Assembly (NCBI GenBank): GCA_016000195.1
Contig: JAECRO010000007.1
Coordinates: forward strand, 1-64,000
Direction: 5' to 3'
DNA length: 64,000 nt
Origin: Burkholderiales bacterium
Lineage (GTDB): Bacteria > Pseudomonadota > Gammaproteobacteria > Burkholderiales > Burkholderiaceae_C
A program made the translations under genes and the position numbers. Shown here one piece after another: positions 1-64,000 of the stretch. The notes below the pieces were generated by a model. The model was not told where the DNA came from. It saw nothing but the letters and a program-made list of their open reading frames with translations, and did not search any database. Positions within the stretch are counted from its first letter, which is position 1, and the number at the start of each line of letters is the position of its first letter.

Positions 1-180
1 TGTTTTTAAGTAATTCTGACCAACTTTTACCCTAACTTCGACAGGCTCCTAGCTTTTTTAAATCCCTTCACGGTTCACAGACTTTCACCCTGGGCAAAAG
101 CGGCTGCCAGCGCGCTGCCGTGTCCATCCAGCCGCAGTGCCCACCTCTTCCAGACCCCTCATCATTTTTCCCCATACGCT

Positions 181-1014
181 TTACGCTGCCCAGACGACCA
201 GGCCGCTCCAGTCCGTGACCAGCACGACGATGCCGAAGGCAATGCGATACCAGGCAAACGGCACGAAGTCGTGGCTGGCGATGTAGCGCAGCAGCCAGCG
301 AATGCACAGCCAGGCACTGAGGAACGAAAACAGCAGCCCGACGCCGAACAGCGGCAGGTCGCTCATCGACAGCAGCGCGCGCTCCTTGTACAGGCTGTAG
401 ACGCCGGCGCCAATCAGGGTCGGAATGGCCAGGTAAAACGAAAAGTCGGTTGCCGCCTTGCGCGACAGACCCAGCAGCATGCCGCCAATGATGGTCGAGC
501 CGCTGCGGCTGGTGCCCGGAATCATGGCCAGGCACTGCACCAGCCCCACCTTGAGCGCATCCATCGTGGTCATCGACTCGACGTTGTGGATGCGAATCAC
601 CGCCGGGTTGCGCTGCTGGCGCTTTTCAGCCCACAAAATGATGAAGCCGCCAATGATGAAGGCGCTGGCCACGACCACCGGCGTGAACAGGTGCGCCTTG
701 ATGGCCTTGCCAAACAGCAGCCCCAGCACGACGGCGGGCAAAAAAGCCACCAGCACATTGAGCGCAAACTGCTGCGCCTGCTTTTCATGGGGCAGGGCAA
801 TCAGGGTGCTGCGGATTTTTTGCCAGTACACCAGGATCACCGCAAAAATGGCGCCGGTCTGGATGGCGATGTCGAACACCTTGGCCTTGTCATCGTCAAA
901 ACCCAGCAGCGCGCCGGCCAGTATCAGGTGGCCGGTCGATGAAATGGGAAGAAATTCGGTCAAGCCCTCCACAATGCCCATGATGACGGCTTTGATCAAC
1001 AGTGCAATATCCAC
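181..1014 (-). CDS. uppP: Undecaprenyl-diphosphatase UppP (BacA family)
   Basis: Integral inner-membrane phosphatase that recycles undecaprenyl diphosphate to the monophosphate carrier for peptidoglycan and other cell-wall polymers. The 277-residue product has the two family signatures: [14 protein letters not shown] (residues 17-30) and PGTSRSGST (166-174), which together form the active site. Hydrophobic stretches cover most of the rest. Length is normal for the family and the start [17 protein letters not shown] is the usual one. It is transcribed alone; the 180 bases downstream to the window edge show no gene. Identification is secure. Confidence 0.96.
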
Positions 1015-1133
1015 GCTGGCTCCTTCAAAATGGTGCTGATTATCGCTGTTGCGCTTCAGCCAGCCTGAAGGCAGTCCTAAGCGAAAATTCCCGGCTGAGC
1101 GCTGAACCTGAGCGCCGCCAAGCCTGAAACGCC

Positions 1134-1728
1134 ATGACCCAACCCCCTTTTATCGACACGCCCAAAACCGCCTTCCCGCCCGAATCCTTGCGTTCTGGCT
1201 CGGTGACGGGCTGGCGCCGGGCTGGCCCACGAAAAACCGCAATGAACGCTGGTTTCAAAGGCGGTGCCGCGCTCGACCCGCAAATCGAGGCCAGATTCGG
1301 CCCGGCGGTGCGGCTTGCCGTGCAAGGCGGGCTGCACGACCGGGAAGCCGGGCTTCACAGCCGTCTGGCGCTGGCGATATTGCTCGACCAGTTCACCCGC
1401 AATGTGTTTCGCGGCAGCACCCAGGCTTTCGGCGGCAATGCGCGCGCAGCAGCTGACGCTGCAAACGCTGGCCCGCCAGCAAGACCTGCAAGTTGCCGTG
1501 GGTCGGCCGCGTGTTCATGTACATGCCGAAGATGCCGCATTGCAGGAAAAATGCGTGGCCTGCTTTTCGCAGCTGGTGGCTGACGCGCCCGCCGCCCTGA
1601 AGCCGCAACTGCAGGGCAACCTCGACTTTGCTCGGCTGACCTCGACGACCTGGATGCCGCGCTCCTCCAGCAAGTGGCTCAGCCCGGCGCCTTCCACGCC
1701 GGCGCGGTGCAGCACGCCAAAGCGCTGA
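1134..1728 (+). pseudogene. DUF924 family gene broken by frameshifts
   Basis: Family resemblance is spread over three reading frames. A stretch ILAFWLGDGLAP then NRNERWF lies in one frame around 1186-1254. It continues as FKGGAALDPQIEARFG and LALAILLDQFTRNVFRGS in the 1134 frame. It then moves to a third frame for ALQEKCVACFSQLVADAPAAL around 1536-1600. Together these follow the order of the DUF924 (YPO3671-like, TPR-fold) family, whose hallmarks are FWFG...NxRWF and LLDQFPRNxFRG. The conserved C-terminal FPHRN motif was not found. At least two frameshifts and a lost tail make it non-functional. Boundaries are approximate. Confidence 0.8.
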
Positions 1729-1781
1729 GCCCAACGCAGAAGATGCTTGTAGCCGGCAGGGTTTGTTGCGACCGCGAGAAA

Positions 1782-2249
1782 TTAACGGCGGCCATCATGC
1801 CACTGGTTGCCTTCATGGCCGCCGCGGCCATCGCGCTGGTAATACACAGGTGCATAGCCGGGGCCGTATCCATTCTGCCGACCCTGCTCATAGTTGCCGC
1901 GGTGGCGCCAGTGGTGGCCATAAGGACGTTCGTAATAAACAGGTTGTGGCGCCAGGTACACGGGTGATGGCCTCACGAACACCGGACGCGGCTGGTAATA
2001 GACAGGCGCGGGTTGCACGTACACGGGCTGCGGCTGTATATAGACTGGCTGTGGCTGAACGTAAACGGGCTGCTGATAGACACCCGCATTGCCCACATTC
2101 ACCACCGCGCCGGGTGTACCCACACCGACCGACCAATACACATTGTCCCGTGCCTGGGCGCTGCCCGCAAAACCCATGGCAGCCACCGCCAGCGTCGCCA
2201 TGGCACCGGCCACGACGACAGAACGGCTGGATTTAATGATTGTGTTCAT
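1782..2249 (-). CDS. Exported Pro/Tyr/Val/Gln-repeat protein
   Basis: A 155-residue protein of unknown function. Residues 1-33 form a typical Sec signal peptide ending ...GFAGSAQA. The mature part contains about eight imperfect copies of a PVYVQPQ heptad (residues roughly 58-115), then a His/Arg/Gly-rich tail (GHHWRHRG, RDGRGGHEG). Such low-complexity YQP proteins are common periplasmic or envelope proteins in Burkholderiales and have no assigned activity. A ribosome-binding sequence (AGGAGAA) lies just before the ATG. It is a single gene divergent from glnS. Confidence 0.75.
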   Translation of the reverse strand: MNTIIKSSRSVVVAGAMATLAVAAMGFAGSAQARDNVYWSVGVGTPGAVVNVGNAGVYQQPVYVQPQPVYIQPQPVYVQPAPVYYQPRPVFVRPSPVYLAPQPVYYERPYGHHWRHRGNYEQGRQNGYGPGYAPVYYQRDGRGGHEGNQWHDGRR

Positions 2250-2384
2250 ACATTTCTCCTAAAGAAAGGGCACGGAATGCCCATGTGTTTATTAAACGCG
2301 CCAAAGCGCAAGCCGCCTACCGCATGCACCGTTAAGAGAGTTGCCAAACGTAACCCACCGCAAACTACCCCCTAGAATCAAGCG

Positions 2385-4280
2385 ATGACCTCTCCAGCTC
2401 CCTCCATAGCCGCTCCCACTGCCCCTGTCGCCGCCGACAAGGAAGCCCACAAGCCCAGCAATTTCCTGCGCCAGATCATCGAAAAAGACCTGGCCGAAGG
2501 CACTTACGCCAGCCGCCGCTGGGGTGGCAGTCCGGGCGACGCCGCCCACCATGCCGCCGGCCAGCCCGATGCGGCCAAGGTGCGCATGCGCTTTCCGCCC
2601 GAGCCCAACGGCTACCTGCATGTCGGCCACGCCAAAAGCATCTGCCTGAACTTTGGCCTGGCGCGCGACTACGGCGGCGTGTGCCACCTGCGCTTTGACG
2701 ACACCAATCCCGAAAAAGAAGACACCGAATACGTGGACAGCATCAAGGATGCCGTGCAGTGGCTGGGCTTTGACTGGCACAACCACGGCGAAACCAACCT
2801 CTACCAGGCCAGCGACTACTTTGATTTCATGTACCGCGCCGCCGAATACCTGATCGAAGCCGGCCACGCCTACGTCGATGAGCAAAGCGCCGAGGAAATG
2901 CGCCAGAACCGGGGCGACTTCGGCCACCCCGGCGCCGACAGCCCGTTCCGCAGCCGCACCCCGGCCGAAAACCTCGCCCGTTTCCGCGAAATGCGCGACG
3001 GGCAACTGCCAGATGGCGCCGCCGTGCTGCGCGCCAAAATCGACATGGCCAGCCCCAACATCAACCTGCGCGACCCGGCCATCTACCGCATCCGCCGCGC
3101 CCACCACCACAACACCGGCGACAAATGGTGCATCTACCCGATGTACACCTACGCGCACCCGATTGAAGACGCACTGGAGCAGATCACCCACAGCATCTGC
3201 ACGCTCGAATTCGAGGACCAGCGCCCGTTCTACGACTGGCTGCTCGACCGCCTGGCTGAACAGACGACATTGCCCGATGGGCAAGTGGTGGGCGGCCTGA
3301 TTGCCACGCCGCACCCGCGCCAGTACGAATTTGCCCGCCTCAACCTGACCTACGTGCTGACCAGCAAGCGCAAGCTGGCGCAACTGGTGAATGAAAACCG
3401 CGTCAGCGGCTGGGACGACCCGCGCATGCCCACCATCGTCGGACTGCGCCGGCGCGGCTACACGCCGGAAAGTCTGCAACTGTTCGCCGAACGCATCGGC
3501 GTGACCAAGAGCGACAGCTGGATCGACTACAGCACCTTGGAGGGCTGCCTGCGTGAAACCCTGGACGGCAGCGCGCCCCGCGCCATGGCCGTGCTCGACC
3601 CGGTCAAGCTCGTGCTGACCAACTGGGACGAAGTGATGGGCGCCGGCACGCTCGACGATTGCAGCGCGCCGATTCACCCGCACCACCCGGAACTGGGCAA
3701 GCGCGAATTCAAGATCGGCAAGGAAGTCTGGATTGACCGCAGCGACTACGAAGAAACCCCGCCCAAGGGCTTTTTCCGCCTGTTCCCGCCGCATGTGAAC
3801 GCCAGCAAGCAGGCCATGGCCGGCAGCAAGGTGCGCCTGAAATACGGCCACGTCATCGAATGCACCGGCGCGGTCAAGGACGCCGACGGCAAGGTCATCG
3901 AAGTCCACGCCACCTTGATTCCGGACACCAAGAGCGGCACGCCGGGCGCGGATTCGGTCAAGGTCAAGGGCGTGATCACCTGGGTCGGCGTGAACGATGC
4001 GGTGCCGGCGGAAGTGCGGCTGTATGAGCGACTGTTCAGGGAAGCGCAGCCCGAAGGCGGCGGCGTGGACTTCCTGACGAACCTGAATGCCGACAGCCTG
4101 AAAGTGATGACCGCCTACGTCGAGCCGTCACTGGCTGGCGGCGGCGCGATTGAAGCCAAGGCCGATGACAAGTTCCAGTTTGAGCGGCATGGGTATTTTG
4201 TGGCGGACCGGGTGGACCATGCGGCGGGGAAGCCGGTGTTTAATTTGGCGGTGGGGTTGAAGGATAGCTGGGGAAAGTGA
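2385..4280 (+). CDS. glnS: Glutamine--tRNA ligase
   Basis: Class I aminoacyl-tRNA synthetase charging tRNA-Gln in the cytoplasm. The 631-residue protein carries the HIGH-type motif PPEPNGYLHVGHAKS (71-85), FDDTNPEKE for ATP/tRNA binding, and a KMSKS-type loop LTSKRKL near residue 327. The C-terminal beta-barrel anticodon-binding region follows. It is longer than the E. coli enzyme because of an Ala/Pro-rich N-terminal extension and a small insertion around residues 46-66. The stop codon overlaps the next ATG (TGATG), so the foreign-looking cassette downstream may be translated from glnS message. No clear Shine-Dalgarno precedes the ATG. Confidence 0.97.
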   Translation: MTSPAPSIAAPTAPVAADKEAHKPSNFLRQIIEKDLAEGTYASRRWGGSPGDAAHHAAGQPDAAKVRMRFPPEPNGYLHVGHAKSICLNFGLARDYGGVCHLRFDDTNPEKEDTEYVDSIKDAVQWLGFDWHNHGETNLYQASDYFDFMYRAAEYLIEAGHAYVDEQSAEEMRQNRGDFGHPGADSPFRSRTPAENLARFREMRDGQLPDGAAVLRAKIDMASPNINLRDPAIYRIRRAHHHNTGDKWCIYPMYTYAHPIEDALEQITHSICTLEFEDQRPFYDWLLDRLAEQTTLPDGQVVGGLIATPHPRQYEFARLNLTYVLTSKRKLAQLVNENRVSGWDDPRMPTIVGLRRRGYTPESLQLFAERIGVTKSDSWIDYSTLEGCLRETLDGSAPRAMAVLDPVKLVLTNWDEVMGAGTLDDCSAPIHPHHPELGKREFKIGKEVWIDRSDYEETPPKGFFRLFPPHVNASKQAMAGSKVRLKYGHVIECTGAVKDADGKVIEVHATLIPDTKSGTPGADSVKVKGVITWVGVNDAVPAEVRLYERLFREAQPEGGGVDFLTNLNADSLKVMTAYVEPSLAGGGAIEAKADDKFQFERHGYFVADRVDHAAGKPVFNLAVGLKDSWGK

Positions 4281-5209
4281 TGGCAGATATTAAGAAAGAT
4301 AATATCTTGAAAAAAGATGTAGAAATCAGTACATTGAATGATCAACTTTTTCATGAAACCCCCAATACCGAAACAGAATGGCATGGAACTTCATCAACAG
4401 GAAAGCAATGGACTGTTTATTGTGGATCTTCCGAGGAGGTATTAAAAAAATTACCTGACTCAAGCATTCATTGCATCGTAACTTCGCCACCTTATTTTTG
4501 GCTTCGCGATTACGGGATGAATGGACAAATTGGACTTGAAGAATCAGTTAAAGACTATGTTGACGCCTTAAGCAATGTAATGGCAGAGGCATATCGGGTT
4601 TTGCGTAAAGACGGTGTACTTTTTCTGAATTTAGGAGATACATACTATTCAGGTAAAGGCAAGTCGCACGGCACCGATCGTAAAAGTGGAAAACGACGCT
4701 TTGGTTTACGTGCTGTAGATAAAAGTGGTGGACTAGGAATTGGGCTTCAACGCAAATCAATAATTGGAATACCGTGGCGCGTCGCTATTGAAATGTCAAG
4801 CAAAGGCTGGATTCTTAGGAGTCCTATCATTTGGCATCGTGAAAATTGTCTCCCAGAATCAGTTGCGGACCGCCCCAGCAGAAGTTATGAGAATCTTTTT
4901 ATGTTTGCTAAAGATAGAAAATACTTCTTCAACAAGCAACCACTTATTGATAAAAAAGTTGAAGAAGATATGTGGACAATTGCATCTAGACCAAAAACAC
5001 GTAGCGGTCTAGACACAGCACCCTTTCCAGATGAACTTGTTGCAAGATGCTTAGAAATAGGTTGCCCTCCAGAAGGGATAGTTCTTGATCCATTTCTGGG
5101 TAGTGGCACAACGGCTAGAGTAGCAGTAACGATGGGTTACTCAACAGTTGGTATCGACCTAAATCCTGAGTTCTGTCTTTACTCAGTCAGCAATCTCAGA
5201 AAGTTATAA
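4280..5209 (+). CDS. Beta-class DNA methyltransferase (N4-C or N6-A)
   Basis: A 309-residue site-specific DNA methyltransferase. The catalytic motif IV TSPPYFWLRDYG is near the N-terminus (68-79). The AdoMet-binding motif DPFLGSGTT is near the C-terminus (270-278), followed by GYSTVGIDLNPEF. This order is that of beta-class enzymes, which methylate the N4 of cytosine or N6 of adenine; SPPY does not settle which. The ATG overlaps the glnS TGA by one base (an in-frame GTG lies three bases upstream). Base composition changes abruptly to AT-rich here, as do codon choices (AAA, ATT, TTA), indicating horizontal acquisition. It is followed after two bases by the ATPase gene. It probably protects host DNA from the partner nuclease (inference). 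Confidence 0.9.
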   Translation: MADIKKDNILKKDVEISTLNDQLFHETPNTETEWHGTSSTGKQWTVYCGSSEEVLKKLPDSSIHCIVTSPPYFWLRDYGMNGQIGLEESVKDYVDALSNVMAEAYRVLRKDGVLFLNLGDTYYSGKGKSHGTDRKSGKRRFGLRAVDKSGGLGIGLQRKSIIGIPWRVAIEMSSKGWILRSPIIWHRENCLPESVADRPSRSYENLFMFAKDRKYFFNKQPLIDKKVEEDMWTIASRPKTRSGLDTAPFPDELVARCLEIGCPPEGIVLDPFLGSGTTARVAVTMGYSTVGIDLNPEFCLYSVSNLRKL

Positions 5210-5211
5210 AT

Positions 5212-7074
5212 ATGTATTTCACACCTTTCCAAATTGTCAATTCCATTCATGCATTGAGGGATATTCATCCATTTTATGGAATAACATTTCTAGCATGCAA
5301 AAAAGATGGCTTACCAGTCGGAAGTACCATTGTGTTCCCACTTGATGCAAAAACAGATAAGTTTCTTCAAACATACCATCATCTCAACCCACGATCAAGT
5401 GCATTTTTTCAGCCATTCAAGTCTAGCGACAGATCAAAAAAATGGGTTAAATCAGACTATTCAGCCAAAGGTCTTCAAGCAATAAATACCCAAACATTTG
5501 CACCAGCATTTATTCACGAAAGTGGATCAAGGGTGTGGGGCTGGGATTCAAATTACATCGAAATTCTAAGCAAAAAATTATTAAAAAAAGAAAAAATACC
5601 CGCCTTTGATTTAGCTGTTTGGCTTTACCGGAATCATGACTGGCCAATTGACACAAAAAAATCAGAAGTAATAGAAAAATTTATTTCAGATTTCAACTTA
5701 ACGCACAAAGAATTTGAATTTTTATTCAAAGATAATCTTTCCAACAACAACATCAACAACCTCGTTCAAGACTCTAAAGTAGATTGGAACGATTTAAGCT
5801 CGCTTCTCCCCTCCCCTCCAGATGCAGAACCAGATGGAGGAGGGACTCTTACATATCTAGAAACTAGAGGAATTGGACCTGCCGATATTTTTAAAATATA
5901 TCCAGCAAAAAGACTAACAATAATAACTGGAGACAACGGACTAGGAAAATCATTTTTACTGGAAACAGCATGGCTAGCATTAACAGGAAAATGGGCAGAC
6001 AAACCAATACACCCCAGAAGAGATTCAAAATATTCAAAATATAATAATGGTGAAATAATTTTTGAAATTGAAGGTGAGCGCTCGAAAGCCCAACGAAGAA
6101 CTACAACTTATGACTGGAAAAATCTTTCATGGCATTCACCCGACAAAAGACCAACCATGGCAGGTCTTACAATTTATGCTCGGGTTGATGGATCATTTGC
6201 AATCTGGGATCCAGCACGCGCGAACTCTAATTCAAAAACAACCGTTTTCACCAAAACTGAAACATGGGATGGACTACCAGGTCAAATTGAAGGTTTAATT
6301 AGAGACTGGGTGCGATGGCAAAATAATCCTGCAGGCGGCCAATTCAATAACTTTAAAGAAGTATTGGATATGCTTTCCCCCTCTGACTTAGGAAAACTAA
6401 CACCCGGCACAAGTATCAGAATACCAGATGACCCTAGAGAAATTCCAACACTCAAACATCCATATGGTGAAATCCCTATCACGCATGAGTCAGCTGGTGT
6501 ACGTAGAGTTATCACATTAGCTTATTTATTAGTATGGTCTTGGCATGAGCACCTTATAGCTGCCGAACTATCAAATACAGATGCACAACGAAAAATGGTT
6601 GTTCTAATTGATGAGATAGAAGCTCATCTCCACCCTCGATGGCAACGTACTCTGCTACCTGCTCTATTAAGAGTACGAGAGGTGCTATCACCATCATTGG
6701 ATGTACAGTACATAGTCGCGACTCACTCACCATTAGTTATGGCATCATCCGAAGCCATCTTCGAAGACCAAGAGGACAAGCTTTTTCATCTAGACATGCA
6801 AAAATCCGGTGAAATTGCACTCAAAGAAATACCTTTTATCAAATATGGTGACGTATCTGCATGGCTAACGTCTCCAGTATTTGAATTACGTCATGCTCGA
6901 TCAAGTGAAGCCGAAGCTGCGATTGAGGCAGCAAAATCACTTCAACTTGCAGAGAACATTAATAAATTGGCCGTTGAAAACGTTAATGCAAATTTGATTA
7001 AATACCTTGCCGCGGATGATAGGTTTTGGCCAAGATGGGTTAGCTTTGCTGAAAGATTTGGAGTAATTTCTTGA
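5212..7074 (+). CDS. AAA/ABC-type ATPase of a defence cassette (PtuA-like)
   Basis: A 620-residue cytosolic ATPase. Residues 1-215 form an N-terminal region I do not recognise, with an aromatic-rich segment FDLAVWLYRNHDWP at 132-145. The C-terminal part is an SMC/OLD/PtuA-like ATP-binding domain: Walker A GDNGLGKS (240-247), signature-like HESAGVRR (425-432), Walker B VVLIDEIEAHLHP (463-475) and ATHSPLVMAS (503-512). The two halves of the nucleotide site are separated by about 215 residues. It starts two bases after the methyltransferase, and its TGA overlaps the TTG start of the HNH gene. The pairing with HNH resembles Septu (PtuA/PtuB), where the ATPase complexes with and regulates the nuclease. 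AT-rich throughout. Confidence 0.85.
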   Translation: MYFTPFQIVNSIHALRDIHPFYGITFLACKKDGLPVGSTIVFPLDAKTDKFLQTYHHLNPRSSAFFQPFKSSDRSKKWVKSDYSAKGLQAINTQTFAPAFIHESGSRVWGWDSNYIEILSKKLLKKEKIPAFDLAVWLYRNHDWPIDTKKSEVIEKFISDFNLTHKEFEFLFKDNLSNNNINNLVQDSKVDWNDLSSLLPSPPDAEPDGGGTLTYLETRGIGPADIFKIYPAKRLTIITGDNGLGKSFLLETAWLALTGKWADKPIHPRRDSKYSKYNNGEIIFEIEGERSKAQRRTTTYDWKNLSWHSPDKRPTMAGLTIYARVDGSFAIWDPARANSNSKTTVFTKTETWDGLPGQIEGLIRDWVRWQNNPAGGQFNNFKEVLDMLSPSDLGKLTPGTSIRIPDDPREIPTLKHPYGEIPITHESAGVRRVITLAYLLVWSWHEHLIAAELSNTDAQRKMVVLIDEIEAHLHPRWQRTLLPALLRVREVLSPSLDVQYIVATHSPLVMASSEAIFEDQEDKLFHLDMQKSGEIALKEIPFIKYGDVSAWLTSPVFELRHARSSEAEAAIEAAKSLQLAENINKLAVENVNANLIKYLAADDRFWPRWVSFAERFGVIS

Positions 7075-7697
7075 TTCCAATAACACCTCAACCAGAACCT
7101 ATTGGATTTAACGCCAGTGTTCGCTTACCAGGCTCTAAATTTTTAGCAAAGACACCCCATCCATCTGCAAAAGAATTTCAAACCAACAACTACTGGAAGA
7201 ATTCAATTAATGATTTATATTTATCTTATAAAAAAATTTGCGCTTATAGTTCCGCCCCAATATGGCATACAGGCTCTGCAACAGTTGATCATTACTTAGC
7301 TAAATCAGTTAGGCCTGATTTAGCTTACGAGTGGAACAACTTTCGATTAGCAAGATTTAAATTAAATTACAACAAAGACATAAATGAGAAAGTTATTGAT
7401 CCATTTACCATTGAAGATGGATGGTTCCAAATTGACTTCCCAAGCTGTCTGATAAAGCCAGGCACAGGATTAAGTGATGCGGTTCATAAATCAGTAGTTG
7501 ATTCGATAAGAATTTTAAAACTGAACGATGATGATGAACTTGTTCAGGAACGTGCCACCAGAATGACAGAGTTCGCCGAAGGCGAAATACTTTTATCTTG
7601 GCTAGAAAAATATTACCCTCTACTAGCAAAAGAAATAGTAAGACAAGGAATACAAAATAACGCCAACAGCATATTTAAAACTCGATCTATCACATAA
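7071..7697 (+). CDS. HNH-type nuclease, PtuB-like
   Basis: A 208-residue protein. The central segment KKICAYSS (54-61), TVDHYLAKS (71-79), AYEWNNFRLA (85-94) and LNYNKDINEKVIDPF (98-112) follows the HNH beta-beta-alpha-metal layout seen in PtuB and related nucleases. His74 is the likely general base and Asn89/90 the structural residue. The usual CxxC zinc pair is reduced to CAYS, so the zinc knuckle may be absent. Translation most likely starts at TTG 7071, overlapping the ATPase stop by four bases (TTGA); no better start is nearby. It is the last AT-rich gene, and composition returns to GC-rich within 40 bases after it. Presumed effector of the cassette. Confidence 0.78.
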   Translation: MIPITPQPEPIGFNASVRLPGSKFLAKTPHPSAKEFQTNNYWKNSINDLYLSYKKICAYSSAPIWHTGSATVDHYLAKSVRPDLAYEWNNFRLARFKLNYNKDINEKVIDPFTIEDGWFQIDFPSCLIKPGTGLSDAVHKSVVDSIRILKLNDDDELVQERATRMTEFAEGEILLSWLEKYYPLLAKEIVRQGIQNNANSIFKTRSIT

Positions 7698-7736
7698 AAT
7701 TTGACTCATAATTTATCTAAACAATAAATCATTTAA

Positions 7737-8453
7737 ATGGCCAAGTTCCTAAACACCAGCGCAACCAACTATTTCCTTGAAGAGCTGATCAAGGGCGCTG
7801 CAGACCGATTAATCCTGATCAGCCCCTTCCTCAAGCTCAACGACCGGATGAAGGAATTGCTGGCGGACAAGAACCGGCTGAAGATCGACGTTCGCATTGT
7901 TTATGGCAAAAGCGAGTTGCAGCCGCAGGAAACCGAATGGCTGAGCGGCCTGACGTATATCCGAACCAGCTTTTGCAAGAACCTGCATGCCAAGTGCTAC
8001 ATGAACGAGAACATGTGCATCGTCACCAGCCTGAACCTGTACGAGTTCAGCCAGGTGAACAACAACGAAATGGGCATCCTCATCCTGCGCGACGAAGATG
8101 GCCAGCTTTACAAAGACGCCTACGAGGAAGCCCAGCGCATCATCCGCATCAGCGACGAGATTCGCATTTCGCTCGAACGCGTGGCCATCGAGGCCGAAAC
8201 GCCCAGCCGCAACGACGACCGGGCGGCAGAAGCACCGAATCCGGAAGGCAAGCTGGCTTCCTCGAAAATCGCGCAAAAGCTGGGTTTGAAAACCGGGCTG
8301 TTTCTGGAACGCGCCGCCCAGCAGGGTTATCTGGCGTTTGACAACGGCCAGTTTTTCCTGAGCCCCAAGGGCGAAAAGGTCGGCGTGGAGTTCGTCGCCA
8401 AGTCGCGTTTCGGCCCCTACTTCCTGTGGCCGCAGGATTTTTACCTGCTCTGA
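7737..8453 (+). CDS. Phospholipase D-fold protein (single HxK motif)
   Basis: A 238-residue protein with one PLD-type active-site motif: H84-A-K86 (LHAKCYM), with Glu91 where the family usually has Asp, then TSLN (97-100) in the GSxN position. Single-motif PLD proteins act as dimers and include nucleases of the Nuc/BfiI type, so DNA or RNA cleavage is plausible. Residues about 150-238 form a C-terminal region with a helix-turn-helix-like GKLASSKIAQKLGLKTGLFLERA. Composition is GC-rich, unlike the preceding cassette. Its TGA overlaps the ATG of the zeta-like gene, so the two are probably co-translated. The substrate is unknown. Confidence 0.78.
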   Translation: MAKFLNTSATNYFLEELIKGAADRLILISPFLKLNDRMKELLADKNRLKIDVRIVYGKSELQPQETEWLSGLTYIRTSFCKNLHAKCYMNENMCIVTSLNLYEFSQVNNNEMGILILRDEDGQLYKDAYEEAQRIIRISDEIRISLERVAIEAETPSRNDDRAAEAPNPEGKLASSKIAQKLGLKTGLFLERAAQQGYLAFDNGQFFLSPKGEKVGVEFVAKSRFGPYFLWPQDFYLL

Positions 8454-9049
8454 TGACCAACACACCCCAATCCTCTCCCCGTGTCGTCGTCTTCGCCGGC
8501 CCCAACGGCGCGGGCAAATCGACGCATGCCGATGCGATTCTGGCCGCGCTGGGCATTGAAACCTTTGTCAACGCCGACTACATCGCACGCGGCCTGTCCG
8601 GGCGCCATACCGATGCCGTCGCGTTCGAGGCGGGCCGCATCATGCTCAGGCGCTTGCGGCAACTGGGCGAAGCCAGGGCCGATTTTGCTTTTGAATCCAC
8701 GCTGTCAAGCCGCTCCTTTGCCCACTTCCTGCACGGTCTGAAGGCCAAAGGTTACGCGGTCGCCATCTATTATTTTTCGCTGGCCAGCGCCCAGTTGGCG
8801 GTTCGCCGCGTCAAGCTGCGCGTGGCCCTGGGCGGGCATGATGTGCCGGCGGATGTGGTCAAGCGGCGATTTGGCCGCAGCCTGCAGAATTTCTTTCAGC
8901 TCTACGTTCCATTGGCCGATGAATGGACGCTGTTCGACAACTCATCGGCAACCCAGGCGCTGCCGGTAGCGGCACGCTATGCCAATCAACTGACCGTGAC
9001 GGAGCCCGCAACATGGCACAAACTGCAAAAACTCAGCAAAACCGCCTGA
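8453..9049 (+). CDS. Zeta-toxin-like P-loop kinase
   Basis: A 198-residue P-loop protein of the zeta/PezT-like family. Walker A GPNGAGKST is at 16-24, followed by FVNADYIARGLSG, the position of the Asn-Ala-Asp that in zeta toxins contacts UDP-N-acetylglucosamine. Two arginine-rich stretches (RRVKLRVALGGHDVP, VVKRRFGRSLQNFF) would supply phosphate-contacting residues. Zeta toxins phosphorylate UDP-GlcNAc, but many stand-alone chromosomal relatives have unproven substrates. The ATG at 8453 overlaps the upstream stop. No epsilon/PezA antitoxin precedes it; the only candidate partner is the small ORF overlapping its 3' end. Confidence 0.8.
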   Translation: MTNTPQSSPRVVVFAGPNGAGKSTHADAILAALGIETFVNADYIARGLSGRHTDAVAFEAGRIMLRRLRQLGEARADFAFESTLSSRSFAHFLHGLKAKGYAVAIYYFSLASAQLAVRRVKLRVALGGHDVPADVVKRRFGRSLQNFFQLYVPLADEWTLFDNSSATQALPVAARYANQLTVTEPATWHKLQKLSKTA

Positions 9050-9183
9050 CGCCTTCCCCCAAAGCGCTGCAAAAGGCTTTGGCCCAGTCCGCACAGCAGG
9101 CACACAAACTGGCCGCTGCTTTTGGCATGACCGTACCCGGCATCAAGCCCAAGAGTTCCGATAGAGCGAAAAAAACAGGGTGA
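9013..9183 (+). CDS. Small Ala/Gln/Lys-rich ORF overlapping the zeta-like gene
   Basis: A 56-residue ORF starting MAQTAKTQQ and ending KSSDRAKKTG. Its first 37 bases overlap the end of the zeta-like gene in another frame. It is helical in appearance (ALQKALAQSAQQAHKLAAAFGM) and basic. No family was recognised. The overlap and co-orientation are what one expects of a toxin-antitoxin partner, but antitoxin function is only inferred from position. It could be a chance ORF. Confidence 0.45.
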   Translation: MAQTAKTQQNRLTPSPKALQKALAQSAQQAHKLAAAFGMTVPGIKPKSSDRAKKTG

Positions 9184-9309
9184 AATTTTCCGTCTCCGGG
9201 TTTGCGCCCATCCAGAATCGGAAGCACTTTTTTCTCTTTCACATGCTGTTTCCGCCCTTTCCGGTATTTGGGTCAAAAAAACCACTTCGCTGAACAGCCA
9301 TTAAATCCC

Positions 9310-10182
9310 ATGCCTCGTCCCCAAACCATCCAAATCTTCCTCCCTGCTGGCGACCCGCGTGGCATGCGCGTGGCTGAAATCACGACACGCATCATTCGCG
9401 TCATCGAAGTGCCGCGCAGCCAGCTTGGCGAGTTCATCAAGACGCCGGAAGCGCAGCAGGTGGGCGTGTATTTTTTGCTGGGCGAGTTGTCGGAAGTTGG
9501 CTTGCCGCGTGTGTACATCGGCCAGTCCGGCAGCGTCGGCACCCGGCTGGTGCAGCACAACCAGAGCAAGGACTTCTGGAACCGGGTGATGGTGGTGATC
9601 TCTCTGACAAATAGCATGACGCAAACGCATGCGCTGTTTCTGGAGTGGTTTGCGATTTCAGAGGCCACCAAGGCCGGGCGCTACAGCCTGGAGAACGGCA
9701 ACGCTGGCGCACGGCCCCACACGCCCGCGCCGCTGGAGGCGGACTGCCATGAAATTCATGAAACCGCCGCCACCCTGCTGGCCACGCTGGGCCAGCCGAT
9801 TTTCGAGCCGCTGACGAATGCGCCGGCTTTTCCGGGCGAGAAGAAAGAGCTGTTCTATTGCAAGAGCTCGGGCGCCGATGGCGTGGGCGAGTACACGACC
9901 GAAGGCTTTGTGGTGCGCAAAGGGTCACGCGGGCGGGTGGAAAACGTGGCATCTATTCAGGGCACATCGAATGAGCGTTTTCGCAATCAACTGATCACCG
10001 AGGGCATCATGGCCGCTCAAGACAACATGCTGGTTTTTGCCCGTGACCATCTCTTCGCCAGCCCCAGCATGGCTGCCATAGCGCTCATGGGCCGCTCGGC
10101 CAATGGCTGGCTGGAATGGAAAAACCCGCAGGGCAAGACGCTGGACGAGGTGAAGCGCCAGTCGGTAACCGTGACGATCTGA
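9310..10182 (+). CDS. GIY-YIG nuclease family protein with DUF4357 domain
   Basis: A 290-residue protein. Residues about 50-140 form a GIY-YIG-like fold: VGVYFLLGE (GIY position), RVYIGQSGSVGTRLVQH (YIG plus Arg) and a downstream acidic residue in FLEW. The C-terminal part (GFVVRKGSRGRVEN...GWLEWKNPQGKTLDE) matches DUF4357, a domain frequently fused to GIY-YIG or restriction-related proteins. The GIY motif is degenerate (GVYF). The start ATG 9310 was chosen because upstream residues (CCFRPFRYLGQ) look non-coding. It sits among defence-like genes; a DNA-cleaving role is probable but unproven. Confidence 0.78.
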   Translation: MPRPQTIQIFLPAGDPRGMRVAEITTRIIRVIEVPRSQLGEFIKTPEAQQVGVYFLLGELSEVGLPRVYIGQSGSVGTRLVQHNQSKDFWNRVMVVISLTNSMTQTHALFLEWFAISEATKAGRYSLENGNAGARPHTPAPLEADCHEIHETAATLLATLGQPIFEPLTNAPAFPGEKKELFYCKSSGADGVGEYTTEGFVVRKGSRGRVENVASIQGTSNERFRNQLITEGIMAAQDNMLVFARDHLFASPSMAAIALMGRSANGWLEWKNPQGKTLDEVKRQSVTVTI

Positions 10183-10189
10183 TTTTGCT

Positions 10190-10244
10190 CTGTTTTCGAT
10201 AGCTGCTTGCACCCGTCCAGTATGCGTCAGACTGCTTTTTTAAT
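10190..10244 (+). repeat. Dispersed ATAGCTGC hairpin repeat, copy 1
   Basis: This intergenic element has the core CGATAGCTGCTTGCACCC, a TATGCGT half and a terminal run of T. It is one of about twelve related elements in this window, each with ATAG-CTGC, a GCGC stem and a T-rich end. It lies between the GIY-YIG gene and the DUF4160 gene and could terminate transcription of the former. Confidence 0.65.
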
Positions 10245-10323
10245 CCTCATTCCAGTGATGGCGGATGCATGACGCTGCCCAGCGTATGCCATGCTCCAGG
10301 AGTTTCATGAAGAATGCTTTTCC

Positions 10324-10590
10324 ATGCCAACGCTCTCCATCTTCTTCGGTATCGTCATCCGCATGTGGCACGACGATCATCCGCCACCCCACATCCACGC
10401 TGAATACCAAGGCTTCGAGGCGCTGGTGGATATCGCCACTGGCGAGGTGCGCGAAGGAAGCTTGCCGCGCAAAGTGGCTTCCATCGTTCAAGAGTGGTGT
10501 CTGGTACATCAGGCAGAACTGCAAGACAATTGGCAACGCGCCCAGCGGTTTGAGCCGCTGGACAGAATTCAAGGAGCTGACCGTGATTAA
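10324..10590 (+). CDS. DUF4160 domain protein
   Basis: An 88-residue protein with the DUF4160 signature: MPTLSIFFGIVIRMWHDDHPPPHIHAEY at the N-terminus, containing the conserved DHPPPHxHxxY cluster, and a C-terminal helix ending near the family consensus LxxNW. DUF4160 genes are habitually followed by DUF2442 genes, as here (eight-base overlap). The pair has toxin-antitoxin-like genomic behaviour, but no biochemical activity is established that I know of. Start ATG 10324 gives the canonical N-terminus; an upstream in-frame ATG at 10291 would add 11 residues. Confidence 0.82.
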   Translation: MPTLSIFFGIVIRMWHDDHPPPHIHAEYQGFEALVDIATGEVREGSLPRKVASIVQEWCLVHQAELQDNWQRAQRFEPLDRIQGADRD

Positions 10591-10834
10591 AGTGCTCACC
10601 GCAAGTCTGATTGACCCGTTCAAGCTGGAACTGAACTTTTCCGATCACACGCATGGCGTGTTTGACGCAAACGCCTACCTGACAAGCCGATCAGGACCGC
10701 TATTGGAAAATTTGCGCGAGCCTGCCTATTTCAAACGATTTTTCATTGATGCGGGTGCGCTTTGCTGGCCGAATGGGCTCGAAATCTCCCCTGCGCGTTT
10801 GCATGAACTCTGCGTGGCTTCCGCTGCGGCATAG
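10583..10834 (+). CDS. DUF2442 domain protein
   Basis: An 83-residue protein: IKVLTASLIDPFKLELNFSDH, then YLTSRSGPLLENLREPAYFKRFFIDAGALCWPNGLEISPARLHE. This is the DUF2442 pattern, ending with the conserved W-x-NG-x-(D/E)-(I/L) segment. It starts at GTG 10583, preceded by AAGGAG at 10571-10576, and overlaps the DUF4160 gene by eight bases. It is the usual partner of DUF4160; a binding or antitoxin role is inferred from that pairing only. The GTG start makes it easy to miss. Confidence 0.8.
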   Translation: MIKVLTASLIDPFKLELNFSDHTHGVFDANAYLTSRSGPLLENLREPAYFKRFFIDAGALCWPNGLEISPARLHELCVASAAA

Positions 10835-10953
10835 CAAAGTGCAACAGTGCCCAGCATCAAAACCCGCCTTTCGCCGACATACTTTTGCTGGCGCCTGACG
10901 CAGAATGTTTTCAAGGCCTCGACGCCTTTGTTTAACTTTTTAAGGAAATCGCC

Positions 10954-11172
10954 ATGCCCCAGTTTGCCCAGATTACCGGCGACGTAACCTATACGCCGGG
11001 TGAAGGCGTACCCATCGAAATCCCCCGTGGCCGCGTCGAGGTCGTACTCGCACCCGACAGCGCCACGCTGAGCTGGGAAGCCGCTCCGGGCATCGTCGGC
11101 TCAACGGCCATTCCGCGCATCCAGTTCGATGACTACGTGCGCGACGGCCAGATCAAGATGCCGCAGGAATAA
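10954..11172 (+). CDS. Small conserved-looking hypothetical protein
   Basis: A 72-residue acidic protein with no recognised domain: MPQFAQITGDVTYTPGEGVPIEIPRG, then a mixed-charge middle and the end DGQIKMPQE. A good Shine-Dalgarno (AAGGAAA) lies just before the ATG at 10954. Codon use matches the GC-rich host. It appears to be a single gene at the end of the accessory island. Function unknown. Confidence 0.55.
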   Translation: MPQFAQITGDVTYTPGEGVPIEIPRGRVEVVLAPDSATLSWEAAPGIVGSTAIPRIQFDDYVRDGQIKMPQE

Positions 11173-11423
11173 AGCCCGGTGATGTGAAGCCAGCCTGGGC
11201 CACGCCGACATGCCCAGCCTGACTGACAGGCTGCAATCGCTATTATTAATATAGCTGCTCACGCTGACGCAGCAAGCGCCGGGGCCATATTTCGCCCTCT
11301 ATTCTCTCCAAAACCGCATTCAGAACCCAGCCACGCTTCGCGGCCACATAAAAACACCACTTGCGCTTCGGCTGGCGCAGTGCCGGCTTCGCAAATCGCG
11401 AAATAGTCCGGTAAGCTCAAGCC
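11173..11423. other. Intergenic region with repeat copy 2
   Basis: About 250 bases without a gene. It holds a degenerate copy of the dispersed ATAGCTGC element at about 11237-11280 (TAATATAGCTGCTCACGC, then CGCAGCAAGCGCC). No convincing promoter was recognised before the reductase gene. Confidence 0.5.
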
Positions 11424-12665
11424 ATGAATTTAAGCCTTGAATTACTCCCCAAGAAGTGTGATGTTTTGGTGATTGGCGCCGGCCCGTCCGGCAGCGCAGC
11501 CGCCTACACCCTGGCCAAGGCCGGGCTGGATGTGGTACTCATCGACCAGCACGCCTTTCCCCGCGACAAGATTTGCGGCGACGGACTGATCCCGGACGCG
11601 CACAAGGCGCTGGCCCGGCTCGGTGTGCTGGACGAGGTGATGCGGCAAGCCCATCCCTCGCGCTTTCTGAGCTGCATCAGCCCGCGCGGCGGACGCATCG
11701 ACGTGGCCGGCACCATGGCCGTGCTGCCGCGCAAGCAACTCGACGACATCGTCTGCAAGGCGGCCGTGGCGGCGGGCGCGCGCATGTTTGCGCCGGTGCG
11801 TTTTATCGCGCCCATCGAGGAGGACGGCAAGGTCGTCGGCGCGCGCCTGACCCAGTCGGGCACGGAGTGCGAACTGCGCGCGACCTGGGTGGTGCTGGCG
11901 ACGGGCGCCGTGCCGCAGGCGCTGATGGCGGCCGGCATGGCGGAGCGGCACGCGCCAAGCGCCATTGCCATGCGCTGCTACATCAGGAACGACGCGATGA
12001 CGGCCAAGATCGACAAGCTCGAAGTCATCTGGCACAAGACGCTGGCGCCCGGCTACGGATGGATTTTTCCGTGCGGCGATGGCGTTTTCAACGTGGGCGT
12101 GGGCATATTGCACCAGCCCTCTGACCCGGCGGACAAGCGCAATCCATCGCGCGACAAGTCAGGCGCCGCCAATTTGCACCAGATGTTTGAAGCCCTGGGC
12201 AAGCTGTCGGAGCCGGCCCGGGAACTGATGGCGGGCGGTACGCGGGTGGGTCCGCTCAAGGGCGCACCGCTGCGCTGCAGCCTGAAAGGAGCACGGCTGT
12301 CGCGCCCCGGCCTGCTGGTCACGGGCGAGGCCGCCGGCAGCACCTACGCTTTTTCGGGCGAGGGCATCGGCAAGGCGCTGGAAACCGGCATCCTGGCGGC
12401 AGAGGCGATTTTGCAGGGTGCCGGCGGGGACGAGGCGCGCGTGCGGGCGCATTACACCAGCCGGATTGATGCGCTGCGGCCGCGTTTTATGCTGTATGAG
12501 CGGGCGAATCTGGTCAACCGCTATCCGTGGCTGGCCGACCTGCTGATCTGGCGGGCGCGCAAAAGCGCGCGGCTGCAGCAGCGCTTGAGCGGGGTTCTGA
12601 ATGAAACCAGCAATCCGGGCCACCTGTTCACGGTCAAGGGCATGGTCCGGCTTTTCACGGAGTAA
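11424..12665 (+). CDS. FAD-dependent oxidoreductase, geranylgeranyl reductase family
   Basis: A 413-residue flavoprotein. The N-terminal Rossmann dinucleotide motif DVLVIGAGPSGSAAAYTLAKAGLDVVLID is at about 13-41. It is followed by FPRDKICGDGLIPDA, the family motif near the FAD, and by a second FAD contact VTGEAAGSTYAFSGEGIGKALETG near residue 310. This is the geranylgeranyl reductase/PHBH-like superfamily, whose members reduce isoprenoid double bonds or hydroxylate substrates. The specific substrate cannot be told from sequence. Monocistronic in appearance. Confidence 0.82.
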   Translation: MNLSLELLPKKCDVLVIGAGPSGSAAAYTLAKAGLDVVLIDQHAFPRDKICGDGLIPDAHKALARLGVLDEVMRQAHPSRFLSCISPRGGRIDVAGTMAVLPRKQLDDIVCKAAVAAGARMFAPVRFIAPIEEDGKVVGARLTQSGTECELRATWVVLATGAVPQALMAAGMAERHAPSAIAMRCYIRNDAMTAKIDKLEVIWHKTLAPGYGWIFPCGDGVFNVGVGILHQPSDPADKRNPSRDKSGAANLHQMFEALGKLSEPARELMAGGTRVGPLKGAPLRCSLKGARLSRPGLLVTGEAAGSTYAFSGEGIGKALETGILAAEAILQGAGGDEARVRAHYTSRIDALRPRFMLYERANLVNRYPWLADLLIWRARKSARLQQRLSGVLNETSNPGHLFTVKGMVRLFTE

Positions 12666-12736
12666 GGCCATGCCAGCCGGCGAATGCAAAGCCTGAGCCG
12701 CAAAGCGCCGGCGGCATCTTCAGCAAGAATCGAACC

Positions 12737-12787
12737 ACTATCATTTGTATAGCTGCCTGTGCTTATACAGCCTGCGCAAACGCCTTG
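12737..12787 (+). repeat. Dispersed ATAGCTGC hairpin repeat, copy 3
   Basis: This short element carries GTATAGCTGCCTGTGC, CCTGCGCAAACGCC and a TTGT run. It is a member of the same dispersed family and lies between two co-directional genes. Confidence 0.65.
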
Positions 12788-12866
12788 TCTGACATGTATT
12801 TCTTCAAGATTTTCCCGGAACAAGCCAACGCGGCGCTTCCTTTCTCCTTCCTTTCCTTCACACGCC

Positions 12867-13745
12867 ATGATGCCCCTCCATCACCCTGCCCTTTCCCGCC
12901 GCTCGGCCCTGCTGGGCAGCGCCGGCCTGCTGGCACTGACGGCCTCACGGCTTGCCGGCGCCGCGCCGCCAGCCGCCGATGTCTGGCCGAACGCATTGCA
13001 GGTTCCCGGCGGCATTGCGCGGCTGTCGCTCGGCCCGGCGGCGGCGCGGCCGGTGGCGCATGCGGGCGATGTGCCCTTGCTGGTGCTGGGCGACGTGATC
13101 GAGTGGACGGCGCTGGTCGGCATCCCGCTGTCCGCCGTGCCGGGCCAGGCGAGCATCACCGTGCAGGCGGCGGATGGCGGCGGCCAGCGGCCAATCGCCT
13201 ACACCGTGGCCAGCAAGCGCTACAGCGAGCAGCGGCTGAAGGTGGCGCCGGACACGGTCGATCTGTCGCCTGAAAACGCGGCCCGCTACGAACGCGAACG
13301 CGCGCACCAGGAGAAGGTCATGGCCACGTTCAGTACACCCTTGCCCGATGCGGCGTCGCTGCGCATGCAGGTGCCGGTGCCGGGGCGGCGTTCCAGCTCG
13401 TTCGGGCTGCGGCGCGTGTTCAACGGGCAGTCGCGCAATCCGCACAGCGGCATGGACATCGCGGCCAGCACGGGCACGCCCATCGTGTCGCCGCTGCCGG
13501 CGCGGGTGATTGACACCGGCGACTATTTCTTCAATGGCAACACAGTCTGGCTGGACCACGGCGGCGGTCTGCTGAGCATGGTCTGTCACCTGAGCGCCAT
13601 CGACGTAAAGCTGGGCGACGGGCTGAAAACCGGCGAGCGCCTGGGTGCCGTCGGCGCCACCGGCCGCGTGACCGGGCCGCACCTGCACTGGGGCGTGATG
13701 CTGAACCGCGCCATGGTTGACCCGGCGCTGTTTCTGGCGGCCTGA
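12867..13745 (+). CDS. M23 family (LytM/lysostaphin-type) peptidase
   Basis: A 292-residue secreted murein endopeptidase-like protein. The N-terminus has SRRSALLGSAGLLALTASRLAGA, a Tat-like twin-Arg signal ending near residue 30. The C-terminal M23 domain has the zinc site: NPHSGMDIAASTGTPIVSP (the HxxxD half) and VTGPHLHWGVM (the HxH half), separated by about 75 residues as usual. All expected zinc ligands are present, so it is likely active on peptidoglycan cross-links. The start ATG-ATG 12867 is chosen because residues further upstream do not look like a signal peptide. Confidence 0.88.
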   Translation: MMPLHHPALSRRSALLGSAGLLALTASRLAGAAPPAADVWPNALQVPGGIARLSLGPAAARPVAHAGDVPLLVLGDVIEWTALVGIPLSAVPGQASITVQAADGGGQRPIAYTVASKRYSEQRLKVAPDTVDLSPENAARYERERAHQEKVMATFSTPLPDAASLRMQVPVPGRRSSSFGLRRVFNGQSRNPHSGMDIAASTGTPIVSPLPARVIDTGDYFFNGNTVWLDHGGGLLSMVCHLSAIDVKLGDGLKTGERLGAVGATGRVTGPHLHWGVMLNRAMVDPALFLAA

Positions 13746-13802
13746 ACGCTGAATCAAGACACAAGACACAAGACACGGATTTGGCCCAAACTTATGCCCG
13801 CC

Positions 13803-14287
<485 letters not shown>

Positions 14288-14313
14288 CAGCAGGGCTGGC
14301 ACCGTAAACTTGC

Positions 14314-14372
14314 GCTACGTTTTTTATAGCTACTGCTGCAGTGGCAGCGTGCGCAGGGCAGCTTTTTGATCC
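14314..14372 (+). repeat. Dispersed ATAGCTGC hairpin repeat, copy 4
   Basis: A variant member with TTTTTTATAGCTACTGCTGC, GTGCGCAGGGCAGC and a T run. It sits immediately upstream of the pseudouridine synthase gene. Confidence 0.55.
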
Positions 14373-14425
14373 TCAATCCTGGCGCCCGGCCGGATTTCAG
14401 GGGCGCAGTGCTATCCTCCCCGGCC

Positions 14426-15034
14426 ATGAACGTTCCGCACGCGACCCGCCTGATTCTTTTCAACAAGCCCTACGGCGTGCTCAGCCAGTTCACGCCGGAA
14501 GGGCGCTGGCGCGGGCTCAAGGATTTCATCGCGATTCCAGAGGTTTACGTGGCCGGCCGGCTGGATGCCGACAGCGAAGGCCTGCTGCTGCTGACCAACG
14601 ACGGCAAGCTCCAGGCGCGCATTGCCGACCCGCGTTTCAAGATGGAAAAGACGTATTGGGTGCAGGTCGAAGGCACGCCTGACGAGGCCGCGCTGGCGGC
14701 CCTGCGGCAAGGCGTTCAGCTGAACGACGGCCCGACGCGCCCGGCGCGGGCCAGCCTGATGGCGCCGCCGCCGTCGCTCTGGCAACGCGAGCCGCCGGTT
14801 CGGGTTCGGCAGTCCATTCCGACCGCCTGGATCGCGCTGGGCATTCGCGAAGGCCGCAACCGCCAGGTGCGGCGCATGACGGCGGCGGTGGGATTTCCGA
14901 CCCTGCGCCTGATCCGCGCCGCCATCGGCCCCTACTCGCTGGATGGCCTGGCGCCCGCAAGCTGGCGCGACAGCGATGCGGGCCTGCCCGCCTTGGTCAG
15001 GGCTCAGTTCAAGCCTTCATCCACCACCAGGTAG
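14426..15034 (+). CDS. rluE: 23S rRNA pseudouridine synthase, RluE type
   Basis: A 202-residue RsuA/RluB/E/F-family enzyme isomerising a uridine in 23S rRNA (position 2457 for E. coli RluE). It has no S4 domain and begins directly with [15 protein letters not shown]. The catalytic motif [17 protein letters not shown] puts the active Asp at residue 47. KTYWVQVEG and [16 protein letters not shown] complete the family signature. The short size without S4 fits RluE. Start ATG 14426 matches the family N-terminus. Its 3' end overlaps the convergent lipoprotein gene by 31 bases. Confidence 0.92.
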
Positions 15035-15561
15035 CGCTTCACGAGGTCAAAAAAGCGTTCATAAAAGGCTTCCGACGAGATGGTTTTGCTGGCGACCTTG
15101 ACCATGGCGTCGTTGCTGGAGTTGAAGGGCAGCGACACCGAACCCAGCGCGCCCACGCCCAGGCTGGCCGAGTTGTTGCTTTTCTTCAGGGCATAAACGT
15201 CCTGCAGCGCGGTGACAAAGCCCAGGCTGACCTTGCCGTCCGGGCTGTCAGGCGCGCAGACCACCCGGATTTCCATTTGCAGGTGCGACTCGGGTTCGGG
15301 CTGAAAGCTCTTGCGGCCCTCAACCATGTCTTCCCGGGCCGCGCTGATGATGTAGCCCTGGCTCAGCAAGGCCCTTCTGGCGGCTTCGCAGGTTTGCGCA
15401 GCGGTGGCGTCGAACAGCCGGGAATAGGTCACGGTGGAGCTGAACTCTTCCTGTGACGGAAAAGCTTTCGGCGAACTGGCGCAGGCGCTCAGCACGCCGC
15501 ACAGGCTCAACAAGCCCGGCAGCCAGGCGACGGCGCGGCAACGCTTCCAGAAAAAATTCAA
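15004..15561 (-). CDS. DUF2242 lipoprotein
   Basis: An outer-membrane-type lipoprotein of about 185 residues with a signal peptide and lipobox (LCGVLSAC). The mature part ([42 protein letters not shown]...) is the DUF2242 family of Burkholderiales, of unknown role. I place the start at TTG 15561 because an excellent AGGAGG lies just upstream at 15568-15573. The ATG at 15585 has no Shine-Dalgarno and would place that AGGAGG inside the gene. It overlaps rluE tail to tail. Confidence 0.8.
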
Positions 15562-15907
15562 AGCGGGCCCTCCTTCAGGTAGCAAAAATTGTAGGCCGGT
15601 TCATCGGGCAACCCGGGCCAACCCCAGAGGCTGCAACATTCCCGTCCTCTATCGAATGAAGGAATGATAAAGCTGGGAGTTCACGCGTTTCTCAGGGTTC
15701 CCTTAACCACTGCGGACTGGAGGATTTGGGTACAAGCGCTAAAGCGCCGCTTGCATTGGTTTTTGCCAGGAGCCGCTTGCCGGGAACTGACTAATATCGT
15801 AACACTTTGATTTTAAATAACAAATCCTCTTTCCATGATTACTTTTAAGACGCTCTTAAGATGATCATTTTTATAATTCCGGCCACATCAACACGAGGAA
15901 AAAAGCC
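15562..15907. promoter_or_regulatory. Upstream region of cytochrome b561 with dyad and -10 box
   Basis: About 345 bases without a gene. Close to the cytochrome b561 start there is a perfect dyad TTAAGA-CGC-TCTTAA (15845-15859), 12 bases before a consensus -10 TATAAT (15872-15877). The dyad therefore overlaps the expected -35 region and looks like an operator. The regulator is unknown. A GAGGAAAAAAG ribosome site precedes the ATG at 15908. The remaining 250 bases show nothing recognisable. Confidence 0.5.
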
Positions 15908-16459
15908 ATGAGCCTTCAAAAATCCGCGCATCGCTACCACACCGCATCCATTTCACTGCACTGGCTGATGCTTGCCTTGTTCATTGCGGTGTACGCGAGC
16001 ATTGAGTTGCGCGTGCTGTTTGAAAAAGGCACCGAACTCCGCGAAACGATGAAAAGCCTGCACTTCATGTTCGGCCTTCTGATGTTTTTCCTGGTCTGGC
16101 TGCGCATCGCGATGCGCTTCAAATACCCCGCGCCACGCATTGAACCGGCCCCGCCCCAATGGCAGGCGCTTGCCGCCAGACTGGCCCACCTGATGCTCTA
16201 CGCCCTCATGATCGGCATGCCGCTGGCCGGCTGGCTGCTGCTGAGTGCATCCGGCAAACCGATTCCATTTTTTGGCCTGGAGCTTCCGGCGCTGATCGGA
16301 AAAAACAAGGAACTGGCAGGCCAGATCAAGGAAGTTCACGAACTCGTAGGGACCATCGGCTACTTTTTGATCGGAGCCCATGCGGCGGCGGCCCTGTTTC
16401 ATCACTACATCAAACGCGACAGCACCTTGCTGAGCATGCTGCCAAAAACCGCCGCCTGA
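15908..16459 (+). CDS. Cytochrome b561
   Basis: A 183-residue four-helix membrane dihaem b cytochrome, presumably moving electrons from quinol in the inner membrane. Histidines in HRYHTASISLHWLM (helix 1), SLHFMFGLL (helix 2) and EVHELVGTIGYFLIGAHAAAALFHHY (helices 3-4) are the expected haem ligands. The RDSTLLSMLP tail is typical of bacterial YodB/CybB-type proteins. It is a single gene with its own promoter-like region. The physiological partner (for example superoxide or quinone) cannot be read from sequence. Confidence 0.9.
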   Translation: MSLQKSAHRYHTASISLHWLMLALFIAVYASIELRVLFEKGTELRETMKSLHFMFGLLMFFLVWLRIAMRFKYPAPRIEPAPPQWQALAARLAHLMLYALMIGMPLAGWLLLSASGKPIPFFGLELPALIGKNKELAGQIKEVHELVGTIGYFLIGAHAAAALFHHYIKRDSTLLSMLPKTAA

Positions 16460-16525
16460 TCCGCCCGCCATTCGGCAGCCGCGTTGAGTGCTTGCAATTT
16501 CAGCTTCAGCCCAAAAATGCAGGCC

Positions 16526-16963
16526 ATGACCGATTCATTTCACATTGTCTGCCCGCACTGCCACACCACCAACCGCGTTCGCGCCGGCCAGCTTGGCAGC
16601 CAGCCGACCTGCGGCAGTTGCAAGAAGGCGCTGTTTACCGCGCATTCGGCGGCGCTGGACGAGGCCGCCTTTGACAAGCACATCAGCCGCAGCCAGATTC
16701 CGGTGCTGGTCGATTTCTGGGCGCCGTGGTGCGGCCCGTGCCGCCAGATGGCGCCGGCTTATGAGCAGGCGGCAGCACAGCTGGAGCCGCAGGTGCGGCT
16801 GGCCAAGGTTGACACCGAAGCCGTTCCCAGCCTGGGCGCGCGCTTCAATATCCGCAGCATTCCAACGCTGGCGCTGTTCAAGGACGGCCGCGAAATTGCC
16901 CGGCAGCCCGGCGCCATGGGCGCGGCCGACATCGTGCGCTGGGTGCAGTCAAACCTGCGCTGA
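16526..16963 (+). CDS. trxC: Thioredoxin 2 (TrxC)
   Basis: A cytoplasmic disulfide reductase of 145 residues. It has the N-terminal zinc ribbon of thioredoxin 2 (Cys9, Cys12, Cys29, Cys32 in IVCPHCHTTN and PTCGSCKKA) and the classical active site FWAPWCGPCRQM (Cys69/Cys72). The thioredoxin fold ends IPTLALFKDGREI. TrxC is usually induced by oxidative stress. ATG 16526 places the first Cys at the normal distance; an in-frame ATG at 16517 is possible. Confidence 0.94.
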   Translation: MTDSFHIVCPHCHTTNRVRAGQLGSQPTCGSCKKALFTAHSAALDEAAFDKHISRSQIPVLVDFWAPWCGPCRQMAPAYEQAAAQLEPQVRLAKVDTEAVPSLGARFNIRSIPTLALFKDGREIARQPGAMGAADIVRWVQSNLR

Positions 16964-16982
16964 ACTGCCGCCGGGCCGGCGG

Positions 16983-17597
16983 TCAGCCGCGTCCGCGGCG
17001 GTCGTTGTGCAGCATGCGCTCCACCTCTTCGCGCAGCGCGGAGAGTTCATCATTCAGCTGGCGGCGCTCTTGCCGGGTGACGACCCCGTCAGACTTGAAA
17101 AACGCTTCATGGCGTGCAATCTCGCGCTCCCGGCGTTCCAGCCTGTGCGCTTCGCGCTGGGTGATGCGGCCCGAGCGCAAGCCCTCGTCAATGCGCTGGC
17201 CAATCGGGTACTCGCGGTTGTCGATGCCGGGGGCATTGCCCGCATTGCCCGCATAGCCGGGCCTGACCACCTCGCGGTTCGCCATCATGCGTTCCACGTC
17301 GGCGTTCAGGGCACTCAGGTCGGCCCTGATCTGCTGGCGCTCCTGCGCGTTCGCCGAGCCATTCGACTTGTACTGGTTCTCGCGCATCTGGATGTCGCGC
17401 TCACGGCGAATCAGCATCTGCGCCTCGGACGGCGTGATGTGGCCGGATGCCATGCCCTGCTGGATGCGCGTGCTGCTGGACTGCTGCGCCTGGTCGATGC
17501 GGGGGGTGTTCGTGCCCTGGGCCATGACCGGGGCCGTTTCCAGCCCGGCGAACAGTGCCGATGCGACCCACGAGGCGGTGACGAGTTTTGATTTCAT
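16983..17597 (-). CDS. Exported protein with two tandem EF-hand-like helical repeats
   Basis: A 204-residue protein of unknown function with a Sec signal peptide (MKSKLVTASWVASALFAG...APVMAQG). The mature chain is an internal duplication. Unit 1 (RIQQGMASGHITPSEAQML...YKSNGSANAQERQQIRADLSALNADVERMM) matches unit 2 (RIDEGLRSGRITQREAHRL...FKSDGVVTRQERRQLNDELSALREEVERML). The SDGxxT stretch in unit 2 resembles an EF-hand calcium loop; unit 1 has diverged (SNGSAN). A Gly/Asn-rich linker separates the units. ATG 17597 begins the signal peptide. Convergent with trxC. Confidence 0.72.
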   Translation of the reverse strand: MKSKLVTASWVASALFAGLETAPVMAQGTNTPRIDQAQQSSSTRIQQGMASGHITPSEAQMLIRRERDIQMRENQYKSNGSANAQERQQIRADLSALNADVERMMANREVVRPGYAGNAGNAPGIDNREYPIGQRIDEGLRSGRITQREAHRLERREREIARHEAFFKSDGVVTRQERRQLNDELSALREEVERMLHNDRRGRG

Positions 17598-17702
17598 GAG
17601 GTACCCCAATTTATGGATGGACTTGCCGGCAGCTCCTGGCAAACGGTGGCTGGCGCTGCGCCTGAATCGCCGCTGTTCTAAGGCTCTGTGTGATTCAGTA
17701 CT

Positions 17703-17978
17703 TCATTGTTGCGCTGCATTTGTTACGGTGGTGCGAGGGAAGCGAGCTTTTACGCGGTTTTTACCCTCACGGTAACAAGCGTGTCTTTGTGCATTTTTCT
17801 GTCTGTTTTTGGCTGAAATAACTATATTTTCGATAGCAGCTTGCGCCCGTGTGCTGATGACTTGTCTGGGAATCGGCGGTGCTGTCAGGTCTATCTCGCT
17901 TCCGGCCCAGCCCAGTACGGCAAAAGACAGAACGCAGATGACAGCAAGCCAGGTCCAGAGTTTGCGCGTTGCGTGCAT
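17703..17978 (-). pseudogene. Truncated quinol-type nitric oxide reductase (norB) remnant
   Basis: The first 40 residues, RKLWTWLAVICVLSFAVLGWAGSEIDL then APPIPRQVIST, correspond to the first transmembrane helix and the start of the periplasmic segment of qNOR NorB (consensus GxEIYxxAPPIPxxVVTxDG). After QVIST the frame runs into the dispersed ATAGCAGC repeat and unrelated sequence, and ends. Over 700 residues are missing. An intact Shine-Dalgarno (AGGAAA) before the ATG at 17978 shows that it was recently a real start. It lies divergent to nsrR, the usual NO-sensing regulator of such genes. Confidence 0.65.
17821..17865 (+). repeat. Dispersed ATAGCTGC repeat, copy 5, at the norB breakpoint
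   Basis: ACTATATTTTCGATAGCAGC then TTGCGCCCGTG. It abuts the place where norB similarity ends, suggesting that the deletion recombined at, or was filled by, the repeat. Confidence 0.6.
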
Positions 17979-18057
17979 GGCAAATTTCCTTTTCGGTTGC
18001 GGTTGCGGTTGAAAAATTCGAAAACGCTTCAAATTTAATAACATTGATTCTGCATAC

Positions 18058-18072
18058 ATCTTTTATAAAGAT
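18058..18072. promoter_or_regulatory. Candidate operator dyad upstream of nsrR
   Basis: Perfect inverted repeat ATCTTT-TAT-AAAGAT in the AT-rich gap between the norB remnant and nsrR. NsrR sites are AT-rich dyads with AAGAT-type arms, so this may be an autoregulatory site or the old norB operator. The match to the full NsrR consensus is partial. Confidence 0.35.
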
Positions 18073-18198
18073 ACCAACCAAATACATATTTTTTGCGCCA
18101 CTGTTCCTGAAAAGCGTCACGCTCGATAAAATTGGCAGCGCACTCCACGCAGGCAGGCTCATGCGTCAACCCTCCCCTTCACCCGAGAATTCACGCGC

Positions 18199-18675
18199 AT
18201 GCGACTGACCACCTACACCGATTACGCACTGCGCACGCTGATGTACCTGGCCGCCAACCGGGACCGTCTGGTGACGATCCAGGACATTGCCGACGTACAC
18301 GACATCGCCAAGAACCACCTGACGAAAGTAGTGCATCAGCTCGGCATCCTGGGCATGGTCGAATCGTTGCGGGGCCGCAACGGCGGGCTGCGGCTGGGCC
18401 GGGAACCCGACCAGATCAACATAGGCGCGGTGGTGCGCAGCACCGAACCCGACTTCTACATGGCCGAGTGTTTCGACCCCGGCAAAAGCCACTGCATCAT
18501 GAGCGCCGCCTGTTCGCTGAAAGACATGCTCAATGACGCCACCCTGGCCTATCTGGCGGTGCTCGATGGCGTCACGCTTGATGACCTGATGAAGACGGCA
18601 GGCAAGCGCGCCGAGGGCGAAGCGTCGTTCAAGTCGATTCCAATCCGGCCGCAAACCGTGACGCTGGGAAAATAG
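18199..18675 (+). CDS. nsrR: Nitric-oxide-sensing repressor NsrR (Rrf2 family)
   Basis: A 158-residue Rrf2 regulator. The N-terminal winged HTH begins MRLTTYTDYALRTLMYLA, with the recognition segment IAKNHLTKVVHQLG. Three cysteines at 91, 99 and 105 (AECFDPGKSHCIMSAACSL) are placed as in NsrR and would bind the NO-reactive Fe-S cluster. NsrR represses NO-detoxifying genes such as hmp and norB. Here the neighbouring norB is a remnant; the intact candidate target in this window is hmp at 51712. ATG 18199 is the family start. Confidence 0.9.
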   Translation: MRLTTYTDYALRTLMYLAANRDRLVTIQDIADVHDIAKNHLTKVVHQLGILGMVESLRGRNGGLRLGREPDQINIGAVVRSTEPDFYMAECFDPGKSHCIMSAACSLKDMLNDATLAYLAVLDGVTLDDLMKTAGKRAEGEASFKSIPIRPQTVTLGK

Positions 18676-18715
18676 CTTGGCGCGCCACGCGCCCATCCCG
18701 TCTCTCCATCCTTGT

Positions 18716-18770
18716 TGTTTGCTACCTTTTAAATAGCAAACAATGCCCTGCGGAACTGCGCAAACACCTC
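18716..18770 (+). repeat. Dispersed ATAGCTGC repeat, copy 6 (variant)
   Basis: TTTGCTACCTTTTAAATAGC and AACTGCGCAAACACC. The stem TTTGCTA...TAGCAAA is extended. The element lies between nsrR and the type IIL remnant. Confidence 0.5.
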
Positions 18771-18790
18771 ATTTCATTCTTAAAAATCGC

Positions 18791-19622
18791 ATGCCACTCT
18801 CCTGGAACGACATCAAATCGCGCGCCCTCACCTTCAGCCGCACCTGGGCCGACGCGGCGAACGAAGACAGCCAGGGCAAGCCGTTCTGGATTGATTTTTT
18901 TGAAATCTTCGGCATCACCAACAAGCGCGTCGCCACGTTCGAGCATGCCGTCAAAAAGCTGCCCGGCGCCCACGCAAGAACCGACGGTTTTGTCGATCTG
19001 TTCTGGCCCGGCATGCTGCTGGTCGAGCAAAAATCGCGCGGCAAAAATCTGGATGCGGCGCTGGCGCAGGCGCTGTCGTATTTTCCGGGTATTGCCGAGC
19101 GCGACCTGCCGCAAATCGTCATCGTCTGCGACTTCGCGCGTTTTCGGGTACACAAGCTCGCCACGGGTGAAACCATCGAGTTCGCGCTGAAAGACCTGCA
19201 CAAGCACATCAAGGTGTTTGGTTTCGTGGCGGGCTACAAGACGCTGGAGATCAAGCCGCAAGACCCGGTCAACATCCGGGCCGCCGAGCGCATGGGGCGG
19301 CTGCACGATGCGCTCAAGGCCAGCGGCTACACCGGCCACCCGCTCGAAGTGCTGCTGGTGCGCCTGCTGTTTTGCCTGTTTGCCGACGACACCGGCATCT
19401 TTCAGCCGGCGCAGGCGTTTCGCGCCTTCGTTGAAGAGCGCACCGCTGACCATGCCGCCCGCGCTGGTCAAGGCGTATGAACTGGGCGGCGGCAGGAAAA
19501 GCTATAAGAACGACGCCGAGCGCGTGGCTTACCTGTTTGAGCTGTACCAGCAGTACACCAGCCTGCTGCCCGCCGAAAAAGCCAAGCCCAGGCGCCGGGC
19601 CAAGACGGCTTCACCACTATAA
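18791..19622 (+). pseudogene. Type IIL (MmeI-like) restriction-modification gene, internally deleted
   Basis: The N-terminal 220 residues are the nuclease and helical part of an MmeI/YeeA-like fused endonuclease-methyltransferase. DLFWPGMLLVEQKSRGK (residues 69-85) holds the PD-(D/E)XK residues D69 and E79-Q-K81. The reading then shifts: from about 19446 another frame gives PLTMPPALVKAYELGGG then RVAYLFELYQQYTSLLP, the typical extreme C-terminus of the same family. The methyltransferase domain and target-recognition domain (several hundred residues) are deleted. The residual 245-codon reading frame ends at 19480. Loss of the modification domain means that it cannot work as an R-M enzyme. Confidence 0.78.
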
Positions 19623-19672
19623 AAATAATAGCTGCCTGCGCATACTGGTATTGCGCAAAAGGCTGTTTTTAC
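19616..19672 (+). repeat. Dispersed ATAGCTGC hairpin repeat, copy 7 (full-length)
   Basis: The best-formed copy: ATAATAGCTGCCTGCGCATA then TATTGCGCAAAAGGC and TTTTT. GCCTGCGCA can pair with TGCGCA-AAAGGC to give a hairpin followed by a T run, the form of an intrinsic terminator. It sits between convergent units. Confidence 0.7.
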
Positions 19673-20608
19673 TTAAATCTCCGGGCTGCTGGCCGTTGCG
19701 GCAAACACGCCGCTGAGCAACTCGGGCAGGCGCTCCAGCCCCATCTTGAAGCCGCAGGCCTGCGCGTGGCCGCCGCCGCCCATGCTTTCGGCCAGCGGGA
19801 TGCAGTCAAAGCCCGGCTGCGAGCGCAGGCCGACCTTGACGCCGCCGCTCTTGCCGACATGCCACAGCAGCGCAAAGGTGCCGCTTTTTTCCGACAGCAT
19901 GTTGCCGATCAGGCTGTGGAACACGCCGGGCGCGTTCAGCATCAGCCCGCTTATGCCGTTGAACCTCACGGGCTGCGCGCCTTCGGCGATGTCGGCGGCG
20001 AGTTTTTTGAATTTCTCGTCCATGGCCGCGCCGCGCGCCATGAAATCGGTGATTTGCTCGGGGCTGAAGGCGGCAATCTCGGCCCAGCGCGCAAAGTCGA
20101 GCGGCTCCATGTCGAGCGCCGCCAGAAAAGCCGGGCTCTCGGGATATTGCCAGGCCCAGATGTCGCGGTCTTCGACAAACAGCACCAGGCTGGGCACGGG
20201 CGCGGCGGGCTGGAAGAATTCCCAGGCCAGCCGGGCGCCGGACTTGCTCATGTCAAAGTGAACCACGCCGCAGCGGCAGGCAAAGCCGGTGAGCTTTTCA
20301 GCCGCGCTCTTGTGGTGGTCGAGCATGACGAGCTTGGCGGCACGCTCCTCGATGGCGCGCAGGATGTCGGGCGCGAACGAGAAGTCGAGGATGTACACGG
20401 CGCGCCCGGCCAGCGCGGGCAGGTTGTCCACCGACTTGATGTCGCCGTGGTCGAGCGGCAGGAATTCCGCCTTGCCGGCATAAAAAAGCCAGGCGGCCAG
20501 GGCGGCGGCAAAGCCGTCGGGACATTTGCGGCCGTGGTAGATGACCAGCGGCTGCGGGTCGTTGAGGTCAGGGGCAAGCAGGAGTTGCAGGGGAAGAATG
20601 GTTTTCAT
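19673..20608 (-). CDS. DHH/DHHA1 family phosphoesterase
   Basis: A 311-residue cytosolic phosphoesterase-like protein. The DHH domain has LVIYHGRKCPDGFAAALAAW (metal-binding CPDG in place of the usual SDxDG) and KLVMLDHHKSA. The C-terminal DHHA1 domain ends with SMGGGGHAQACGFKM, the GGGHxxAxG substrate-binding motif. The family includes nanoRNases and cyclic-dinucleotide phosphodiesterases; this branch resembles uncharacterised proteobacterial proteins, so the substrate is open. ATG 20608 is the natural start; the upstream extension is not protein-like. Confidence 0.85.
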   Translation of the reverse strand: MKTILPLQLLLAPDLNDPQPLVIYHGRKCPDGFAAALAAWLFYAGKAEFLPLDHGDIKSVDNLPALAGRAVYILDFSFAPDILRAIEERAAKLVMLDHHKSAAEKLTGFACRCGVVHFDMSKSGARLAWEFFQPAAPVPSLVLFVEDRDIWAWQYPESPAFLAALDMEPLDFARWAEIAAFSPEQITDFMARGAAMDEKFKKLAADIAEGAQPVRFNGISGLMLNAPGVFHSLIGNMLSEKSGTFALLWHVGKSGGVKVGLRSQPGFDCIPLAESMGGGGHAQACGFKMGLERLPELLSGVFAATASSPEI

Positions 20609-20971
20609 GGGTTTGCCGATTGTCGCCTCTTGCGCAATCGCGCTTGACAAGCTGCGCACGCACCACCTGCTCGGCCACATCGACGCCCATGAGCGCGTGA
20701 GCGAGGAAAGCGCCCGCACCCTGATGCTGTGAATGATTCAGGGCGCCCGGTAGCAGGCCTTGGCGCGGCGTTCTGCCTGGCGCTGGATGCGCCGGTCAGG
20801 CTTGTCCGCCTTTTCTGTGGGCCACCCTGTGGATAACAAGGTTGAAAAACCCCGAAAGCCGCGCCAGCACTGGCTTTCGGGGCGATGCCCGCGAATTGAG
20901 CAGCCCTGGCAGCGATCTTGCCGAGGGTTCATTTTTCGGTTCAGCGGCTCAGGGCGACGACCCTGCGCTGG
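20609..20971. other. Intergenic region holding repeat copy A
   Basis: About 360 bases. The first 120 can be read on the plus strand as THHLLGHIDAHERVSEESAR (to a stop at 20732), possibly the tail of a lost gene, but I cannot assign it. From 20811 it contains the first 90-bp DnaA-box-like repeat. Confidence 0.45.
20811..20904 (+). repeat. 90-bp repeat A with DnaA-box sequence
   Basis: Begins TTTTCTGTGGGCCACCC, then TGTGGATAA (20828-20836, the reverse of the strict DnaA box TTATCCACA). It continues with GCCGCGCCAGCACTGGCTTT, GATGCCC and AATTGA. The same order of blocks occurs at 21560 and 21776, and more weakly at 13803. Confidence 0.7.
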
Positions 20972-21367
20972 CTATTCAGGCCGCTCGACGGACTGGGGCG
21001 AGCGGCAGGCCGAAGCTGCTTCGGCGGTATCCAGCGCGGCGCGCGGCTGGTCGCTGTGCGGCAGCTTGTAGCCGTCGGCCACGTAGCCGGGGCCTTTCAT
21101 CACCATGACGATGACGCAGCCAATGCCGACGGTGACGACCATGGACCCGTGAAAGATGATCACGCCCCCGATCACATAGTCGATCATCTGAATCCAGCGC
21201 GCCTGGGCGGCGTCAGGCGTGGCATCGCTCAGCAGATGCACCAGCGCCAGGCATGCCAAAGGCAAGACCGCGCCGGCCAGGGCAATCAGCGGCAGCTTTC
21301 TCCACAGCCGCCATTCCAGTCCACTGGCGGCACGATGGGTATGCGGAATTTTCTTAAACCAGTTCAT
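20972..21367 (-). CDS. Small inner-membrane protein, two TM helices
   Basis: A 131-residue protein of unknown function. The N-terminus is basic (MNWFKKIPHTHR). Two hydrophobic helices follow: KLPLIALAGAVLPLACLALVHLL (about 24-46) and YVIGGVIIFHGSMVVTVGIGCVIVMVMKG (about 64-92). The C-terminus is polar (GYVADGYKLPHSDQPRAALD...). The motif GPGYVADGYKLPHSDQP recurs in small Burkholderiales membrane proteins, as far as I recall. Not part of an obvious operon. Confidence 0.65.
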   Translation of the reverse strand: MNWFKKIPHTHRAASGLEWRLWRKLPLIALAGAVLPLACLALVHLLSDATPDAAQARWIQMIDYVIGGVIIFHGSMVVTVGIGCVIVMVMKGPGYVADGYKLPHSDQPRAALDTAEAASACRSPQSVERPE

Positions 21368-21559
21368 GAAATTCACCTGCTGAAGAATGAATGCCGCCTG
21401 AAGGCCAGGGCCTTGCCGCCGGGGGGCCGGCAATCCGGCGGGCCATCGCCCGGCCGGGCGATCCGGGAATCGCATGACGCTGCCTGCACTGTAGCGCCTC
21501 GCCAAAAAGCCCGGAAAAGCCGGGCTTCACGGCCCTGATGCATCGTCGCCTTACCCCCA

Positions 21560-21655
21560 TTTACTGTGGGCCACCCTGTGCATAACATTGTTCAAAAGCC
21601 TTGAAAGCCGCGCCACCACTGGCTTGCCAGCCGATGCCCGAAAATTGACCAGCCA
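21560..21655 (+). repeat. 90-bp repeat B with DnaA-box-like sequence
   Basis: ATTTACTGTGGGCCACCC, TGTGCATAA (21577-21585, the reverse of TTATGCACA, within the relaxed DnaA consensus), then GCCGCGCCACCACTGGCTT, CCGATGCCC and AATTGACCAGCC. About two-thirds of positions match repeat A. Confidence 0.7.
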
Positions 21656-21775
21656 GCCGTCCGCCAGGCGCTGCAAAACCCCGATTTTCCTCTGAAGAGC
21701 TGTTTTTCAGACGCTTATAACAGCAGGCCCGTCAATTCCCGGCTTCATGCCGCCAGCGGCGTGATATTACCCACG

Positions 21776-21870
21776 TTTTCTGTGGGCCACCCTGTGGATA
21801 ACAATGTTCACAACTGCGAAAAGCCGCACCGGCAGTGGCTTTGCGGACCCTGCCCGGCAATTGACCAGCC
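21776..21870 (+). repeat. 90-bp repeat C with DnaA-box sequence
   Basis: GTTTTCTGTGGGCCACCC, a perfect TGTGGATAA (21793-21801), AAAGCCGCACCGGCAGTGG, GGACCCTGCCC and AATTGACCAGCC. It lies just downstream of the sigma-54 activator gene. Confidence 0.7.
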
Positions 21871-21972
21871 TGCAGCCAGGCCAGGCTGCAAACCACCGGG
21901 CGCGGCTCACCCAAGCCTGTGCGCGCCTGCGCGTAAGACAGTTCGTACACCCGGCCTGCCAGCCCCCGGGCT

Positions 21973-23346
21973 TCAGGCAGCGGGCAGCGCCTTGAGCCTG
22001 CGGTACAGCGAGCGCTCGCTGATGCCCAGCCGGGCCGCCAGTTCAGCGCGGCTGCCGGTGTGGCTGGCGACGAGCTGCTGCAGCTGCACTTTTTCAAGGG
22101 CCTGCAGTGTGCCTGGCCCCCGGGCAATGCCTGGCGTCGCCATGCCGGCGTCTGCGTTTGTGCCGGCGCCGGCTTCGATGCCGGCGGCAGTCTGCCGGAG
22201 TGGCGCGGCCAGTTCGCGCCGGCCTGACTGCAGAGCCTGCCGCACATGCACCGCTTCAATCGCCAGCCCGTCGCACAGCAGCGAAGTGCGCTCCAGCAGG
22301 TTGCGCAGCTCGCGCACATTGCCCCGGTAGTCCTGGGCCTGCAGCAGCGCCATGGCCTCGGGCTTGAACTCCAGGCGCCGCCTGGGCGCCACCCGTTCCA
22401 TCAGGGCGGCGGCCAGCAGGGGAATGTCGTCACGGCGCTCACGCAGGGCCGGCAGATGGATGGGAAAGGTGCTCAGGCGGTAGTACAGGTCTTCGCGAAA
22501 GCGGCCTTCCTCCACCATGCGGTCCAGGTCGCGGTGGGTGGCCGACACCACCCGCAGGTCGGCATGGCGCAACTCGTTGCTGCCCACGCGGCGGTAGGTG
22601 CCGCTCTCCAGCAGGCGCAGCAGCTTGACCTGCATGGTCAGCGGAATGTCGCCCACTTCGTCGAGGAACAGCGTGCCGCCGCTGGCCGCTTCGACCAGGC
22701 CGCCCCGGGCCGAGATGGCGCCGGTGAAAGCGCCGCGCTCGTGGCCGAACAGTTCGGACTCGAACAGGTTTTCAGGCAGGCTGGAGCAGTCCACCACCAC
22801 CAGCGGCCGCTGGGCGCGCAGGCTGGCTTCATGCACGGCGCGCGCCACCAGTTCCTTGCCGGTGCCCGACTCGCCCAGCAGCAGCACCGCAGCCTGCGAC
22901 GGGGCCACGCGGGCCACCAGCGCCAGCATGCGCTGAAAGGCCGCCGCCCGCCCAATCAGGCCATGGGCCGCAGGCTGGCCCTTGGCGACCCGCAGCGGCT
23001 CCATTTTTTCAACAAAAAAGGCCTGCGCACCGCTCGCATCGAGCAGTGGGGCCAGCTCGATGTTGACGTATTCCTCGCCCTGCGGCGTGTGGTGCAGGTG
23101 CAGCACACGCTCGCGCTGGCCCGATTCACGCGAGCGCGCCAGCGGGCACGATTCGCCGGACTGGTCGCACGGCATGCTGAAGTGGTGCGACACCTCGTAG
23201 CAGGTGCGCCCCACCACGCTGCGCTCGGGGCTGTACTGGCGCCGGTAGGCCGCATTGGCCGCCAGGATGCGGTAGCGGGTGTCGAACAGGATATGCGGCT
23301 CGCTCAGGCCCTCCAGATAGGAGACGAGTTCAGGCAGGGGTTGCAT
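21973..23346 (-). CDS. Sigma-54-dependent activator, PAS-AAA-Fis
   Basis: A 457-residue enhancer-binding protein. Residues 1-115 are PAS-like, with a cysteine group C49, C60, C67 ([20 protein letters not shown]) that could sense redox or bind a cofactor. The central AAA domain has Walker A GESGTGKE, the sigma-54 contact loop GAFTGA and Walker [12 protein letters not shown]. The C-terminus is a Fis-type HTH ([19 protein letters not shown]). It is divergent from cydP-cydABX. That promoter is of the -24/-12 type, and a second unit at 28451 has matching sites, so these are its likely targets. The activating signal is unknown. Confidence 0.88.
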
Positions 23347-23385
23347 GGCAGTCCTTTTTTAGGCTGAACGCAGTATAGGGAGCAA

Positions 23386-23454
23386 CTGCCAACGACTCTG
23401 CCAATGCCGCCGGTTTGCGTCAAGAATGGCAGTTATTGCCGGAACTGGCGGCAG
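23386..23454. promoter_or_regulatory. Candidate upstream activator sites for cyd
   Basis: CTGCCA at 23386-23391 and 23398-23403, inverted TGGCAG at 23427-23432, and CTGGCGGCAG at 23445-23454. They lie 60-130 bases before the sigma-54 element. The same hexamer is arrayed upstream of the gene at 28451, which suggests recognition by the adjacent activator. Confidence 0.6.
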
Positions 23455-23474
23455 AAAAAATCATCACTCCCAAC

Positions 23475-23487
23475 TCAATCCATTGAT
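23475..23487. promoter_or_regulatory. IHF-like site upstream of cyd
   Basis: TCAATCCATTGAT. Its complement ATCAATGGATTGA fits the IHF core ATCAA-N4-TTR. It is placed between activator sites and promoter, where DNA bending is usually needed. The identical 13-mer is at 28314-28326, at nearly the same distance from the second promoter. Confidence 0.6.
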
Positions 23488-23515
23488 CTAAAAGAGATTT
23501 TTTAAAATCTCAACG

Positions 23516-23531
23516 TGGCACGCTTCTTGAT
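23516..23531 (+). promoter_or_regulatory. Sigma-54 promoter of the cyd operon
   Basis: TGGCACGCTTCTTGAT: the -24 TGGCACG is perfect, with the correct 11-base G-to-G phasing to the -12 element, which reads TTGA in place of TTGC. It is located 30 bases upstream of cydP. Confidence 0.75.
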
Positions 23532-23559
23532 ATCAAAGGGCTGCAAGACGCTAGACCCC

Positions 23560-23745
23560 ATGAAACCCCAAGACAAAACCCTGTTGCAAAAACTGGCCTT
23601 GGCGCTGGTCATCAAGCTGCTCTTGCTGGCGGCTTTGTGGTGGGGCTTTGTCCGCGACCAGCGCGTGGTGGTCGATGGCGATGCCGCCGCCGCGCAGCTG
23701 CTGGGCTCGGGGAACGTCAAAAACCCTCAAGGAGTAATCCGGTGA
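23560..23745 (+). CDS. cydP: Cytochrome bd oxidase small subunit CydP
   Basis: A 61-residue single-helix protein: MKPQDKTLLQKLALALVIKLLLLAALWWGFVRDQRV then a short periplasmic tail. KLLLLxALWWxFVRDxRV is the CydP signature found ahead of cydA in Betaproteobacteria. It is thought to be an accessory of the bd oxidase. ATG 23560 is the first gene after the sigma-54 promoter; its TGA overlaps the cydA GTG start by four bases. Confidence 0.88.
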   Translation: MKPQDKTLLQKLALALVIKLLLLAALWWGFVRDQRVVVDGDAAAAQLLGSGNVKNPQGVIR

Positions 23746-25313
23746 TTTCTGAACAACTGGTCAACCTGTCGCGGCTGCAGTTTGCCGCCACGGCGCTGTA
23801 CCACTTTCTTTTTGTGCCGCTGACCCTCGGCATGGTCTGGATGCTGGTCATCATGGAAAGTGTCTATGTGATGACGGGCAACGTCGTCTGGAAAGACATG
23901 ACGCGCTTTTGGGGCAAGCTGTTCGGCATCAACTTTGCGCTGGGCGTGACCACCGGCATCACGCTCGAATTCCAGTTCGGCACCAACTGGGCCTACTACT
24001 CGCACTACGTGGGCGACATCTTTGGCGCGCCGCTGGCGATTGAAGGGCTGATGGCCTTCTTTCTTGAGTCCACCATGATCGGCCTGTTCTTTTTTGGCTG
24101 GGACCGCCTTTCAAAAACCCAGCACCTGATGGTCAGCACGCTGATGGCGGTCGGCACCAACCTTTCGGCGCTGTGGATTTTGATTGCCAACGGCTGGATG
24201 CAGAACCCGGTCGGCGCCGAATTCAGCTACCAGACGATGCGCATGGAAATGACCAACTTCTGGGCCGTGGTCTTCAACCCCGACGCGCAGGCCAAGTTCG
24301 TGCATACCGTCTCAGCCGGTTACGTGACTGGCGCGATGTTTGTGCTGTCGATTTCGAGCTGGTATCTGCTGAAAAAGCGCGATGTGGAATTTGCCAGGCG
24401 CAGCTTTCGCGTGGCGGCCGCCTTTGGCCTGGCCAGCGTTTGCTCGGTGATTGTGCTGGGCGACGAATCGGGCTACACCGTGGGCGAGGCGCAGCAGACC
24501 AAGATGGCTGCGCTTGAAGCCATGTGGGACACCAAGCCCGCGCCCGCGCCGCTGACGCTGGTGGCCAGCATCAACGAAGCCGAGCAAAAGAACAACTGGG
24601 AAATCGAGATTCCCTGGCTCATGGGCCTGATTGGCACGCGCTCGGTCAGCAAGGAAATTCCGGGCATTCTTGACATCAAGGCCAGGAATCGCGAGCGCAT
24701 CGTGCAGGGCATTTTGGCCGTCAACGCCCTGGAAGCGCTGCGCGCCCACCGCGATGACGCCGCCGCCAAAGAACAGTTTGAAAAACACAAGGCCGACCTG
24801 GGCTTTGGCCTGCTGCTCAAGAAATACGTGGTCGATGTGAACCAGGCCACACCCGAAATCATCGACAAGGCGATGAACGACACCGTGCCGCGCGTCACGC
24901 CAATGTTCTGGTCCTTCCGCATCATGGTCGGCCTGGGCTTTGCCATGCTGGCGCTGTTTGCCCTGACTTTCTGGAGCACGCTCAAGACCACCGTCCAGCC
25001 CCGCCCGTGGCTGTTGCGCTGGGCGCTGTGGATGCTGCCGGCGCCATGGATTTCGTGCGAGCTGGGCTGGTTTGTGGCCGAGTACGGCCGCCAGCCCTGG
25101 ACGATTTACGGCGTGCTGCCCACGCACCTGAGCGTGTCCACGCTGAGCGTGAACAGCCTGTATGGCTCGCTGGCCGGGTTTGTCGGTTTTTACACCGTGC
25201 TGCTGATGGTCGAGATGTTTTTGATGCTCAAGTTTGCGCGCATCGGTCCGGGCAGCCTGGGCACCGGCCGCTATGAGCGCGAAACGGCGCACACCACCCC
25301 GGCACACGCCTGA
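23742..25313 (+). CDS. cydA: Cytochrome bd ubiquinol oxidase subunit I
   Basis: A 523-residue catalytic subunit of the high-affinity quinol oxidase, in the inner membrane. Haem ligands are visible: the N-terminal His21 in LQFAATALYHFLFVP, a second His in AKFVHTVSAGYVTGAMF, and the Met in MFWSFRIMVGLG. A long insertion after the GRQ region (residues about 255-390) indicates the long Q-loop type of E. coli. GTG 23742 is the start, with AAGGAG 11 bases upstream at 23728; it overlaps cydP (GTGA). cydB follows after 12 bases. The enzyme supports respiration at low oxygen and under NO or sulfide. Confidence 0.97.
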   Translation: MISEQLVNLSRLQFAATALYHFLFVPLTLGMVWMLVIMESVYVMTGNVVWKDMTRFWGKLFGINFALGVTTGITLEFQFGTNWAYYSHYVGDIFGAPLAIEGLMAFFLESTMIGLFFFGWDRLSKTQHLMVSTLMAVGTNLSALWILIANGWMQNPVGAEFSYQTMRMEMTNFWAVVFNPDAQAKFVHTVSAGYVTGAMFVLSISSWYLLKKRDVEFARRSFRVAAAFGLASVCSVIVLGDESGYTVGEAQQTKMAALEAMWDTKPAPAPLTLVASINEAEQKNNWEIEIPWLMGLIGTRSVSKEIPGILDIKARNRERIVQGILAVNALEALRAHRDDAAAKEQFEKHKADLGFGLLLKKYVVDVNQATPEIIDKAMNDTVPRVTPMFWSFRIMVGLGFAMLALFALTFWSTLKTTVQPRPWLLRWALWMLPAPWISCELGWFVAEYGRQPWTIYGVLPTHLSVSTLSVNSLYGSLAGFVGFYTVLLMVEMFLMLKFARIGPGSLGTGRYERETAHTTPAHA

Positions 25314-25325
25314 AGGAGAACAAGC

Positions 25326-26462
25326 ATGCTGGACTATCCAACCCTGAAAATCATCTGGTGGCTGCTCGTGGGCGTGCTGCTGACGGGCTTTGCCATCATG
25401 GACGGCCACGACATGGGCGTGGGAACGCTGCTGCCCTTTGTCGGCCGGAGCGACCTGGAGCGCCGCGTCGTCATCAACACCGTGGGGCCGCACTGGGACG
25501 GCAACCAGGTCTGGTTCATCACGGCGGGCGGGGCTATTTTCGCGGCCTGGCCGCTGGTCTATGCCACCGCTTTCAGCGGTTTTTACTGGGCCATGCTGGC
25601 GGTACTGTGGGCGCTGTTTTTCCGGCCCGTGGGCTTTGACTACCGCAGCAAAATCCACAATGCCGCCTGGCGCAGCACCTGGGACTGGGGCCTGTTCATC
25701 GGCGGGGCCGTGCCGCCGCTGATTTTTGGCGTGGCCTTTGGCAACCTGCTGCAGGGCGTGCCCTTCGGTTTTGATGCGTACATGGTTTCCACCTACACCG
25801 GCACGTTCTGGCAGCTGCTCAACCCGTTTGCCCTGCTGGCCGGCGTGGTCAGCAGCGCCATGATCACGATGCACGGCGGCGCCTACCTGGCGCACCGCAC
25901 CGAAGGCGTGATTCAGGCGCGCGCCATCAAGGGCGCGGTGGGCGCGGCGCTGGTCATGGCGCTGGCCTTCGTGGCGGCCGGCTTCTGGCTGCAGGGCATG
26001 GACGGCTACCGCATCACCTCAGCCATCGACCCCTCGGCCCTGCCCGACCCCATGAACAAAACCGTGGTGCGCGAAGCCGGCGCCTGGATGGCCAATTACA
26101 GCCGCCAGCCGCTGCTGTGGCTGCTGCCAGCGCTGGGCGCGGGCGGCGCGCTGCTGGTCGCCGCCCTGCTGCGGGCACGCCGCACGCTGACGGCATTTGC
26201 GGCGTCGGCGCTGGCGCTGACAGGGGTGATTGGCACGGCGGGCGCCTCGATGTTTCCCTTCGTCATGCCCTCGTCCACCCTGCCCGCCGCCAGCCTGACG
26301 GTGTGGGACAGCGTTTCGAGCCACCTCACGCTGTCCATCATGTTCTGGGCCACGCTGATCTTCATTCCGCTGATCATGGTGTACACCGGCTGGGCCTACA
26401 GCGTCATGCGCGGCAAGGTCACGGCGGCCTATATTCAGGAAAACGACCATGCCGCTTATTGA
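25326..26462 (+). CDS. cydB: Cytochrome bd ubiquinol oxidase subunit II
   Basis: A 378-residue partner of CydA with about eight transmembrane helices. The N-terminus LKIIWWLLVGVLLTGFAIMDGHDMGVGTLLPF contains the conserved DGxDxGVG motif. VGPHWDGNQVWFITAGGAIFAAWP and PFVMPSSTLPAASLTVWDSVSSHLTL are also conserved in the family. Ribosome site AAGGAG precedes ATG 25326. A 67-base gap separates it from cydX. Confidence 0.97.
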   Translation: MLDYPTLKIIWWLLVGVLLTGFAIMDGHDMGVGTLLPFVGRSDLERRVVINTVGPHWDGNQVWFITAGGAIFAAWPLVYATAFSGFYWAMLAVLWALFFRPVGFDYRSKIHNAAWRSTWDWGLFIGGAVPPLIFGVAFGNLLQGVPFGFDAYMVSTYTGTFWQLLNPFALLAGVVSSAMITMHGGAYLAHRTEGVIQARAIKGAVGAALVMALAFVAAGFWLQGMDGYRITSAIDPSALPDPMNKTVVREAGAWMANYSRQPLLWLLPALGAGGALLVAALLRARRTLTAFAASALALTGVIGTAGASMFPFVMPSSTLPAASLTVWDSVSSHLTLSIMFWATLIFIPLIMVYTGWAYSVMRGKVTAAYIQENDHAAY

Positions 26463-26529
26463 GCTTTCTGAGCTTATTGAGCTTTCAGCCGCTGGCAGCC
26501 TGTCAACCCTCATTGAAAAGGAACGCATC

Positions 26530-26649
26530 ATGTGGTATTTCGCCTGGATACTGGGGGTCGGCTTTGCGGTGCTGCTGGCTATTTTGAACGCCATATGGGG
26601 CGAGAACGAGGAAGCCCGCGCCCAGGCCCGCAAGACGGGCATCCGGTAA
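26530..26649 (+). CDS. cydX: Cytochrome bd oxidase subunit CydX
   Basis: A 39-residue single-helix subunit needed for stability of the bd oxidase. MWYFAWILGVGFAVLLAILNAIWGENEEA is the standard CydX signature (WYFxWxLG...NAxWxE). ATG 26530, preceded by AAAAGGAACG. Its TAA shares one base with the next ATG (TAATG). Confidence 0.95.
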   Translation: MWYFAWILGVGFAVLLAILNAIWGENEEARAQARKTGIR

Positions 26650-26987
26650 TGCCGGACACGCCCGTGGCGCCTGCCAGCGGCGCGGATGACAGCGGTGATG
26701 ATGCCCGCGCCATGCCGGGCAGCGCCGCCATTCATCGGCCCTGCCTTCTGCTGGCCATCAGCCTCATGCTGGCGGGCAGCATTTATCCCTTGCTGTTCGC
26801 CGGGTCGGATGGCAAGGCCAGCCATGGCCTGGCGATGGCGCTGTTCTGGGCCATGAGCGCGGGCTTTGTCCGCGGCGTGGGATTTATTCCCCGCACACGC
26901 GTCTGGCGCCTGCTGTTTTCAGGCTGGTCCTGCCTGGCCGGCTTGCTGCTGGCCACCGGGCTGCGCTGGGGCGGGCCATTATTTTGA
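26649..26987 (+). CDS. YbgE-family cyd operon protein
   Basis: A 112-residue membrane protein. After a polar N-terminus there are three helices: LLLAISLMLAGSIYPLLF, GLAMALFWAMSAGFVRGVGFIPR and LLFSGWSCLAGLLLATGLRWG. The phrase SAGFVRGVGFIPR is the YbgE hallmark. Its function in the bd oxidase operon is undefined. It overlaps cydX by one base and the globin gene by four. Confidence 0.85.
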   Translation: MPDTPVAPASGADDSGDDARAMPGSAAIHRPCLLLAISLMLAGSIYPLLFAGSDGKASHGLAMALFWAMSAGFVRGVGFIPRTRVWRLLFSGWSCLAGLLLATGLRWGGPLF

Positions 26988-27529
26988 AAGAAAGAAACCT
27001 CTTGACCACCGACACAAACCCCATCACGCCCGCTCGCGTGACCGCCTACGAAACCCTGGGTGGCGCCCCTGGCGTGCGGCAACTGGTCAGCCGTTTTTAC
27101 GCGCTGATGGATGAATTGCCCGAAGCCTATGCCGTGCGCTGCCTGCACCCCGAAAGCCTGCAGGGCAGCGCGCAGAGCCTGTTTGAATTTCTCTCGGGCT
27201 GGCTGGGCGGGCCGCCGCTGTACAGCGAGAAAAAAGGCCATCCCCGCCTGCGCATGCGCCACAGCCCGTATGCCATCGGGCCACGAGTGCGCGACGAGTG
27301 GATGCTGTGCATGACGCAGGCCCTGACCGAACAGGTCGCCGACGAAGCCTTTCGCGCCCAGCTGATCCAGGCCTTTGCCCAGACCGCCCATCACCTGCTC
27401 AACACGCAGGGCGGCGGCGCGTGCCCGGCCGGCCATGCCGGACAGCACGCGCCTGCATGGGCTAGCCTGCCGGGGCGCAGCTCTGCACCTGAAACTTCTT
27501 CAACCACCCAGGATCAAGACCCACCATGA
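26984..27529 (+). CDS. Group II truncated haemoglobin (trHb2)
   Basis: A truncated globin domain spans residues about 20-140: LGGAPGVRQLVSRFYALMDELPEA, then GGPPLYSEKKGHPRLRMRHSPYAIGPRVRDEWMLCMTQAL, the trHb2 signature with proximal His in RHSPYAIG and the conserved Trp in RDEWMLCM. The C-terminal 45 residues are a disordered Pro/Ser/Thr tail. It probably binds O2 or NO and protects or feeds the bd oxidase encoded upstream. Start is TTG: 26984 overlaps ybgE, and TTG 27002 is an alternative. Confidence 0.88.
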   Translation: MKERNLLTTDTNPITPARVTAYETLGGAPGVRQLVSRFYALMDELPEAYAVRCLHPESLQGSAQSLFEFLSGWLGGPPLYSEKKGHPRLRMRHSPYAIGPRVRDEWMLCMTQALTEQVADEAFRAQLIQAFAQTAHHLLNTQGGGACPAGHAGQHAPAWASLPGRSSAPETSSTTQDQDPP

Positions 27530-28140
27530 CCTCTCCCCTGAACTTCTGGGACCAGCGCTTTGCGCAGCCCGGCTACAAATACGGCCTGGAGCCGAATGCC
27601 TTTCTGCGCGAACAGGCCGGCCGCCTGAATCCTGCCAGCCGCGTGCTGGCGCCGGGCGACGGCGAAGGCCGCAACGGCGTCTGGCTGGCCGGGCAAGGCC
27701 ACACGGTCACGGCCGTGGACGCCTCGCGCATCGGCCTGCAAAAAGCCCGGGAACTGGCCGCCAGCCGGGGCGTGGCGCTGACCACCGAGCTGGCCGACCT
27801 GACGGACTGGGCGCCCGAAGCAGCCAGCCTGGACGCCGTGGTGCTGATCTACACCCACCTGCCCGGCGCCATTCGCCAGCGCGCCCACCGCCGCCTGGCG
27901 CAGGGCCTGCGGGCTGGCGGCTGGCTGATTCTGGAAGCCTTTCACCCGGCCCAGCTGGCCCACGCCAGCGGCGGCCCCAAGGACGCCGACATGCTCTACA
28001 CACCCGAGCTGCTGGACGCTGATTTCGACGGCCTGCTGGCGCCCGTGCTGTCCTGGCACGGCGAAACCATCCTGTCCGAAGGCCCTGGCCACCAGGGCCT
28101 GGCGCATGTGACGCGCTGGCTGGGGCAGCGTTTGGCATAA
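27526..28140 (+). CDS. Class I SAM-dependent methyltransferase (TehB-like)
   Basis: A 204-residue methyltransferase. NFWDQRFAQPGYKYGLEPNAFL leads into the AdoMet loop VLAPGDGEGRNGVWLAGQGHTVTAVDAS, then DAVVLIYTHLPG and the substrate-side strand GGWLILEAFHP. It resembles TehB/thiopurine-type small-molecule methyltransferases. Its ATG overlaps the globin stop (ATGA), so it is the seventh gene of the cyd unit. Substrate unknown. Confidence 0.82.
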   Translation: MTSPLNFWDQRFAQPGYKYGLEPNAFLREQAGRLNPASRVLAPGDGEGRNGVWLAGQGHTVTAVDASRIGLQKARELAASRGVALTTELADLTDWAPEAASLDAVVLIYTHLPGAIRQRAHRRLAQGLRAGGWLILEAFHPAQLAHASGGPKDADMLYTPELLDADFDGLLAPVLSWHGETILSEGPGHQGLAHVTRWLGQRLA

Positions 28141-28193
28141 AAACAGCCCCTGGCGCATGCTGCACCTGCATAAGCAGCTATTGTTTTAATAGC
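28136..28193 (-). repeat. Dispersed ATAGCTGC repeat, copy 8, reverse orientation
   Basis: Read on the minus strand it gives GCTATTAAAACAATAGCTGC, GCAGCATGCGCCAGGGGC and a T run. It begins at the methyltransferase stop codon and may act as a terminator for the cyd unit. Confidence 0.6.
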
Positions 28194-28213
28194 AATCAGC
28201 AATCCCGTCGAAA

Positions 28214-28251
28214 CTGCCAATCGCTGCCAAATTACTGCCACAGCGCTGCCA
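28214..28251. promoter_or_regulatory. Four-fold CTGCCA array, candidate activator sites
   Basis: CTGCCA occurs at 28214, 28224, 28235 and 28246. The direct repeats are 10-11 bases apart, so all four lie on one face of the helix. They are about 105-140 bases upstream of the sigma-54 element and match the hexamer found upstream of cyd. Confidence 0.65.
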
Positions 28252-28313
28252 GCCTTGGCCTGAAATGACCGCCATTCGTCAGCATGACGGCTCAGCCGAT
28301 CCAGGCAATGGCT

Positions 28314-28326
28314 TCAATCCATTGAT
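28314..28326. promoter_or_regulatory. IHF-like site upstream of the MBL-ccoG unit
   Basis: TCAATCCATTGAT, identical to 23475-23487. On the other strand with flanking base it reads AATCAATGGATTG, a full match to WATCAANNNNTTR. Confidence 0.6.
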
Positions 28327-28355
28327 TTTCAACAGCTTTTTACCAGCACCGGGCG

Positions 28356-28372
28356 TGGCACGGTTTTTGATA
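28356..28372 (+). promoter_or_regulatory. Sigma-54 promoter of the MBL-ccoG unit
   Basis: TGGCACGGTTTTTGATA: -24 TGGCACG and -12 TTGA with the same 11-base phasing as the cyd promoter. About 80 bases of leader precede the ATG at 28451. Confidence 0.75.
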
Positions 28373-28450
28373 ACAGCATGTGCATGCCGGCCGTTTGCCT
28401 CGTCAATGCCGGAAGGCATTTCAGCCCCGCTTCCCACGAAAGAAACCCCG

Positions 28451-29119
28451 ATGTATTTCCGCATCCTGCCTGACGACGCCAGCGGCGAGATGACCTACCT
28501 GCTGGCCGACATGGACGCGCGCGAAGCGCTGCTGGTGGATCCGCGCGGGCGCGACTTGCCGGTGCTCAGCGCGCTGCTGGCCGAGCGCGAGTTGCGCCTG
28601 CGCTGGGTGCTGCGCACCCATCAGCACGACGAGCGCATGCCGCAGGAGCCGGCCTTGCTGGCAAGTCTGGGTGCCCCGGTGGTGCAGGGCCAGGCCGGGC
28701 CGGGCATCTGCCTGGCCGGCGAAGGCGATGTGCGGCCCTTCGGCAACGAACTGGTGCGGGTGCTGGCCACGCCCGGCCATACCGCCGGATGCCTGAGCTT
28801 TGCCTGGCGCGACCGTTTGTTCTGCGGCGGCCTGCTGGCCATCGACACCTGCCCGCACCAGCCCCGGCCGGCCGCGCCCGAAGCGCTTTGGGACAGCGTG
28901 AAGCAGCGCGTCTTCACCCTGCCCGACGAGACGCTGCTGTTTGCCGCCCACGAACGCCGCTCGCGCGCCGTCAGCACGGTGCTGGAGCAGCGGCGCTGGC
29001 ACCCGTTTTTTGCAGTATTGTCGCGCGACGCCTTCCTGGCGCGCGTTGCCGCCCTGCCCGGTTCAGGCGCGCCAGAGAACCCTGTGTTTCACCGCCATGC
29101 AGACATGGCAGATCGGTAA
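28451..29119 (+). CDS. Degenerate persulfide-dioxygenase-like MBL-fold protein
   Basis: A 222-residue metallo-beta-lactamase fold, closest in layout to ETHE1/persulfide dioxygenases: MTYLLAD, WVLRTHQHDERMPQ, ATPGHTAGCLSF and AAHERRSRAVSTVLEQRRWHP. The metal site is damaged. THxHxDH becomes T56-H-Q-H-D-E-R62, so the Asp and second His positions are Glu61 and Arg62. The GD of FTGDxLL becomes G126-G127. His57, His59, His110 and His167 remain. It may bind metal differently or be a non-enzymatic sensor or chaperone. Start ATG 28451 after the sigma-54 promoter; ccoG follows after 12 bases. Confidence 0.75.
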   Translation: MYFRILPDDASGEMTYLLADMDAREALLVDPRGRDLPVLSALLAERELRLRWVLRTHQHDERMPQEPALLASLGAPVVQGQAGPGICLAGEGDVRPFGNELVRVLATPGHTAGCLSFAWRDRLFCGGLLAIDTCPHQPRPAAPEALWDSVKQRVFTLPDETLLFAAHERRSRAVSTVLEQRRWHPFFAVLSRDAFLARVAALPGSGAPENPVFHRHADMADR

Positions 29120-29131
29120 AAGGAAAAGCAA

Positions 29132-30598
29132 GTGACCCCCAAGGCAACAGAAGCACGCAAAGTCATCCCCATCGCAGTCGCGCAGGGCGAAGGTCCGGCA
29201 GCGCCGCCGCCCGGCGCCGATGCGGAAATGATCTCGCTGTACGAGGCGCACAAGAAAATCTATCCGCGCAGCGTCTCGGGCCTGTTCTCGCGCTGGCGCT
29301 GGGCCATGGTGTTTTTGACCCAGCTGGTGTTCTACGGCATGCCCTGGCTGGAATGGGGCCAGCGCCAGGCGGTGCTGTTCGACCTGACGGCCCGGCGGTT
29401 CTACATCTTCAACCTGGTGCTGTACCCGCAGGACTTCATCTACCTGACCGGCATATTGGTGATTTCCGCCTTCTCGCTGTTTTTGTTCACGGCCGTGGCC
29501 GGGCGGCTGTGGTGCGGTTATGCCTGCCCGCAGACGGTCTATACCGAGATTTTCCTGTGGCTTGAAAAACTCACCGAAGGCGACCGCGCCGCACGCCTGC
29601 GCCGCGACAGCGGCCCGTGGAATATTGACAAGCTCTGGCGCAAGGCCGCCAAGCATTTCCTGTGGCTGGCTGTGGCCTTGTGGACCGGCTTTACCTTCGT
29701 CGGCTATTTCACGCCCATCCACGACCTGGGCCGCGAGTTCGTCCAGATGCGCCTGAGCTCCTGGGAAAACTTCTGGGTGTTTTTCTACGGCTTTGCCACC
29801 TACGGCAACGCCGGCTTCATGCGCGAGCAGGTCTGCAAGCACATGTGCCCGTATGCGCGTTTCCAGAGCGCCATGTTCGACAAGGACACGCTGATCGTCA
29901 CCTACGACAAGGAACGCGGCGAGCCCCGTGGCGCCCGCTCCAAAAAGGCCAGCGCGTCGGCGCTGAACCTGGGCGCGTGCGTGGACTGCAACCTGTGCGT
30001 GCAGGTCTGCCCGACCGGCATCGACATCCGCAAGGGCCTGCAGTACGAATGCATCGGCTGCGGCGCCTGCGCCGATGTGTGCGACACCATCATGGACAAG
30101 ATGGGCTATGCGCCCGGACTGGTGAAGTACTCGACCGAAAACGCCGTCAACCAGCACTGGACCAAAGCGCAGACCCTGCGCCATGTGCTGCGCCCCCGCG
30201 TGCTGATCTACATCGCGATTCTGGGCACGGTCGTCACGGCCATGGCGGTGAGCCTGGCCACGCGCCTGCCGTTCAAGGTCGATGTGGTGCGCGACCGGGG
30301 CGCGCTGGCGCGGATTGTCGAGGGCGGGCGTATCGAGAACGTGTACCGGCTGCAGTTGATGAATGCGTCCGAATCGCAGCAGAATTTCCACATTTCAGTC
30401 GAGGGTTTGCCCGGTCTGGCCGTGGCCTCGGAGCAGGACGTGGCGATTGAATCCACCCAGGCCCGCTGGGTCGCGGTGCGGGTCCAGGCCCCGTTTGAGG
30501 CCGCGCCCGCCGGCTCGCACACGATTCATTTCGAGATCACCTCGAAGGATACGGCCGGCAAGCTGCTGGAGAAATCGGTGTTTATCGTGCCCCGCTGA
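29132..30598 (+). CDS. ccoG: Cytochrome oxidase accessory protein CcoG (RdxA/FixG)
   Basis: A 488-residue membrane ferredoxin. The N-terminal helices include FSRWRWAMVFLTQLVFYGMPWLEW and LVISAFSLFLFTAVAGRLWCGYACPQTVYTE. The cluster domain has CVDCNLCVQVCPTGIDIRKG and CIGCGACADVCD, two 4Fe-4S motifs. The C-terminus is an Ig-like periplasmic domain. CcoG helps reduce copper for CuB assembly of cbb3 oxidase and normally lies beside ccoNOP. Here it is joined to a sigma-54-controlled MBL gene instead. GTG 29132 is the start (AAAAGGAAAAG upstream). Confidence 0.93.
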   Translation: MTPKATEARKVIPIAVAQGEGPAAPPPGADAEMISLYEAHKKIYPRSVSGLFSRWRWAMVFLTQLVFYGMPWLEWGQRQAVLFDLTARRFYIFNLVLYPQDFIYLTGILVISAFSLFLFTAVAGRLWCGYACPQTVYTEIFLWLEKLTEGDRAARLRRDSGPWNIDKLWRKAAKHFLWLAVALWTGFTFVGYFTPIHDLGREFVQMRLSSWENFWVFFYGFATYGNAGFMREQVCKHMCPYARFQSAMFDKDTLIVTYDKERGEPRGARSKKASASALNLGACVDCNLCVQVCPTGIDIRKGLQYECIGCGACADVCDTIMDKMGYAPGLVKYSTENAVNQHWTKAQTLRHVLRPRVLIYIAILGTVVTAMAVSLATRLPFKVDVVRDRGALARIVEGGRIENVYRLQLMNASESQQNFHISVEGLPGLAVASEQDVAIESTQARWVAVRVQAPFEAAPAGSHTIHFEITSKDTAGKLLEKSVFIVPR

Positions 30599-30649
30599 AC
30601 ACCGGAAATCCTGGACAGCCACGCCGTGAACCGTCCGCAAATGGTCGGC

Positions 30650-31651
30650 CTACGGCGCGGGGGCTTTGGTCAGGCTGGCCTTGAGCGACTTCATGTTCTC
30701 CTGCAGCGGGCCAAACGGTCCATATTTATGCTGATCTGCCGGGGCGCCATCGACATAAGGCGGAAACGGGGCATCCACCGGCTTGTTCCAGCGGGCCGGA
30801 AAGTCTCGCCCGGTATGGGCCTTGACGGGCCGTGGCTTGCTCAGCACGAAGGCGGCCACGTCATAAGCCTGTTCATCGCTCAATTGGGGCTGGCCGTGCT
30901 GCGTGCCCAGCGGCATGTTGGTTTTGATGAAAGAGGACGCAAACAGCAGGCGGCTCATGCCGGCGCCGTTGTTGAATGAATCCTTACCCCAGAGCGGCGG
31001 GAAGGTGTAGCCCGTGGCGCTGCCCGGTGCGCCGGCCCGCACGCCGGCACCTTCGGCGCCGTGGCAGCTGGCGCATTTTTCCTGATAGATTTTGCTGCCC
31101 GCCACCGTGTCGGCACGACGCTCCGGCGCCTTGAAGGGCGGCAGGCCCTGGCCATCGACCTTGCTGCCCACGGGTACGTCCCTGGACAAAAAATGCATGT
31201 AGGTAATGAAGGCTTTCATCTCCCGGCTGTCCAGTGGCAACGCCTTGCCCGCCATGCTGCGCTCCATGCAGCCATTGACACGCTCCTGCAGCGTGCTGAC
31301 CTCGTCTTCACGGGCGCGGTATTGCGGAAAAGTGGCGTGCGCGCCGACCCAGGGAATGGCGAATTTCTTGGTGGCCGAGGCTTCATGGCAGGAGGCGCAA
31401 GCCAGGTTGTTGCCGGAAAACCGCATCTTTTCATTCTTGACCTCGGGGCCGATATAGGCAAAGGTGCGGTCTGTCAGCGCCTTGCCGTACCGGGCCAGAC
31501 GGCCATACGGGTCGTCTGGCAGGCGCGACACATCGTAGGCTTCGGCTGGCCCCATGGCGACGGGTGCGGGCGCGGCTGCGGGGGCAGGCATCTGCGCATG
31601 CAGCCCTGCCGAGGCAGCAAGCAGGGCAAGGGAAATCAGGCGTGCGGTCAT
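30650..31651 (-). CDS. Dihaem c-type cytochrome, thiosulfate dehydrogenase (TsdA) family
   Basis: A 333-residue periplasmic protein: signal peptide (MTARLISLALLAASAGLHAQ), then two CASCH haem sites. The first is followed by VGAHATFPQYRAREDEVSTLQERVNGCMERSMAG, and the Cys in NGCMERS aligns with the distal Cys haem ligand of TsdA. The second is followed by PPLWGKDSFNNGAGMSR and FIKTNMPLG. TsdA interconverts thiosulfate and tetrathionate. ATG 31651 has GGAG upstream and starts the signal; ATG 31663 is less likely. It lies next to the sulfide-response block and may share its sulfur role. Confidence 0.85.
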   Translation of the reverse strand: MTARLISLALLAASAGLHAQMPAPAAAPAPVAMGPAEAYDVSRLPDDPYGRLARYGKALTDRTFAYIGPEVKNEKMRFSGNNLACASCHEASATKKFAIPWVGAHATFPQYRAREDEVSTLQERVNGCMERSMAGKALPLDSREMKAFITYMHFLSRDVPVGSKVDGQGLPPFKAPERRADTVAGSKIYQEKCASCHGAEGAGVRAGAPGSATGYTFPPLWGKDSFNNGAGMSRLLFASSFIKTNMPLGTQHGQPQLSDEQAYDVAAFVLSKPRPVKAHTGRDFPARWNKPVDAPFPPYVDGAPADQHKYGPFGPLQENMKSLKASLTKAPAP

Positions 31652-31776
31652 GTTGAACTCCATTCAGGGTGTTACAAGGAATCGCCAGCCTGAGATAACC
31701 CGCAAGTTGGCCCAGATCAAGCGAAAGGACGACGGGGATCGGTAGATTCATGCGCAGGCTTCCCGCATTCCGCTGC

Positions 31777-32115
31777 TCATTCGGAAGGGGAAAAGACCTG
31801 GTGCTTCCGGGCCGTTTGCTGCAACTGCCACGCAATCTTGCCGCAAACCAGATCACACAGTTCATACACCGACTCATCGGCAATACGGTAATAGGCGCTG
31901 GTTCCCCGGCTTTCGCGGGCCACCAGCCCGTGCTTGGTCAGCATCGACAGATGGCGCGAGATGTTGGCGGCGGTGAAGCCGCACAGCTGCGCCAGTTCGC
32001 CCACGTTGCGTTCTTGCTGCCTGAGCAGATTGAGAATCTGAAGGCGTGTCGGCTCCGACAAGGCCTGAAAGTAGGCGGCGATTTCAGTCAGCGCCTCGGG
32101 CGGCAAATTTTCCAC
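31777..32115 (-). CDS. ArsR-family repressor, candidate sulfide/redox sensor
   Basis: A 112-residue winged-helix regulator: ALSEPTRLQILNLLRQQERNVGELAQLCGFTAANISRHLSMLTKHGLVARESRG, then a C-terminal helix YELCDLVCGKIAWQ. Cysteines 45, 87 and 91 could form a disulfide or tetrasulfide bridge. Positions are broadly, not exactly, like the SqrR/BigR/YgaV group that senses persulfides. It is divergent from the efflux-sqr-rhodanese unit, whose promoter has a dyad suited to ArsR binding. GTG 32115 is the start, after GAGGAA. Confidence 0.85.
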   Translation of the reverse strand: MENLPPEALTEIAAYFQALSEPTRLQILNLLRQQERNVGELAQLCGFTAANISRHLSMLTKHGLVARESRGTSAYYRIADESVYELCDLVCGKIAWQLQQTARKHQVFSPSE

Positions 32116-32195
32116 GATGGGAATTCCTCGTCAAACGGCTTGTTCAAGCCTGTCAAAATCCGCTGCAACGCAACGGTATCGCTTCATTATCATAC

Positions 32196-32227
32196 AATTT
32201 GACTAATTAACTAAGTAGCTAAATAAT
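32196..32227 (+). promoter_or_regulatory. Promoter with ArsR-type dyad for the efflux-sqr unit
   Basis: TTGACT (32199-32204) and AATAAT (32222-32227) are 17 bases apart, a near-consensus sigma-70 promoter. The spacer lies within an imperfect dyad, TTTGACTA...TAGCTAAA. A repressor bound there would block RNA polymerase; the divergent ArsR protein is the obvious candidate. Confidence 0.6.
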
Positions 32228-32280
32228 CAACAATCAATGGCAGCCGCACCGCAGCCATGAAGCACCTGAGGAAATTACGG

Positions 32281-33336
32281 ATGTCCCCACAACGTCTTGC
32301 GGCCATTGCAGTCCTGAGCAGCCTGCTGGCCTGCGCTCCCGCCTGGGCGGCTGAAAACCGCCCGCTGGTCACGGTGGAGGTTCAGGCCTCCGGCACTGGC
32401 GCGGCCGACAGCATCAGCCTGGACGCCGTGGTGGAGGCCGTGCGCCAGACCACGCTGTCGGCCCAGGTGCCCGGCGCCATCGTCTCGCTTCGGGTCAAGG
32501 CCGGCGACAGCGTGAAGGCCGGCCAGGAGTTGCTGCGCATCGACGCCCGCTCGGCCAGCCAGAATGCGGCCGCCAGCGATGCGCAGGTGCAAGCCGCGCA
32601 GTCAGCCCTGAACGTGGCGAGCAAGGACTACGAGCGGCAAAAGCAGCTGTTCCAGAAGCAGTACATCAGCCAGTCGGCCCTCGACCGGGCGCAGGCCCAG
32701 TGGCAGGCGACGCAGGCCCAGGTCAGGGCGCTGCAGGCGCAGGCTGGCGTGGCCCGGACCCAGTCAGGTTTTTTTGTGGTCAACGCGCCCTACGCCGGGG
32801 TAGTCAGCGAAGTTCCCGTGACCTTGGGCGACATGGCCATGCCCGGCCGCGCACTGGTCACGATGCATGACCCGTCCGAGTTGCGGGTGACGGCAGCCGT
32901 GCCGCAAAGCGCGCTTGCGGGTCTGGGCGACACCCGCGCCGTGCGGTTCGAGTTGCCCGGCCTGGCCACCGGCCTGCTGCAACCTGCGCGGGTGCAGGTG
33001 CTGCCGGTGGTGGATGCCGCCACGCACACCGCCCAGGTTCGCCTTGACCTGCCCGCTGGCATCAAGGGCGTGGCGCCCGGGGCTTTTGCCCGTGTCTGGC
33101 TGCCGCTGGCCAGCGATCAGGCCACGCCCAAGGGCCAGCGCCTGTTTGTGCCGGCCCGCGCGGCGGTCCGGCGCTCGGAAATGACCGGGCTGTATGTCGT
33201 GAATCCCGAGGGGCTTGCCTTGCTGCGCCAGGTGCGGCTGGGCGGCATGAAGGGCGATCAGGTGGAAGTGCTGAGCGGCGTCAGCCCCGGCGACAAGGTG
33301 GTGCTTGACCCACAAACTGCCGCACGGGTGCGCTGA
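32281..33336 (+). CDS. RND efflux periplasmic adaptor (MFP) lipoprotein
   Basis: A membrane-fusion protein of about 351 residues linking the RND pump to the TolC channel. It begins with a signal peptide and lipobox LSSLLAC. The lipoyl/hairpin region has VVEAVRQTTLSAQVPGAIVSLRVKAGDSVKAGQELLRID and a coiled-coil segment SALNVASKDYERQKQLFQKQYISQSALDRAQAQW. A beta-barrel follows and the C-terminus is GDKVVLDPQTAARV. I prefer ATG 32281 because GAGGAA lies nine bases upstream; ATG 32257 is also in frame. First gene of the sulfide-response unit. Confidence 0.88.
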   Translation: MSPQRLAAIAVLSSLLACAPAWAAENRPLVTVEVQASGTGAADSISLDAVVEAVRQTTLSAQVPGAIVSLRVKAGDSVKAGQELLRIDARSASQNAAASDAQVQAAQSALNVASKDYERQKQLFQKQYISQSALDRAQAQWQATQAQVRALQAQAGVARTQSGFFVVNAPYAGVVSEVPVTLGDMAMPGRALVTMHDPSELRVTAAVPQSALAGLGDTRAVRFELPGLATGLLQPARVQVLPVVDAATHTAQVRLDLPAGIKGVAPGAFARVWLPLASDQATPKGQRLFVPARAAVRRSEMTGLYVVNPEGLALLRQVRLGGMKGDQVEVLSGVSPGDKVVLDPQTAARVR

Positions 33337-33337
33337 C

Positions 33338-36300
33338 ATGATCCCAAAGCAAACCATGGGCGTTTCAGGCCGCATCGCCGCCCTCTTCCAGAGCGCGCAG
33401 ATTACCCCGCTGCTGGCGCTGGTCGCGCTGCTGCTGGGCATTTTTGCGGTGCTGGTCACGCCGCGCGAGGAGGAACCGCAGATCAACGTCACCATGGCCA
33501 ATGTGCTGGTGCCGTTTCCGGGCGCCTCGGTGCGTGATGTCGAACAGATGGTGGCCACGCCGGGCGAACAGGTGCTGTCGCAGATTGCCGGCATCGAGCA
33601 TGTGATGTCGGTGTCGCGTCCCGGCATGGCGGTGCTGACGGTGCAGTTCAAGGTGGGCGTGCCGCGCACTGAGGCGCTGGTGCGGCTGCACGACACCATC
33701 CGCAGTAACGCCGACTGGCTGCCCAAGGGCCTGGGCGTGATGGAGCCCATCATCAAGCCCAAGAGCATCGACGACGTGCCCATCGTCACGCTGACGCTCT
33801 ACAGCCGGGATGCAAGCACCAGCGCCTACGACCTGGAGCGGGTGGCGCACAGCATCGAGGCCGACCTCAAGCGCGTGCACGGCACCCGCGAAGTGCAAAC
33901 CCTGGGCGGCCCTGGCCGCGCCGTGCTGGTCGAGCTGGACCCGGGGCGCATGGCCGGCTCGGGCGTGACGGTGCAGGAGCTGCGCCAGGCGCTGCAGTCG
34001 GCCAACTTGGGCCTGCCGGTGGGCGAACTGATTGCCGGCAACCAGAGCGTCGCCATCGAGGCCGGCCCTTATCTGTCGCAGGCCAGCGAGGTGGCCGACC
34101 TCATGGTCAGCGTGCGCGAAGGCCGCCCGGTGTTTTTAAAAGACGTGGCCACCGTGCGCGACGGCCCGCTGCCCGCCAGCCGCTATGTCTGGCACGGCCT
34201 GTCCGCCCAGAGCGGCGGCGGCGAATATGCGGCCGTGACGCTGGCGGTGACGAAAAAACCGGGCGAGAACGCCATCGACGTGGCGAACGCCGTCATGGCG
34301 CGGGTGGCGCAGCTGCGCAACTCCGTGATTCCCGAGGCGGTGCAAGTGGCCGAGACCCGCAACTACGGCGCCAGCGCCAACGACAAGGCGCAAAAGCTGA
34401 TCCAGAAACTGCTGCTTGCCACCGCCTCGGTGGTGGCGCTGGTGTTTCTTGCACTGGGCCGCCGTGAGGCCGCGATCGTCGGCAGCGCTGTGATGCTGAC
34501 GCTGACCGTGACCCTGTTTGCCTCGTGGGCCTGGGGTTTCACGCTCAACCGCGTGTCGCTGTTCGCGCTGATTTTTTCCATCGGCATTCTGGTCGATGAC
34601 GCCATCGTGGTGGTCGAGAACATCCACCGCCACCAGCAGCTTTTCCCTGGCAAGCGGCTGGCCGAGATCATTCCCGGCGCGGTCGATGAAGTCGGCGGCC
34701 CGACCATCCTGGCCACGCTGACGGTGATTGCCGCGCTGCTGCCGATGGCTTTCGTCAGCGGCCTGATGGGGCCATACATGAGCCCGATCCCCATCAACGC
34801 CAGCATGGGCATGCTGCTGTCGCTGGCGATTGCCTTTGTCGTCACGCCCTGGCTGGCGCGGCTGTGGATGAAGGAAAGCCACGGCGACCACGCCAGCACG
34901 GGCCAGCCCACCGGCATGGCGGACAAGATCGCGCCGCTGTTCGAGCGCGTCTTCAAGCCGCTGCTCGATGACAAGCGCGGCGGGCGCAACCGGGGACTGC
35001 TGGGGCTGGGCATTGCCGGCTTGATTGCGTTGTCGCTCGTGCTGCCGGCGACCGGGCTGGTGCTGCTGAAGATGCTGCCCTTAGACAACAAATCCGAGTT
35101 CCAGGTGATCGTCGATATGCCGGCCGGCACGCCGGTCGAGAAAACCGCCGCCGTGCTGCACGAACTTGGCGCCTACCTGGCCGGCGTGCCGGAAGTCACC
35201 GACTACCAGGCCTACGCCGGCACGGCAGCCCCGATCAACTTCAACGGACTGGTGCGCCAGTATTACCTGCGTGCCGGCGGCGAGGTCGGCGACATTCAGG
35301 TCAATCTGGTGGACAAGCACCAGCGCAGCGACCAGAGCCATGCGATTGCCACGCGCGTGCGGCCCGGCCTGCAGCAAATCGGCCTGCGTTTTGGCGCGAA
35401 TGTGAAGGTGGTCGAAGTGCCGCCCGGCCCGCCGGTGCTGTCGCCCATCGTGGCCGAAATCTACGGCCCCGACGCCGAGGGCCGCCGCGCCGTGGTCAGG
35501 GCGGTGCGCGCCGTTTTTGAGAAAACCGGCAACGTGGTCGATGTGGACGACAGCAGCATTGCCAGCGCGCCGCGCACCGTGCTGCTGGTAGACCGGCGCA
35601 AGGCCGCGCTGCTGGGCGTGCCGCAGCAGGCCATCGTCAGCACGCTGCGCGCCGGGCTGGCGGGCGAGGCCGTGACCTATCTGCACGACGGCAGCAAATA
35701 CCCGGCGCCGGCGCTGCTGCAGTTGCCCGCCGAAAGCCACGGCGACCTGGATGCGCTGCTGCAGCTCGCCGTGCGCAGCGCCTCGGGCAAGCTGGTGCCG
35801 ATTCGCGAACTGGTCACGCTCAGCGACACCGTGCGCGAGCAGCCGGTGATCCACAAGGACTTGCTGCCGGTCAACTTCGTCACCGCAGATATGGCCGGCA
35901 AGCTCGACAGCCCACTCTACGGCATGTTCCAGATGCGCAGCCGGATCAACGCCATCACGGCGCCCGACGGCGGCAAGCTGGCCGAGTATTTCATCAGCCA
36001 GCCGCTCGATGCCTGGCGCGGCTATGCGCTCAAGTGGGACGGCGAGTCGCAAATCACCTACGAAACCTTTCGCGACATGGGCGTGGCCTATGGCGTCGGC
36101 CTGATCCTGATTTACCTGCTGGTGGTGGCGCAGTTTGGCTCCTACCTGACGCCGCTGATCATCATGGCGCCCATTCCGCTGACCATCATCGGCGTGATGC
36201 CCGGCCACGCGCTGCTGCAGGCGCAGTACACCGCCACCAGCATGATCGGCATGATCGCGCTGGCCGGCATCATCGTGCGCAACTCCATCTTGCTGGTCGA

Positions 36301-36577
36301 TTTCATCAACCTGCAAACCCGCGAAGGCATGCCGTTTAGAGAGGCCATCGTGCATTCGGCCATCACCCGCGCCCAGCCCATCATGCTGACCGGGCTGGCC
36401 GCCATGCTGGGCGCCTTCTTCATCCTGGACGACCCGATTTTCAACGGGCTGGCGATCTCGCTGATCTTCGGCATTTTTGTCTCCACCGTGCTCACGCTGG
36501 TGGTGATACCGACGCTGTACTACGCGGCCTACCGCAAGAAGTTTTCGTCCCCTGTAGCCCTCACTTCCAAGGAGTAA
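33338..36577 (+). CDS. RND efflux permease
   Basis: A 1079-residue inner-membrane proton/substrate antiporter. The N-terminus has TPREEEPQINVTMANVLVPFPGAS. The first TM bundle contains RVSLFALIFSIGILVDDAIVVVENIHRH with the proton-relay Asp pair. The second has VAYGVGLILIYLLVVAQFGSYLTPLIIMAPIPLTIIG and a C-terminal LIFGIFVSTVLTLVVIPTLYYAAYRK. It belongs to the AcrB/Florfenicol-type superfamily; the substrate is not readable from sequence. Starts one base after the MFP stop. Its placement with sqr suggests export of sulfur species or a sulfide-linked stress product (inference). Confidence 0.92.
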   Translation: MIPKQTMGVSGRIAALFQSAQITPLLALVALLLGIFAVLVTPREEEPQINVTMANVLVPFPGASVRDVEQMVATPGEQVLSQIAGIEHVMSVSRPGMAVLTVQFKVGVPRTEALVRLHDTIRSNADWLPKGLGVMEPIIKPKSIDDVPIVTLTLYSRDASTSAYDLERVAHSIEADLKRVHGTREVQTLGGPGRAVLVELDPGRMAGSGVTVQELRQALQSANLGLPVGELIAGNQSVAIEAGPYLSQASEVADLMVSVREGRPVFLKDVATVRDGPLPASRYVWHGLSAQSGGGEYAAVTLAVTKKPGENAIDVANAVMARVAQLRNSVIPEAVQVAETRNYGASANDKAQKLIQKLLLATASVVALVFLALGRREAAIVGSAVMLTLTVTLFASWAWGFTLNRVSLFALIFSIGILVDDAIVVVENIHRHQQLFPGKRLAEIIPGAVDEVGGPTILATLTVIAALLPMAFVSGLMGPYMSPIPINASMGMLLSLAIAFVVTPWLARLWMKESHGDHASTGQPTGMADKIAPLFERVFKPLLDDKRGGRNRGLLGLGIAGLIALSLVLPATGLVLLKMLPLDNKSEFQVIVDMPAGTPVEKTAAVLHELGAYLAGVPEVTDYQAYAGTAAPINFNGLVRQYYLRAGGEVGDIQVNLVDKHQRSDQSHAIATRVRPGLQQIGLRFGANVKVVEVPPGPPVLSPIVAEIYGPDAEGRRAVVRAVRAVFEKTGNVVDVDDSSIASAPRTVLLVDRRKAALLGVPQQAIVSTLRAGLAGEAVTYLHDGSKYPAPALLQLPAESHGDLDALLQLAVRSASGKLVPIRELVTLSDTVREQPVIHKDLLPVNFVTADMAGKLDSPLYGMFQMRSRINAITAPDGGKLAEYFISQPLDAWRGYALKWDGESQITYETFRDMGVAYGVGLILIYLLVVAQFGSYLTPLIIMAPIPLTIIGVMPGHALLQAQYTATSMIGMIALAGIIVRNSILLVDFINLQTREGMPFREAIVHSAITRAQPIMLTGLAAMLGAFFILDDPIFNGLAISLIFGIFVSTVLTLVVIPTLYYAAYRKKFSSPVALTSKE

Positions 36578-36581
36578 AAAA

Positions 36582-36791
36582 ATGAAATCATGGCAACTCG
36601 TCCGGCTGCTGGCCGGCCTGTTCATCCTGCTGTCGCTGGCGCTGGGCATTCCGGGCAGCCCGGTGTTTGTCAGCCAATGGTGGCTGGCCTTCACTGCTTT
36701 CGTGGGTGTCAACCTGCTGCAAAGCGCCCTCACCCACTGGTGCCTGATGGAGTCCATCCTGCGCAAGCTGGGCGTGCCGCCCGGCTGCTGA
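36582..36791 (+). CDS. DUF2892 (YgaP-type inner membrane) protein
   Basis: A 69-residue protein with two helices: LVRLLAGLFILLSLALGI and WWLAFTAFVGVNLLQSALTHWCLMESILRKLGV. The WLxFxxFxGxNLxQSxxTxxCPxxxILxKLG pattern is DUF2892, the membrane part of the YgaP rhodanese. Here it is separate, but a rhodanese is encoded in the same unit (39992-40372). CPM is replaced by CLM. Confidence 0.88.
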   Translation: MKSWQLVRLLAGLFILLSLALGIPGSPVFVSQWWLAFTAFVGVNLLQSALTHWCLMESILRKLGVPPGC

Positions 36792-36804
36792 AAGAAATCC
36801 TCCC

Positions 36805-39481
<2,677 letters not shown>

Positions 39482-39519
39482 ACTTGAAACCTGATTTTTA
39501 ATCCCGAAAGAAACTACCC

Positions 39520-39966
39520 ATGAGCGAGAACTCCATCACTGTCGAGCTGATACAAAAGCAGGACTACCAGTTTGACATCCACTTCGCAGACGCCATCCCC
39601 GTGCTCACCAGCGACGAGCCGGCGCCCTTGGGTACAGGCCAGGGCCCATCGCCCGTGCAACTGCTGTGCGCCGCCGTGGGCAACTGCCTGAGCGACTCGC
39701 TGCTGTTTGCGCTGCGCAAGTTCAAGCAGGCGCCCGAACCACTGCGCTGCATCGTGCAGGCCGACGTGGGCCGCAATGCCGAGGGACGCATGCGTGTGCT
39801 CAAAATGCTGGCTACATTGCATCTGGGCGTGCCCGCCGCCCGGCTGGAACATCTCGACCGTGTGCTGGCGCAATTTGAGGCCTACTGCACCGTCACCCAA
39901 AGCATCAGCCAGAGCATTCCCGTGACACTGCAGGTGTTTGACAGCGCTGGAATACAGCTGCGATAA
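39520..39966 (+). CDS. OsmC/Ohr-family protein
   Basis: A 148-residue protein with the two catalytic cysteines of the OsmC fold: Cys56 in LLCAAVGNCLSDS and Cys123 in FEAYCTVTQSI. The family reduces organic hydroperoxides; in sulfide operons relatives may act on persulfides. It lies between sqr and rhodanese genes with short gaps, so it is probably co-transcribed. Confidence 0.85.
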   Translation: MSENSITVELIQKQDYQFDIHFADAIPVLTSDEPAPLGTGQGPSPVQLLCAAVGNCLSDSLLFALRKFKQAPEPLRCIVQADVGRNAEGRMRVLKMLATLHLGVPAARLEHLDRVLAQFEAYCTVTQSISQSIPVTLQVFDSAGIQLR

Positions 39967-39991
39967 CCCCGCCCAACCATCAGGAAACCCC

Positions 39992-40372
39992 ATGAAAACC
40001 GCCCACGACCTCGTAGCCGCCGCCAAAACCCGCGTGCAGGAAATTTCCGTTGAGGAGGCTGAATCGGCCATCCGCGATGCCGACCTGCTGCTCGATGTGC
40101 GCGAAGCCGACGAATACGCCGCCGGCCACCTGAGCGGCGCCACGCACATCCCGCGCGGCCTGCTGGAGTTCAAATTCAGCGGCACGCCCGCCCTGCAGCC
40201 GCGCGGCCTCAGGATCGTGCTGTACTGCAAGACCAGCGGCCGCGCCGCACTGTCGGCAGTCGCCCTGCATGAGATGGGCTACCTGAGCGTGCAGTCCATC
40301 GCTGGCGGCTACGACGCCTGGGCGGCGGCCGGCAAGCCGGTGGCGCATCCGCAGCCGCCCTCGTTCGAGTAG
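39992..40372 (+). CDS. Rhodanese-like sulfurtransferase
   Basis: A 126-residue single-domain rhodanese: DADLLLDVREADEYAAGHLSGATHIPRGLLEF, with the active-site loop YCKTSGRA placing the catalytic Cys at residue 79. It transfers sulfane sulfur, plausibly from the SQR product. ATG 39992 follows an AGGAAA site. Last gene of the sulfide-response unit; convergent with ylqF after 21 bases. Confidence 0.92.
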   Translation: MKTAHDLVAAAKTRVQEISVEEAESAIRDADLLLDVREADEYAAGHLSGATHIPRGLLEFKFSGTPALQPRGLRIVLYCKTSGRAALSAVALHEMGYLSVQSIAGGYDAWAAAGKPVAHPQPPSFE

Positions 40373-40393
40373 GCCCTGGCCCGCCCCGCAGCA

Positions 40394-41353
40394 TCAGGAT
40401 GCGTCGGGCCTGGGCGGGCGGGGAATCTTCTTCAGCCTGATCAGGCGGCTGGTCTCGATCTTGTCTTTTTTCAGCTGTCGCTCGGCGTCCATCAGCCGCC
40501 CGGCGGCCAGCCATTGGGCAAACTCCTCGGGCGTCTCCAGCGTGATGCGGCCCAGCGTGGCGGTGCGGAATTCGTAGATCACGATCTCGGCGGCTTTTTG
40601 CAGGTTGATGCGGCCCTTGCTGAGCACGGCGCCGCGCTTGCGGCCGATTTCTTCAAGCAACTGCTCGTCGGTGATGCCCGGCGTCAGTTCCACCTTGTAG
40701 CGCGCCGCCAGCGCTTGCGGGTAGTTCGGAATCAGGTAGTCGAGCAGTTCCAGCGCCACCTCTTCTTCTTCAAACGCATTGCGGCCAATCGCGCCGCTGG
40801 CGGCCAGGTTGTAGCCGCTCTTGGCGACGATGATGCGCGGCCACAGCATGCCGGGCGTGTCCCACAAATAAAAGCCGTCGGCCAGCACCAGCCGCTGCTC
40901 GACCTTGGTGATGCCCGCCTCGTCGCCGGTCCTGGTCGCGCGCTTGCCGGTCAGGGTGTTGATGAGCGTCGATTTGCCGACATTCGGAATGCCGCAGATC
41001 AGCACCCGCATCGGCTTGACCATGCTGCCGCGCGTGGGCGCCAGCGCGTGGCAGGCGTCGATCAATGCCTTGGCCGGCGTGCTCATGCTCGCGTCCAGGC
41101 CGATGGCGCGGGTGCCGGGCTGGCTGTTGTAATGCTCCAGCCAGAGCGCGGTGCGCGCCGGGTCGGCCAGATCCTGCTTGTTGAGCACCTTGAGCGCCGG
41201 CTTGGCGCCGGTCAGCTCGGCCAGCATCGGGTTGGCGCTGGAGCCGGGCAGGCGGGCGTCGAGCAGTTCGATCACCACATCAATTTCCTTGATGCGCTCT
41301 GCAATAGCTTTTTTGGTCAGGTGCATGTGACCGGGAAACCACTGAATGGCCAT
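40394..41353 (-). CDS. ylqF: Ribosome biogenesis GTPase YlqF/RbgA
   Basis: A 319-residue circularly permuted GTPase that matures the large ribosomal subunit. The start MAIQWFPGHMHLTKKAI is diagnostic. The order of motifs is G4 NKQDLAD first, then G1 GIPNVGKSTLIN, then G3 DTPG, as expected. The C-terminal helical domain contains GITDEQLLEEIGRKRGAV. The protein has a basic C-terminal extension. Single gene. Confidence 0.95.
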   Translation of the reverse strand: MAIQWFPGHMHLTKKAIAERIKEIDVVIELLDARLPGSSANPMLAELTGAKPALKVLNKQDLADPARTALWLEHYNSQPGTRAIGLDASMSTPAKALIDACHALAPTRGSMVKPMRVLICGIPNVGKSTLINTLTGKRATRTGDEAGITKVEQRLVLADGFYLWDTPGMLWPRIIVAKSGYNLAASGAIGRNAFEEEEVALELLDYLIPNYPQALAARYKVELTPGITDEQLLEEIGRKRGAVLSKGRINLQKAAEIVIYEFRTATLGRITLETPEEFAQWLAAGRLMDAERQLKKDKIETSRLIRLKKIPRPPRPDAS

Positions 41354-41528
41354 CGGGGTGTTTCTTTCTTGGTTGGGCAGGTGCCTGGAGGGCTGCTGGA
41401 GGGCGGCGCGGCGGCGGTGCGCTGTTCACCGCAAGCCGGTCAGCACCGAGTAGCGAATTGTCGCCTTTTCAGGCGCGTGACTGCGCAACCCCTCAAGCGC
41501 CCGCGCGCAATGAGGGAAAATCCGGCCC

Positions 41529-41798
41529 ATGCCCCTGCCCAACGCTCCCACCCGCCGCCCCAACAACGCCAACACCCGCCAGGCCGACAAAAAAACCAAC
41601 AGCGACCTGCTGATCAAGGGCATCTTGTGCGTCCTGATTGGCCTGGGCGTGCTGGTCTCGCCCTACTTCATCAACTCGCCCGGCATGCAGGGCATCGTCG
41701 CCAAGGCTTCGCTGGCCGGCTGGTTTGCGCTGGTGCCGGGCTGTGCCTTCATCGGGCTGTATGTCAGGCGGCGCATGACGGCCGCCACCAAACCCTGA
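41529..41798 (+). CDS. Small two-helix membrane protein
   Basis: An 89-residue protein. The N-terminal 27 residues are polar (PTRRPNNANTRQADKKTNSD). Two hydrophobic helices are LLIKGILCVLIGLGVLVSPYFI and IVAKASLAGWFALVPGCAFIGLYVRRR. Unknown function. The next small gene follows after nine bases. Confidence 0.7.
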   Translation: MPLPNAPTRRPNNANTRQADKKTNSDLLIKGILCVLIGLGVLVSPYFINSPGMQGIVAKASLAGWFALVPGCAFIGLYVRRRMTAATKP

Positions 41799-41807
41799 GC
41801 CGCCGCC

Positions 41808-42038
41808 ATGCCGAACCCGTTTGTGGCCGACCTCTGCGCGCCCGCCAGCCGGGAGGCATGGCAGCGGCTCTTCACCGCCCTGCAGCAGCGCGCCCTGGAC
41901 GCCGGCATGACCCTGCGCCAGCCCCCGCCAGAACCCACGACGTGTTGCGGGCGCGGCTGCAATGGCTGCGTGTGGGAAGGTTTCTACAGCGCTGCGGCTT
42001 ATTGGCGCGACGAGGCTGAGCTTCGGCTGCTGGAGTAA
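41808..42038 (+). CDS. Oxidoreductase-like domain protein (Cys-rich, PF09791 type)
   Basis: A 76-residue protein with PPPEPTTCCGRGCNGCVWEGFYSAAAYWRDE, the cysteine motif PxxPxxCCxxGCxxCVW of the oxidoreductase-like N-terminal domain family. The four cysteines could bind a metal or Fe-S cluster. Function is unknown. Confidence 0.85.
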   Translation: MPNPFVADLCAPASREAWQRLFTALQQRALDAGMTLRQPPPEPTTCCGRGCNGCVWEGFYSAAAYWRDEAELRLLE

Positions 42039-42123
42039 AGTACGAAATAGTTCACCGCATGCTTATCCGGTTGACCGTTGCACTTTGAATCGTTATTTTC
42101 ATCATTCATCAAAAAGGTATGCC

Positions 42124-42561
42124 ATGTCTGAACCCACCAAACCCAACTCCACGGCCAAGGAAAGGCTGATCGCCGACATGAAGCAAATGATTGCCGATGC
42201 CGATGCGCTGTTGCAGGCCACCAGCGATCAAGCCGGCGAGAAGGTGGCAGGCTTGCGCAGCCGCCTGCAGGAACACCTCAAGGCGGCCCCGGACCGGCTT
42301 GCCGAGTTCGAGGCCAAGATGAGCGAAAAAACCACGGAAACCCTCCGTGAAGTGCTGCAAAAAACCTCGGAAGCCGCCAGCCAGGCGGCGGTATCCGCCA
42401 GGGAAACGGCGCAAAAAGCCGAGGAATCGGTCAAGAAGGCGACCGAATCCGGCAAAGAGACGGCGCAAAAAGCGGCCGAAGCGACCCGGGATGCCGCCAA
42501 CAAGGCGCTCGATGCCATCACGGAAATGGCTCGCAAGGCCAAGGACGCCATCAACCGGTAA
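42124..42561 (+). CDS. DUF883-like / Lys-Ala-Glu-rich helical protein
   Basis: A 145-residue protein. Residues 11-60 (AKERLIADMKQMIADADALLQATSDQAGEKVAGLRSRLQEHL) resemble the N-terminal half of DUF883 (ElaB/YqjD). The second half is a chain of 11-residue helical units such as ETAQKAEESVKKATESGKET, like LEA/phasin proteins. It lacks the C-terminal membrane helix of ElaB. Probably a stress-related amphipathic protein. Confidence 0.72.
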   Translation: MSEPTKPNSTAKERLIADMKQMIADADALLQATSDQAGEKVAGLRSRLQEHLKAAPDRLAEFEAKMSEKTTETLREVLQKTSEAASQAAVSARETAQKAEESVKKATESGKETAQKAAEATRDAANKALDAITEMARKAKDAINR

Positions 42562-42760
42562 GCCTTGGCGCGCACGGCCCGGCGGCATGCAGGAGGGAAC
42601 AGGGGGCCGCGTGAAAACTGGCTACCCTGGGCCATTGCAGGGTGCGGCGCGGGTGACGCCGGCCCTGGATGCGGCCCTGCATGGAACAAAATATGCAACG
42701 CAAGCGGCCTGGTGAATGCCCGGCAGACTCCAGCATTCTTCCATGAGGGGAAAAATTGCA

Positions 42761-43588
42761 ATGCACACTGATCAAAGCGCAGTTGATTTGCGCTGGCATC
42801 TTGAAGACCTGGATTTCTCGTCCATCGACAGCGCACGCGTGCGGGGACGCGACGACATCTTCCTTCTGGTGTGCAGCGCCTCGTTCGTCGAAAGCGGCTC
42901 AAAAACCTACGCCCAGACGCTGGTGGACTATTTCGCCGGCGATACCGAGGTCGGCGAATGGCTGAGCCAGCACTGGCAAGCCGAGGAACTGCAGCACGGC
43001 CGCGCACTGAAAGCCTATGTGCTGCAGGTGTGGCCCGAGTTTGACTGGGACGGCGCTTATGCCGATTTTTTTGCCGAATACGCCAAGCTATGCACCAGCG
43101 AGGAGCTGGAACCCACGCGGGGCCAGGAAATGGTGGCGCGCTGCGTCGTCGAGATGGGCACCACCACCTATTACCAGGCGCTCAATGCCGTGTGCGACGA
43201 GCCCGTGCTGCGCGACCTTACCTGGCGCATCCGCACCGACGAGGTGCAGCATTACAGGCATTTCCACCGCTACTTTCTCAGGTACCAGCAGCAGGAAAAG
43301 CTGCACCGGCCCCATGTGCTGGCCGCGCTCTGGCGCCGCGTGCTGGAGCTGCGCCAGAGCGACGCCGACATCGCGCTGCGGCATGCCGCCGCCTGGCGCT
43401 TTCGCGGGCGCGAGCAAGCGCCGCCCTACGACGCCATCCGCAAGCAGGTGTATCAGCTGATGAGCGCGCAGTACCCGATGGAGATGGCCGTGCGCATGGC
43501 GCTCAAGCCCCTGCAGCTCAGCGCCTGGCTGCAGCGCTGGGTAGAGCGCCCGATGGCTGCGGTGGCACGATGGGCCTTGCTGCGTTGA
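42761..43588 (+). CDS. Ferritin-like di-iron protein
   Basis: A 275-residue helical protein with two metal-binding pairs: HWQAEELQHGRAL and RIRTDEVQHYRHFH, both E/D-E-xx-H. Additional Glu residues in SASFVESGSKTY and VVEMGTTTYY complete a di-iron site like that of acyl-ACP desaturases and ferritin-like oxidases. The C-terminus is basic and amphipathic. Substrate unknown. ATG 42761 chosen by the clean N-terminus MHTDQSAVDLRWHLEDLD. Confidence 0.78.
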   Translation: MHTDQSAVDLRWHLEDLDFSSIDSARVRGRDDIFLLVCSASFVESGSKTYAQTLVDYFAGDTEVGEWLSQHWQAEELQHGRALKAYVLQVWPEFDWDGAYADFFAEYAKLCTSEELEPTRGQEMVARCVVEMGTTTYYQALNAVCDEPVLRDLTWRIRTDEVQHYRHFHRYFLRYQQQEKLHRPHVLAALWRRVLELRQSDADIALRHAAAWRFRGREQAPPYDAIRKQVYQLMSAQYPMEMAVRMALKPLQLSAWLQRWVERPMAAVARWALLR

Positions 43589-43682
43589 CCAGCGGCCCTT
43601 TCAATCAAATCAAAACAATTCGAACCAATAGCATGCACAACGAAACCGGCCAGCCCGCCCATTCCCCGGGCGGAAAAGATTG

Positions 43683-45449
43683 ATGCTGTGGCAGGCACTG
43701 ACCACCGTGCGCGACCTGGGCCGACTGCACGATATTGCCTCCATCCTGATCCGCTACGGCTTTGGCGACATGGTGCGCCGGATGGGGCTGGCCAATGCGC
43801 TGGAGAAAGCCGGGCGCGCATTGCACTGGAGCGACGCGCAGGAGTTCGCCCACCTGCCCCCGCCCGCCCGGGTGCGCCGGGCGCTGGAAGACATGGGGCC
43901 GACCTTCGTCAAGCTCGGCCAGGTGCTGGCCACCCGGGTTGACCTGTTCGAGCCTGAATGGATCACCGAATTCAGCAAGCTGCAGGACAGCGCGCCCCCC
44001 TTGCCCTACGACGCCCTGCGCCAGCAGCTGACCGAAGACCTGGGCGCGCCGCCCGAGGACATCTTTGCCGCCTTCGACCCGGTGCCGGTGGCGGCCGCGT
44101 CCATCGCGCAGGTGCATCGCGCCCGCCTGAAGGACGGCAGCGAGGTGGTCATCAAGGTGCGCCGGCCCGGCATCCGGCCCGTCATCGAAGCCGACCTGCG
44201 CTGGCTCGCCCGGCTGGCCGAGCTGGCCGAGGCGCAAAGCCCGGAACTGCGCGGTTTTCACCCGCAGGAGGTGGTGCGCCAGTTTTCCCGGTCGCTGCGA
44301 AACGAGCTTGATTTCGCCGTCGAATGCCGCAATGCCGAGCGCATCGCCGAGAATTTCGCCGGCTATGCCGACCCCGACGAGCCCCTTGGCGGCCCTGGCG
44401 ACCTCTCGGCCGAAGCGGCAGCCGAACCGCCGCCGCCGGCAGGCCCGGTCATCGTCATTCCGCGCGTTTACTGGCAATGGAGCGGTGAGCGGGTGTGCGT
44501 GCAGACGTTCATCGACGGCATCTCGGGGCGCAGGCTGGCCGCCCTCGACCAGGCCGGCCTTGACCGCAAGATGCTCGCCCGGCGCGGCGCGCGCGCGGTG
44601 CTGAAGATGATCGTCGAGGACGGTTTTTTCCACGCCGACCCGCACCCCGGCAACGTGTTCTACCTGCCGGGCAACCGCATCGCCTTCATCGACTTCGGCA
44701 TGGTCGGGCGGCTCAGCGAACTGCGCCGCGACCAGCTGACCCGCCTGCTGCTGGGCCTGGTCAAGCACGATTCGGCGCGCGTTGCCGATGTGATGCTCGA
44801 CTGGACCGGCAACGCTGCGGTGGACGAGGACGGCCTGACCCTGGAAATCCAGGCCTTCGTCGAGCAATACCACGGAGTGGCCCTCAAGCAGCTCAAGCTG
44901 GGCGGGATGCTGTCCGACCTGGTGGCGATCTTGCGGCAGCACCAGCTGGAACTGCCCGCCGACCTGAGCCTGCTGATCAAGGCCTTCATCTCGCTGGAGG
45001 GCATGGGCCGCGAGCTGGACCCGGACTTTGAAATGGCCAGCGAAGCCATGCCCATGCTGGAGCAGGCGATGCGCGCGCGTTACGCCCCCGCAGCCGTCCT
45101 CAAGCGCGGCTGGCACGCGGCGAGCGAGGTGTTTTCGCTGCTGGCCGGCCTGCCCCGGGACCTCTCGCGGCTGCTGCGCGCCGCCCGTCGCGGACGGCTG
45201 GAAGTCCACATCGACGTGCTGCATTTGAAGCGTGTCGGCAACCAGCTCGACAGCGCCGCCAACCGGCTGGTCGTCGGCATCGTCGTGGCCGCGCTCATCG
45301 TCGGCTCCTCCATCGTCATGACCGTGCCCGGCGGCCCCAGCCTGCTCGGGCTGCCGCTTTTCGGCCTGCTCGGCTTCCTCGGCGCCGTGGCCGGCAGCCT
45401 GTGGCTTTTGCTGTCGATCTGGAGAAGTGGCAAGGCGGACCGGGAATGA
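43683..45449 (+). CDS. UbiB/AarF-family kinase-like protein
   Basis: A 588-residue ABC1/UbiB atypical kinase. MGPTFVKLGQVLATRVDLF is the family KxGQ motif. PVAAASIAQVHRARLKDGSEVVIKVRRPGI holds the Ala-rich nucleotide loop and Lys. FFHADPHPGNVFYLPGNRIAFIDFGMVGRL carries catalytic residues. Two C-terminal TM helices (VVGIVVAALIVGSSIVMTV; LLGFLGAVAGSLWLLLSIW) anchor it. It supports ubiquinone biosynthesis or related lipid handling. No ubiE/ubiJ neighbours, so it may be a UbiB paralogue. The stop overlaps the patatin gene (ATGA). Confidence 0.9.
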   Translation: MLWQALTTVRDLGRLHDIASILIRYGFGDMVRRMGLANALEKAGRALHWSDAQEFAHLPPPARVRRALEDMGPTFVKLGQVLATRVDLFEPEWITEFSKLQDSAPPLPYDALRQQLTEDLGAPPEDIFAAFDPVPVAAASIAQVHRARLKDGSEVVIKVRRPGIRPVIEADLRWLARLAELAEAQSPELRGFHPQEVVRQFSRSLRNELDFAVECRNAERIAENFAGYADPDEPLGGPGDLSAEAAAEPPPPAGPVIVIPRVYWQWSGERVCVQTFIDGISGRRLAALDQAGLDRKMLARRGARAVLKMIVEDGFFHADPHPGNVFYLPGNRIAFIDFGMVGRLSELRRDQLTRLLLGLVKHDSARVADVMLDWTGNAAVDEDGLTLEIQAFVEQYHGVALKQLKLGGMLSDLVAILRQHQLELPADLSLLIKAFISLEGMGRELDPDFEMASEAMPMLEQAMRARYAPAAVLKRGWHAASEVFSLLAGLPRDLSRLLRAARRGRLEVHIDVLHLKRVGNQLDSAANRLVVGIVVAALIVGSSIVMTVPGGPSLLGLPLFGLLGFLGAVAGSLWLLLSIWRSGKADRE

Positions 45450-46462
45450 GCGCGCGGCCCGCGCTGCTGCCTGGCGGCCGGCCCGTCCGCCGCCCGAGGA
45501 TTGGCCTGGCGCTGGGCAGCGGCTCGGCGCGCGGGCTCGCGCATCTGGGCGTGATCCGCGCCATCGCGGACGCCGGCATCGAGCTGGACTTCATTGCCGG
45601 CACCAGCATGGGCGCGCTGATCGGGGCCATCCATGCCGCCGGCAAGCTCGATGAACTGGAGGCCACGTTTCAGGCCTTCGACTGGAAAAAGACGGCGTCC
45701 TTCTTCGATGTCGTGCTGCCCAAGTCCGGCCTGCTCGACGGCGCCAGGGTCAGCGATCTGGTGCGGACCCTGGTTCACGCCGAAACCATCGAGGCGCTGG
45801 CCAGGCCCTTTGCCGCCGTGGCCACCGACATCGTGAGCGGCGAGGAAGTGGTCATCCGCAGCGGCGACGTGATCGAGGCGGTGCGCGCCAGCATCTCGGT
45901 GCCGGGCATCTTTACGCCGGTGCGCAGCAACGGCCGGGTGCTGGTGGACGGCGGCCTGACCAACCCGGTGCCGGTGAGTGCCGTGCGCGCCATGGGCGCG
46001 GAGTTCGTGATCGCGGTCGATCTGAACCACCAGATCATCGCCGGCAAGAACATGAAGCCGCTGCTGAACACCGCAAGCATCAGCGGCGCTGGCGACAACC
46101 GTGCGGCAGGCGCGTTTTCGCGCTGGGTGGGCGGCTACCGCGTGTCGATGCAGGAGCTCAAGCAAAAGCTGCTCGCCGGGGACGACCCGGTCGCCGCGCA
46201 ATTCAGGAAATGGAGTTCGGCGGAACCGCTGCCCAGCATTTTTGAAGTGCTGCTGGCCTCGATCAACATCATGGAAACCCGCATCACGCAAACCCGGCTG
46301 ACCCTCGACCGGCCGGACCTGCTCATCCAGCCCCCGCTGGGGCATATCCGCTTTCTGGAGTTCGGCCGCGCCGAGGAAATCATTGCCATCGGCTATGCAA
46401 GCGCGCAAGAAGCACTGGCCGCCTTGCCTGGCAGCATGCTGAGGGCCGGGCCTGATGCCTGA
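45446..46462 (+). CDS. Patatin-like phospholipase (RssA type)
   Basis: A 338-residue serine hydrolase. IGLALGSGSARGLAHLGVIRAI gives the oxyanion hole. FIAGTSMGALIGA contains the nucleophile Ser (GxSxG), and VLVDGGLTNPVPV contains the catalytic Asp. Probably a cytoplasmic lipase or lysophospholipase. It begins four bases before the upstream stop, so it is translated with the UbiB-like gene. Confidence 0.88.
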   Translation: MSARPALLPGGRPVRRPRIGLALGSGSARGLAHLGVIRAIADAGIELDFIAGTSMGALIGAIHAAGKLDELEATFQAFDWKKTASFFDVVLPKSGLLDGARVSDLVRTLVHAETIEALARPFAAVATDIVSGEEVVIRSGDVIEAVRASISVPGIFTPVRSNGRVLVDGGLTNPVPVSAVRAMGAEFVIAVDLNHQIIAGKNMKPLLNTASISGAGDNRAAGAFSRWVGGYRVSMQELKQKLLAGDDPVAAQFRKWSSAEPLPSIFEVLLASINIMETRITQTRLTLDRPDLLIQPPLGHIRFLEFGRAEEIIAIGYASAQEALAALPGSMLRAGPDA

Positions 46463-46483
46463 AGTTCCCCGCCAACCGCGGAG

Positions 46484-46545
46484 CCAGCTATGCTTTTAAT
46501 AGCTGGTTGCGCCCGTGCCGCCTGCGCCAGCAGGCTATTTTGTTT
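46484..46545 (+). repeat. Dispersed ATAGCTGC repeat, copy 9; likely terminator
   Basis: CCAGCTAT (46484-46491) pairs with ATAGCTGG (46499-46506). Then TTGCGCCCG, CCTGCGCCAGCAGGC and TTTTGTTT follow. It lies between the convergent patatin and gshA genes, where a bidirectional terminator is expected. Confidence 0.65.
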
Positions 46546-46559
46546 AAAACTGCCCCCGG

Positions 46560-48143
46560 TCAGCCGTGCATCGCTTCGCGCACCGGCACATCCAGGCATT
46601 CGGCCGAGACGTAGTGCAGGCGGTATTCCTCGAACGGCAGGCTGTCGGCGGCTTCGATCTTCTTTTGCGCCTCGACCGACTGCAGGGTCAGCGCGGTGAA
46701 GTGCGCCAGTTGCGTGTCCGTCAGGGGCAGGCTTTGCAGGGCCGTCCTGGTTTTCAGCGACTGGGCGCGGGCAAACTGCACAAAGGAGCCGGCAAAGCCT
46801 TGCGTCATCGCCGCCAGCACGCGGGCCGACGGCAGCGTGTCGGCATCGGCCAGCCCGGCGGCGGCCGCCGCCAGCGCCTCGCGGTATTGCGTGCCGCCGT
46901 GCGCGGCATCGAGCGCGGCGGCAATCGGCGCGCACTGGGCCAGCACTTCGCCACCCCATTCGACCAGCGGCACCTCGCCGCCCTGGCGCTTGAGCATGGC
47001 GCCGGGTTCGCGGCCGCGCGCGGCGGTCTGGTGCTGGTTGTGCTTGAGTTCATTGATTTCGGCCGGCGTGTCGGGCGGGCTGTCGGACAGCAGGCAGTGC
47101 AGCAAAAACACATCGATGAAACGCATCGTCTGCGCGTTGATGCCGACCGGCTCGAACGGGTCCAGGTCCATCAGCCGGACCTCGATGTATTCGACGCCGC
47201 GCTCGCGCAGCGCATGCAGCGGGCGCTCGCCCTGGCGAATCACGCGCTTGGGGCGGATGGTGCCGTAGAACTCGTTTTCGATCTGCAGGAGCGTGGTGGC
47301 GAGCTGGTTGTAGTCGCCGCCGGGGTTGCGGATGCCCACGGCTTCATAGGCCGGATAGGGCCGGCTCAGCGCGTCCTGCAGCGACGCGGCATAGCCTTCA
47401 AGGCTGTTGTAGCTGACGGCCAGCGACGCCTGCGCATCGCTCTGGTAGCCCAGCCGCCCCATGCGCAGCGACGTGCCGTGCGGCATGTACATGGTGGTGT
47501 CGGTCAGTTTTTGCAGCTCGTGCTGGCGGCCGGCGACAAAGCTCGAACACACCGCCGGCGAGGCGCCGAACAAATACAGCAGCAAAAACGCCTGGCGGCG
47601 GAAGTTGCGGATCAGCGCGAAATACTGCTCGCTGCTCACGCCGGGCAGCGACCAGTTGTAGTGAATGCCCGAGATCGTCTGCATGCGCCGGCCATAGCGG
47701 TGCGACAGGCCCATGCGGTACACGCTCTTGGCACGGCCGACGTTGGACGAGCCGAAGCGGGCAATCGGAATGGTTTCGTCGGTCGGCAGGCCGCAGGGCA
47801 TGCTCGACACCCAGAGCATTTCGTCGCCGTTTTCCTGCAGCGCGCGGTAGGTGAACTGGTGCAGTTGCGTGAGTTCTTCCAGCGCCGCCTCGGGGCTGGC
47901 ATGCGCGCTGGTGACGAGTTCGACCTGCGACTCGCTGAAGTCGGTGGTGATGCTCGGGTGCGTCAGCGCCGAGCCGAGGGCCTTGGGGTGCGGCGTCAGC
48001 GCCAGCGCGCCGCTGGGCTGGGCGCGCAGGCTTTCCTTTTCAATGCCGCGGCGCATGCCCTTGAGCTGCTGGGGGGTGAGCGCTTTCAGGCGGCTCAGGC
48101 GGTTTTGAAAAATCGCGTCGGCGGGTGCCTGCAATTGGGTCAT
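46560..48143 (-). CDS. gshA: Glutamate--cysteine ligase
   Basis: A 527-residue enzyme for the first step of glutathione synthesis (ATP-dependent gamma-Glu-Cys formation). It is of the proteobacterial GshA type: RRGIEKESLRAQPSGALALTPHPKALGSALTHP, then FSESQVELVT, SVYRMGLSHRYGRRMQTISGIHYNWSLP and EYIEVRLMDLDPFEPVGINAQTMRF. Length agrees with the family. No gshB nearby. Glutathione supply would also serve the sulfide and thioredoxin systems in this window. Confidence 0.95.
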   Translation of the reverse strand: MTQLQAPADAIFQNRLSRLKALTPQQLKGMRRGIEKESLRAQPSGALALTPHPKALGSALTHPSITTDFSESQVELVTSAHASPEAALEELTQLHQFTYRALQENGDEMLWVSSMPCGLPTDETIPIARFGSSNVGRAKSVYRMGLSHRYGRRMQTISGIHYNWSLPGVSSEQYFALIRNFRRQAFLLLYLFGASPAVCSSFVAGRQHELQKLTDTTMYMPHGTSLRMGRLGYQSDAQASLAVSYNSLEGYAASLQDALSRPYPAYEAVGIRNPGGDYNQLATTLLQIENEFYGTIRPKRVIRQGERPLHALRERGVEYIEVRLMDLDPFEPVGINAQTMRFIDVFLLHCLLSDSPPDTPAEINELKHNQHQTAARGREPGAMLKRQGGEVPLVEWGGEVLAQCAPIAAALDAAHGGTQYREALAAAAAGLADADTLPSARVLAAMTQGFAGSFVQFARAQSLKTRTALQSLPLTDTQLAHFTALTLQSVEAQKKIEAADSLPFEEYRLHYVSAECLDVPVREAMHG

Positions 48144-48457
48144 ATGGATATTCCCTCGGATTCCTGGATTGGCGTGGAAGTTATCACAGGCCCGTGCTTC
48201 GCGCTGTGGCGGGCCATTTGCCGGTATGGCCGTGGGCCGCCCGTGCGGGATGGCGGCAGGCCGAACCCCGGTCGTTTGCCGGTCGTCTGCCGGCCAGTGC
48301 TGTCCTGCACGGCCCGATTTTCCTGTGGACTTGCACCGCTCAAACCGGTGCTCAAGCCAGCTTCAGGCTGTTATGGTGCTACGTTATCAATAGCAGCATG
48401 CGCCCGCCAATCATGCGCAAACGGCAGTTTTTGGCATTTTTTCGACCGATTTCCGGC
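48144..48457. other. Intergenic region with repeat copy 10
   Basis: About 310 bases between two minus-strand genes. It contains a copy of the dispersed element at 48378-48440 (TATCAATAGCAGCATGCGCC, ATCATGCGCAAACGGC, TTTTT). The remainder has no supported gene; the gshA promoter should lie at its left end. Confidence 0.55.
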
Positions 48458-49120
48458 TCAGGCCAGCACGCGCAGCAGCCACTGTTCCAGGTCGGCCACT
48501 TCCTGCGGGCAGACCGAATGCTCCATCAGGTATTCATGCCATTCGACGGGGTAGCCCATGGCGATCAGCGCATCGCGTGTGGCCACGGCGCGCGGCAGCG
48601 CGACCACGCCGTCGCGCGAGCCGTGGGCCAGGAAGATCGGCACGTCCTTGTTGGCGGCGCTGCCTTCGACAAGCGTTTTTTCAGCCAGCGGCAGATAGCC
48701 CGACAGGCCCGCAATGCCGGCCAGCCGCTCTTTGTGGCGCAAACCGGCCATGAGCGCCATGGCGCAGCCCTGCGAGAAACCGGCGACCACGATGCGGCTG
48801 GCCGGAATGCCGCGCGCTTTTTCGTTGGCAATGATGGCTTCCATGGCCGCCTGGGTCTGGCGCATGCCGGCTTCGTCCTGGCGGCTGACCAGGTCGGCGC
48901 CCAGGATGTCGTACCAGGCGGGCATGCTGTAGCCGCCGTTGATCGTCACCGGCATGTGCGGCGCGCTCGGAAACAAAAAGCGCACCGGCCCGATGGGGGA
49001 CAGGTCAAGCTGCTCGGCAATCGGCACGAAGTCGCGCCCGTCGGCACCCAGGCCGTGCATGATGAGAATGGTGGCGACGGGGTCTTCGCCGGTCTGGGCT
49101 TCAATGATCTGGAGGGACAT
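48458..49120 (-). CDS. Alpha/beta hydrolase, carboxylesterase/phospholipase type
   Basis: A 220-residue esterase. ILIMHGLGADGRDFVPIAEQL is the oxyanion region, VVAGFSQGCAMAL the nucleophile elbow (GxSxG), DVPIFLAHGSRDGVV the Asp region, and HEYLMEHSVC the catalytic His. This is the EstB/Fj81 carboxylesterase family of small acyl esters. ATG 49120 gives the usual MSLQIIE-type start; upstream residues are unlikely to be coding. Confidence 0.88.
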   Translation of the reverse strand: MSLQIIEAQTGEDPVATILIMHGLGADGRDFVPIAEQLDLSPIGPVRFLFPSAPHMPVTINGGYSMPAWYDILGADLVSRQDEAGMRQTQAAMEAIIANEKARGIPASRIVVAGFSQGCAMALMAGLRHKERLAGIAGLSGYLPLAEKTLVEGSAANKDVPIFLAHGSRDGVVALPRAVATRDALIAMGYPVEWHEYLMEHSVCPQEVADLEQWLLRVLA

Positions 49121-49366
49121 GCGCTTGCCAATAAAAAAAAGGAAGGAAAACAAAGGTCGGGAGGCAGCTGCGGCTATCTATTAGCGCAGGCCATTCCGGC
49201 CCACCTCAATGGCTGATTTTAATGCGTCCTGCCATCCGATGACCGGGCAGGACGCAGGCGCAGGCTTGCTGGTGCTGCATCCAGTTGACCAGCGGATGCG
49301 TACTTTGGGGGCAGCTTGCGGCATGATGATCGAACTGCGTTCGTAGGGCTTTTTGAAAGCGTCGAT

Positions 49367-49831
49367 ATGAAAACCAGTTCAACCCTCCCTTCTCTTTTTC
49401 CTTGCCGCCTGGCGCGGTGGCTGGCGGCGGCGCTTGCTGCCTGCATGCTTTGGGGAGCGGCTCAGGCGGCGCCGCTCACTGACGCCGACGAGAAAAGCGT
49501 GCGCGCCGTGGTCGAGGGCCAGCTGGCGGCGCTGGCCAGGGACGATGCCAGCGCGGCGTTTTCGTTTGCCGCGCCCAGCGTGCGCGCCAGCGTCGGCTCG
49601 GCGGCGCAGTTCATGGCGCTGGTCCGCAGGAGCTATCCGGCCATCTACCGCCCCGCTTCAGCCGCTTTCCTCAAGCCCGAAGACCACCATGGACAAGTCC
49701 TGCAGCGGGTGCAGTTGATGGATGACGACGGCAATGCCTGGCTGGCGCTTTACAGCCTGGAGCGGCAAAAAGACAAGTCCTGGCGCATCACCGGCTGCCA
49801 GGTCGTCCCGAACAAGGGACGGATGGCCTGA
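49367..49831 (+). CDS. DUF4864 exported protein
   Basis: A 154-residue secreted protein: signal peptide (FPCRLARWLAAALAACMLWGAAQA), then LTDADEKSVRAVVEGQLAALARDDASAAFSFAAPSVRASVGSAAQFMALVRRSYPAIYRPA, the cystatin/NTF2-like DUF4864 pattern. The C-terminus is DKSWRITGCQVVP. Role unknown. It is followed by the palindromic CCTTCCCCC element. Confidence 0.82.
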   Translation: MKTSSTLPSLFPCRLARWLAAALAACMLWGAAQAAPLTDADEKSVRAVVEGQLAALARDDASAAFSFAAPSVRASVGSAAQFMALVRRSYPAIYRPASAAFLKPEDHHGQVLQRVQLMDDDGNAWLALYSLERQKDKSWRITGCQVVPNKGRMA

Positions 49832-49849
49832 CCGGGCGCCCCGGTTTTG

Positions 49850-49874
49850 CTCCTTCCCCCGCTGGGGGAAGGAG
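49850..49874. repeat. Palindromic CTCCTTCCCCC...GGGGGAAGGAG element, copy 1
   Basis: An 11-base arm, CGC-type loop and the complementary arm, preceded by GGTTTTGC. Related copies are at 52996-53019 and 55656-55680, all intergenic and downstream of genes, so they could act as stem-loop terminators or RNA-stabilising elements. Confidence 0.7.
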
Positions 49875-49931
49875 TCAGTCGCAAGCCCTCGGAAGTCGCT
49901 GCTAAAAAATAGCGATAGCGTCCTCGCCCGT

Positions 49932-51521
<1,590 letters not shown>

Positions 51522-51540
51522 ATTGACTCCTTAAAGCATC

Positions 51541-51582
51541 ATTTTGACTACTTTACACCCGTATCTTTTTGACTCCTACACA
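51541..51582. promoter_or_regulatory. Direct TTTTGACT repeats, candidate NorR sites
   Basis: TTTTGACTACTTTACACC (from 51542) and TTTTTGACTCCTACACAT (from 51567) are about 25 bases apart. A third TTGACTCCTT at 51523 overlaps the norR ribosome site. They lie 50-85 bases before the hmp sigma-54 element, a suitable place for enhancer sites, but do not show a clean GT-N7-AC. Confidence 0.45.
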
Positions 51583-51602
51583 TTGCAAACGGCTCCAAGT
51601 GC

Positions 51603-51616
51603 TTGATCCATATCAA
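51603..51616. promoter_or_regulatory. FNR/Anr-type box upstream of hmp
   Basis: TTGATCCATATCAA is a perfect match to TTGAT-N4-ATCAA. It lies 10 bases before the sigma-54 -24 element, so FNR could repress, or drive a second promoter for, hmp. The left half also overlaps an IHF-like CAAGTGCTTGATC. Confidence 0.75.
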
Positions 51617-51625
51617 TCACCGGGC

Positions 51626-51641
51626 TGGCACGACTATTGAA
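51626..51641 (+). promoter_or_regulatory. Sigma-54 promoter of hmp
   Basis: TGGCACGACTATTGAA: perfect -24 TGGCACG and -12 TTGA with 11-base phasing, like the promoters at 23516 and 28356. About 70 bases upstream of the ATG at 51712. Confidence 0.75.
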
Positions 51642-51711
51642 TAAGGAGCTTATCGGCAGCTTGCCCGGCTTCGCATGGTGCGAGGCGCGAACTGCCTTCA
51701 TTGGAGAATTC

Positions 51712-52893
51712 ATGCTGACCCCAGAACAACGCGCCATCGTCAAATCCACCGTCCCCCTGCTGGAGACCGGCGGCGAGGCGCTGACCACCCATTTCTACCA
51801 GATCATGCTGGCCGGGCATCCCGAGGTGCGGCCGTTTTTCAACCAGGCGCACCAGGCCAACGGCGACCAGCCGCGCGCGCTGGCCAACGGCGTGCTGATG
51901 TATGCGCGCAACATCGACCGGCTGGAGCAGCTCGGCGGGCTGGTCAACCAGATCATCCAGAAGCATGTCTCGCTGCAGATCGAGGCGGCGCATTACCCGG
52001 TGGTCGGCGCCTGCCTGCTGCGCGCCATCCGCGAGGTGCTGGGCGCTGACATTGCCACCGACGCAGTGATTGCTGCGTGGGCTGCGGCCTACCAGCAGCT
52101 GGCCGACATCCTGATCGGCGCGGAAGAAAAGATTTACGCCGACGTGGCCGCAGCCCCGGGCGGCTGGCGCGGCGGCCGCGCGTTTCGCGTGGCGCGCAAG
52201 GTGGCAGAAAGCGCCGAGATCACCTCGTTCTACCTGGAGCCGCAGGACGGCGGCGCGCTGGTCAGCTTCGAGCCCGGCCAGTACATCGGCCTGCGCCTGG
52301 TGGTGAACGGCCAGGAAATCCGCCGCAATTATTCGCTCTCGGCCGCGCCCAACGGCAGCGATTACCGCATCAGCGTCAAGCGCGAGCCGGGCGGCGTGGC
52401 CTCGAATTACCTGCATGACCAGGTGCATGAAGGCGATGTGCTGGAGCTGGCTCCGCCGGCCGGCGAATTCGTGCTGGCGCAAAGCGACAAGCCGCTGGTG
52501 CTCATCAGCGGCGGCGTCGGCATCACGCCCACCATGGCCATGCTGGACGCGGCCTTGCTGGGAACGCGGCCGGTGCATTTCATTCACTTTGCGCGCAACC
52601 GCTCGGTCCACGCCTTTCGCGCCGCCATCGAGGCACGCCACGCGAAACATTCGCAGCTCAAGCGCTTTTATGTGTACGACGAAGCTGCGGACGAAGTGCC
52701 GGCGCCGCACGCCACCGGCCTGCTCAGCAGCGCGCAACTGGCCGAATACCTGCCGGTTTCGCGCGACGTGGACGCCTACTTTCTAGGCCCCAAGCCCTTC
52801 ATGCGGCATGTGAAAAAGCAGCTGCGCGAGCTGGGCGTGCCTGAATCGCAGACCCGCTACGAGTTTTTTGGCCCGGCCAGCGCGCTGGAATGA
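51712..52893 (+). CDS. hmp: Flavohaemoglobin, nitric oxide dioxygenase
   Basis: A 393-residue enzyme converting NO and O2 to nitrate. The globin domain (1-140) has proximal His85 in IIQKHVSLQI and YARNI. The FAD domain has GQYIGLRLVVNGQEIRRNYSLS, and the NAD domain VLISGGVGITPTMAML and YFLGPKPFM. GGAG lies directly before ATG 51712. Divergent from norR; the promoter has sigma-54 and FNR elements, and NsrR (18199) could also act on it. Confidence 0.96.
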   Translation: MLTPEQRAIVKSTVPLLETGGEALTTHFYQIMLAGHPEVRPFFNQAHQANGDQPRALANGVLMYARNIDRLEQLGGLVNQIIQKHVSLQIEAAHYPVVGACLLRAIREVLGADIATDAVIAAWAAAYQQLADILIGAEEKIYADVAAAPGGWRGGRAFRVARKVAESAEITSFYLEPQDGGALVSFEPGQYIGLRLVVNGQEIRRNYSLSAAPNGSDYRISVKREPGGVASNYLHDQVHEGDVLELAPPAGEFVLAQSDKPLVLISGGVGITPTMAMLDAALLGTRPVHFIHFARNRSVHAFRAAIEARHAKHSQLKRFYVYDEAADEVPAPHATGLLSSAQLAEYLPVSRDVDAYFLGPKPFMRHVKKQLRELGVPESQTRYEFFGPASALE

Positions 52894-52902
52894 TGCGCTG
52901 AA

Positions 52903-52960
52903 CACTATTGTTTTGATAGCTGCCTGCGCACGTCCTGCTTGCGCAGAAGGCATTTTTTAT
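52903..52960 (+). repeat. Dispersed ATAGCTGC hairpin repeat, copy 11
   Basis: TTTTGATAGCTGCCTGCGCA, TTGCGCAGAAGGC and TTTTTT: a full-length copy directly downstream of hmp, plausibly its terminator. Confidence 0.7.
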
Positions 52961-52995
52961 CAAGGAATGTAACTACTCGGCGTTTCTGGTTTTGC

Positions 52996-53019
52996 GCCTT
53001 CCCCCGCTGGGGGAAGGAG
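52996..53019. repeat. Palindromic CCTTCCCCC element, copy 2
   Basis: GCCTTCCCCC and GGGGGAAGGAG around CGCT, preceded by GGTTTTGC as in copy 1. Located between hmp and the GH5 gene ends. Confidence 0.65.
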
Positions 53020-53092
53020 TCAAACGGACATCTTCAGCCGCTTGCTCAATTGGCGCCGATGTAGTCTTTCTTGCCCACTTCCACGCATCCGG

Positions 53093-55480
53093 CTAGCCCG
53101 AGGCGCCGGCCAGACGGCCCAGGTACTGCTCCAGCACGCCGAGTTCAGCCGCCGTCGGCACGCCCTTGCCGGTGATGACCGCATGGATGCGGCCCATGAA
53201 GCCGCCCTGCGGGTAGTAGCCGAGAAAGCCCCAGCCGATCAGCATCTGGTTAAAAACAGCGGGGGCAAACGTCGCGCTGCTGCTGTCCGCCAGCGCTGAA
53301 TTGACGCGCAGCGCCTGCTGCCCAGGCGCTGAAGTGAGCGTGAGGACCGACGCCTGATTCGGGACCAGCCTGTCCGGGCCGGTCAGCTGCACCTTGCGGC
53401 CTTTCGCATCCACCCACCGGGCGACCGGCTGGCCGTTAACGACAGCCAGCTCCGAGGCGTGGTTTTCCTCGGCCCGGGAGGCCTGAAAAACCACGCCCTG
53501 GCTGTTCTTTGACGCGATGCTGAGCGCTGCGATGGCGAAATGCGCATCTTCGAGGCGGTAGGGCGTGCGGTTTTTCGGGTTTGGCTGCACACCGGCCTCG
53601 GGGACCGACTTCTTGCACCAGAAGCCGAAGGTGTCCGCCCCAAACACGGCGCTTTTCCGGCCCTGCTCCACCCGCATCACCGGCAGCGACATGCTGCCCA
53701 TGGCGGGGCTGTCCTTGTTGGTCCAGTTGAGCATTTCCATGGCATTGCCGGGGCTGGAGCCGTAGCCCGAGTCGGACACGGCGCGCACCACCTGGCCGTT
53801 TGCCGCCGGCGCGCCCAGCAGGTAGTCGGTGTAGCCGTCGGCCAGATCCCATTTGCAGGCGCTGTATTTGGCGATGATGGCCATGGCTGCGTCGCCCAGG
53901 CTGGTGGCAGCAAAGGCCACCGGATCGGCCAGCGAGAACACCTTGCGCGGCGGCGGCACCTGGCCGGCAGGCTGGCCGTCAAGGCTGTAGCTCAGCGTGG
54001 CAAGCTGGTTTTCAGCGGGCGTGAAGCTGAAGGAATCCTGCCCGTTCGCACCGGCAGGAATCGTCAGCTGCGTCTTGCCCAGCTTGCCGCCGCCCTTGAG
54101 CGCCACCGACAGGCGCACCGGCCGGGCCAGGTGGCCACGGGCATACACGGTGAGGGTGAGCGGCGTGCCGGCGGGCGCATGGCCCGGCCCGTCATCGAAC
54201 AGCGTGGCCTGCGCGATGCCGGCCGAGGCCTTCATGACGCCCGACACCAACGGCTCCAGCGTTTTGTTCTGGTGCCAGCCGGGCGCATGGTTCATGGCGA
54301 AATTGTGGATGGGCCAGTGGTTGCCGCCCATCCAGCTGTACACCTCGAAGCCGTTTTGCAGCACCAGATCAATCGCATTCCTGAAGCTTTCGGCCCAGCG
54401 CGGGTCGTCAATCGGCATGCCGATTTCACCCAGCGCGATGCTGACCCCCTTGGCCCTGGCCCAGTCCACGGCGACCTTGACGCGGTCCCGGCCCGTCGCG
54501 CTGCTGATGGGCGCGCCCTGAGGGCCGGTCTTGCTTTCGGTGTCCCAATCGAACGCATGCCCGGCGCTGCGCCTGTCCAGATAGGCATGCACTTCATAAA
54601 TGAGCCCGCTTCCCGACAGGGGATAGCCCGGGTTTTTCGTGGCCACGCTGGCCGCGCCGCTCCACGCATTGCCGGCCACGTAAATGGGCGTTTGCGTGTC
54701 GATGGCGCGGATGGCGTCGATGGCCGCCTGCATGAAGACCGGCAGGATCGTCAGGTCGTCCCGGCCCTGCCGGTTCTCGGCAACAGACCCCGGCTCGGGC
54801 AATTGATGGGGCTCGTTCATGAGGCCGTAACCGCCCAGGCCGGGATGGCCCTTCCACCTGGCCGCGGCACGCCGCCAGAAATCGGCAAACTGCGCGGGCT
54901 TGAGGCTGGCGCCCTCCCCGAGCGCAAAAATACGCACCTGCACCTGCGCGCTGTCGGTGGTGTAGGGACGCAGCAAGGCATCAGGCGCGGCCTTCAGGCC
55001 GATGACCGAGCCATCGGGCTGGTACCTGAAGTCCTGGTAACGCGCGTAGTTGTGCAGGTCAATGACGCAGCGGATGCCGGCGGCGGCATGGGCGTCGAGT
55101 ATTCCGGTGATAAAGGACGCATAGCCGGCGTGAAAGCTTCCGGGCTCCCCGACGAGGGCCTGGACAGCGGGGCTGGCAAAGGTCGCGGCCAGCATCGGCT
55201 GCAGCAGCTCCCACTGGACCGGCAGGCGGTTTTTGCTGAACCCGCAGGCCGCCAGATAGGCGACATCGGCTTTTCGCGGCACCGTGAAGTGAATATTCGG
55301 CGCACTGCTGAGGCTGTGGCGCAAACCGGGCATAGCCCATTCCATGCCCGACAGATTGGTGCCGATGACGGCCACAGCAGCCCGTGCGCCTGGCCGGGAT
55401 ACCGTCTGCGCGCCGTCCAGGCGCAGATAGCCCAGCGCGGCCACGGCGGCAGCGGCCTGCGAAAATTCTCGCCTTTTCAT
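53093..55480 (-). CDS. Secreted GH5-type glycoside hydrolase with C-terminal LamG-like domain
   Basis: A 795-residue protein. MKRREFSQAAAAVAALGYL is a twin-arginine-like signal. Residues about 35-390 form a (beta/alpha)8 glycosidase: VIDLHNYARYQ, the acid/base in GLMNEPHQLP (Glu223), VHAYLD and the nucleophile in SIALGEIGMP (Glu352), the GH5/cellulase pattern. A middle beta-sandwich follows. The C-terminal 210 residues resemble a concanavalin-like domain ending ELGVLEQYLGRLAG. Probably acts on beta-linked polysaccharide such as cellulose. Single gene. Confidence 0.82.
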   Translation of the reverse strand: MKRREFSQAAAAVAALGYLRLDGAQTVSRPGARAAVAVIGTNLSGMEWAMPGLRHSLSSAPNIHFTVPRKADVAYLAACGFSKNRLPVQWELLQPMLAATFASPAVQALVGEPGSFHAGYASFITGILDAHAAAGIRCVIDLHNYARYQDFRYQPDGSVIGLKAAPDALLRPYTTDSAQVQVRIFALGEGASLKPAQFADFWRRAAARWKGHPGLGGYGLMNEPHQLPEPGSVAENRQGRDDLTILPVFMQAAIDAIRAIDTQTPIYVAGNAWSGAASVATKNPGYPLSGSGLIYEVHAYLDRRSAGHAFDWDTESKTGPQGAPISSATGRDRVKVAVDWARAKGVSIALGEIGMPIDDPRWAESFRNAIDLVLQNGFEVYSWMGGNHWPIHNFAMNHAPGWHQNKTLEPLVSGVMKASAGIAQATLFDDGPGHAPAGTPLTLTVYARGHLARPVRLSVALKGGGKLGKTQLTIPAGANGQDSFSFTPAENQLATLSYSLDGQPAGQVPPPRKVFSLADPVAFAATSLGDAAMAIIAKYSACKWDLADGYTDYLLGAPAANGQVVRAVSDSGYGSSPGNAMEMLNWTNKDSPAMGSMSLPVMRVEQGRKSAVFGADTFGFWCKKSVPEAGVQPNPKNRTPYRLEDAHFAIAALSIASKNSQGVVFQASRAEENHASELAVVNGQPVARWVDAKGRKVQLTGPDRLVPNQASVLTLTSAPGQQALRVNSALADSSSATFAPAVFNQMLIGWGFLGYYPQGGFMGRIHAVITGKGVPTAAELGVLEQYLGRLAGASG

Positions 55481-55655
55481 GGGTGTTTTCTCCCTGGAAA
55501 ATCAGCCTGCGGCCCCTTCGGCGCGGTGGCGCGCGGCAGCCATTCAAGCCCCTTGATGAGTCCGGCCCTGTTTTTAAGGGAAGCCCGGCCCAGCGTCAAT
55601 CCCCAGTTATCGGCGCCCGAAAGACGCGGGCCCGGGAAGGGCATGCCCGGTTGTG

Positions 55656-55680
55656 CTCCTTCCCCCGCTGGGGGAAGGAG
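55656..55680. repeat. Palindromic CTCCTTCCCCC element, copy 3
   Basis: The same perfect 11-base arms as copy 1, preceded by CGGTTGTG. The flanks share CAG and GCCCTCG with copy 1, so the repeated unit extends beyond the hairpin. It lies at the 3' side of dusC. Confidence 0.7.
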
Positions 55681-55684
55681 CAAG

Positions 55685-56767
55685 TCAGCAGGCCCTCGAA
55701 AATGTGTGCCTGCGGCAGGGCTGGCCCGCCCCGCGCGGCGGCCCGGCCACACCCGCCAGCCACGCATCAATCAGCGCCGGGTCGTTGAGCGTCCTGAGCT
55801 GCTGATAGGCGGTTTCGGCTTCGGGAAAGCGGCGGCGCAAAAAGTTCAGCCACTGCTTGAGCCGGCCGGCGCGCGAGCGGGGTTCCAGCCGGGCGCAGAC
55901 GATGCACCAGAACTCGGCCAGCAGCGGCAGCAGTTCGGGCCAGGAAATGCCAGGCAAAACACCCGCAGGCGCTGCGTCGCCGTTCATGGCCGCCTTGATT
56001 GCCAGCCCCAGCCCAGGGTCGGTGACGACGCCACGGCCCAGCATCAGCGATTCGCAGCCCGAGGCTTCGCGGCAGCGGCGCGCATCATCAACCGTCCAGA
56101 TTTCGCCATTCGCCACGACCGGAATCTGCACGGCGGTGCGAATGTCGGCAATGCGTTCCCAATACGCCGGGGGCCGATACGCCTGCGCTTTCGTTCGCGC
56201 ATGCACCACCAGCTCGTCGGCCCCGCCTTCGGCAATCGCCAGCGCGCATTCAACCGCGCGCGAATCGTCGTTGAAACCCAGCCGCATCTTGGCCGACACC
56301 GGCATATCGCCAGGCACGGCGCGGCGCACGGCGCTGACGATGGCAAAAACGGTCTCGGGCTCGTCGAGCAGCGCCGCGCCGCCGCCGTGGCGGTTCACCA
56401 CCTTGGCCGGACAGCCGAAGTTCAGGTCGATGCCGGCCGGCCCGAGTCCGGCCAGCCGCCCGGCGTTTTCGGCCAGGCAGACCGGGTCGGAGCCGAGCAA
56501 CTGGGCGCGCACCGGCACGCCGGCCAGCGTGCGGCTGCCCGTGTGCAGCTCGGGCACGATGCGGGTGAACACGCGCTCGGGCAGCAGCTGGTCGGTGATG
56601 CGGATGAACTCGGACACGCAGCGGTCAATGCCGCCGACCCGCGTCAGGATGTCGCGCAGCACGAAGTCGAGCAGCCCCTCCATGGGCGCGAGCAGGATCA
56701 TCGGGGCCGGAGCCGGGGCCAATGGCGCGGCAGGCCGCCCTGCAGAAGCAAAGTCATCGTTTTTCAT
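55685..56767 (-). CDS. dusC: tRNA-dihydrouridine synthase DusC
   Basis: A 360-residue flavoenzyme reducing uridine (position 16 for DusC) in tRNA. MILLAPMEGLLDFVLRDILTRVGGIDRCVSEFIRIT is the DusC-type FMN start (PMEG). LNFGCPAKVVNRHGGGAALL contains the catalytic Cys. ELVVHARTKAQAYRPPAYWERIADI and PVVANGEIWTVDDA are typical. An Ala/Pro-rich N-terminal extension of about 20 residues is unusual but common in this lineage. Confidence 0.92.
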   Translation of the reverse strand: MKNDDFASAGRPAAPLAPAPAPMILLAPMEGLLDFVLRDILTRVGGIDRCVSEFIRITDQLLPERVFTRIVPELHTGSRTLAGVPVRAQLLGSDPVCLAENAGRLAGLGPAGIDLNFGCPAKVVNRHGGGAALLDEPETVFAIVSAVRRAVPGDMPVSAKMRLGFNDDSRAVECALAIAEGGADELVVHARTKAQAYRPPAYWERIADIRTAVQIPVVANGEIWTVDDARRCREASGCESLMLGRGVVTDPGLGLAIKAAMNGDAAPAGVLPGISWPELLPLLAEFWCIVCARLEPRSRAGRLKQWLNFLRRRFPEAETAYQQLRTLNDPALIDAWLAGVAGPPRGAGQPCRRHTFSRAC

Positions 56768-56868
56768 TCGTCGCCACTCCCGCGCAGGCGGGAATCCAGT
56801 ACGGCGCTGGTAGAAGGCTTGGCTTTTCGCACGACGACTGGATTCCCGCCTGCGCGGGAATGACGATA
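56767..56868. repeat. REP-like inverted repeat pair
   Basis: Left arm CCCGCGCAGGCGGGAATCCAGT (about 56779-56800), right arm ACTGGATTCCCGCCTGCGCGGGAATGACG (56837-56865), inverted around a 36-base centre. Each arm itself holds the palindrome CCCGC-GCAG-GCGGG. This is the common CCCGC...GGGAATCCAG extragenic palindrome of many proteobacteria. Between dusC and the methyltransferase gene. Confidence 0.8.
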
Positions 56869-56889
56869 CTGAACCTTGCCGCCACCGCC

Positions 56890-58146
56890 TTAAACCGCGC
56901 CCAGACGCCAGAGCGACGTGACTTCAGCAGCGCGCGCCTTGTGCAGCGGATTGCTCACGTCGGCCGCCTTCGGGTGTTCGGGCTTGGCGTCGATGCGGCC
57001 CAGCACCTTCAGGCCGCTGGCCTTGATGGCCGCCAGCAGCTCGGCGCGCGTGCGCAAGCCCAGCTGCTCGGCAAAATTGGACAGGATCAGCCAGCCTTCG
57101 CCACCGGGCGCCAGATGGCTGGGCAGACCCTTGAGGAAGCCCAGCAGCATGCGGCTGCCTTCGTCATACACCGCGCCTTCCAGCGGCGAGCCGGGGCGCG
57201 CCGGCAGCCACGGCGGGTTGCAGACGATGACCGACGCCAGCCCCTCGGGAAACAAATCGGCCTGCATCACCTTGACCGGGCTGGGCAGGCGCAGGCGGTA
57301 GATGTTTTCGCGCGCGCATTCGAGCGCACGCGGGTCCAGGTCGGTCGCCACGACCTGATCGACTTCGGGGCGCAGCGCCAGCACCGCCGACAGCACGCCG
57401 GTGCCGGCGCCGATGTCGAAGGCGACAAACTTGGTGCCGGGGCTGGCGGGCAAGGGCGCACTGGCCACCAGATCGACATACTCGCCGCGCACCGGCGAGA
57501 ACACGCCGTAGTGCGGATGGATGCGGTTGTTCGGCGCTTCGCCCAGCGCGGCGATTTCAACGCCTTTCTTGCGCCACTCGTGCGCGCTGATGACGCCCAT
57601 CAATTCGCGCAGCGACGCCACGCTGGGCTGCGCCGCCTCGCCGGGCGCACCCCAGGCTTCGGCGCAGGCCTGCCTGGCATCGGGCGCGCGGCGCAGCTCC
57701 ACGCTGTAGTCCGCGCCAAACTCGATCAGCACCATGCCCAGCACGCGCGCGCGCTGCGATTGCGCCTGGCGGTGCAGGTGGAAATCCTGGCCCGCCGGAA
57801 CGCCCGAAACGGCGTTGTCGGCGGCTTTCTTGACGGCGACCCGGGCCAGCCTGGACGCCTTGGGCGGCTTGTCGATGCGCCTGGCCAGCGCCTGCACCAT
57901 CTGCCGGGCATTCTGAAAGTCGCCGCGCCAGAGCAGGCCGGTGCCTTCGCAGGCCAGCCGGTAGGCGGTGTCGGCGGCCATGGTGTCGTCGGCCTCGACG
58001 ATGCGCCGGGGCGGCGCCGCGCCACGCTCGGAACGCCAGAGCGCCGAATGCTCCACACCGGCTTCTTTCCACTGAATCAGGGTTGAGGCCGGGGCGGCGG
58101 TTGTCTCAGGAAGCGTGACGGCGGTCACGGAAAAGAAGGTAGGCAT
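56890..58146 (-). CDS. Class I SAM methyltransferase (RsmC/PrmC-like NPPW)
   Basis: A 418-residue protein. The C-terminal half holds the catalytic domain: FDIGAGTGVLSAVLALR, VVATDLDPRALECARENI and ASVIVCNPPWLPA. The NPPW motif is used by enzymes methylating exocyclic amines of nucleobases or glutamine. The N-terminal 200 residues are a substrate-recognition region without recognised domain. Start ATG 58146 (MPTFFSVTAV) preferred over an upstream ATG at 58209. Target unknown. Confidence 0.82.
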   Translation of the reverse strand: MPTFFSVTAVTLPETTAAPASTLIQWKEAGVEHSALWRSERGAAPPRRIVEADDTMAADTAYRLACEGTGLLWRGDFQNARQMVQALARRIDKPPKASRLARVAVKKAADNAVSGVPAGQDFHLHRQAQSQRARVLGMVLIEFGADYSVELRRAPDARQACAEAWGAPGEAAQPSVASLRELMGVISAHEWRKKGVEIAALGEAPNNRIHPHYGVFSPVRGEYVDLVASAPLPASPGTKFVAFDIGAGTGVLSAVLALRPEVDQVVATDLDPRALECARENIYRLRLPSPVKVMQADLFPEGLASVIVCNPPWLPARPGSPLEGAVYDEGSRMLLGFLKGLPSHLAPGGEGWLILSNFAEQLGLRTRAELLAAIKASGLKVLGRIDAKPEHPKAADVSNPLHKARAAEVTSLWRLGAV

Positions 58147-58590
58147 GGGCAAGGCAGTCAGAAAGAAAAGACCCAGTGTTTTAACAGATGGCTGGCGCTT
58201 TCCCGGCAAAAACCCCTGCCGCAGGCATTTCTTGAGAAAAATAGGCCGCTAGCGCAGGCGGGGCGTGCGCAGGCAGCTATGAATTGCATAGCACCTCCGG
58301 CATGCCTGCATTTTCCTGCGCGCCCAGCGCGCGAATCAGCTGGCGGGCCACGGTTTTGGAGTCCGCAGAAAAATCCATGGCGGCGACAAGGCTTGATGCA
58401 GCAGAGGAATTTTGCAAGGCAGCTCCTGATGAAAAAAGACAAGGCCTGGGCAAGCATGCTGACGATGCAAGCGCATCCTGCGACCGGCCTGAACCGATGG
58501 CTACAGCAGCCATGACCCACGGCCGGCCGTCAGGGCAAAGCCCGTGCTGCCCGGCAGGCGCGGGAACTTTGGCGACTGCGGCCGGCGCGT
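58147..58590. other. Gene-poor gap with reverse repeat copy 12
   Basis: About 440 bases. At 58235-58293 there is a reverse copy of the dispersed element (minus strand: TATGCAATTCATAGCTGCCT, GCGCACGCCCCGCC, TATTTTTC). A minus-strand reading DFSADSKTVARQLIRALGAQ (58277-58378) looks slightly protein-like but lacks a ribosome site. No gene is claimed. Confidence 0.5.
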
Positions 58591-59532
58591 TCAGCGGCCT
58601 GGTTTCATCCGCTGGACGATAGTCACCGCCAGCAAGACCAGGGCGCCGGCCGCCACGCCAACCATGGCGTCCAGTGCCAGGGGCGCGACGGCGCCCAGCA
58701 AGCCGCCCGCCCCATTCACGTCGCTGGCCCACTGCGTGCCCATGTCCACCCAATGGTGCAGCGGCGTAAAGCCATGGGTCAAAATGCCGCCGCCCACCAG
58801 AAACATGGCCACCGTACCGGCGACGGACAGGAACTTCATCAGCCAGGGGGCCGCGCGCAAAATGCCGCGCCCCAGGCTTCGCTGAAACCGGCTCCATGCA
58901 CGGGCGCCCGGGCGCTGGCTGAGGTAAAGCCCGCCATCGTCCAGCTTGACAATGCCGGCCACAATGCCGTAAACCCCGGCGGTCATGGCCACGGCAATGC
59001 CGCTGAGCACCACCAGCTGAGTGCTGAAAGGGCTGCCCTGCACCGTGCCCAGCGTGATGGCCACGATTTCTGCGGACAGAATGAAATCGGTGCGTATGGC
59101 GCCCTTGATCTTGGTCTTTTCAACGTCCCTCAGGTCTACGGACGGGTCGGCCAGCGCGCTCACCAGCGCTTCATGCCCGGCGGCCTGCTCGGCCTTGCTG
59201 TGCAGGAATTTATGCGCCAGCTTTTCAAACCCTTCATAGCAAAGAAAAGCGCCGCCCACCATCAGCAGCGGCGTGACGCCCCAGGGCGCAAAAGCGCTGA
59301 TCGCCAGCGCGGCGGGCACCAGGATGGCCTTGTTGATGAACGAGCCCTTGGCCACGGCCCAGACCACCGGCAGTTCGCGTTCTGCCTTGACGCCGGAGAC
59401 CTGCTGGGCATTGAGCGCCAGGTCGTCGCCCAGCACGCCGGCGGTCTTTTTGGCCGCCACCTTGGACAGCAAGGCTACATCGTCCAGAATGCTGGCAATG
59501 TCATCAATCAGGGCAAGCAGGCTGGTGGCCAT
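58591..59532 (-). CDS. DUF808 (YedI-type) membrane protein
   Basis: A 313-residue inner-membrane protein. MATSLLALIDDIASILDDVALLSKVAAKKTAGVLGDDLALNAQQVSG is the DUF808 hallmark. It is followed by several TM helices (AILVPAALAISAFAPWGVTPLLMVGGAFLCYEGFEK and others) and GTRTDFILSAEIVAI-like sequence (RTDFILSAEIVAITLG). Function unknown. ATG 59532 is the family start. Confidence 0.9.
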   Translation of the reverse strand: MATSLLALIDDIASILDDVALLSKVAAKKTAGVLGDDLALNAQQVSGVKAERELPVVWAVAKGSFINKAILVPAALAISAFAPWGVTPLLMVGGAFLCYEGFEKLAHKFLHSKAEQAAGHEALVSALADPSVDLRDVEKTKIKGAIRTDFILSAEIVAITLGTVQGSPFSTQLVVLSGIAVAMTAGVYGIVAGIVKLDDGGLYLSQRPGARAWSRFQRSLGRGILRAAPWLMKFLSVAGTVAMFLVGGGILTHGFTPLHHWVDMGTQWASDVNGAGGLLGAVAPLALDAMVGVAAGALVLLAVTIVQRMKPGR

Positions 59533-59650
59533 AAATAAGTCTGGATAGTTCGGCATCAAGCCGGGGTTGAAAGAAAGTTTTGCCCGCCACGACAGCAAAA
59601 AACCGCCCGCAGGCGGTTTTGGGACTTCATGGCCTCAAAGTCCGCAAAGC

Positions 59651-60025
59651 TTAGCGCGCCGTCAGGCGTCCAATGATAAAGCCCAGCGCCAGCGCCACGC
59701 CCACGGCTTCAAGCGGCTTGTCCTGAACCCAGGATTTCGAGCAGTCGAGGGCGCGGCGCGGCGCCTCGGCGACCCGGCCAGCCTCCTCGGAAAAGCGGTC
59801 CGCGACATGCGTGGCGCCACTGGCCAGCTTGTCAACGGTTTCATGCGCCGCCGTGGAGGCACGGTTGACGGTGTTGCGGGCCGGGCCGGCCACCCTGTCG
59901 ATGGTGTTGTGCAGCGCCGAGCCTGCCGATTCCACGCTGCGCTGAACGACACCGGACTCGCTGGCGCCAGAACTTCCCGAACTGCCGAAAGTGTCATTGC
60001 CGGGGTTTGAAGTCGAATTTTCCAT
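59651..60025 (-). CDS. DUF883/ElaB-like membrane-anchored helical protein
   Basis: A 124-residue protein. A Ser/Gly-rich N-terminus leads to an amphipathic middle (VNRASTAAHETVDKLASGATHVADRFSEEAGRV). The C-terminal anchor WVQDKPLEAVGVALALGFIIGRLTAR is the DUF883/ElaB ending (xPxxAVGIAxGxGFLxGxLxxR). ElaB/YqjD proteins bind the membrane and ribosomes in stationary phase. Here the ribosome-binding part is diverged. Confidence 0.8.
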   Translation of the reverse strand: MENSTSNPGNDTFGSSGSSGASESGVVQRSVESAGSALHNTIDRVAGPARNTVNRASTAAHETVDKLASGATHVADRFSEEAGRVAEAPRRALDCSKSWVQDKPLEAVGVALALGFIIGRLTAR

Positions 60026-60315
60026 CTTGTTTCCTTTAAAAAATCAGTATATTGCCGGAAGAAACCGGGGTCAGGCCCATGAGCGACGGCCTGGGGCCAA
60101 GGCAGGCGGTCATCCCGACCGGGCGTAAAAACCGACTTTATGAGCCGCAGCACGGTTTGCTTGTGCGGCGCCGCACGGATTGGGTGTAGGACAGGAAAGA
60201 CAAACCCGGCGCAGGTGGAACCGAGCGCGCATTGCGCCAATAATTGGCGGCTGACGCGCGGCGCCAACCAAGACCCATAAATCCATGAACCCATGAAATC
60301 CGGAAGGAATTGAAC
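60026..60315. other. Divergent intergenic region, no feature recognised
   Basis: About 290 bases between divergent genes. No repeat or clear promoter was found; only the ribosome site GGAAGGAA directly before ATG 60316 is evident. Confidence 0.5.
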
Positions 60316-60492
60316 ATGCCTCATTTTTTAAAACCCGTCCTGCGAAGCCGCCACATCGGCCATGGCCTGCCCCGCAAGGGACCGGACGAAGAAACCGGCG
60401 AAGATGACGAGGGCCTGGAGCTGCCGGTGAATCCCGACGAGGGAACGCCGCTGATTCCTGACGAGGAAGGCGTGGTCACGGTGCCGAGCTGA
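60316..60492 (+). CDS. Small acidic hypothetical protein
   Basis: A 58-residue protein: basic start MPHFLKPVLRSRHIGHGLPRKG, then a strongly acidic tail ETGEDDEGLELPVNPDEG ending EEGVVTVPS. Good ribosome site (AAGGAA). The pattern PVxPDEGxxxxPDxE is seen in small stress-type proteins of related bacteria, as far as I recall. Function unknown. Confidence 0.6.
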   Translation: MPHFLKPVLRSRHIGHGLPRKGPDEETGEDDEGLELPVNPDEGTPLIPDEEGVVTVPS

Positions 60493-60622
60493 GCTGAGCC
60501 GCTGACCGAAGCACCGCGAAGGATGCACGCGGCAGGCCATTCACGCCCGCTTGATCCAGAGCAAGAGAAAAGCGACTTCCTTGCTTAGCATAGGCGCGCA
60601 CATCAAACCATGAGGAATGCCC

Positions 60623-61282
60623 ATGAACACGCTGACAAAACTGGCCCTGGGAATGATCGGCCAGCTCAGGCCGCAGCCAGTGCAAGGCAACGCCGCCTCC
60701 GCGCTGCCCCTGCCGCCGCCGCAGACCGAGGGCGGCATCCCGCTGATGCAGGCCCTGCGCCAGCGCCAGTCCCAGCGTGAGTTCGCCCCCGATCCGCTGA
60801 ATCGGCAGGTTTTGTCCGATCTGCTCTGGGCGGCAGCAGGCATCAACCGGCCCGACCTGAAGGGACGCACCGCCCCGAGCGCGATGAATTCGCAGGAAAT
60901 CGATGTCTATGTGGCCCTGCCCGAAGGCTTGTACCGCTATGAGCCGTCCGGCCACGTGCTGTATTTGGCCAGCGCCACCGACGTGAGGCGCATCACCGGC
61001 TACCAGGACTTCGTGGACCGGGCGCCGCTGGACCTTATTTTTGTGGCCGACCATGCCCGCATGAAAGCGGTGCCGGCGGCGCAGCGCGAATCGTTTGCCT
61101 CCGTGGCGGCGGGCGCGATGGTGCAGAACGTCTATCTTTTCTGTGCATCCGCCGGACTGTGTACCGTGATTCGCGCCTGGATTGACCGCCAAGCCCTGTC
61201 AGAGGCCATGGGGCTTCAGGCCGACCACCAGATACTGCTGTCGCAAACCGTCGGCTTGCCGGTCAGTCCACCGCGCGCTTGA
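60623..61282 (+). CDS. SagB/ThcOx-type nitroreductase
   Basis: A 219-residue FMN oxidoreductase. ALRQRQSQREFAPDPLNRQVLSDLLWAAAGINRPD is the nitroreductase FMN-binding start (R-x-S-x-R). FVDRAPLDLIFVAD and SVAAGAMVQNVYLFCASAGLCTVIRAWIDR form the core. SagB-like proteins of this size reduce nitro compounds or oxidise azolines. ATG 60623 has GAGG eight bases upstream; ATG 60617 is possible. The 3' end overlaps the GNAT gene by 20 bases. Confidence 0.87.
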   Translation: MNTLTKLALGMIGQLRPQPVQGNAASALPLPPPQTEGGIPLMQALRQRQSQREFAPDPLNRQVLSDLLWAAAGINRPDLKGRTAPSAMNSQEIDVYVALPEGLYRYEPSGHVLYLASATDVRRITGYQDFVDRAPLDLIFVADHARMKAVPAAQRESFASVAAGAMVQNVYLFCASAGLCTVIRAWIDRQALSEAMGLQADHQILLSQTVGLPVSPPRA

Positions 61283-61784
61283 GGCGTATTTCTTCGAGCT
61301 TGACGCTGCCGAAATCGACGGTCTTGAGCGACGGCATTTCGCGCTTGAAGCCGGCGGCATGCTCGCAAAACTGCAGGGCGCGCTCGTTGCCCAGCAGCAC
61401 CCACATCGTGACCTGGGTGCAGCCTTCGTCTTTCAGGCCGTCGCGCGCGCCATCCCACAGCTGCAGGCCCACGCCCTTGCCCCAGTGCTCGGGCGCCACG
61501 TAGATGGCCCAGATTTCACCCACGGTGGAGCGGGTTTTGGGGTCGCGCGAGCGGTCGAAGCCGACAAAACCGACCGGCTGGTCGCCATCGGTGGCCACCA
61601 GCACCTGCGGCTCGCTGTACTCAATTGCCTCCTGCCAGTAGGCCTGACGCTTGGCCACCGTCATCTTGTTCAGGTAGTCCTCGGGCATCAAATCCTTGTA
61701 AGCGGCATGCCAGGTGGCAACGTGAATTTCGGCAATGGCTTTGGCATCGCGGGCAAGGGCAGGACGAACGGAGTAGCTGGACAT
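61263..61784 (-). CDS. GNAT family N-acetyltransferase
   Basis: A 173-residue acetyltransferase: SVRPALARDAKAIAEIHVATWHAAYKDLMPEDYL, PVGFVGFDRS, then the acetyl-CoA site WAIYVAPEHWGKGVGLQLWDGA (Q/RxxGxG/A: HWGKGVG) and FCEHAAGFKREM. Substrate unknown. It ends inside the nitroreductase 3' end (convergent overlap). Confidence 0.9.
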   Translation of the reverse strand: MSSYSVRPALARDAKAIAEIHVATWHAAYKDLMPEDYLNKMTVAKRQAYWQEAIEYSEPQVLVATDGDQPVGFVGFDRSRDPKTRSTVGEIWAIYVAPEHWGKGVGLQLWDGARDGLKDEGCTQVTMWVLLGNERALQFCEHAAGFKREMPSLKTVDFGSVKLEEIRLKRAVD

Positions 61785-61922
61785 GAGGGAAATCGCTTGT
61801 GAATATCTAAGGGAAGGCTCGGGAGGCAGGATTGTCGCGCAAATCGAATCCGCGGCCGCCGGGACTGGGGTAAATTCAGCCCTTCTTCCCGTGCAGCGCC
61901 ACTTCCCCCCATTTGCCAGCCC

Positions 61923-62249
61923 ATGCTTGCCCGCCCACCGATAGCCCCGGCAGAAATGACCGAAAGGGCCGAACCTGTTTTCACTGCGCGCGTCGAGCCC
62001 GGCGGCGCGCTGTTTGCGGCGCCTGCCTCGCTGTCCCTGCTGCAGGCGGCCGAGCGCGCCGGGCTGACACTGCTCCAGAACTCATGCCGCAACGGCACCT
62101 GCCGCGCCTGCATCTGCCACTTGGCCAGCGGCCAGGTGGCGTACCGCATCGAATGGCCGGGGCTGAGCCTTGATGAAAAACGCGAGGGCTACATCCTGCC
62201 CTGCGTGGCGCATCCGGCGTCCGACGTGGTGATTGCGCTGCCGCCCTGA
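61923..62249 (+). CDS. 2Fe-2S ferredoxin (plant type)
   Basis: A 108-residue protein with the plant-type cluster motif: Cys55, Cys60 and Cys63 in NSCRNGTCRACICHL and the fourth Cys in GYILPCVAHP. SLLQAAERAGLTL precedes it, as in the family. Probably an electron carrier for an oxygenase or reductase not visible here. An in-frame ATG at 61956 (MTERAEP) would give 97 residues and is also plausible. Confidence 0.87.
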   Translation: MLARPPIAPAEMTERAEPVFTARVEPGGALFAAPASLSLLQAAERAGLTLLQNSCRNGTCRACICHLASGQVAYRIEWPGLSLDEKREGYILPCVAHPASDVVIALPP

Positions 62250-62326
62250 GCAGCCGCCCGGCACCCTGCACGGCGCAAAGCGGGCGCGGCGCAGCGTTCT
62301 GTCAAACAACTGTGCAAGGATGGGGC

Positions 62327-63406
62327 ATGGACTCTGTGCATCACCCTGTCGCCCCTGCCAGCCTGGCACCCACCCGGGAGGCCGAGGCAACCTTTGACGA
62401 GTTTGAAGAACTCAAGGAGATTTTGCGGGCCGGCGGCACGCGGCTTGAGACCCGCACCATGGACTACATCACCTCCGGGACAAACTCTTTTCCGCTGCTG
62501 ACCGCCAGCATTGGCGCGTCCGATCCGCAGGCGCCCGCCGTTGGATTTTTTGGCGGCATTCACGGGCTGGAGCGCATCGGCACGCAACTGATCCTGCATT
62601 TCATGCGCGCACTGCTGTTTCGCCTGGAATGGGACGAGCTGCTGCGCCTGCAACTCCAGAAAATCCGCCTGGTGTTCATGCCCATCGTCAACCCCGGCGG
62701 CATGTGGGCGCACAAGCGCTCCAACCCCAGCGGCGTGGACCTGATGCGCAATGCGCCGCAAAGGGCCGACAGCCGCGTGCCTTTTCTGGCGGGCGGGCAA
62801 ACCTTGAGTTCGCTGCTGCCCTGGTACTGCGGCCGCCCCGGAACGCCCATGCAAACAGAAAGCGCGGCCCTGCTGGAGGTTGTGCGCGAGCAACTCGCGA
62901 GCCGGCCCTTCAGCCTGGCGCTGGACTGCCACTCGGGTTACGGCTTTAGCGACAGCATCTGGTTTCCCTACGCCAGAACCCGCCGCCTGATGGCCCACCT
63001 GCCTGAAATGTTTACCCTCAAGACCCTGCTGGAGCAGTCTCACCCGCACCATGTCTACCGCTTTGAGCCGCAAAGCAACCAGTACCTGCTGCATGGCGAC
63101 CTGTGGGACCATGCCTATGACCATGCGCCGGCCGGCCATGTATTTCTGCCGATGACGCTCGAACTCGGCTCATGGCTGTGGATACGCAAAAATCCGCGCC
63201 AGCTGTTTTCGCGGCAGGGCATTTTCAACCCCATCATGGCGCACCGTACCCAGCGCGTGCTGCGCCGCCATGCCGACCTGCTGGATTTCCTGACGCGCGC
63301 CGCCTATGCCGTGCCGAACTGGCTGCCCACAGACGACCGCCGTGCCCAGCTGTTCCGGCTGGCGACAGCGCACTGGCGGCACAGGCCTGTGCCGGCAAGC
63401 GGATAA
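62327..63406 (+). CDS. M14-family zinc carboxypeptidase-like protein
   Basis: A 359-residue protein without signal peptide. The zinc ligands are visible in FFGGIHGLERIGTQL (HxxE) and FSLALDCHSGYGFSD (His). MPIVNPGGMWAHKRSNPSGVDLMRN gives the substrate Asn-Arg, and MTLELGSWLW the catalytic Glu. This is the M14 succinylglutamate desuccinylase/carboxypeptidase type. AAGGA lies seven bases before ATG 62327. Probably co-transcribed with the hydrolase downstream. Confidence 0.87.
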   Translation: MDSVHHPVAPASLAPTREAEATFDEFEELKEILRAGGTRLETRTMDYITSGTNSFPLLTASIGASDPQAPAVGFFGGIHGLERIGTQLILHFMRALLFRLEWDELLRLQLQKIRLVFMPIVNPGGMWAHKRSNPSGVDLMRNAPQRADSRVPFLAGGQTLSSLLPWYCGRPGTPMQTESAALLEVVREQLASRPFSLALDCHSGYGFSDSIWFPYARTRRLMAHLPEMFTLKTLLEQSHPHHVYRFEPQSNQYLLHGDLWDHAYDHAPAGHVFLPMTLELGSWLWIRKNPRQLFSRQGIFNPIMAHRTQRVLRRHADLLDFLTRAAYAVPNWLPTDDRRAQLFRLATAHWRHRPVPASG

Positions 63407-63417
63407 GGATAGGCGCC

Positions 63418-64000
63418 ATGACCTGGATACTCCTGAGAGGACTCACGCGCGAGGCCCGGCACTGGGGAGAATTTCCCCGGCGGCTTGAACCGTTTGTGCA
63501 AACCCCCGCAGCCGGCGCACCGCAGGTCCTGACGCTGGACCTGCCCGGCAATGGCGCGTTTTACCGGGAGCTTTCGCCCTGCGCGGTGCGCCCCATGGTG
63601 GAGTTTGCGCGCCAGCAGTTGCGGGCCAGCGGCAACGGGCCGCCTTACCGCCTGATGGCCATGTCGCTGGGCGGCATGGTCGCCGCCGACTGGGCGCAGC
63701 AGTATCCCCGGGAAGTTTCCCGGCTGGTGCTGATCAACACCAGCCTGCGCCCTTTCAGCGGCGTCACCGAGCGCCTGCGCCCCGGCAACTGGATGCGCCT
63801 GGCGCTGCTGGCCGCACGCTGGCAGGGCGGCGAGTCGCCGGACTATGTCGAGCAGGCCATTCACCAGCTGACCTGCCAGTGCATTGCGTCTCGTGATGCA
63901 GACCTGGCGGCATGGGTGCGCATTCGCAAGGAAGCCCCGGTGAGCCTGGCCAACGCGGGGCGGCAGCTTTGGGCGGCCGCGCGCTTTTCAGGCCCGAAGG
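63418..64000 (+). CDS. Alpha/beta hydrolase, cut by the window end
   Basis: The reading frame is open from ATG 63418 to the window edge (194 residues, no stop). MTWILLRGLTREARHWGEF is the oxyanion strand, TLDLPGNG follows, and RLMAMSLGGMVAADWAQQYP contains the nucleophile elbow S-x-G-G. LVLINTSLRPF is typical of the family. The catalytic Asp/His lie beyond the window. Starts 12 bases after the M14 gene. Substrate unknown. Confidence 0.88.
   Translation, partial: MTWILLRGLTREARHWGEFPRRLEPFVQTPAAGAPQVLTLDLPGNGAFYRELSPCAVRPMVEFARQQLRASGNGPPYRLMAMSLGGMVAADWAQQYPREVSRLVLINTSLRPFSGVTERLRPGNWMRLALLAARWQGGESPDYVEQAIHQLTCQCIASRDADLAAWVRIRKEAPVSLANAGRQLWAAARFSGPK

Follow-up and report, generated by a model that had tools for sequence, protein, structure and literature searches.

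Why does a DNA methyltransferase gene stand in front of an ATPase-HNH pair resembling Septu, and do the three genes form one system? A sequence-only reading of the 64-kb stretch of DNA analysed here (64,000 nucleotides, the window) had described them as an AT-rich cassette packed tightly behind glnS, with the methyltransferase in the place that a reverse transcriptase takes in retrons. The cassette and its neighbours are organized as follows.

2385..4280, + strand: glutaminyl-tRNA synthetase gene, taken to be glnS; open reading frame with same-genus matches, at whose stop codon the cassette begins
4280..5209, + strand: DNA methyltransferase of the N4/N6 family (PF01555; PADLOC MTase_II PDLC03387)
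5212..5841, + strand: N-terminal domain of the ATPase (NTD, residues 1-210), putatively DNA-reading (within PADLOC PDLC00270; profile match to the L046 ATPase)
5842..7074, + strand: PtuA-type ATPase core (AAA_21; PtuA PDLC00307; fold matches)
7071..7697, + strand: PtuB-type HNH protein (PADLOC PtuB PDLC00348; conserved H and N)
7698..7736, no strand: AT-rich tail of 39 bases, right boundary of the block
7737..8453, + strand: PLD-like gene (PLDc_2, PF13091, E=6e-7), the resident gene to the right of the insertion site, adjoining glnS in genome G771

The packing is as tight as first described. The open reading frame list and the sequence give a TGATG junction, where the glnS TGA (4278-4280) shares its last base with the ATG of the cassette (from 4280). 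Two bases separate the methyltransferase from the ATPase, and the TTG start of the HNH gene at 7071 sits within the ATPase stop (TTGA). The GC content of the three genes is 36-40%, compared with 63% for the window. Gene by gene, it goes from 0.64 in glnS to 0.40, 0.39 and 0.36 in the cassette and back to 0.56 in the next gene, which starts 40 bases past the HNH stop. Third-position GC agrees (0.83, then 0.30, 0.27 and 0.27, then 0.79), so the AT-rich block indeed ends within 40 bases of the HNH gene. Genome G771, from the same genus, has the empty site: glnS is followed, 70 bases on, by the PLD-like gene found to the right of the cassette. This bears out the proposal that the module moved as one unit. 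No telling flanking repeats of the transposition type were found around it.

The 3' end of glnS is a recurrent cargo site in the genus. A glnS match was found in 36 of 41 genomes (own genome included), the regions of 20 were examined and 10 cargo open reading frames were scanned for families. Same-genus glnS matches cover the final 260 residues fully or almost fully, with 67-98% identity. The site collects cargo and truncated glnS tails, and other cargo likewise begins at the glnS stop. Such a site could also hold an unexpressed or inactive passenger. For the present copy we give this very little credence, since its three frames are open, its motifs are conserved and the glnS junction could supply transcription. 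Judging from the TGATG overlap, use of glnS transcription and translation by the cassette is plausible. A promoter scan of 3900-7900 gave 5 matches against 9.0 expected by shuffling, a result that does not speak for a promoter of its own, although such a scan leaves room for one.

The first gene product matches N6_N4_Mtase in Pfam (PF01555, E=2.7e-41) and PADLOC MTase_II PDLC03387 with 273.8 bits. It carries TSPPY at residues 68-72 (4481-4495) and DPFLGSGTT at residues 270-278 (5087-5113). The order of these two motifs is linked to methyltransferase class, and TSPPY followed by DPFLGSGTT would fit the beta class that had been proposed for this protein.

The ATPase matches PADLOC PtuA PDLC00270 with 823 bits spanning residues 1-618, PtuA PDLC00307 with 478 bits, and AAA_21 with E=1.6e-16. 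In a fold search, its predicted model best matched PtuA chains from Septu and retron I-A, and it belongs to AAA_21/AAA_15 and PtuA rather than to AAA_5. Its core contains the Walker A motif ITGDNGLGK (5923-5949), the acidic pair DE at residues 467-468 (6610-6615) and H505 (6724-6726); invariant columns are seen in the core alignment. The N-terminal region had been called unrecognised. This holds for Pfam, where no family matches the NTD, but not for PADLOC, where the NTD is already part of the PtuA model and alone scores 218.7 bits against PDLC00270. Its structural model has a mean pLDDT of 72, with residues 59-94 under 50, and a fold search with this model gave no confident match (best E-value 1.3).

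The third protein matches PADLOC PtuB PDLC00348 with 206 bits (E=8.2e-62). It has D73-H74 (7287-7292) and N90 (7338-7340), and H74 and N90 are invariant across eight aligned HNH proteins, as expected for the PtuB layout attributed to it. Passages on the PtuB of Septu EcB88 place H75 and N91 at the same spacing (PMC13096335). Thus the ATPase, including its NTD, and the HNH protein adjoining it are already known as PADLOC Septu families.

The association of the methyltransferase with this pair follows the NTD. In 8/8 loci whose ATPase bears the NTD, a methyltransferase is next upstream, whereas it occupies this position in none of 28 loci (27 distinct) of the same ATPase family without the NTD. 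The ATPases of those 28 begin directly with the core. The DNA covered upstream of them amounts to 2.1-8.6 kb, and a motif check revealed no other DNA methyltransferase there. An HNH gene accompanies 24 of them, so the ATPase core and the HNH protein also occur without NTD and methyltransferase. In all seven NTD-bearing loci whose contig continues, the HNH gene is next downstream (the L013 contig stops at the ATPase). This gene trio is also found, in unchanged order, in Methylococcales, in Acidobacteriaceae and in five further loci; the methyltransferase-ATPase spacing ranges from an overlap of 23 bases to a gap of 56. Plasmid matches H3 and H6-H15 were left out, H6-H15 covering 14-31% of the query. 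Relatives of the ATPase and HNH protein therefore do co-occur with the methyltransferase, and the view of the three genes as a genuine three-part unit, a conserved operon, is supported. The new point is that the methyltransferase tracks the NTD rather than Septu at large.

In a tree computed without L012, L087 and L089, the eight NTD-bearing loci form one clade, with support of 98/97 and recovery in 98% of the bootstrap trees. Since a single clade implies a single origin, the count of eight against zero does not represent eight independent events. The grouping spans core identities of 40-59% among seven of the eight. A standard Septu responding to a phage cue, in which the methyltransferase is a mere traveller or serves another purpose, would suit the 28 loci that lack the methyltransferase and of which 24 have the HNH gene. 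We regard this reading as improbable for the NTD branch, where the methyltransferase has been kept next upstream, at close spacing, across deep divergence.

The methyltransferase itself is 73% identical in the alignment to that of L002 and 62% to that of L003. Those of the two loci L019/L071 and L070 are just 32-41% identical to the other cassette enzymes and fall outside the main group in the methyltransferase tree, from which L017 was left out; a single clade is not rejected (p-AU 0.236). The tree had hinted at a methyltransferase swap in L071 and L070, a proposal that we dropped given this value and the meeting of long branches. Mirror-tree correlations over 21 pairs were 0.58 for methyltransferase and NTD, 0.51 for methyltransferase and core, and 0.93 for NTD and core, and we do not claim a special co-evolution of methyltransferase and NTD.

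The cassette shares the families and gene order of its ATPase and HNH protein with Septu type I (PtuA-PtuB). However, Septu type I consists of ptuA and ptuB only, whereas the cassette adds the ATPase NTD and a methyltransferase as first gene. Because this methyltransferase is next upstream in all loci of the branch, we classify the cassette as a variant and not as Septu type I. Septu type II, or retron type I-A, is described in passages of PMC8565338 as RT-PtuA-PtuB, with a nucleic-acid enzyme in front. The three-gene layout is shared, with a methyltransferase where the retron has its reverse transcriptase. The replacement proposed by the sequence-only reading stands for the NTD branch but does not extend to Septu generally. 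Family scans of the five main open reading frames in 4280-9049 found no reverse transcriptase, and scores against the NCBIfam retron Ec78 models were far below cut-off (PtuA 59.8 of 500, PtuB 36.5 of 150). The same source also describes Hma, a helicase, an m5C methyltransferase and an ATPase often found near Septu type I; it resembles the cassette as a methyltransferase operon, but its three genes encode different proteins and make up a system of their own (passages of PMC8565338).

Other operons headed by related methyltransferases give a view of what the NTD may do. The nearest plasmid methyltransferases (H17-H20) are the first genes of operons that also contain an AAA family ATPase and a third gene; of the 175 plasmid records that matched the methyltransferase, seven were opened. 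In six scanned operons (L046-L049, L055, L056), the ATPase is AAA_5 in every case and the third gene is McrC (McrBC, PF10117) in all except L046, which lies on a Mycobacterium plasmid. The third gene of L046 (669 aa) has no Pfam or PADLOC family, and McrC, looked for there, was not found. The McrC-linked operons (L047-L049, L055, L056), found on plasmids and viral contigs, start with a methyltransferase of the same family, with 45-47% identity for L047-L049. Their ATPase N-termini match the NTD weakly by profile, and their AAA_5 and McrC differ from the cassette.

The NTD aligns with the N-terminus of the L046 ATPase with an hhalign probability of 91 and a score of 48.1, where the highest of 200 shuffles reached 19.9. 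For the five McrC-linked N-termini taken together, the probability is 35 and the score 32.8, compared with 23.3 for the highest of 200 shuffles. Unrelated profiles, five in all, score 12.0-16.6. The L046 N-terminus does not match the five McrC-linked ones (score 14.7), and in the methyltransferase tree the main cassette group has the L046 enzyme, on a long branch, as its sister (89/96). These profiles support, with moderate strength, a remote kinship between the NTD and the N-terminus of an AAA+ ATPase that accompanies the same methyltransferase family. As the third gene of L046 has no McrC match, the link of the NTD to McrB is weakened. In searches for these N-termini, tblastn of the NTD found no match in plasmids, the L046 N-terminus found only itself in plasmids and nothing in phages, the whole L046 ATPase gave no match in IMG/VR, and a joint NTD and L046 profile run over 398 genomes of the phylum hit G000 and G374 only, with no additional architecture.

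E. coli McrB reads a modified base. The weak similarity of the NTD to ATPase N-termini in McrC operons could thus suggest a type IV-like, modification-dependent restriction. We find this highly improbable, since the linked methyltransferase would then make the host itself a target, unless the modification that is read is a different one, and since McrB-like proteins are able to restrict unmethylated DNA, as shown for LlaJI (passages of PMC1459862).

According to the same passages, LlaJI combines two 5mC methyltransferases with a McrB-like R1, its sole specificity subunit, and R2, which has a PD-D/EXK motif and is believed to cut (PMC1459862). The cassette layout is alike: a methyltransferase, an NTPase with its own N-terminal half, for which a specificity role is putative here, and a separate nuclease. 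The engines differ, LlaJI having a McrB-type NTPase and a PD-(D/E)XK nuclease where the cassette has a PtuA-type ATPase and an HNH protein. With an ATPase outside AAA_5 and a third gene that is PtuB and not PF10117, the cassette lacks McrB-like and McrC-like subunits. Its conserved operon does contain a DNA methyltransferase, a single one of the N4/N6 type, which would be cognate. A wider family link comes from the type II systems XcyI and Pac25I, whose methyltransferases are 39-41% identical and whose partner, unlike that in the cassette, is an XcyI family restriction enzyme. The XcyI site is CCCGGG and cannot be carried over to the cassette. In L010, an HTH_3 gene (Pfam) directly precedes the methyltransferase, the one clear case seen, and L002 has a weak HTH match there (E=0.03). 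This place is typically occupied by a restriction controller gene, and we count the L010 arrangement in favour of a restriction-modification-like reading.

We therefore lean towards a Septu variant that works like LlaJI restriction-modification, a reading that we consider slightly more probable than not. Within the host chromosome, the methyltransferase would mark a single DNA site. The NTD of the PtuA-type ATPase, as its specificity part, would read the same site when unmarked. By analogy with Septu and LlaJI, site binding may switch on, in an ATP-dependent manner, the complex that PtuA forms with the PtuB HNH nuclease, and the activated complex would degrade unmarked foreign DNA.

The nuclease step could be different. 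The HNH protein is a PtuB family member, and it is reported that retron-Eco7 PtuAB depletes tRNA-Tyr with abortive infection (PMC11555353) and that Septu EcB88 cleaves tRNA-Tyr (PMC13096335). The HNH protein here need therefore not cut DNA. Moreover, in Ec83, msDNA locks and then releases PtuAB, according to passages of a review (PMC12948488). The methyltransferase or its mark might likewise silence PtuAB until a phage blocks or dilutes the mark, whereupon PtuAB would attack host tRNA, or DNA generally, and abort the infection. We judge this guarded suicide rather unlikely, though worth keeping in mind. The remote kinship of the NTD to an AAA+ N-terminus beside a related methyltransferase suits site reading better than silencing, and more distant members of the methyltransferase family adjoin XcyI restriction genes.

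Among the literature matches listed (open-licence PMC papers), no report of a methyltransferase-PtuA-PtuB operon was found. An earlier description of this cassette type in Krishnan et al. 2020, on ABC ATPases, is possible, as a passage of PMC12839542 cites that work on the coupling of OLD-ABC ATPases to various endonucleases within RM-like systems.

Restriction-modification gated by the PtuA-type ATPase, the reading that we prefer, leads to a broader and more tentative proposal, to which we give slightly less than an even chance. A methyltransferase and a reading domain may form a portable specificity unit carried by unrelated NTP-driven engines, AAA+ McrB-like in one case and PtuA-PtuB in the other. 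In the latter case it would make Septu, hitherto regarded as phage-sensing, a sequence-specific, methylation-gated restriction system. To our knowledge, what triggers Septu is poorly understood outside retrons. If the proposed mechanism is true, this would be a Septu with a defined and findable trigger, an unmethylated motif, and recognition units would move between AAA+ and PtuA-type engines. It would also provide a rule for defence finding that is not stated in the passages of the PADLOC literature: where PtuA carries the NTD, a methyltransferase should be sought.

The sequence-only reading of this locus, three tightly packed AT-rich genes on the glnS stop codon, is borne out by coordinates, junctions and base composition. 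The features are as follows.

Genes of the cassette and its flanks in the window
2385-4280, + strand, glnS (gene call)
4280-5209, + strand, methyltransferase (gene call and PF01555)
5212-7074, + strand, ATPase (gene call and PADLOC PtuA PDLC00270)
7071-7697, + strand, HNH protein (gene call and PADLOC PtuB PDLC00348)
7737-8453, PLD-like gene, adjoining the cassette 3' end

The successive junctions are TGATG between glnS and the methyltransferase gene, a two-base gap, and TTGA between the ATPase and HNH genes. GC content is 0.64 in glnS, then 0.40, 0.39 and 0.36 in the methyltransferase, ATPase and HNH genes, and 0.56 in the PLD-like gene. Directly 3' of the latter lies a Zeta-toxin/AAA_33-like kinase gene (8426-9049; PF06414, E=7.3e-12), possibly a toxin.

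The methyltransferase is a PF01555 member (Pfam profile search, E=2.7e-41). Its TSPPY motif precedes DPFLGSGTT, as in beta-class enzymes, and its PDB matches include both N4-methylcytosine and N6-methyladenine kinds. The ATPase matches the PtuA model PDLC00270 over its full length (823 bits), and this model is matched by all six ATPases scanned. The nearest Foldseek matches of its predicted structure are PtuA chains of Septu and retron I-A. The extra N-terminal domain of the ATPase (NTD, residues 1-210) alone scores 218.7 bits against PDLC00270; no Pfam family was matched in a Pfam scan and no fold was assigned. The HNH protein matches the PtuB model PDLC00348 (206 bits) and keeps H74 and N90, spaced like H75/N91 of Septu EcB88 PtuB. 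Excerpts of PMC13096335 report that changing H75/N91 abolished immunity.

Searching GTDB contigs with the ATPase as query revealed two relatives, from Methylococcales (55%) and Acidobacteriaceae (46%). In both, the methyltransferase gene is directly 5' and the HNH gene directly 3' of the ATPase gene, with zero gap or 4-base overlaps. Viral-contig scans gave L010 and L013. Genome searches identified G374 (ATPase in 16/398 genomes, NTD in G000 and G374), G863 (4/385, NTD in G374 and G863) and G1214 (3/300, NTD in G000 and G1214); another found the ATPase in 2/369 genomes, G000 and one core-only case, that is, without the NTD. Eight NTD-bearing loci were counted (the window, L002, L003, L010, L013, L070, L071 and L144). 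The methyltransferase gene is immediately upstream of the ATPase gene in all eight, the two genes overlapping by up to 23 bases or lying up to 56 bases apart. The HNH gene is immediately downstream in seven, the L013 contig ending at the ATPase. The methyltransferase occurs in none of the 28 core-only loci (2.1-8.6 kb of upstream DNA examined), near which a motif check found no other DNA methyltransferase. The HNH gene is present in 24 of these 28 and absent from L011, L012, L087 and L089; L087 is cut by the contig end, and L011 and L012 are identical, leaving 27 distinct core-only loci. In a tree of the ATPase core (33 rows) the eight NTD-bearing loci form one clade (98/97, 98% of bootstrap trees); they are hence not independent events, and the alignments are shallow. 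Because of this single clade, the methyltransferase-NTD pair looks to have been gained once or lost once and kept together since.

Some individual loci show further features. No HNH gene was detected at the core-only ATPase of L005 (1504-3566, same place as L089); the ORF 3' of it is presumably FRG-like, and this ATPase possibly has a different effector partner. In L010, an HTH_3 gene precedes the methyltransferase gene, 3' of an ORF which we take to be recombinase-like; this stretch (101-2961) resembles a small mobile element that carries a controller-type gene. A presumably transposase-like ORF (L144 4054-5448) lies close 3' of the G1214 cassette.

Cargo repeatedly occupies the glnS 3' end in this genus, and in several cases it is defence-like. 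In G771, of the same genus, 70 gene-free bases separate glnS from the PLD-like gene downstream of it, an arrangement that, from gene order, is the empty site. Among 20 same-genus regions, the PLD-like gene is 3' of glnS in five, G771 included, and the cargo separating the two differs or is absent. Six regions carry additional, truncated copies of the glnS 3' end downstream (four copies in G754), and GC of the 1.5 kb 3' of glnS is at least 10 points below that of the glnS end in 12. Ten cargo proteins were picked from these regions (L120-L139). Seven match PADLOC models at E<1e-5 (a reverse transcriptase, AbiU, two AriA/OLD-like proteins, DpdB, PDC-M38A and one weak AAA) and three have no PADLOC match at that threshold. 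Since several cargo ORFs have an earliest possible start that coincides with or spans the glnS stop codon, riding on this codon is a habit of the site, not of the cassette. The PLD-like gene shows weak DrmC similarity and has relatives in 7/60 other same-genus genomes, six being 78-97% identical and the one in G792 broken into two parts (80 and 67%). The protein encoded at about 9262-10182 of the window contains DUF4357 and shows faint GIY-YIG similarity; by eye, the cargo behind glnS in G765, G775 and G774 includes look-alikes.

The plasmid genes nearest to the cassette methyltransferase (H17-H20, 45-50% identity) head operons of a methyltransferase, an AAA family ATPase and a third gene, and the methyltransferase likewise comes first in such operons on viral contigs L055 and L056. 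All six operons (L046-L049, L055, L056) encode an AAA_5 ATPase, and five (L047, L048, L049, L055, L056) have McrBC PF10117 as third gene. In the sixth, from a Mycobacterium paragordonae plasmid (L046 3848-6792, L146 2110-4119), methyltransferase and AAA_5 ATPase are followed by a 669-aa protein with no Pfam or PADLOC match, which may be an unrecognised nuclease. The N-terminus of the L046 ATPase is the best NTD match. A HMMER search of nine sequences gave it E=3.8e-5, and its hhalign alignment of 167 columns scores 48.1 (probability 91), versus 19.9 for the best of 200 shuffles and 14.2 for the reversed sequence. The five McrC-linked N-termini together score 32.8 against the NTD (probability 35), with 23.3 as the maximum among shuffles and 12.0-16.6 for unrelated profiles; no match was found between them and the L046 N-terminus (hhalign score 14.7). 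In the methyltransferase tree, L046 is sister to the main cassette group (89/96) but on a long branch, McrC-linked methyltransferases are further away, and XcyI-type enzymes (Pac25I, Xanthomonas plasmid) are more distant cousins. Because L046 combines the best NTD match with a sister methyltransferase, methyltransferase and NTD seem to have stayed together while the ATPase changed. By these comparisons, the link to AAA+ ATPases is stronger than that to McrBC proper. Related methyltransferases (48-49% identity) also occur at about 6001-6760 of viral contigs L014, L015 and L016, with no cassette-family ATPase or HNH gene detected in the stretches examined; phage enzymes of this kind could give protection from cassette-like systems.

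Excerpts of the PADLOC paper describe a reverse transcriptase in Septu type II and the Hma system near Septu, and name no methyltransferase variant (PMC8565338). Our literature search found none either; a 2020 ABC ATPase survey may mention such operons. LlaJI restricts unmethylated DNA, with McrB-like R1 as sole specificity subunit and R2 believed to cut, according to excerpts of PMC1459862. By analogy, from which we infer every functional step, the NTD would read the site, PtuA would act as the ATP-driven switch, cutting would fall to PtuB and self-marking to the methyltransferase. Guarded suicide, in which the methyltransferase or its mark keeps PtuAB silent and loss of the mark would lead to attack on a host target or on DNA in general, remains a serious rival, because excerpts report PtuAB acting on tRNA-Tyr (PMC13096335, PMC11555353) as well as degrading DNA, for which Septu PtuAB is known (PMC11555353). 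We file the cassette as a new variant, a Septu core that would work like LlaJI restriction-modification, and do not make it a member of the latter because it lacks McrB and McrC.

What the first reader, a model, noticed from the sequence alone, without database searches (positions are those of the whole stretch)
4280..7697. AT-rich methyltransferase-ATPase-HNH cassette riding on the glnS stop codon
Three tightly packed genes (TGATG junction with glnS, two-base gap, TTGA overlap) encode a beta-class DNA methyltransferase, an ABC/AAA ATPase with a large unrecognised N-terminal region, and an HNH nuclease of the PtuB layout. Classical Septu has only the ATPase and nuclease, and retron versions add a reverse transcriptase. 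Here a modification enzyme takes that place, giving what looks like an ATPase-gated restriction-modification system. Composition is sharply AT-rich against a GC-rich chromosome and ends within 40 bases of the HNH gene, so the module moved as a unit. The first gene lacks its own promoter space and would borrow glnS transcription and translation.
Basis: partly seen in the sequence, partly recalled or inferred. Interest (0 to 1): 0.8.

Follow-up and report, generated by a model that had tools for sequence, protein, structure and literature searches.

The report
Methyltransferase-coupled Septu with McrB-type domain
Next to the glutaminyl-tRNA synthetase gene sits a three-gene bacterial defence cassette in which a DNA-marking enzyme is paired with a Septu-type ATPase and nuclease, and the ATPase carries an extra front domain that seems related to the front part of a quite different restriction enzyme, which suggests that evolution fits one self/non-self reader to different cutting machines.

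Summary
In detail: glnS-TGATG-MTase-2 nt-ATPase-TTGA-HNH (4280-7697), 38.5% GC in a 63% GC window. ATPase and HNH are PtuA and PtuB (full-length PADLOC models); the MTase is beta-class, SPPY, probably m4C. The trio is widespread: of 68 loci with long PtuA (N-terminal domain present), 61 had room upstream and 49 carry the MTase there; of 29 short-PtuA loci, 26 had room and none does. In one PtuA clade a different MTase fills the same slot. New: the 'unrecognised' N-terminal domain looks remotely homologous to the N-terminus of McrB-like ATPases in MTase-McrB-McrC operons, whose MTases group with those of the trio. In LlaJI the McrB-like subunit alone sets specificity and unmethylated DNA is cut. 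Best reading: restriction-modification with a Septu engine; one reader/marker module fitted to two unrelated motor-nucleases. Not found in my literature searches. Against: 11 long-PtuA loci lack the MTase and show no close MTase elsewhere in their genomes; the homology is remote and has no structural support; PtuAB can be a tRNase, so an abortive guard system remains possible. No activity is shown.

The parts
2385..4280 (+). glnS (glutaminyl-tRNA synthetase); host gene whose stop codon overlaps the MTase start; insertion boundary
   Evidence: ORF list and sequence; 41 of 41 genomes searched have a match, some only to related synthetases
4280..5209 (+). DNA methyltransferase (N6_N4_Mtase, beta-class order IV-TRD-I, SPPY; probably m4C)
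   Evidence: Pfam PF01555 142 bits, PADLOC MTase_II 274 bits; nearest named relative seen is Pac25I methylase, 39-41%
4484..4495 (+). catalytic motif IV, SPPY (residues 69-72)
   Evidence: invariant in alignment A4; 39 of 40 PtuA-linked M1 MTases have SPPY
4691..4729 (+). K + RRFG[LI]R..DK.G signature of PtuA-linked MTases (residues 138-150), between motifs IV and I
   Evidence: its main residues are kept in 95% or more of 47 linked MTases, M1 and M2 together; absent from the seven unlinked MTases in the alignment
5087..5110 (+). AdoMet-binding motif I, DPFLGSGT (residues 270-277), after motif IV = beta class
5212..7074 (+). PtuA, long form (620 aa)
5212..5826 (+). N-terminal domain (residues 1-205), predicted DNA-recognition domain, remotely homologous to N-termini of MTase-linked McrB-like ATPases
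   Evidence: AF2 pLDDT 95.2; hhalign P 8e-7, probability 91.6%, with controls; absent from all 26 short-PtuA loci examined in six frames
5929..5952 (+). Walker A, GDNGLGKS (residues 240-247)
   Evidence: G240, D241, N242, L244, G245 and K246 invariant in 105 sequences
6595..6636 (+). Walker B and following, region of residues 462-475 (..LIDEIEAHLHP)
   Evidence: D467, E468, L473, H474 and P475 invariant in 105 sequences
7071..7697 (+). PtuB, HNH nuclease (TTG start)
   Evidence: PADLOC PDLC00348 202 bits; a PtuB follows in 64 of 64 long-PtuA loci with room downstream
7290..7367 (+). HNH residues H74, N90, N99
   Evidence: conserved in 90% or more of 47 PtuBs; H74/N90 have the spacing of the essential H75/N91 of E. 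coli Septu PtuB (PMC13096335 passage)
7698..7736 (.). spacer; end of the AT-rich unit, next gene starts at ATG 7737
   Evidence: the PLD-like gene aligns from its ATG with G411 and G407, where other genes lie between it and glnS

Best explanation
A restriction-modification system built on Septu. (1) The MTase, probably a cytosine-N4 enzyme, marks a short motif in the host DNA. (2) The N-terminal domain of the long PtuA is the specificity domain and reads that motif when unmodified. (3) Binding foreign DNA lets the PtuA ABC-ATPase assembly release or position PtuB. (4) PtuB, an HNH nuclease, cuts; most likely the bound DNA, possibly another nucleic acid as in other Septu and retron systems. Reader and marker form one module that evolution has also fitted to an unrelated engine, McrB-McrC. 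Shown here: gene order, its conservation, the tie of the N-terminal domain to the MTase, in-slot replacement of the MTase, relationship of the two MTase groups; supported but remote: homology of the N-terminal domain to McrB-like N-termini. Inferred: methylation, site reading, gating, cleavage target.
For: Long PtuA: MTase directly upstream in 49 of 61 loci with room (68 in all); short PtuA: 0 of 26 with room (29 in all). Spacing from MTase to PtuA is within -20..+60 nt in 38 of 39 loci measured. No N-terminal domain in any frame of 26 short-PtuA loci tested. Replacement: in one PtuA clade (10 rows, SH-aLRT 99) the slot holds a different MTase, median 38.7% identity against 63.1% for pairs of equal ATPase identity, while the N-terminal domain (34.0 vs 35.6%) and PtuB (44.7 vs 42.3%) follow the norm; both MTase types keep the RRFG..R..DK.G signature. 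The four best plasmid relatives of the MTase head operons with an McrB-like ATPase and, in three of four, a protein matching McrC; their MTases group with the trio's M1 MTases at 98/93, without M2 and the others. N-terminal homology: hhalign score 49.1, P 8e-7, probability 91.6%, residues 2-165; 40 column-shuffled controls at most 23.1, reversed 11.7; 105 of 119 (mutually related) McrB-like proteins hit the domain profile at 5 bits or more, all starting within their first 60 residues, none in reversed, shuffled or MTase sets. A profile search of 398 genomes gave the window, G008, one protein with an AAA_5 (McrB-type) domain and one broken marginal hit. Precedent: R1.LlaJI, an McrB homologue, is the sole specificity subunit and the system targets unmethylated DNA (PMC1459862, abstract and passages).
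Confidence: 0.6

Rival explanations
1. Guard or abortive system: PtuAB is a suicide effector (tRNase or ssDNase) kept silent by the MTase or by methylated host DNA, and released when a phage blocks or outruns methylation, as PrrC is silenced by a linked R-M enzyme.
For: Septu EcB88 cleaves tRNA-Tyr and needs the ATPase and HNH residues (PMC13096335 passages); retron-Eco7 PtuAB depletes tRNA-Tyr (PMC11555353 passages); PrrC is silenced by a linked type I R-M enzyme (PMC2610378, abstract in the search listing).
Against: It does not by itself explain an N-terminal domain shared with McrB-like ATPases, nor why the domain and the MTase go together.
Confidence: 0.23
2. Modification-dependent mode: the N-terminal domain reads a modified base in foreign DNA, as McrBC does, and the MTase has a secondary or regulatory role.
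For: Eleven long-PtuA loci lack the MTase and no close copy was found in their genomes. McrBC itself cuts methylated DNA, LlaJI unmethylated DNA (passages).
Against: A self-methylating cell would be attacked if the same mark were the trigger; 49 of 61 loci keep the MTase.
Confidence: 0.11
3. The MTase is a separate gene that happens to be next to a standard Septu pair.
For: Related MTases occur without PtuA: 8 of 10 hits at E 1e-40 or better in 399 genomes of the order have no PtuA in the 3.5-3.9 kb locus.
Against: 49 of 61 against 0 of 26; spacing of a few bases; in-slot replacement. The other two of those ten, the window itself and G478 (64%), are PtuA-linked.
Confidence: 0.04

Closest known systems
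Septu type I (PtuA-PtuB)
   Different: Extra N-terminal domain of about 205 residues and, in 49 of 61 loci, an MTase upstream; the short relatives (0 of 26) have neither
Septu type II / retron type I-A (RT + PtuA + PtuB)
   Different: MTase in place of the reverse transcriptase; the only RT (RVT_1) of the genome lies on another contig, C48; NCBIfam Ec78 PtuA and PtuB models far below cut-off (59.8 of 500, 36.5 of 150)
LlaJI-type R-M (MTases + McrB-like R1 + McrC-like R2)
   Same: MTase followed by an NTPase with an N-terminal specificity region and a separate nuclease; works like it in the model proposed; related MTase-McrB-McrC plasmid operons carry a remotely homologous N-terminal domain and MTases of the same group
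   Different: Engine is ABC ATPase + HNH, not AAA+ + PD-(D/E)XK; one MTase, not two m5C MTases; R1.LlaJI itself was not compared
Pac25I-type R-M (XcyI-family nuclease)
   Same: Related beta MTase, 39-41% identity
   Different: Nuclease is an XcyI-family REase gene; an ABC/SMC-like ATPase gene lies upstream of the MTase in the one record seen, its role not examined
PrrC / RloC with linked R-M
   Same: ABC ATPase-bearing nuclease genetically linked to DNA modification (abstract in search listing)
   Different: Nuclease is part of the same polypeptide there and not HNH (recalled); PrrC's linked R-M is a complete type I enzyme

Membership tests
Septu | PtuA-type ABC ATPase with intact Walker motifs | tested here: met
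Septu | PtuB-type HNH nuclease next to PtuA with H and N of the motif | tested here: met
   PDLC00348 202 bits; H74, N90 and N99 conserved
Septu | two-gene system without further component (type I) | tested here: not met
   MTase and N-terminal domain go with this PtuA group
Septu | anti-phage activity | not testable with these tools
   no experiment
Retron type I-A / Septu type II | reverse transcriptase and msr-msd next to PtuAB | tested here: not met
   one RVT_1 match in the own genome, on contig C48, not in the window's contig C84; no Rfam match in the window at gathering score
Type II restriction-modification | MTase with catalytic and AdoMet motifs linked to a nuclease | tested here: met
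Type II restriction-modification | nuclease and MTase act on the same site, methylation protects | not testable with these tools
   needs methylome and cleavage assays
LlaJI-type (MTase + McrB + McrC) | specificity region at the N-terminus of the NTPase | tested here: inconclusive
   remote homology to N-termini of MTase-linked McrB-like proteins; DNA binding not tested; R1.LlaJI itself not compared
LlaJI-type (MTase + McrB + McrC) | AAA+ McrB motor and McrC PD-(D/E)XK nuclease | tested here: not met
   AAA_21/AAA_15 ABC-type ATPase and PtuB instead

The most novel reading that the evidence does not exclude
There is a transferable self/non-self unit, an MTase plus its N-terminal reader domain, that evolution has joined to at least two unrelated motor-nucleases: ABC-ATPase/HNH (PtuAB) and AAA+/PD-(D/E)XK (McrBC). 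The Septu-powered version is an undescribed type of ATP-dependent restriction-modification spread over many phyla, and its link to MTase-free Septu shows how a methylation-blind effector becomes a methylation-reading one, or the reverse.
Probability: 0.53. Interest if true: 0.87.

Novelty: new variant of a known kind. Interest (0 to 1): 0.75.

Why it matters
What triggers Septu is largely open. Here a natural branch of Septu comes with a DNA methyltransferase and a candidate reader domain, so the trigger becomes a testable molecule: an unmethylated motif that one SMRT or nanopore run can name. If right, it joins Septu, McrBC-like restriction and classical R-M through one exchangeable specificity module, and tells how restriction systems gain new engines.

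Tried and rejected

Erosion of the N-terminal domain in MTase-free loci: motif GLQxxNTQTF looks lost in L036 and L043, but overall scores overlap (medians 226 and 239); not claimed.

MTase in trans in MTase-free genomes: no close copy found.

Independent-pairs test of N-terminal domain against MTase: too few contrasts. Five short PtuAs (L060, L068, L070, L071, L073) sit inside the long clade, which suggests joint loss of domain and MTase, but L070 had too little upstream sequence to score the MTase.

Correlation of identity matrices among the parts of 47 trios (r 0.35 to 0.81, each above 999 permutations) fits shared descent but not function, and is lowest for MTase against PtuB.

McrB search in 399 genomes of the order: no hit at E 1e-60, uninformative. 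Plasmid and phage records hold no PtuA match covering 80% of the query.

M2 as a fast-evolving M1: disfavoured (M1 and McrB-linked MTases exclude M2 at 98/93), but the tree program warns that the long M2 and outgroup branches meet.

Rows and labels: the window copies L001 and L088 were left out; its 14 'distant' and 3 'cut' loci were counted apart. The 49 include L075 (only a 110-codon open frame of the MTase) and L049 (partial match); L030 (fragment) is not among them, though group it with M1. One short-form locus, L060, has an MTase-like gene 5.5 kb away (70 bits). L058, L065, L069, L074 and L101 were left out of the PtuA tree because the match ended early. M2 labels were set by hand from the identities, plus L049 and L050 on score; one search then put its ten M2 rows in one clade (100). 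L157 was left out of the alignment, L159 out of the tree. The 80 loci are the best of 496 relatives of a long query, so long forms are over-represented.
Full report

IS THE TRIO REAL? A scan of genome contigs gave 496 relatives, of which the best 80 were kept; 5 viral-collection loci and 30 loci from 398 genomes (one of them the window itself) were added, with one window copy. PtuA falls into a long form with the N-terminal domain and a short form without it. Of 68 long-form loci (window copies excluded), 61 have 1 kb or more upstream and 49 of these carry the MTase directly upstream on the same strand; one of the 49 (L075) has only a part of it. PtuB follows in 64 of 64 long-form loci with room. 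Of 29 short-form loci, 26 have the upstream room and none has the MTase there; PtuB follows in 23 of 27. The MTase-to-PtuA distance is within -20 to +60 nt in 38 of 39 loci measured. None of 26 short forms tested has the N-terminal domain in any frame. By record title the MTase-PtuA pair occurs in at least ten phyla, among them Pseudomonadota, Bacillota, Bacteroidota, Cyanobacteriota, Acidobacteriota, Chloroflexota, Nitrospirota, KSB1, Calditrichota and Kiritimatiellota (phyla assigned from titles by recall).

THE SLOT IS KEPT WHEN THE ENZYME CHANGES. In the PtuA tree (93 rows, quick method) 21 short forms make one clade (98) and five more sit among the long forms. One clade of ten long PtuAs (99), eight of them alphaproteobacterial by title, lies inside the MTase-bearing long forms and has a different MTase (M2; SPPF for SPPY). 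At equal ATPase identity (0.44-0.52) the median MTase identity between M1 and M2 loci is 38.7% against 63.1% among M1 loci, while the N-terminal domain (34.0 vs 35.6%) and PtuB (44.7 vs 42.3%) behave normally. In the MTase tree M1 and the McrB-linked MTases group at 98/93 without M2, so replacement is likelier than fast change; the program warns of long branches. M1 and M2 share the signature RRFG[LI]R..DK.G, which the seven unlinked MTases in the alignment lack, so they may read the same motif (inference). In 47 complete trios the MTase is the most conserved part: median pairwise identity 61%, against 35% for the N-terminal domain, 47% for the ATPase part and 43% for PtuB.

THE N-TERMINAL DOMAIN. 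It folds confidently (pLDDT 95.2) but has no significant match to solved structures. The lead came from the MTase. Its four best plasmid relatives (45-50% identity) stand before an 'AAA family ATPase' and a 'hypothetical protein' in Mycobacterium, Sphingobium, Mesorhizobium and Roseibium plasmids. The ATPases are McrB-like (AAA_5); the third protein matches McrC (PF10117) in three of the four, the Mycobacterium one has no Pfam match. The PtuA N-terminal profile hits the N-termini of these ATPases weakly and in pieces. Profile against profile, 58 PtuA domains against 119 McrB-like N-termini, gives score 49.1, P 8e-7, probability 91.6% over residues 2-165 at 21% identity. Controls: 40 column-shuffled profiles at most 23.1, reversed 11.7, MTase 12.4, McrB ATPase part 18.8. 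At 5 bits or more, 105 of 119 McrB-like proteins match, all starting within their first 60 residues; they are close relatives of one another, so this is not 105 independent tests. None matches among the reversed, shuffled or 120 MTase sequences. A search of 398 genomes with the domain profile found the window, G008, a 571-residue protein with an AAA_5 domain in G368 (E 2.1e-4 for one genome, so about 0.08 over all) and a broken marginal hit in G168. I take this together as remote homology, not proof.

HOW IT MOST LIKELY WORKS. In LlaJI an McrB homologue is the sole specificity subunit, its N-terminal part is unique and proposed to hold the DNA binding known for the N-terminus of McrB, and the system with its MTases targets unmethylated DNA (PMC1459862; abstract and passages read). 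Shown: anatomy, conservation, association, replacement. Supported: domain homology. Inferred: methylation, site reading, gating and target. What PtuB cuts is open: E. [quoted passage not shown] Septu EcB88 cleaves tRNA-Tyr (PMC13096335 passages). The MTase is probably m4C because SPPY and its relation to the Pac25I methylase fit that class (the class rule and the nature of Pac25I are recalled, not tested).

AGAINST. Eleven of the 61 long-PtuA loci with room have no MTase upstream and L030 has only a fragment. The genomes of those 11 have no close copy elsewhere: 10 without a hit at E 1e-20, one with 42% and 38% relatives; the same search did find M1 in two genomes and M2 in one that served as positive controls. 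Seven of the 11 are cyanobacterial by title. They may read another mark or use another MTase. Independent contrasts are too few to test the tie on the tree.

THE SITE. Downstream of glnS lies a hotspot in the genus. In G418 and G416 glnS runs straight, through TGATG or TAATG, into a DUF4357 gene that in the window starts at 9310. In G411 and G407 other genes lie between glnS and the PLD-like gene of window 7737. So the AT-rich unit 4280-7736 looks like one of several interchangeable inserts. Seven of the 18 loci with a readable glnS stop, the window included, have an ATG overlapping it. The glnS end itself (tggggaaag before the stop) could serve as a ribosome-binding site (reading of the sequence, not tested).

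LITERATURE. PADLOC 2021 describes Septu type II with a reverse transcriptase and a separate Hma system with an m5C MTase that is often near Septu, but no MTase-Septu trio in the passages read (PMC8565338). Searches of the open library for Septu, PtuA or PtuB with methyltransferase, methylation or McrB terms found no description (judged from listings; passages read). Subscription papers and preprints are mostly not held, so this is not proof of absence.

VERDICT. The finding stands and is stronger than stated. It is a new variant of a known kind: Septu coupled to DNA modification, with what looks like an McrB-type specificity domain.

Noticed in passing
L147 (G405:C168), oriented coordinates 987-1229, 1950-2324, 2992-3147, 3571-3678: Four extra partial copies of the glnS 3' end (last 36-127 codons) in a row downstream of glnS, with other sequence between; looks like a cassette array with glnS ends as repeats. 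Weaker single copies in L142 (G411) and L146 (G414).
   Followed up: partly
window 4270-4282 and L118-L136: An ATG overlaps the glnS stop in 7 of 18 loci with a readable stop, window included, and opens at least two other kinds of gene in congeners. The last glnS codons may double as a ribosome-binding site.
   Followed up: partly
L162, L163, L164, L172 (plasmids): MTase-McrB-McrC-like operons with an uncharacterised McrB N-terminal domain resembling that of long PtuA; each stretch also holds an integrase or recombinase gene.
   Followed up: partly
window 7737-8453: PLD-like protein with weak DrmC similarity, found behind different gene sets after glnS in G411 and G407; possibly a defence gene of its own.
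   Followed up: partly
window 8426-9049: Zeta-toxin-like kinase (PF06414, 45.8 bits).
   Followed up: no
window 9310-10182: DUF4357 protein with a RAMA match below cut-off, directly after glnS in G416 and G418.
   Followed up: no
window 10291-10590: DUF4160 protein, probably one half of a small gene pair.
   Followed up: no
L014, L016, L018, L028, L029, L036, L043: Cyanobacterial long PtuA-PtuB without MTase upstream and without a close copy found elsewhere in the genome.
   Followed up: partly
L082, L083/L166: Two viral-collection contigs carry the MTase and long PtuA; whether they are truly viral was not tested.
   Followed up: no
L167 4004-6535: MTase of a viral-collection contig whose frame holds a long insert that looks like an intein (by reading).
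   Followed up: no
L165 176-2797: A long ABC/SMC-like ATPase gene (SMC_N, AAA_23) lies directly before the Pac25I methylase and XcyI-family nuclease genes.
   Followed up: no
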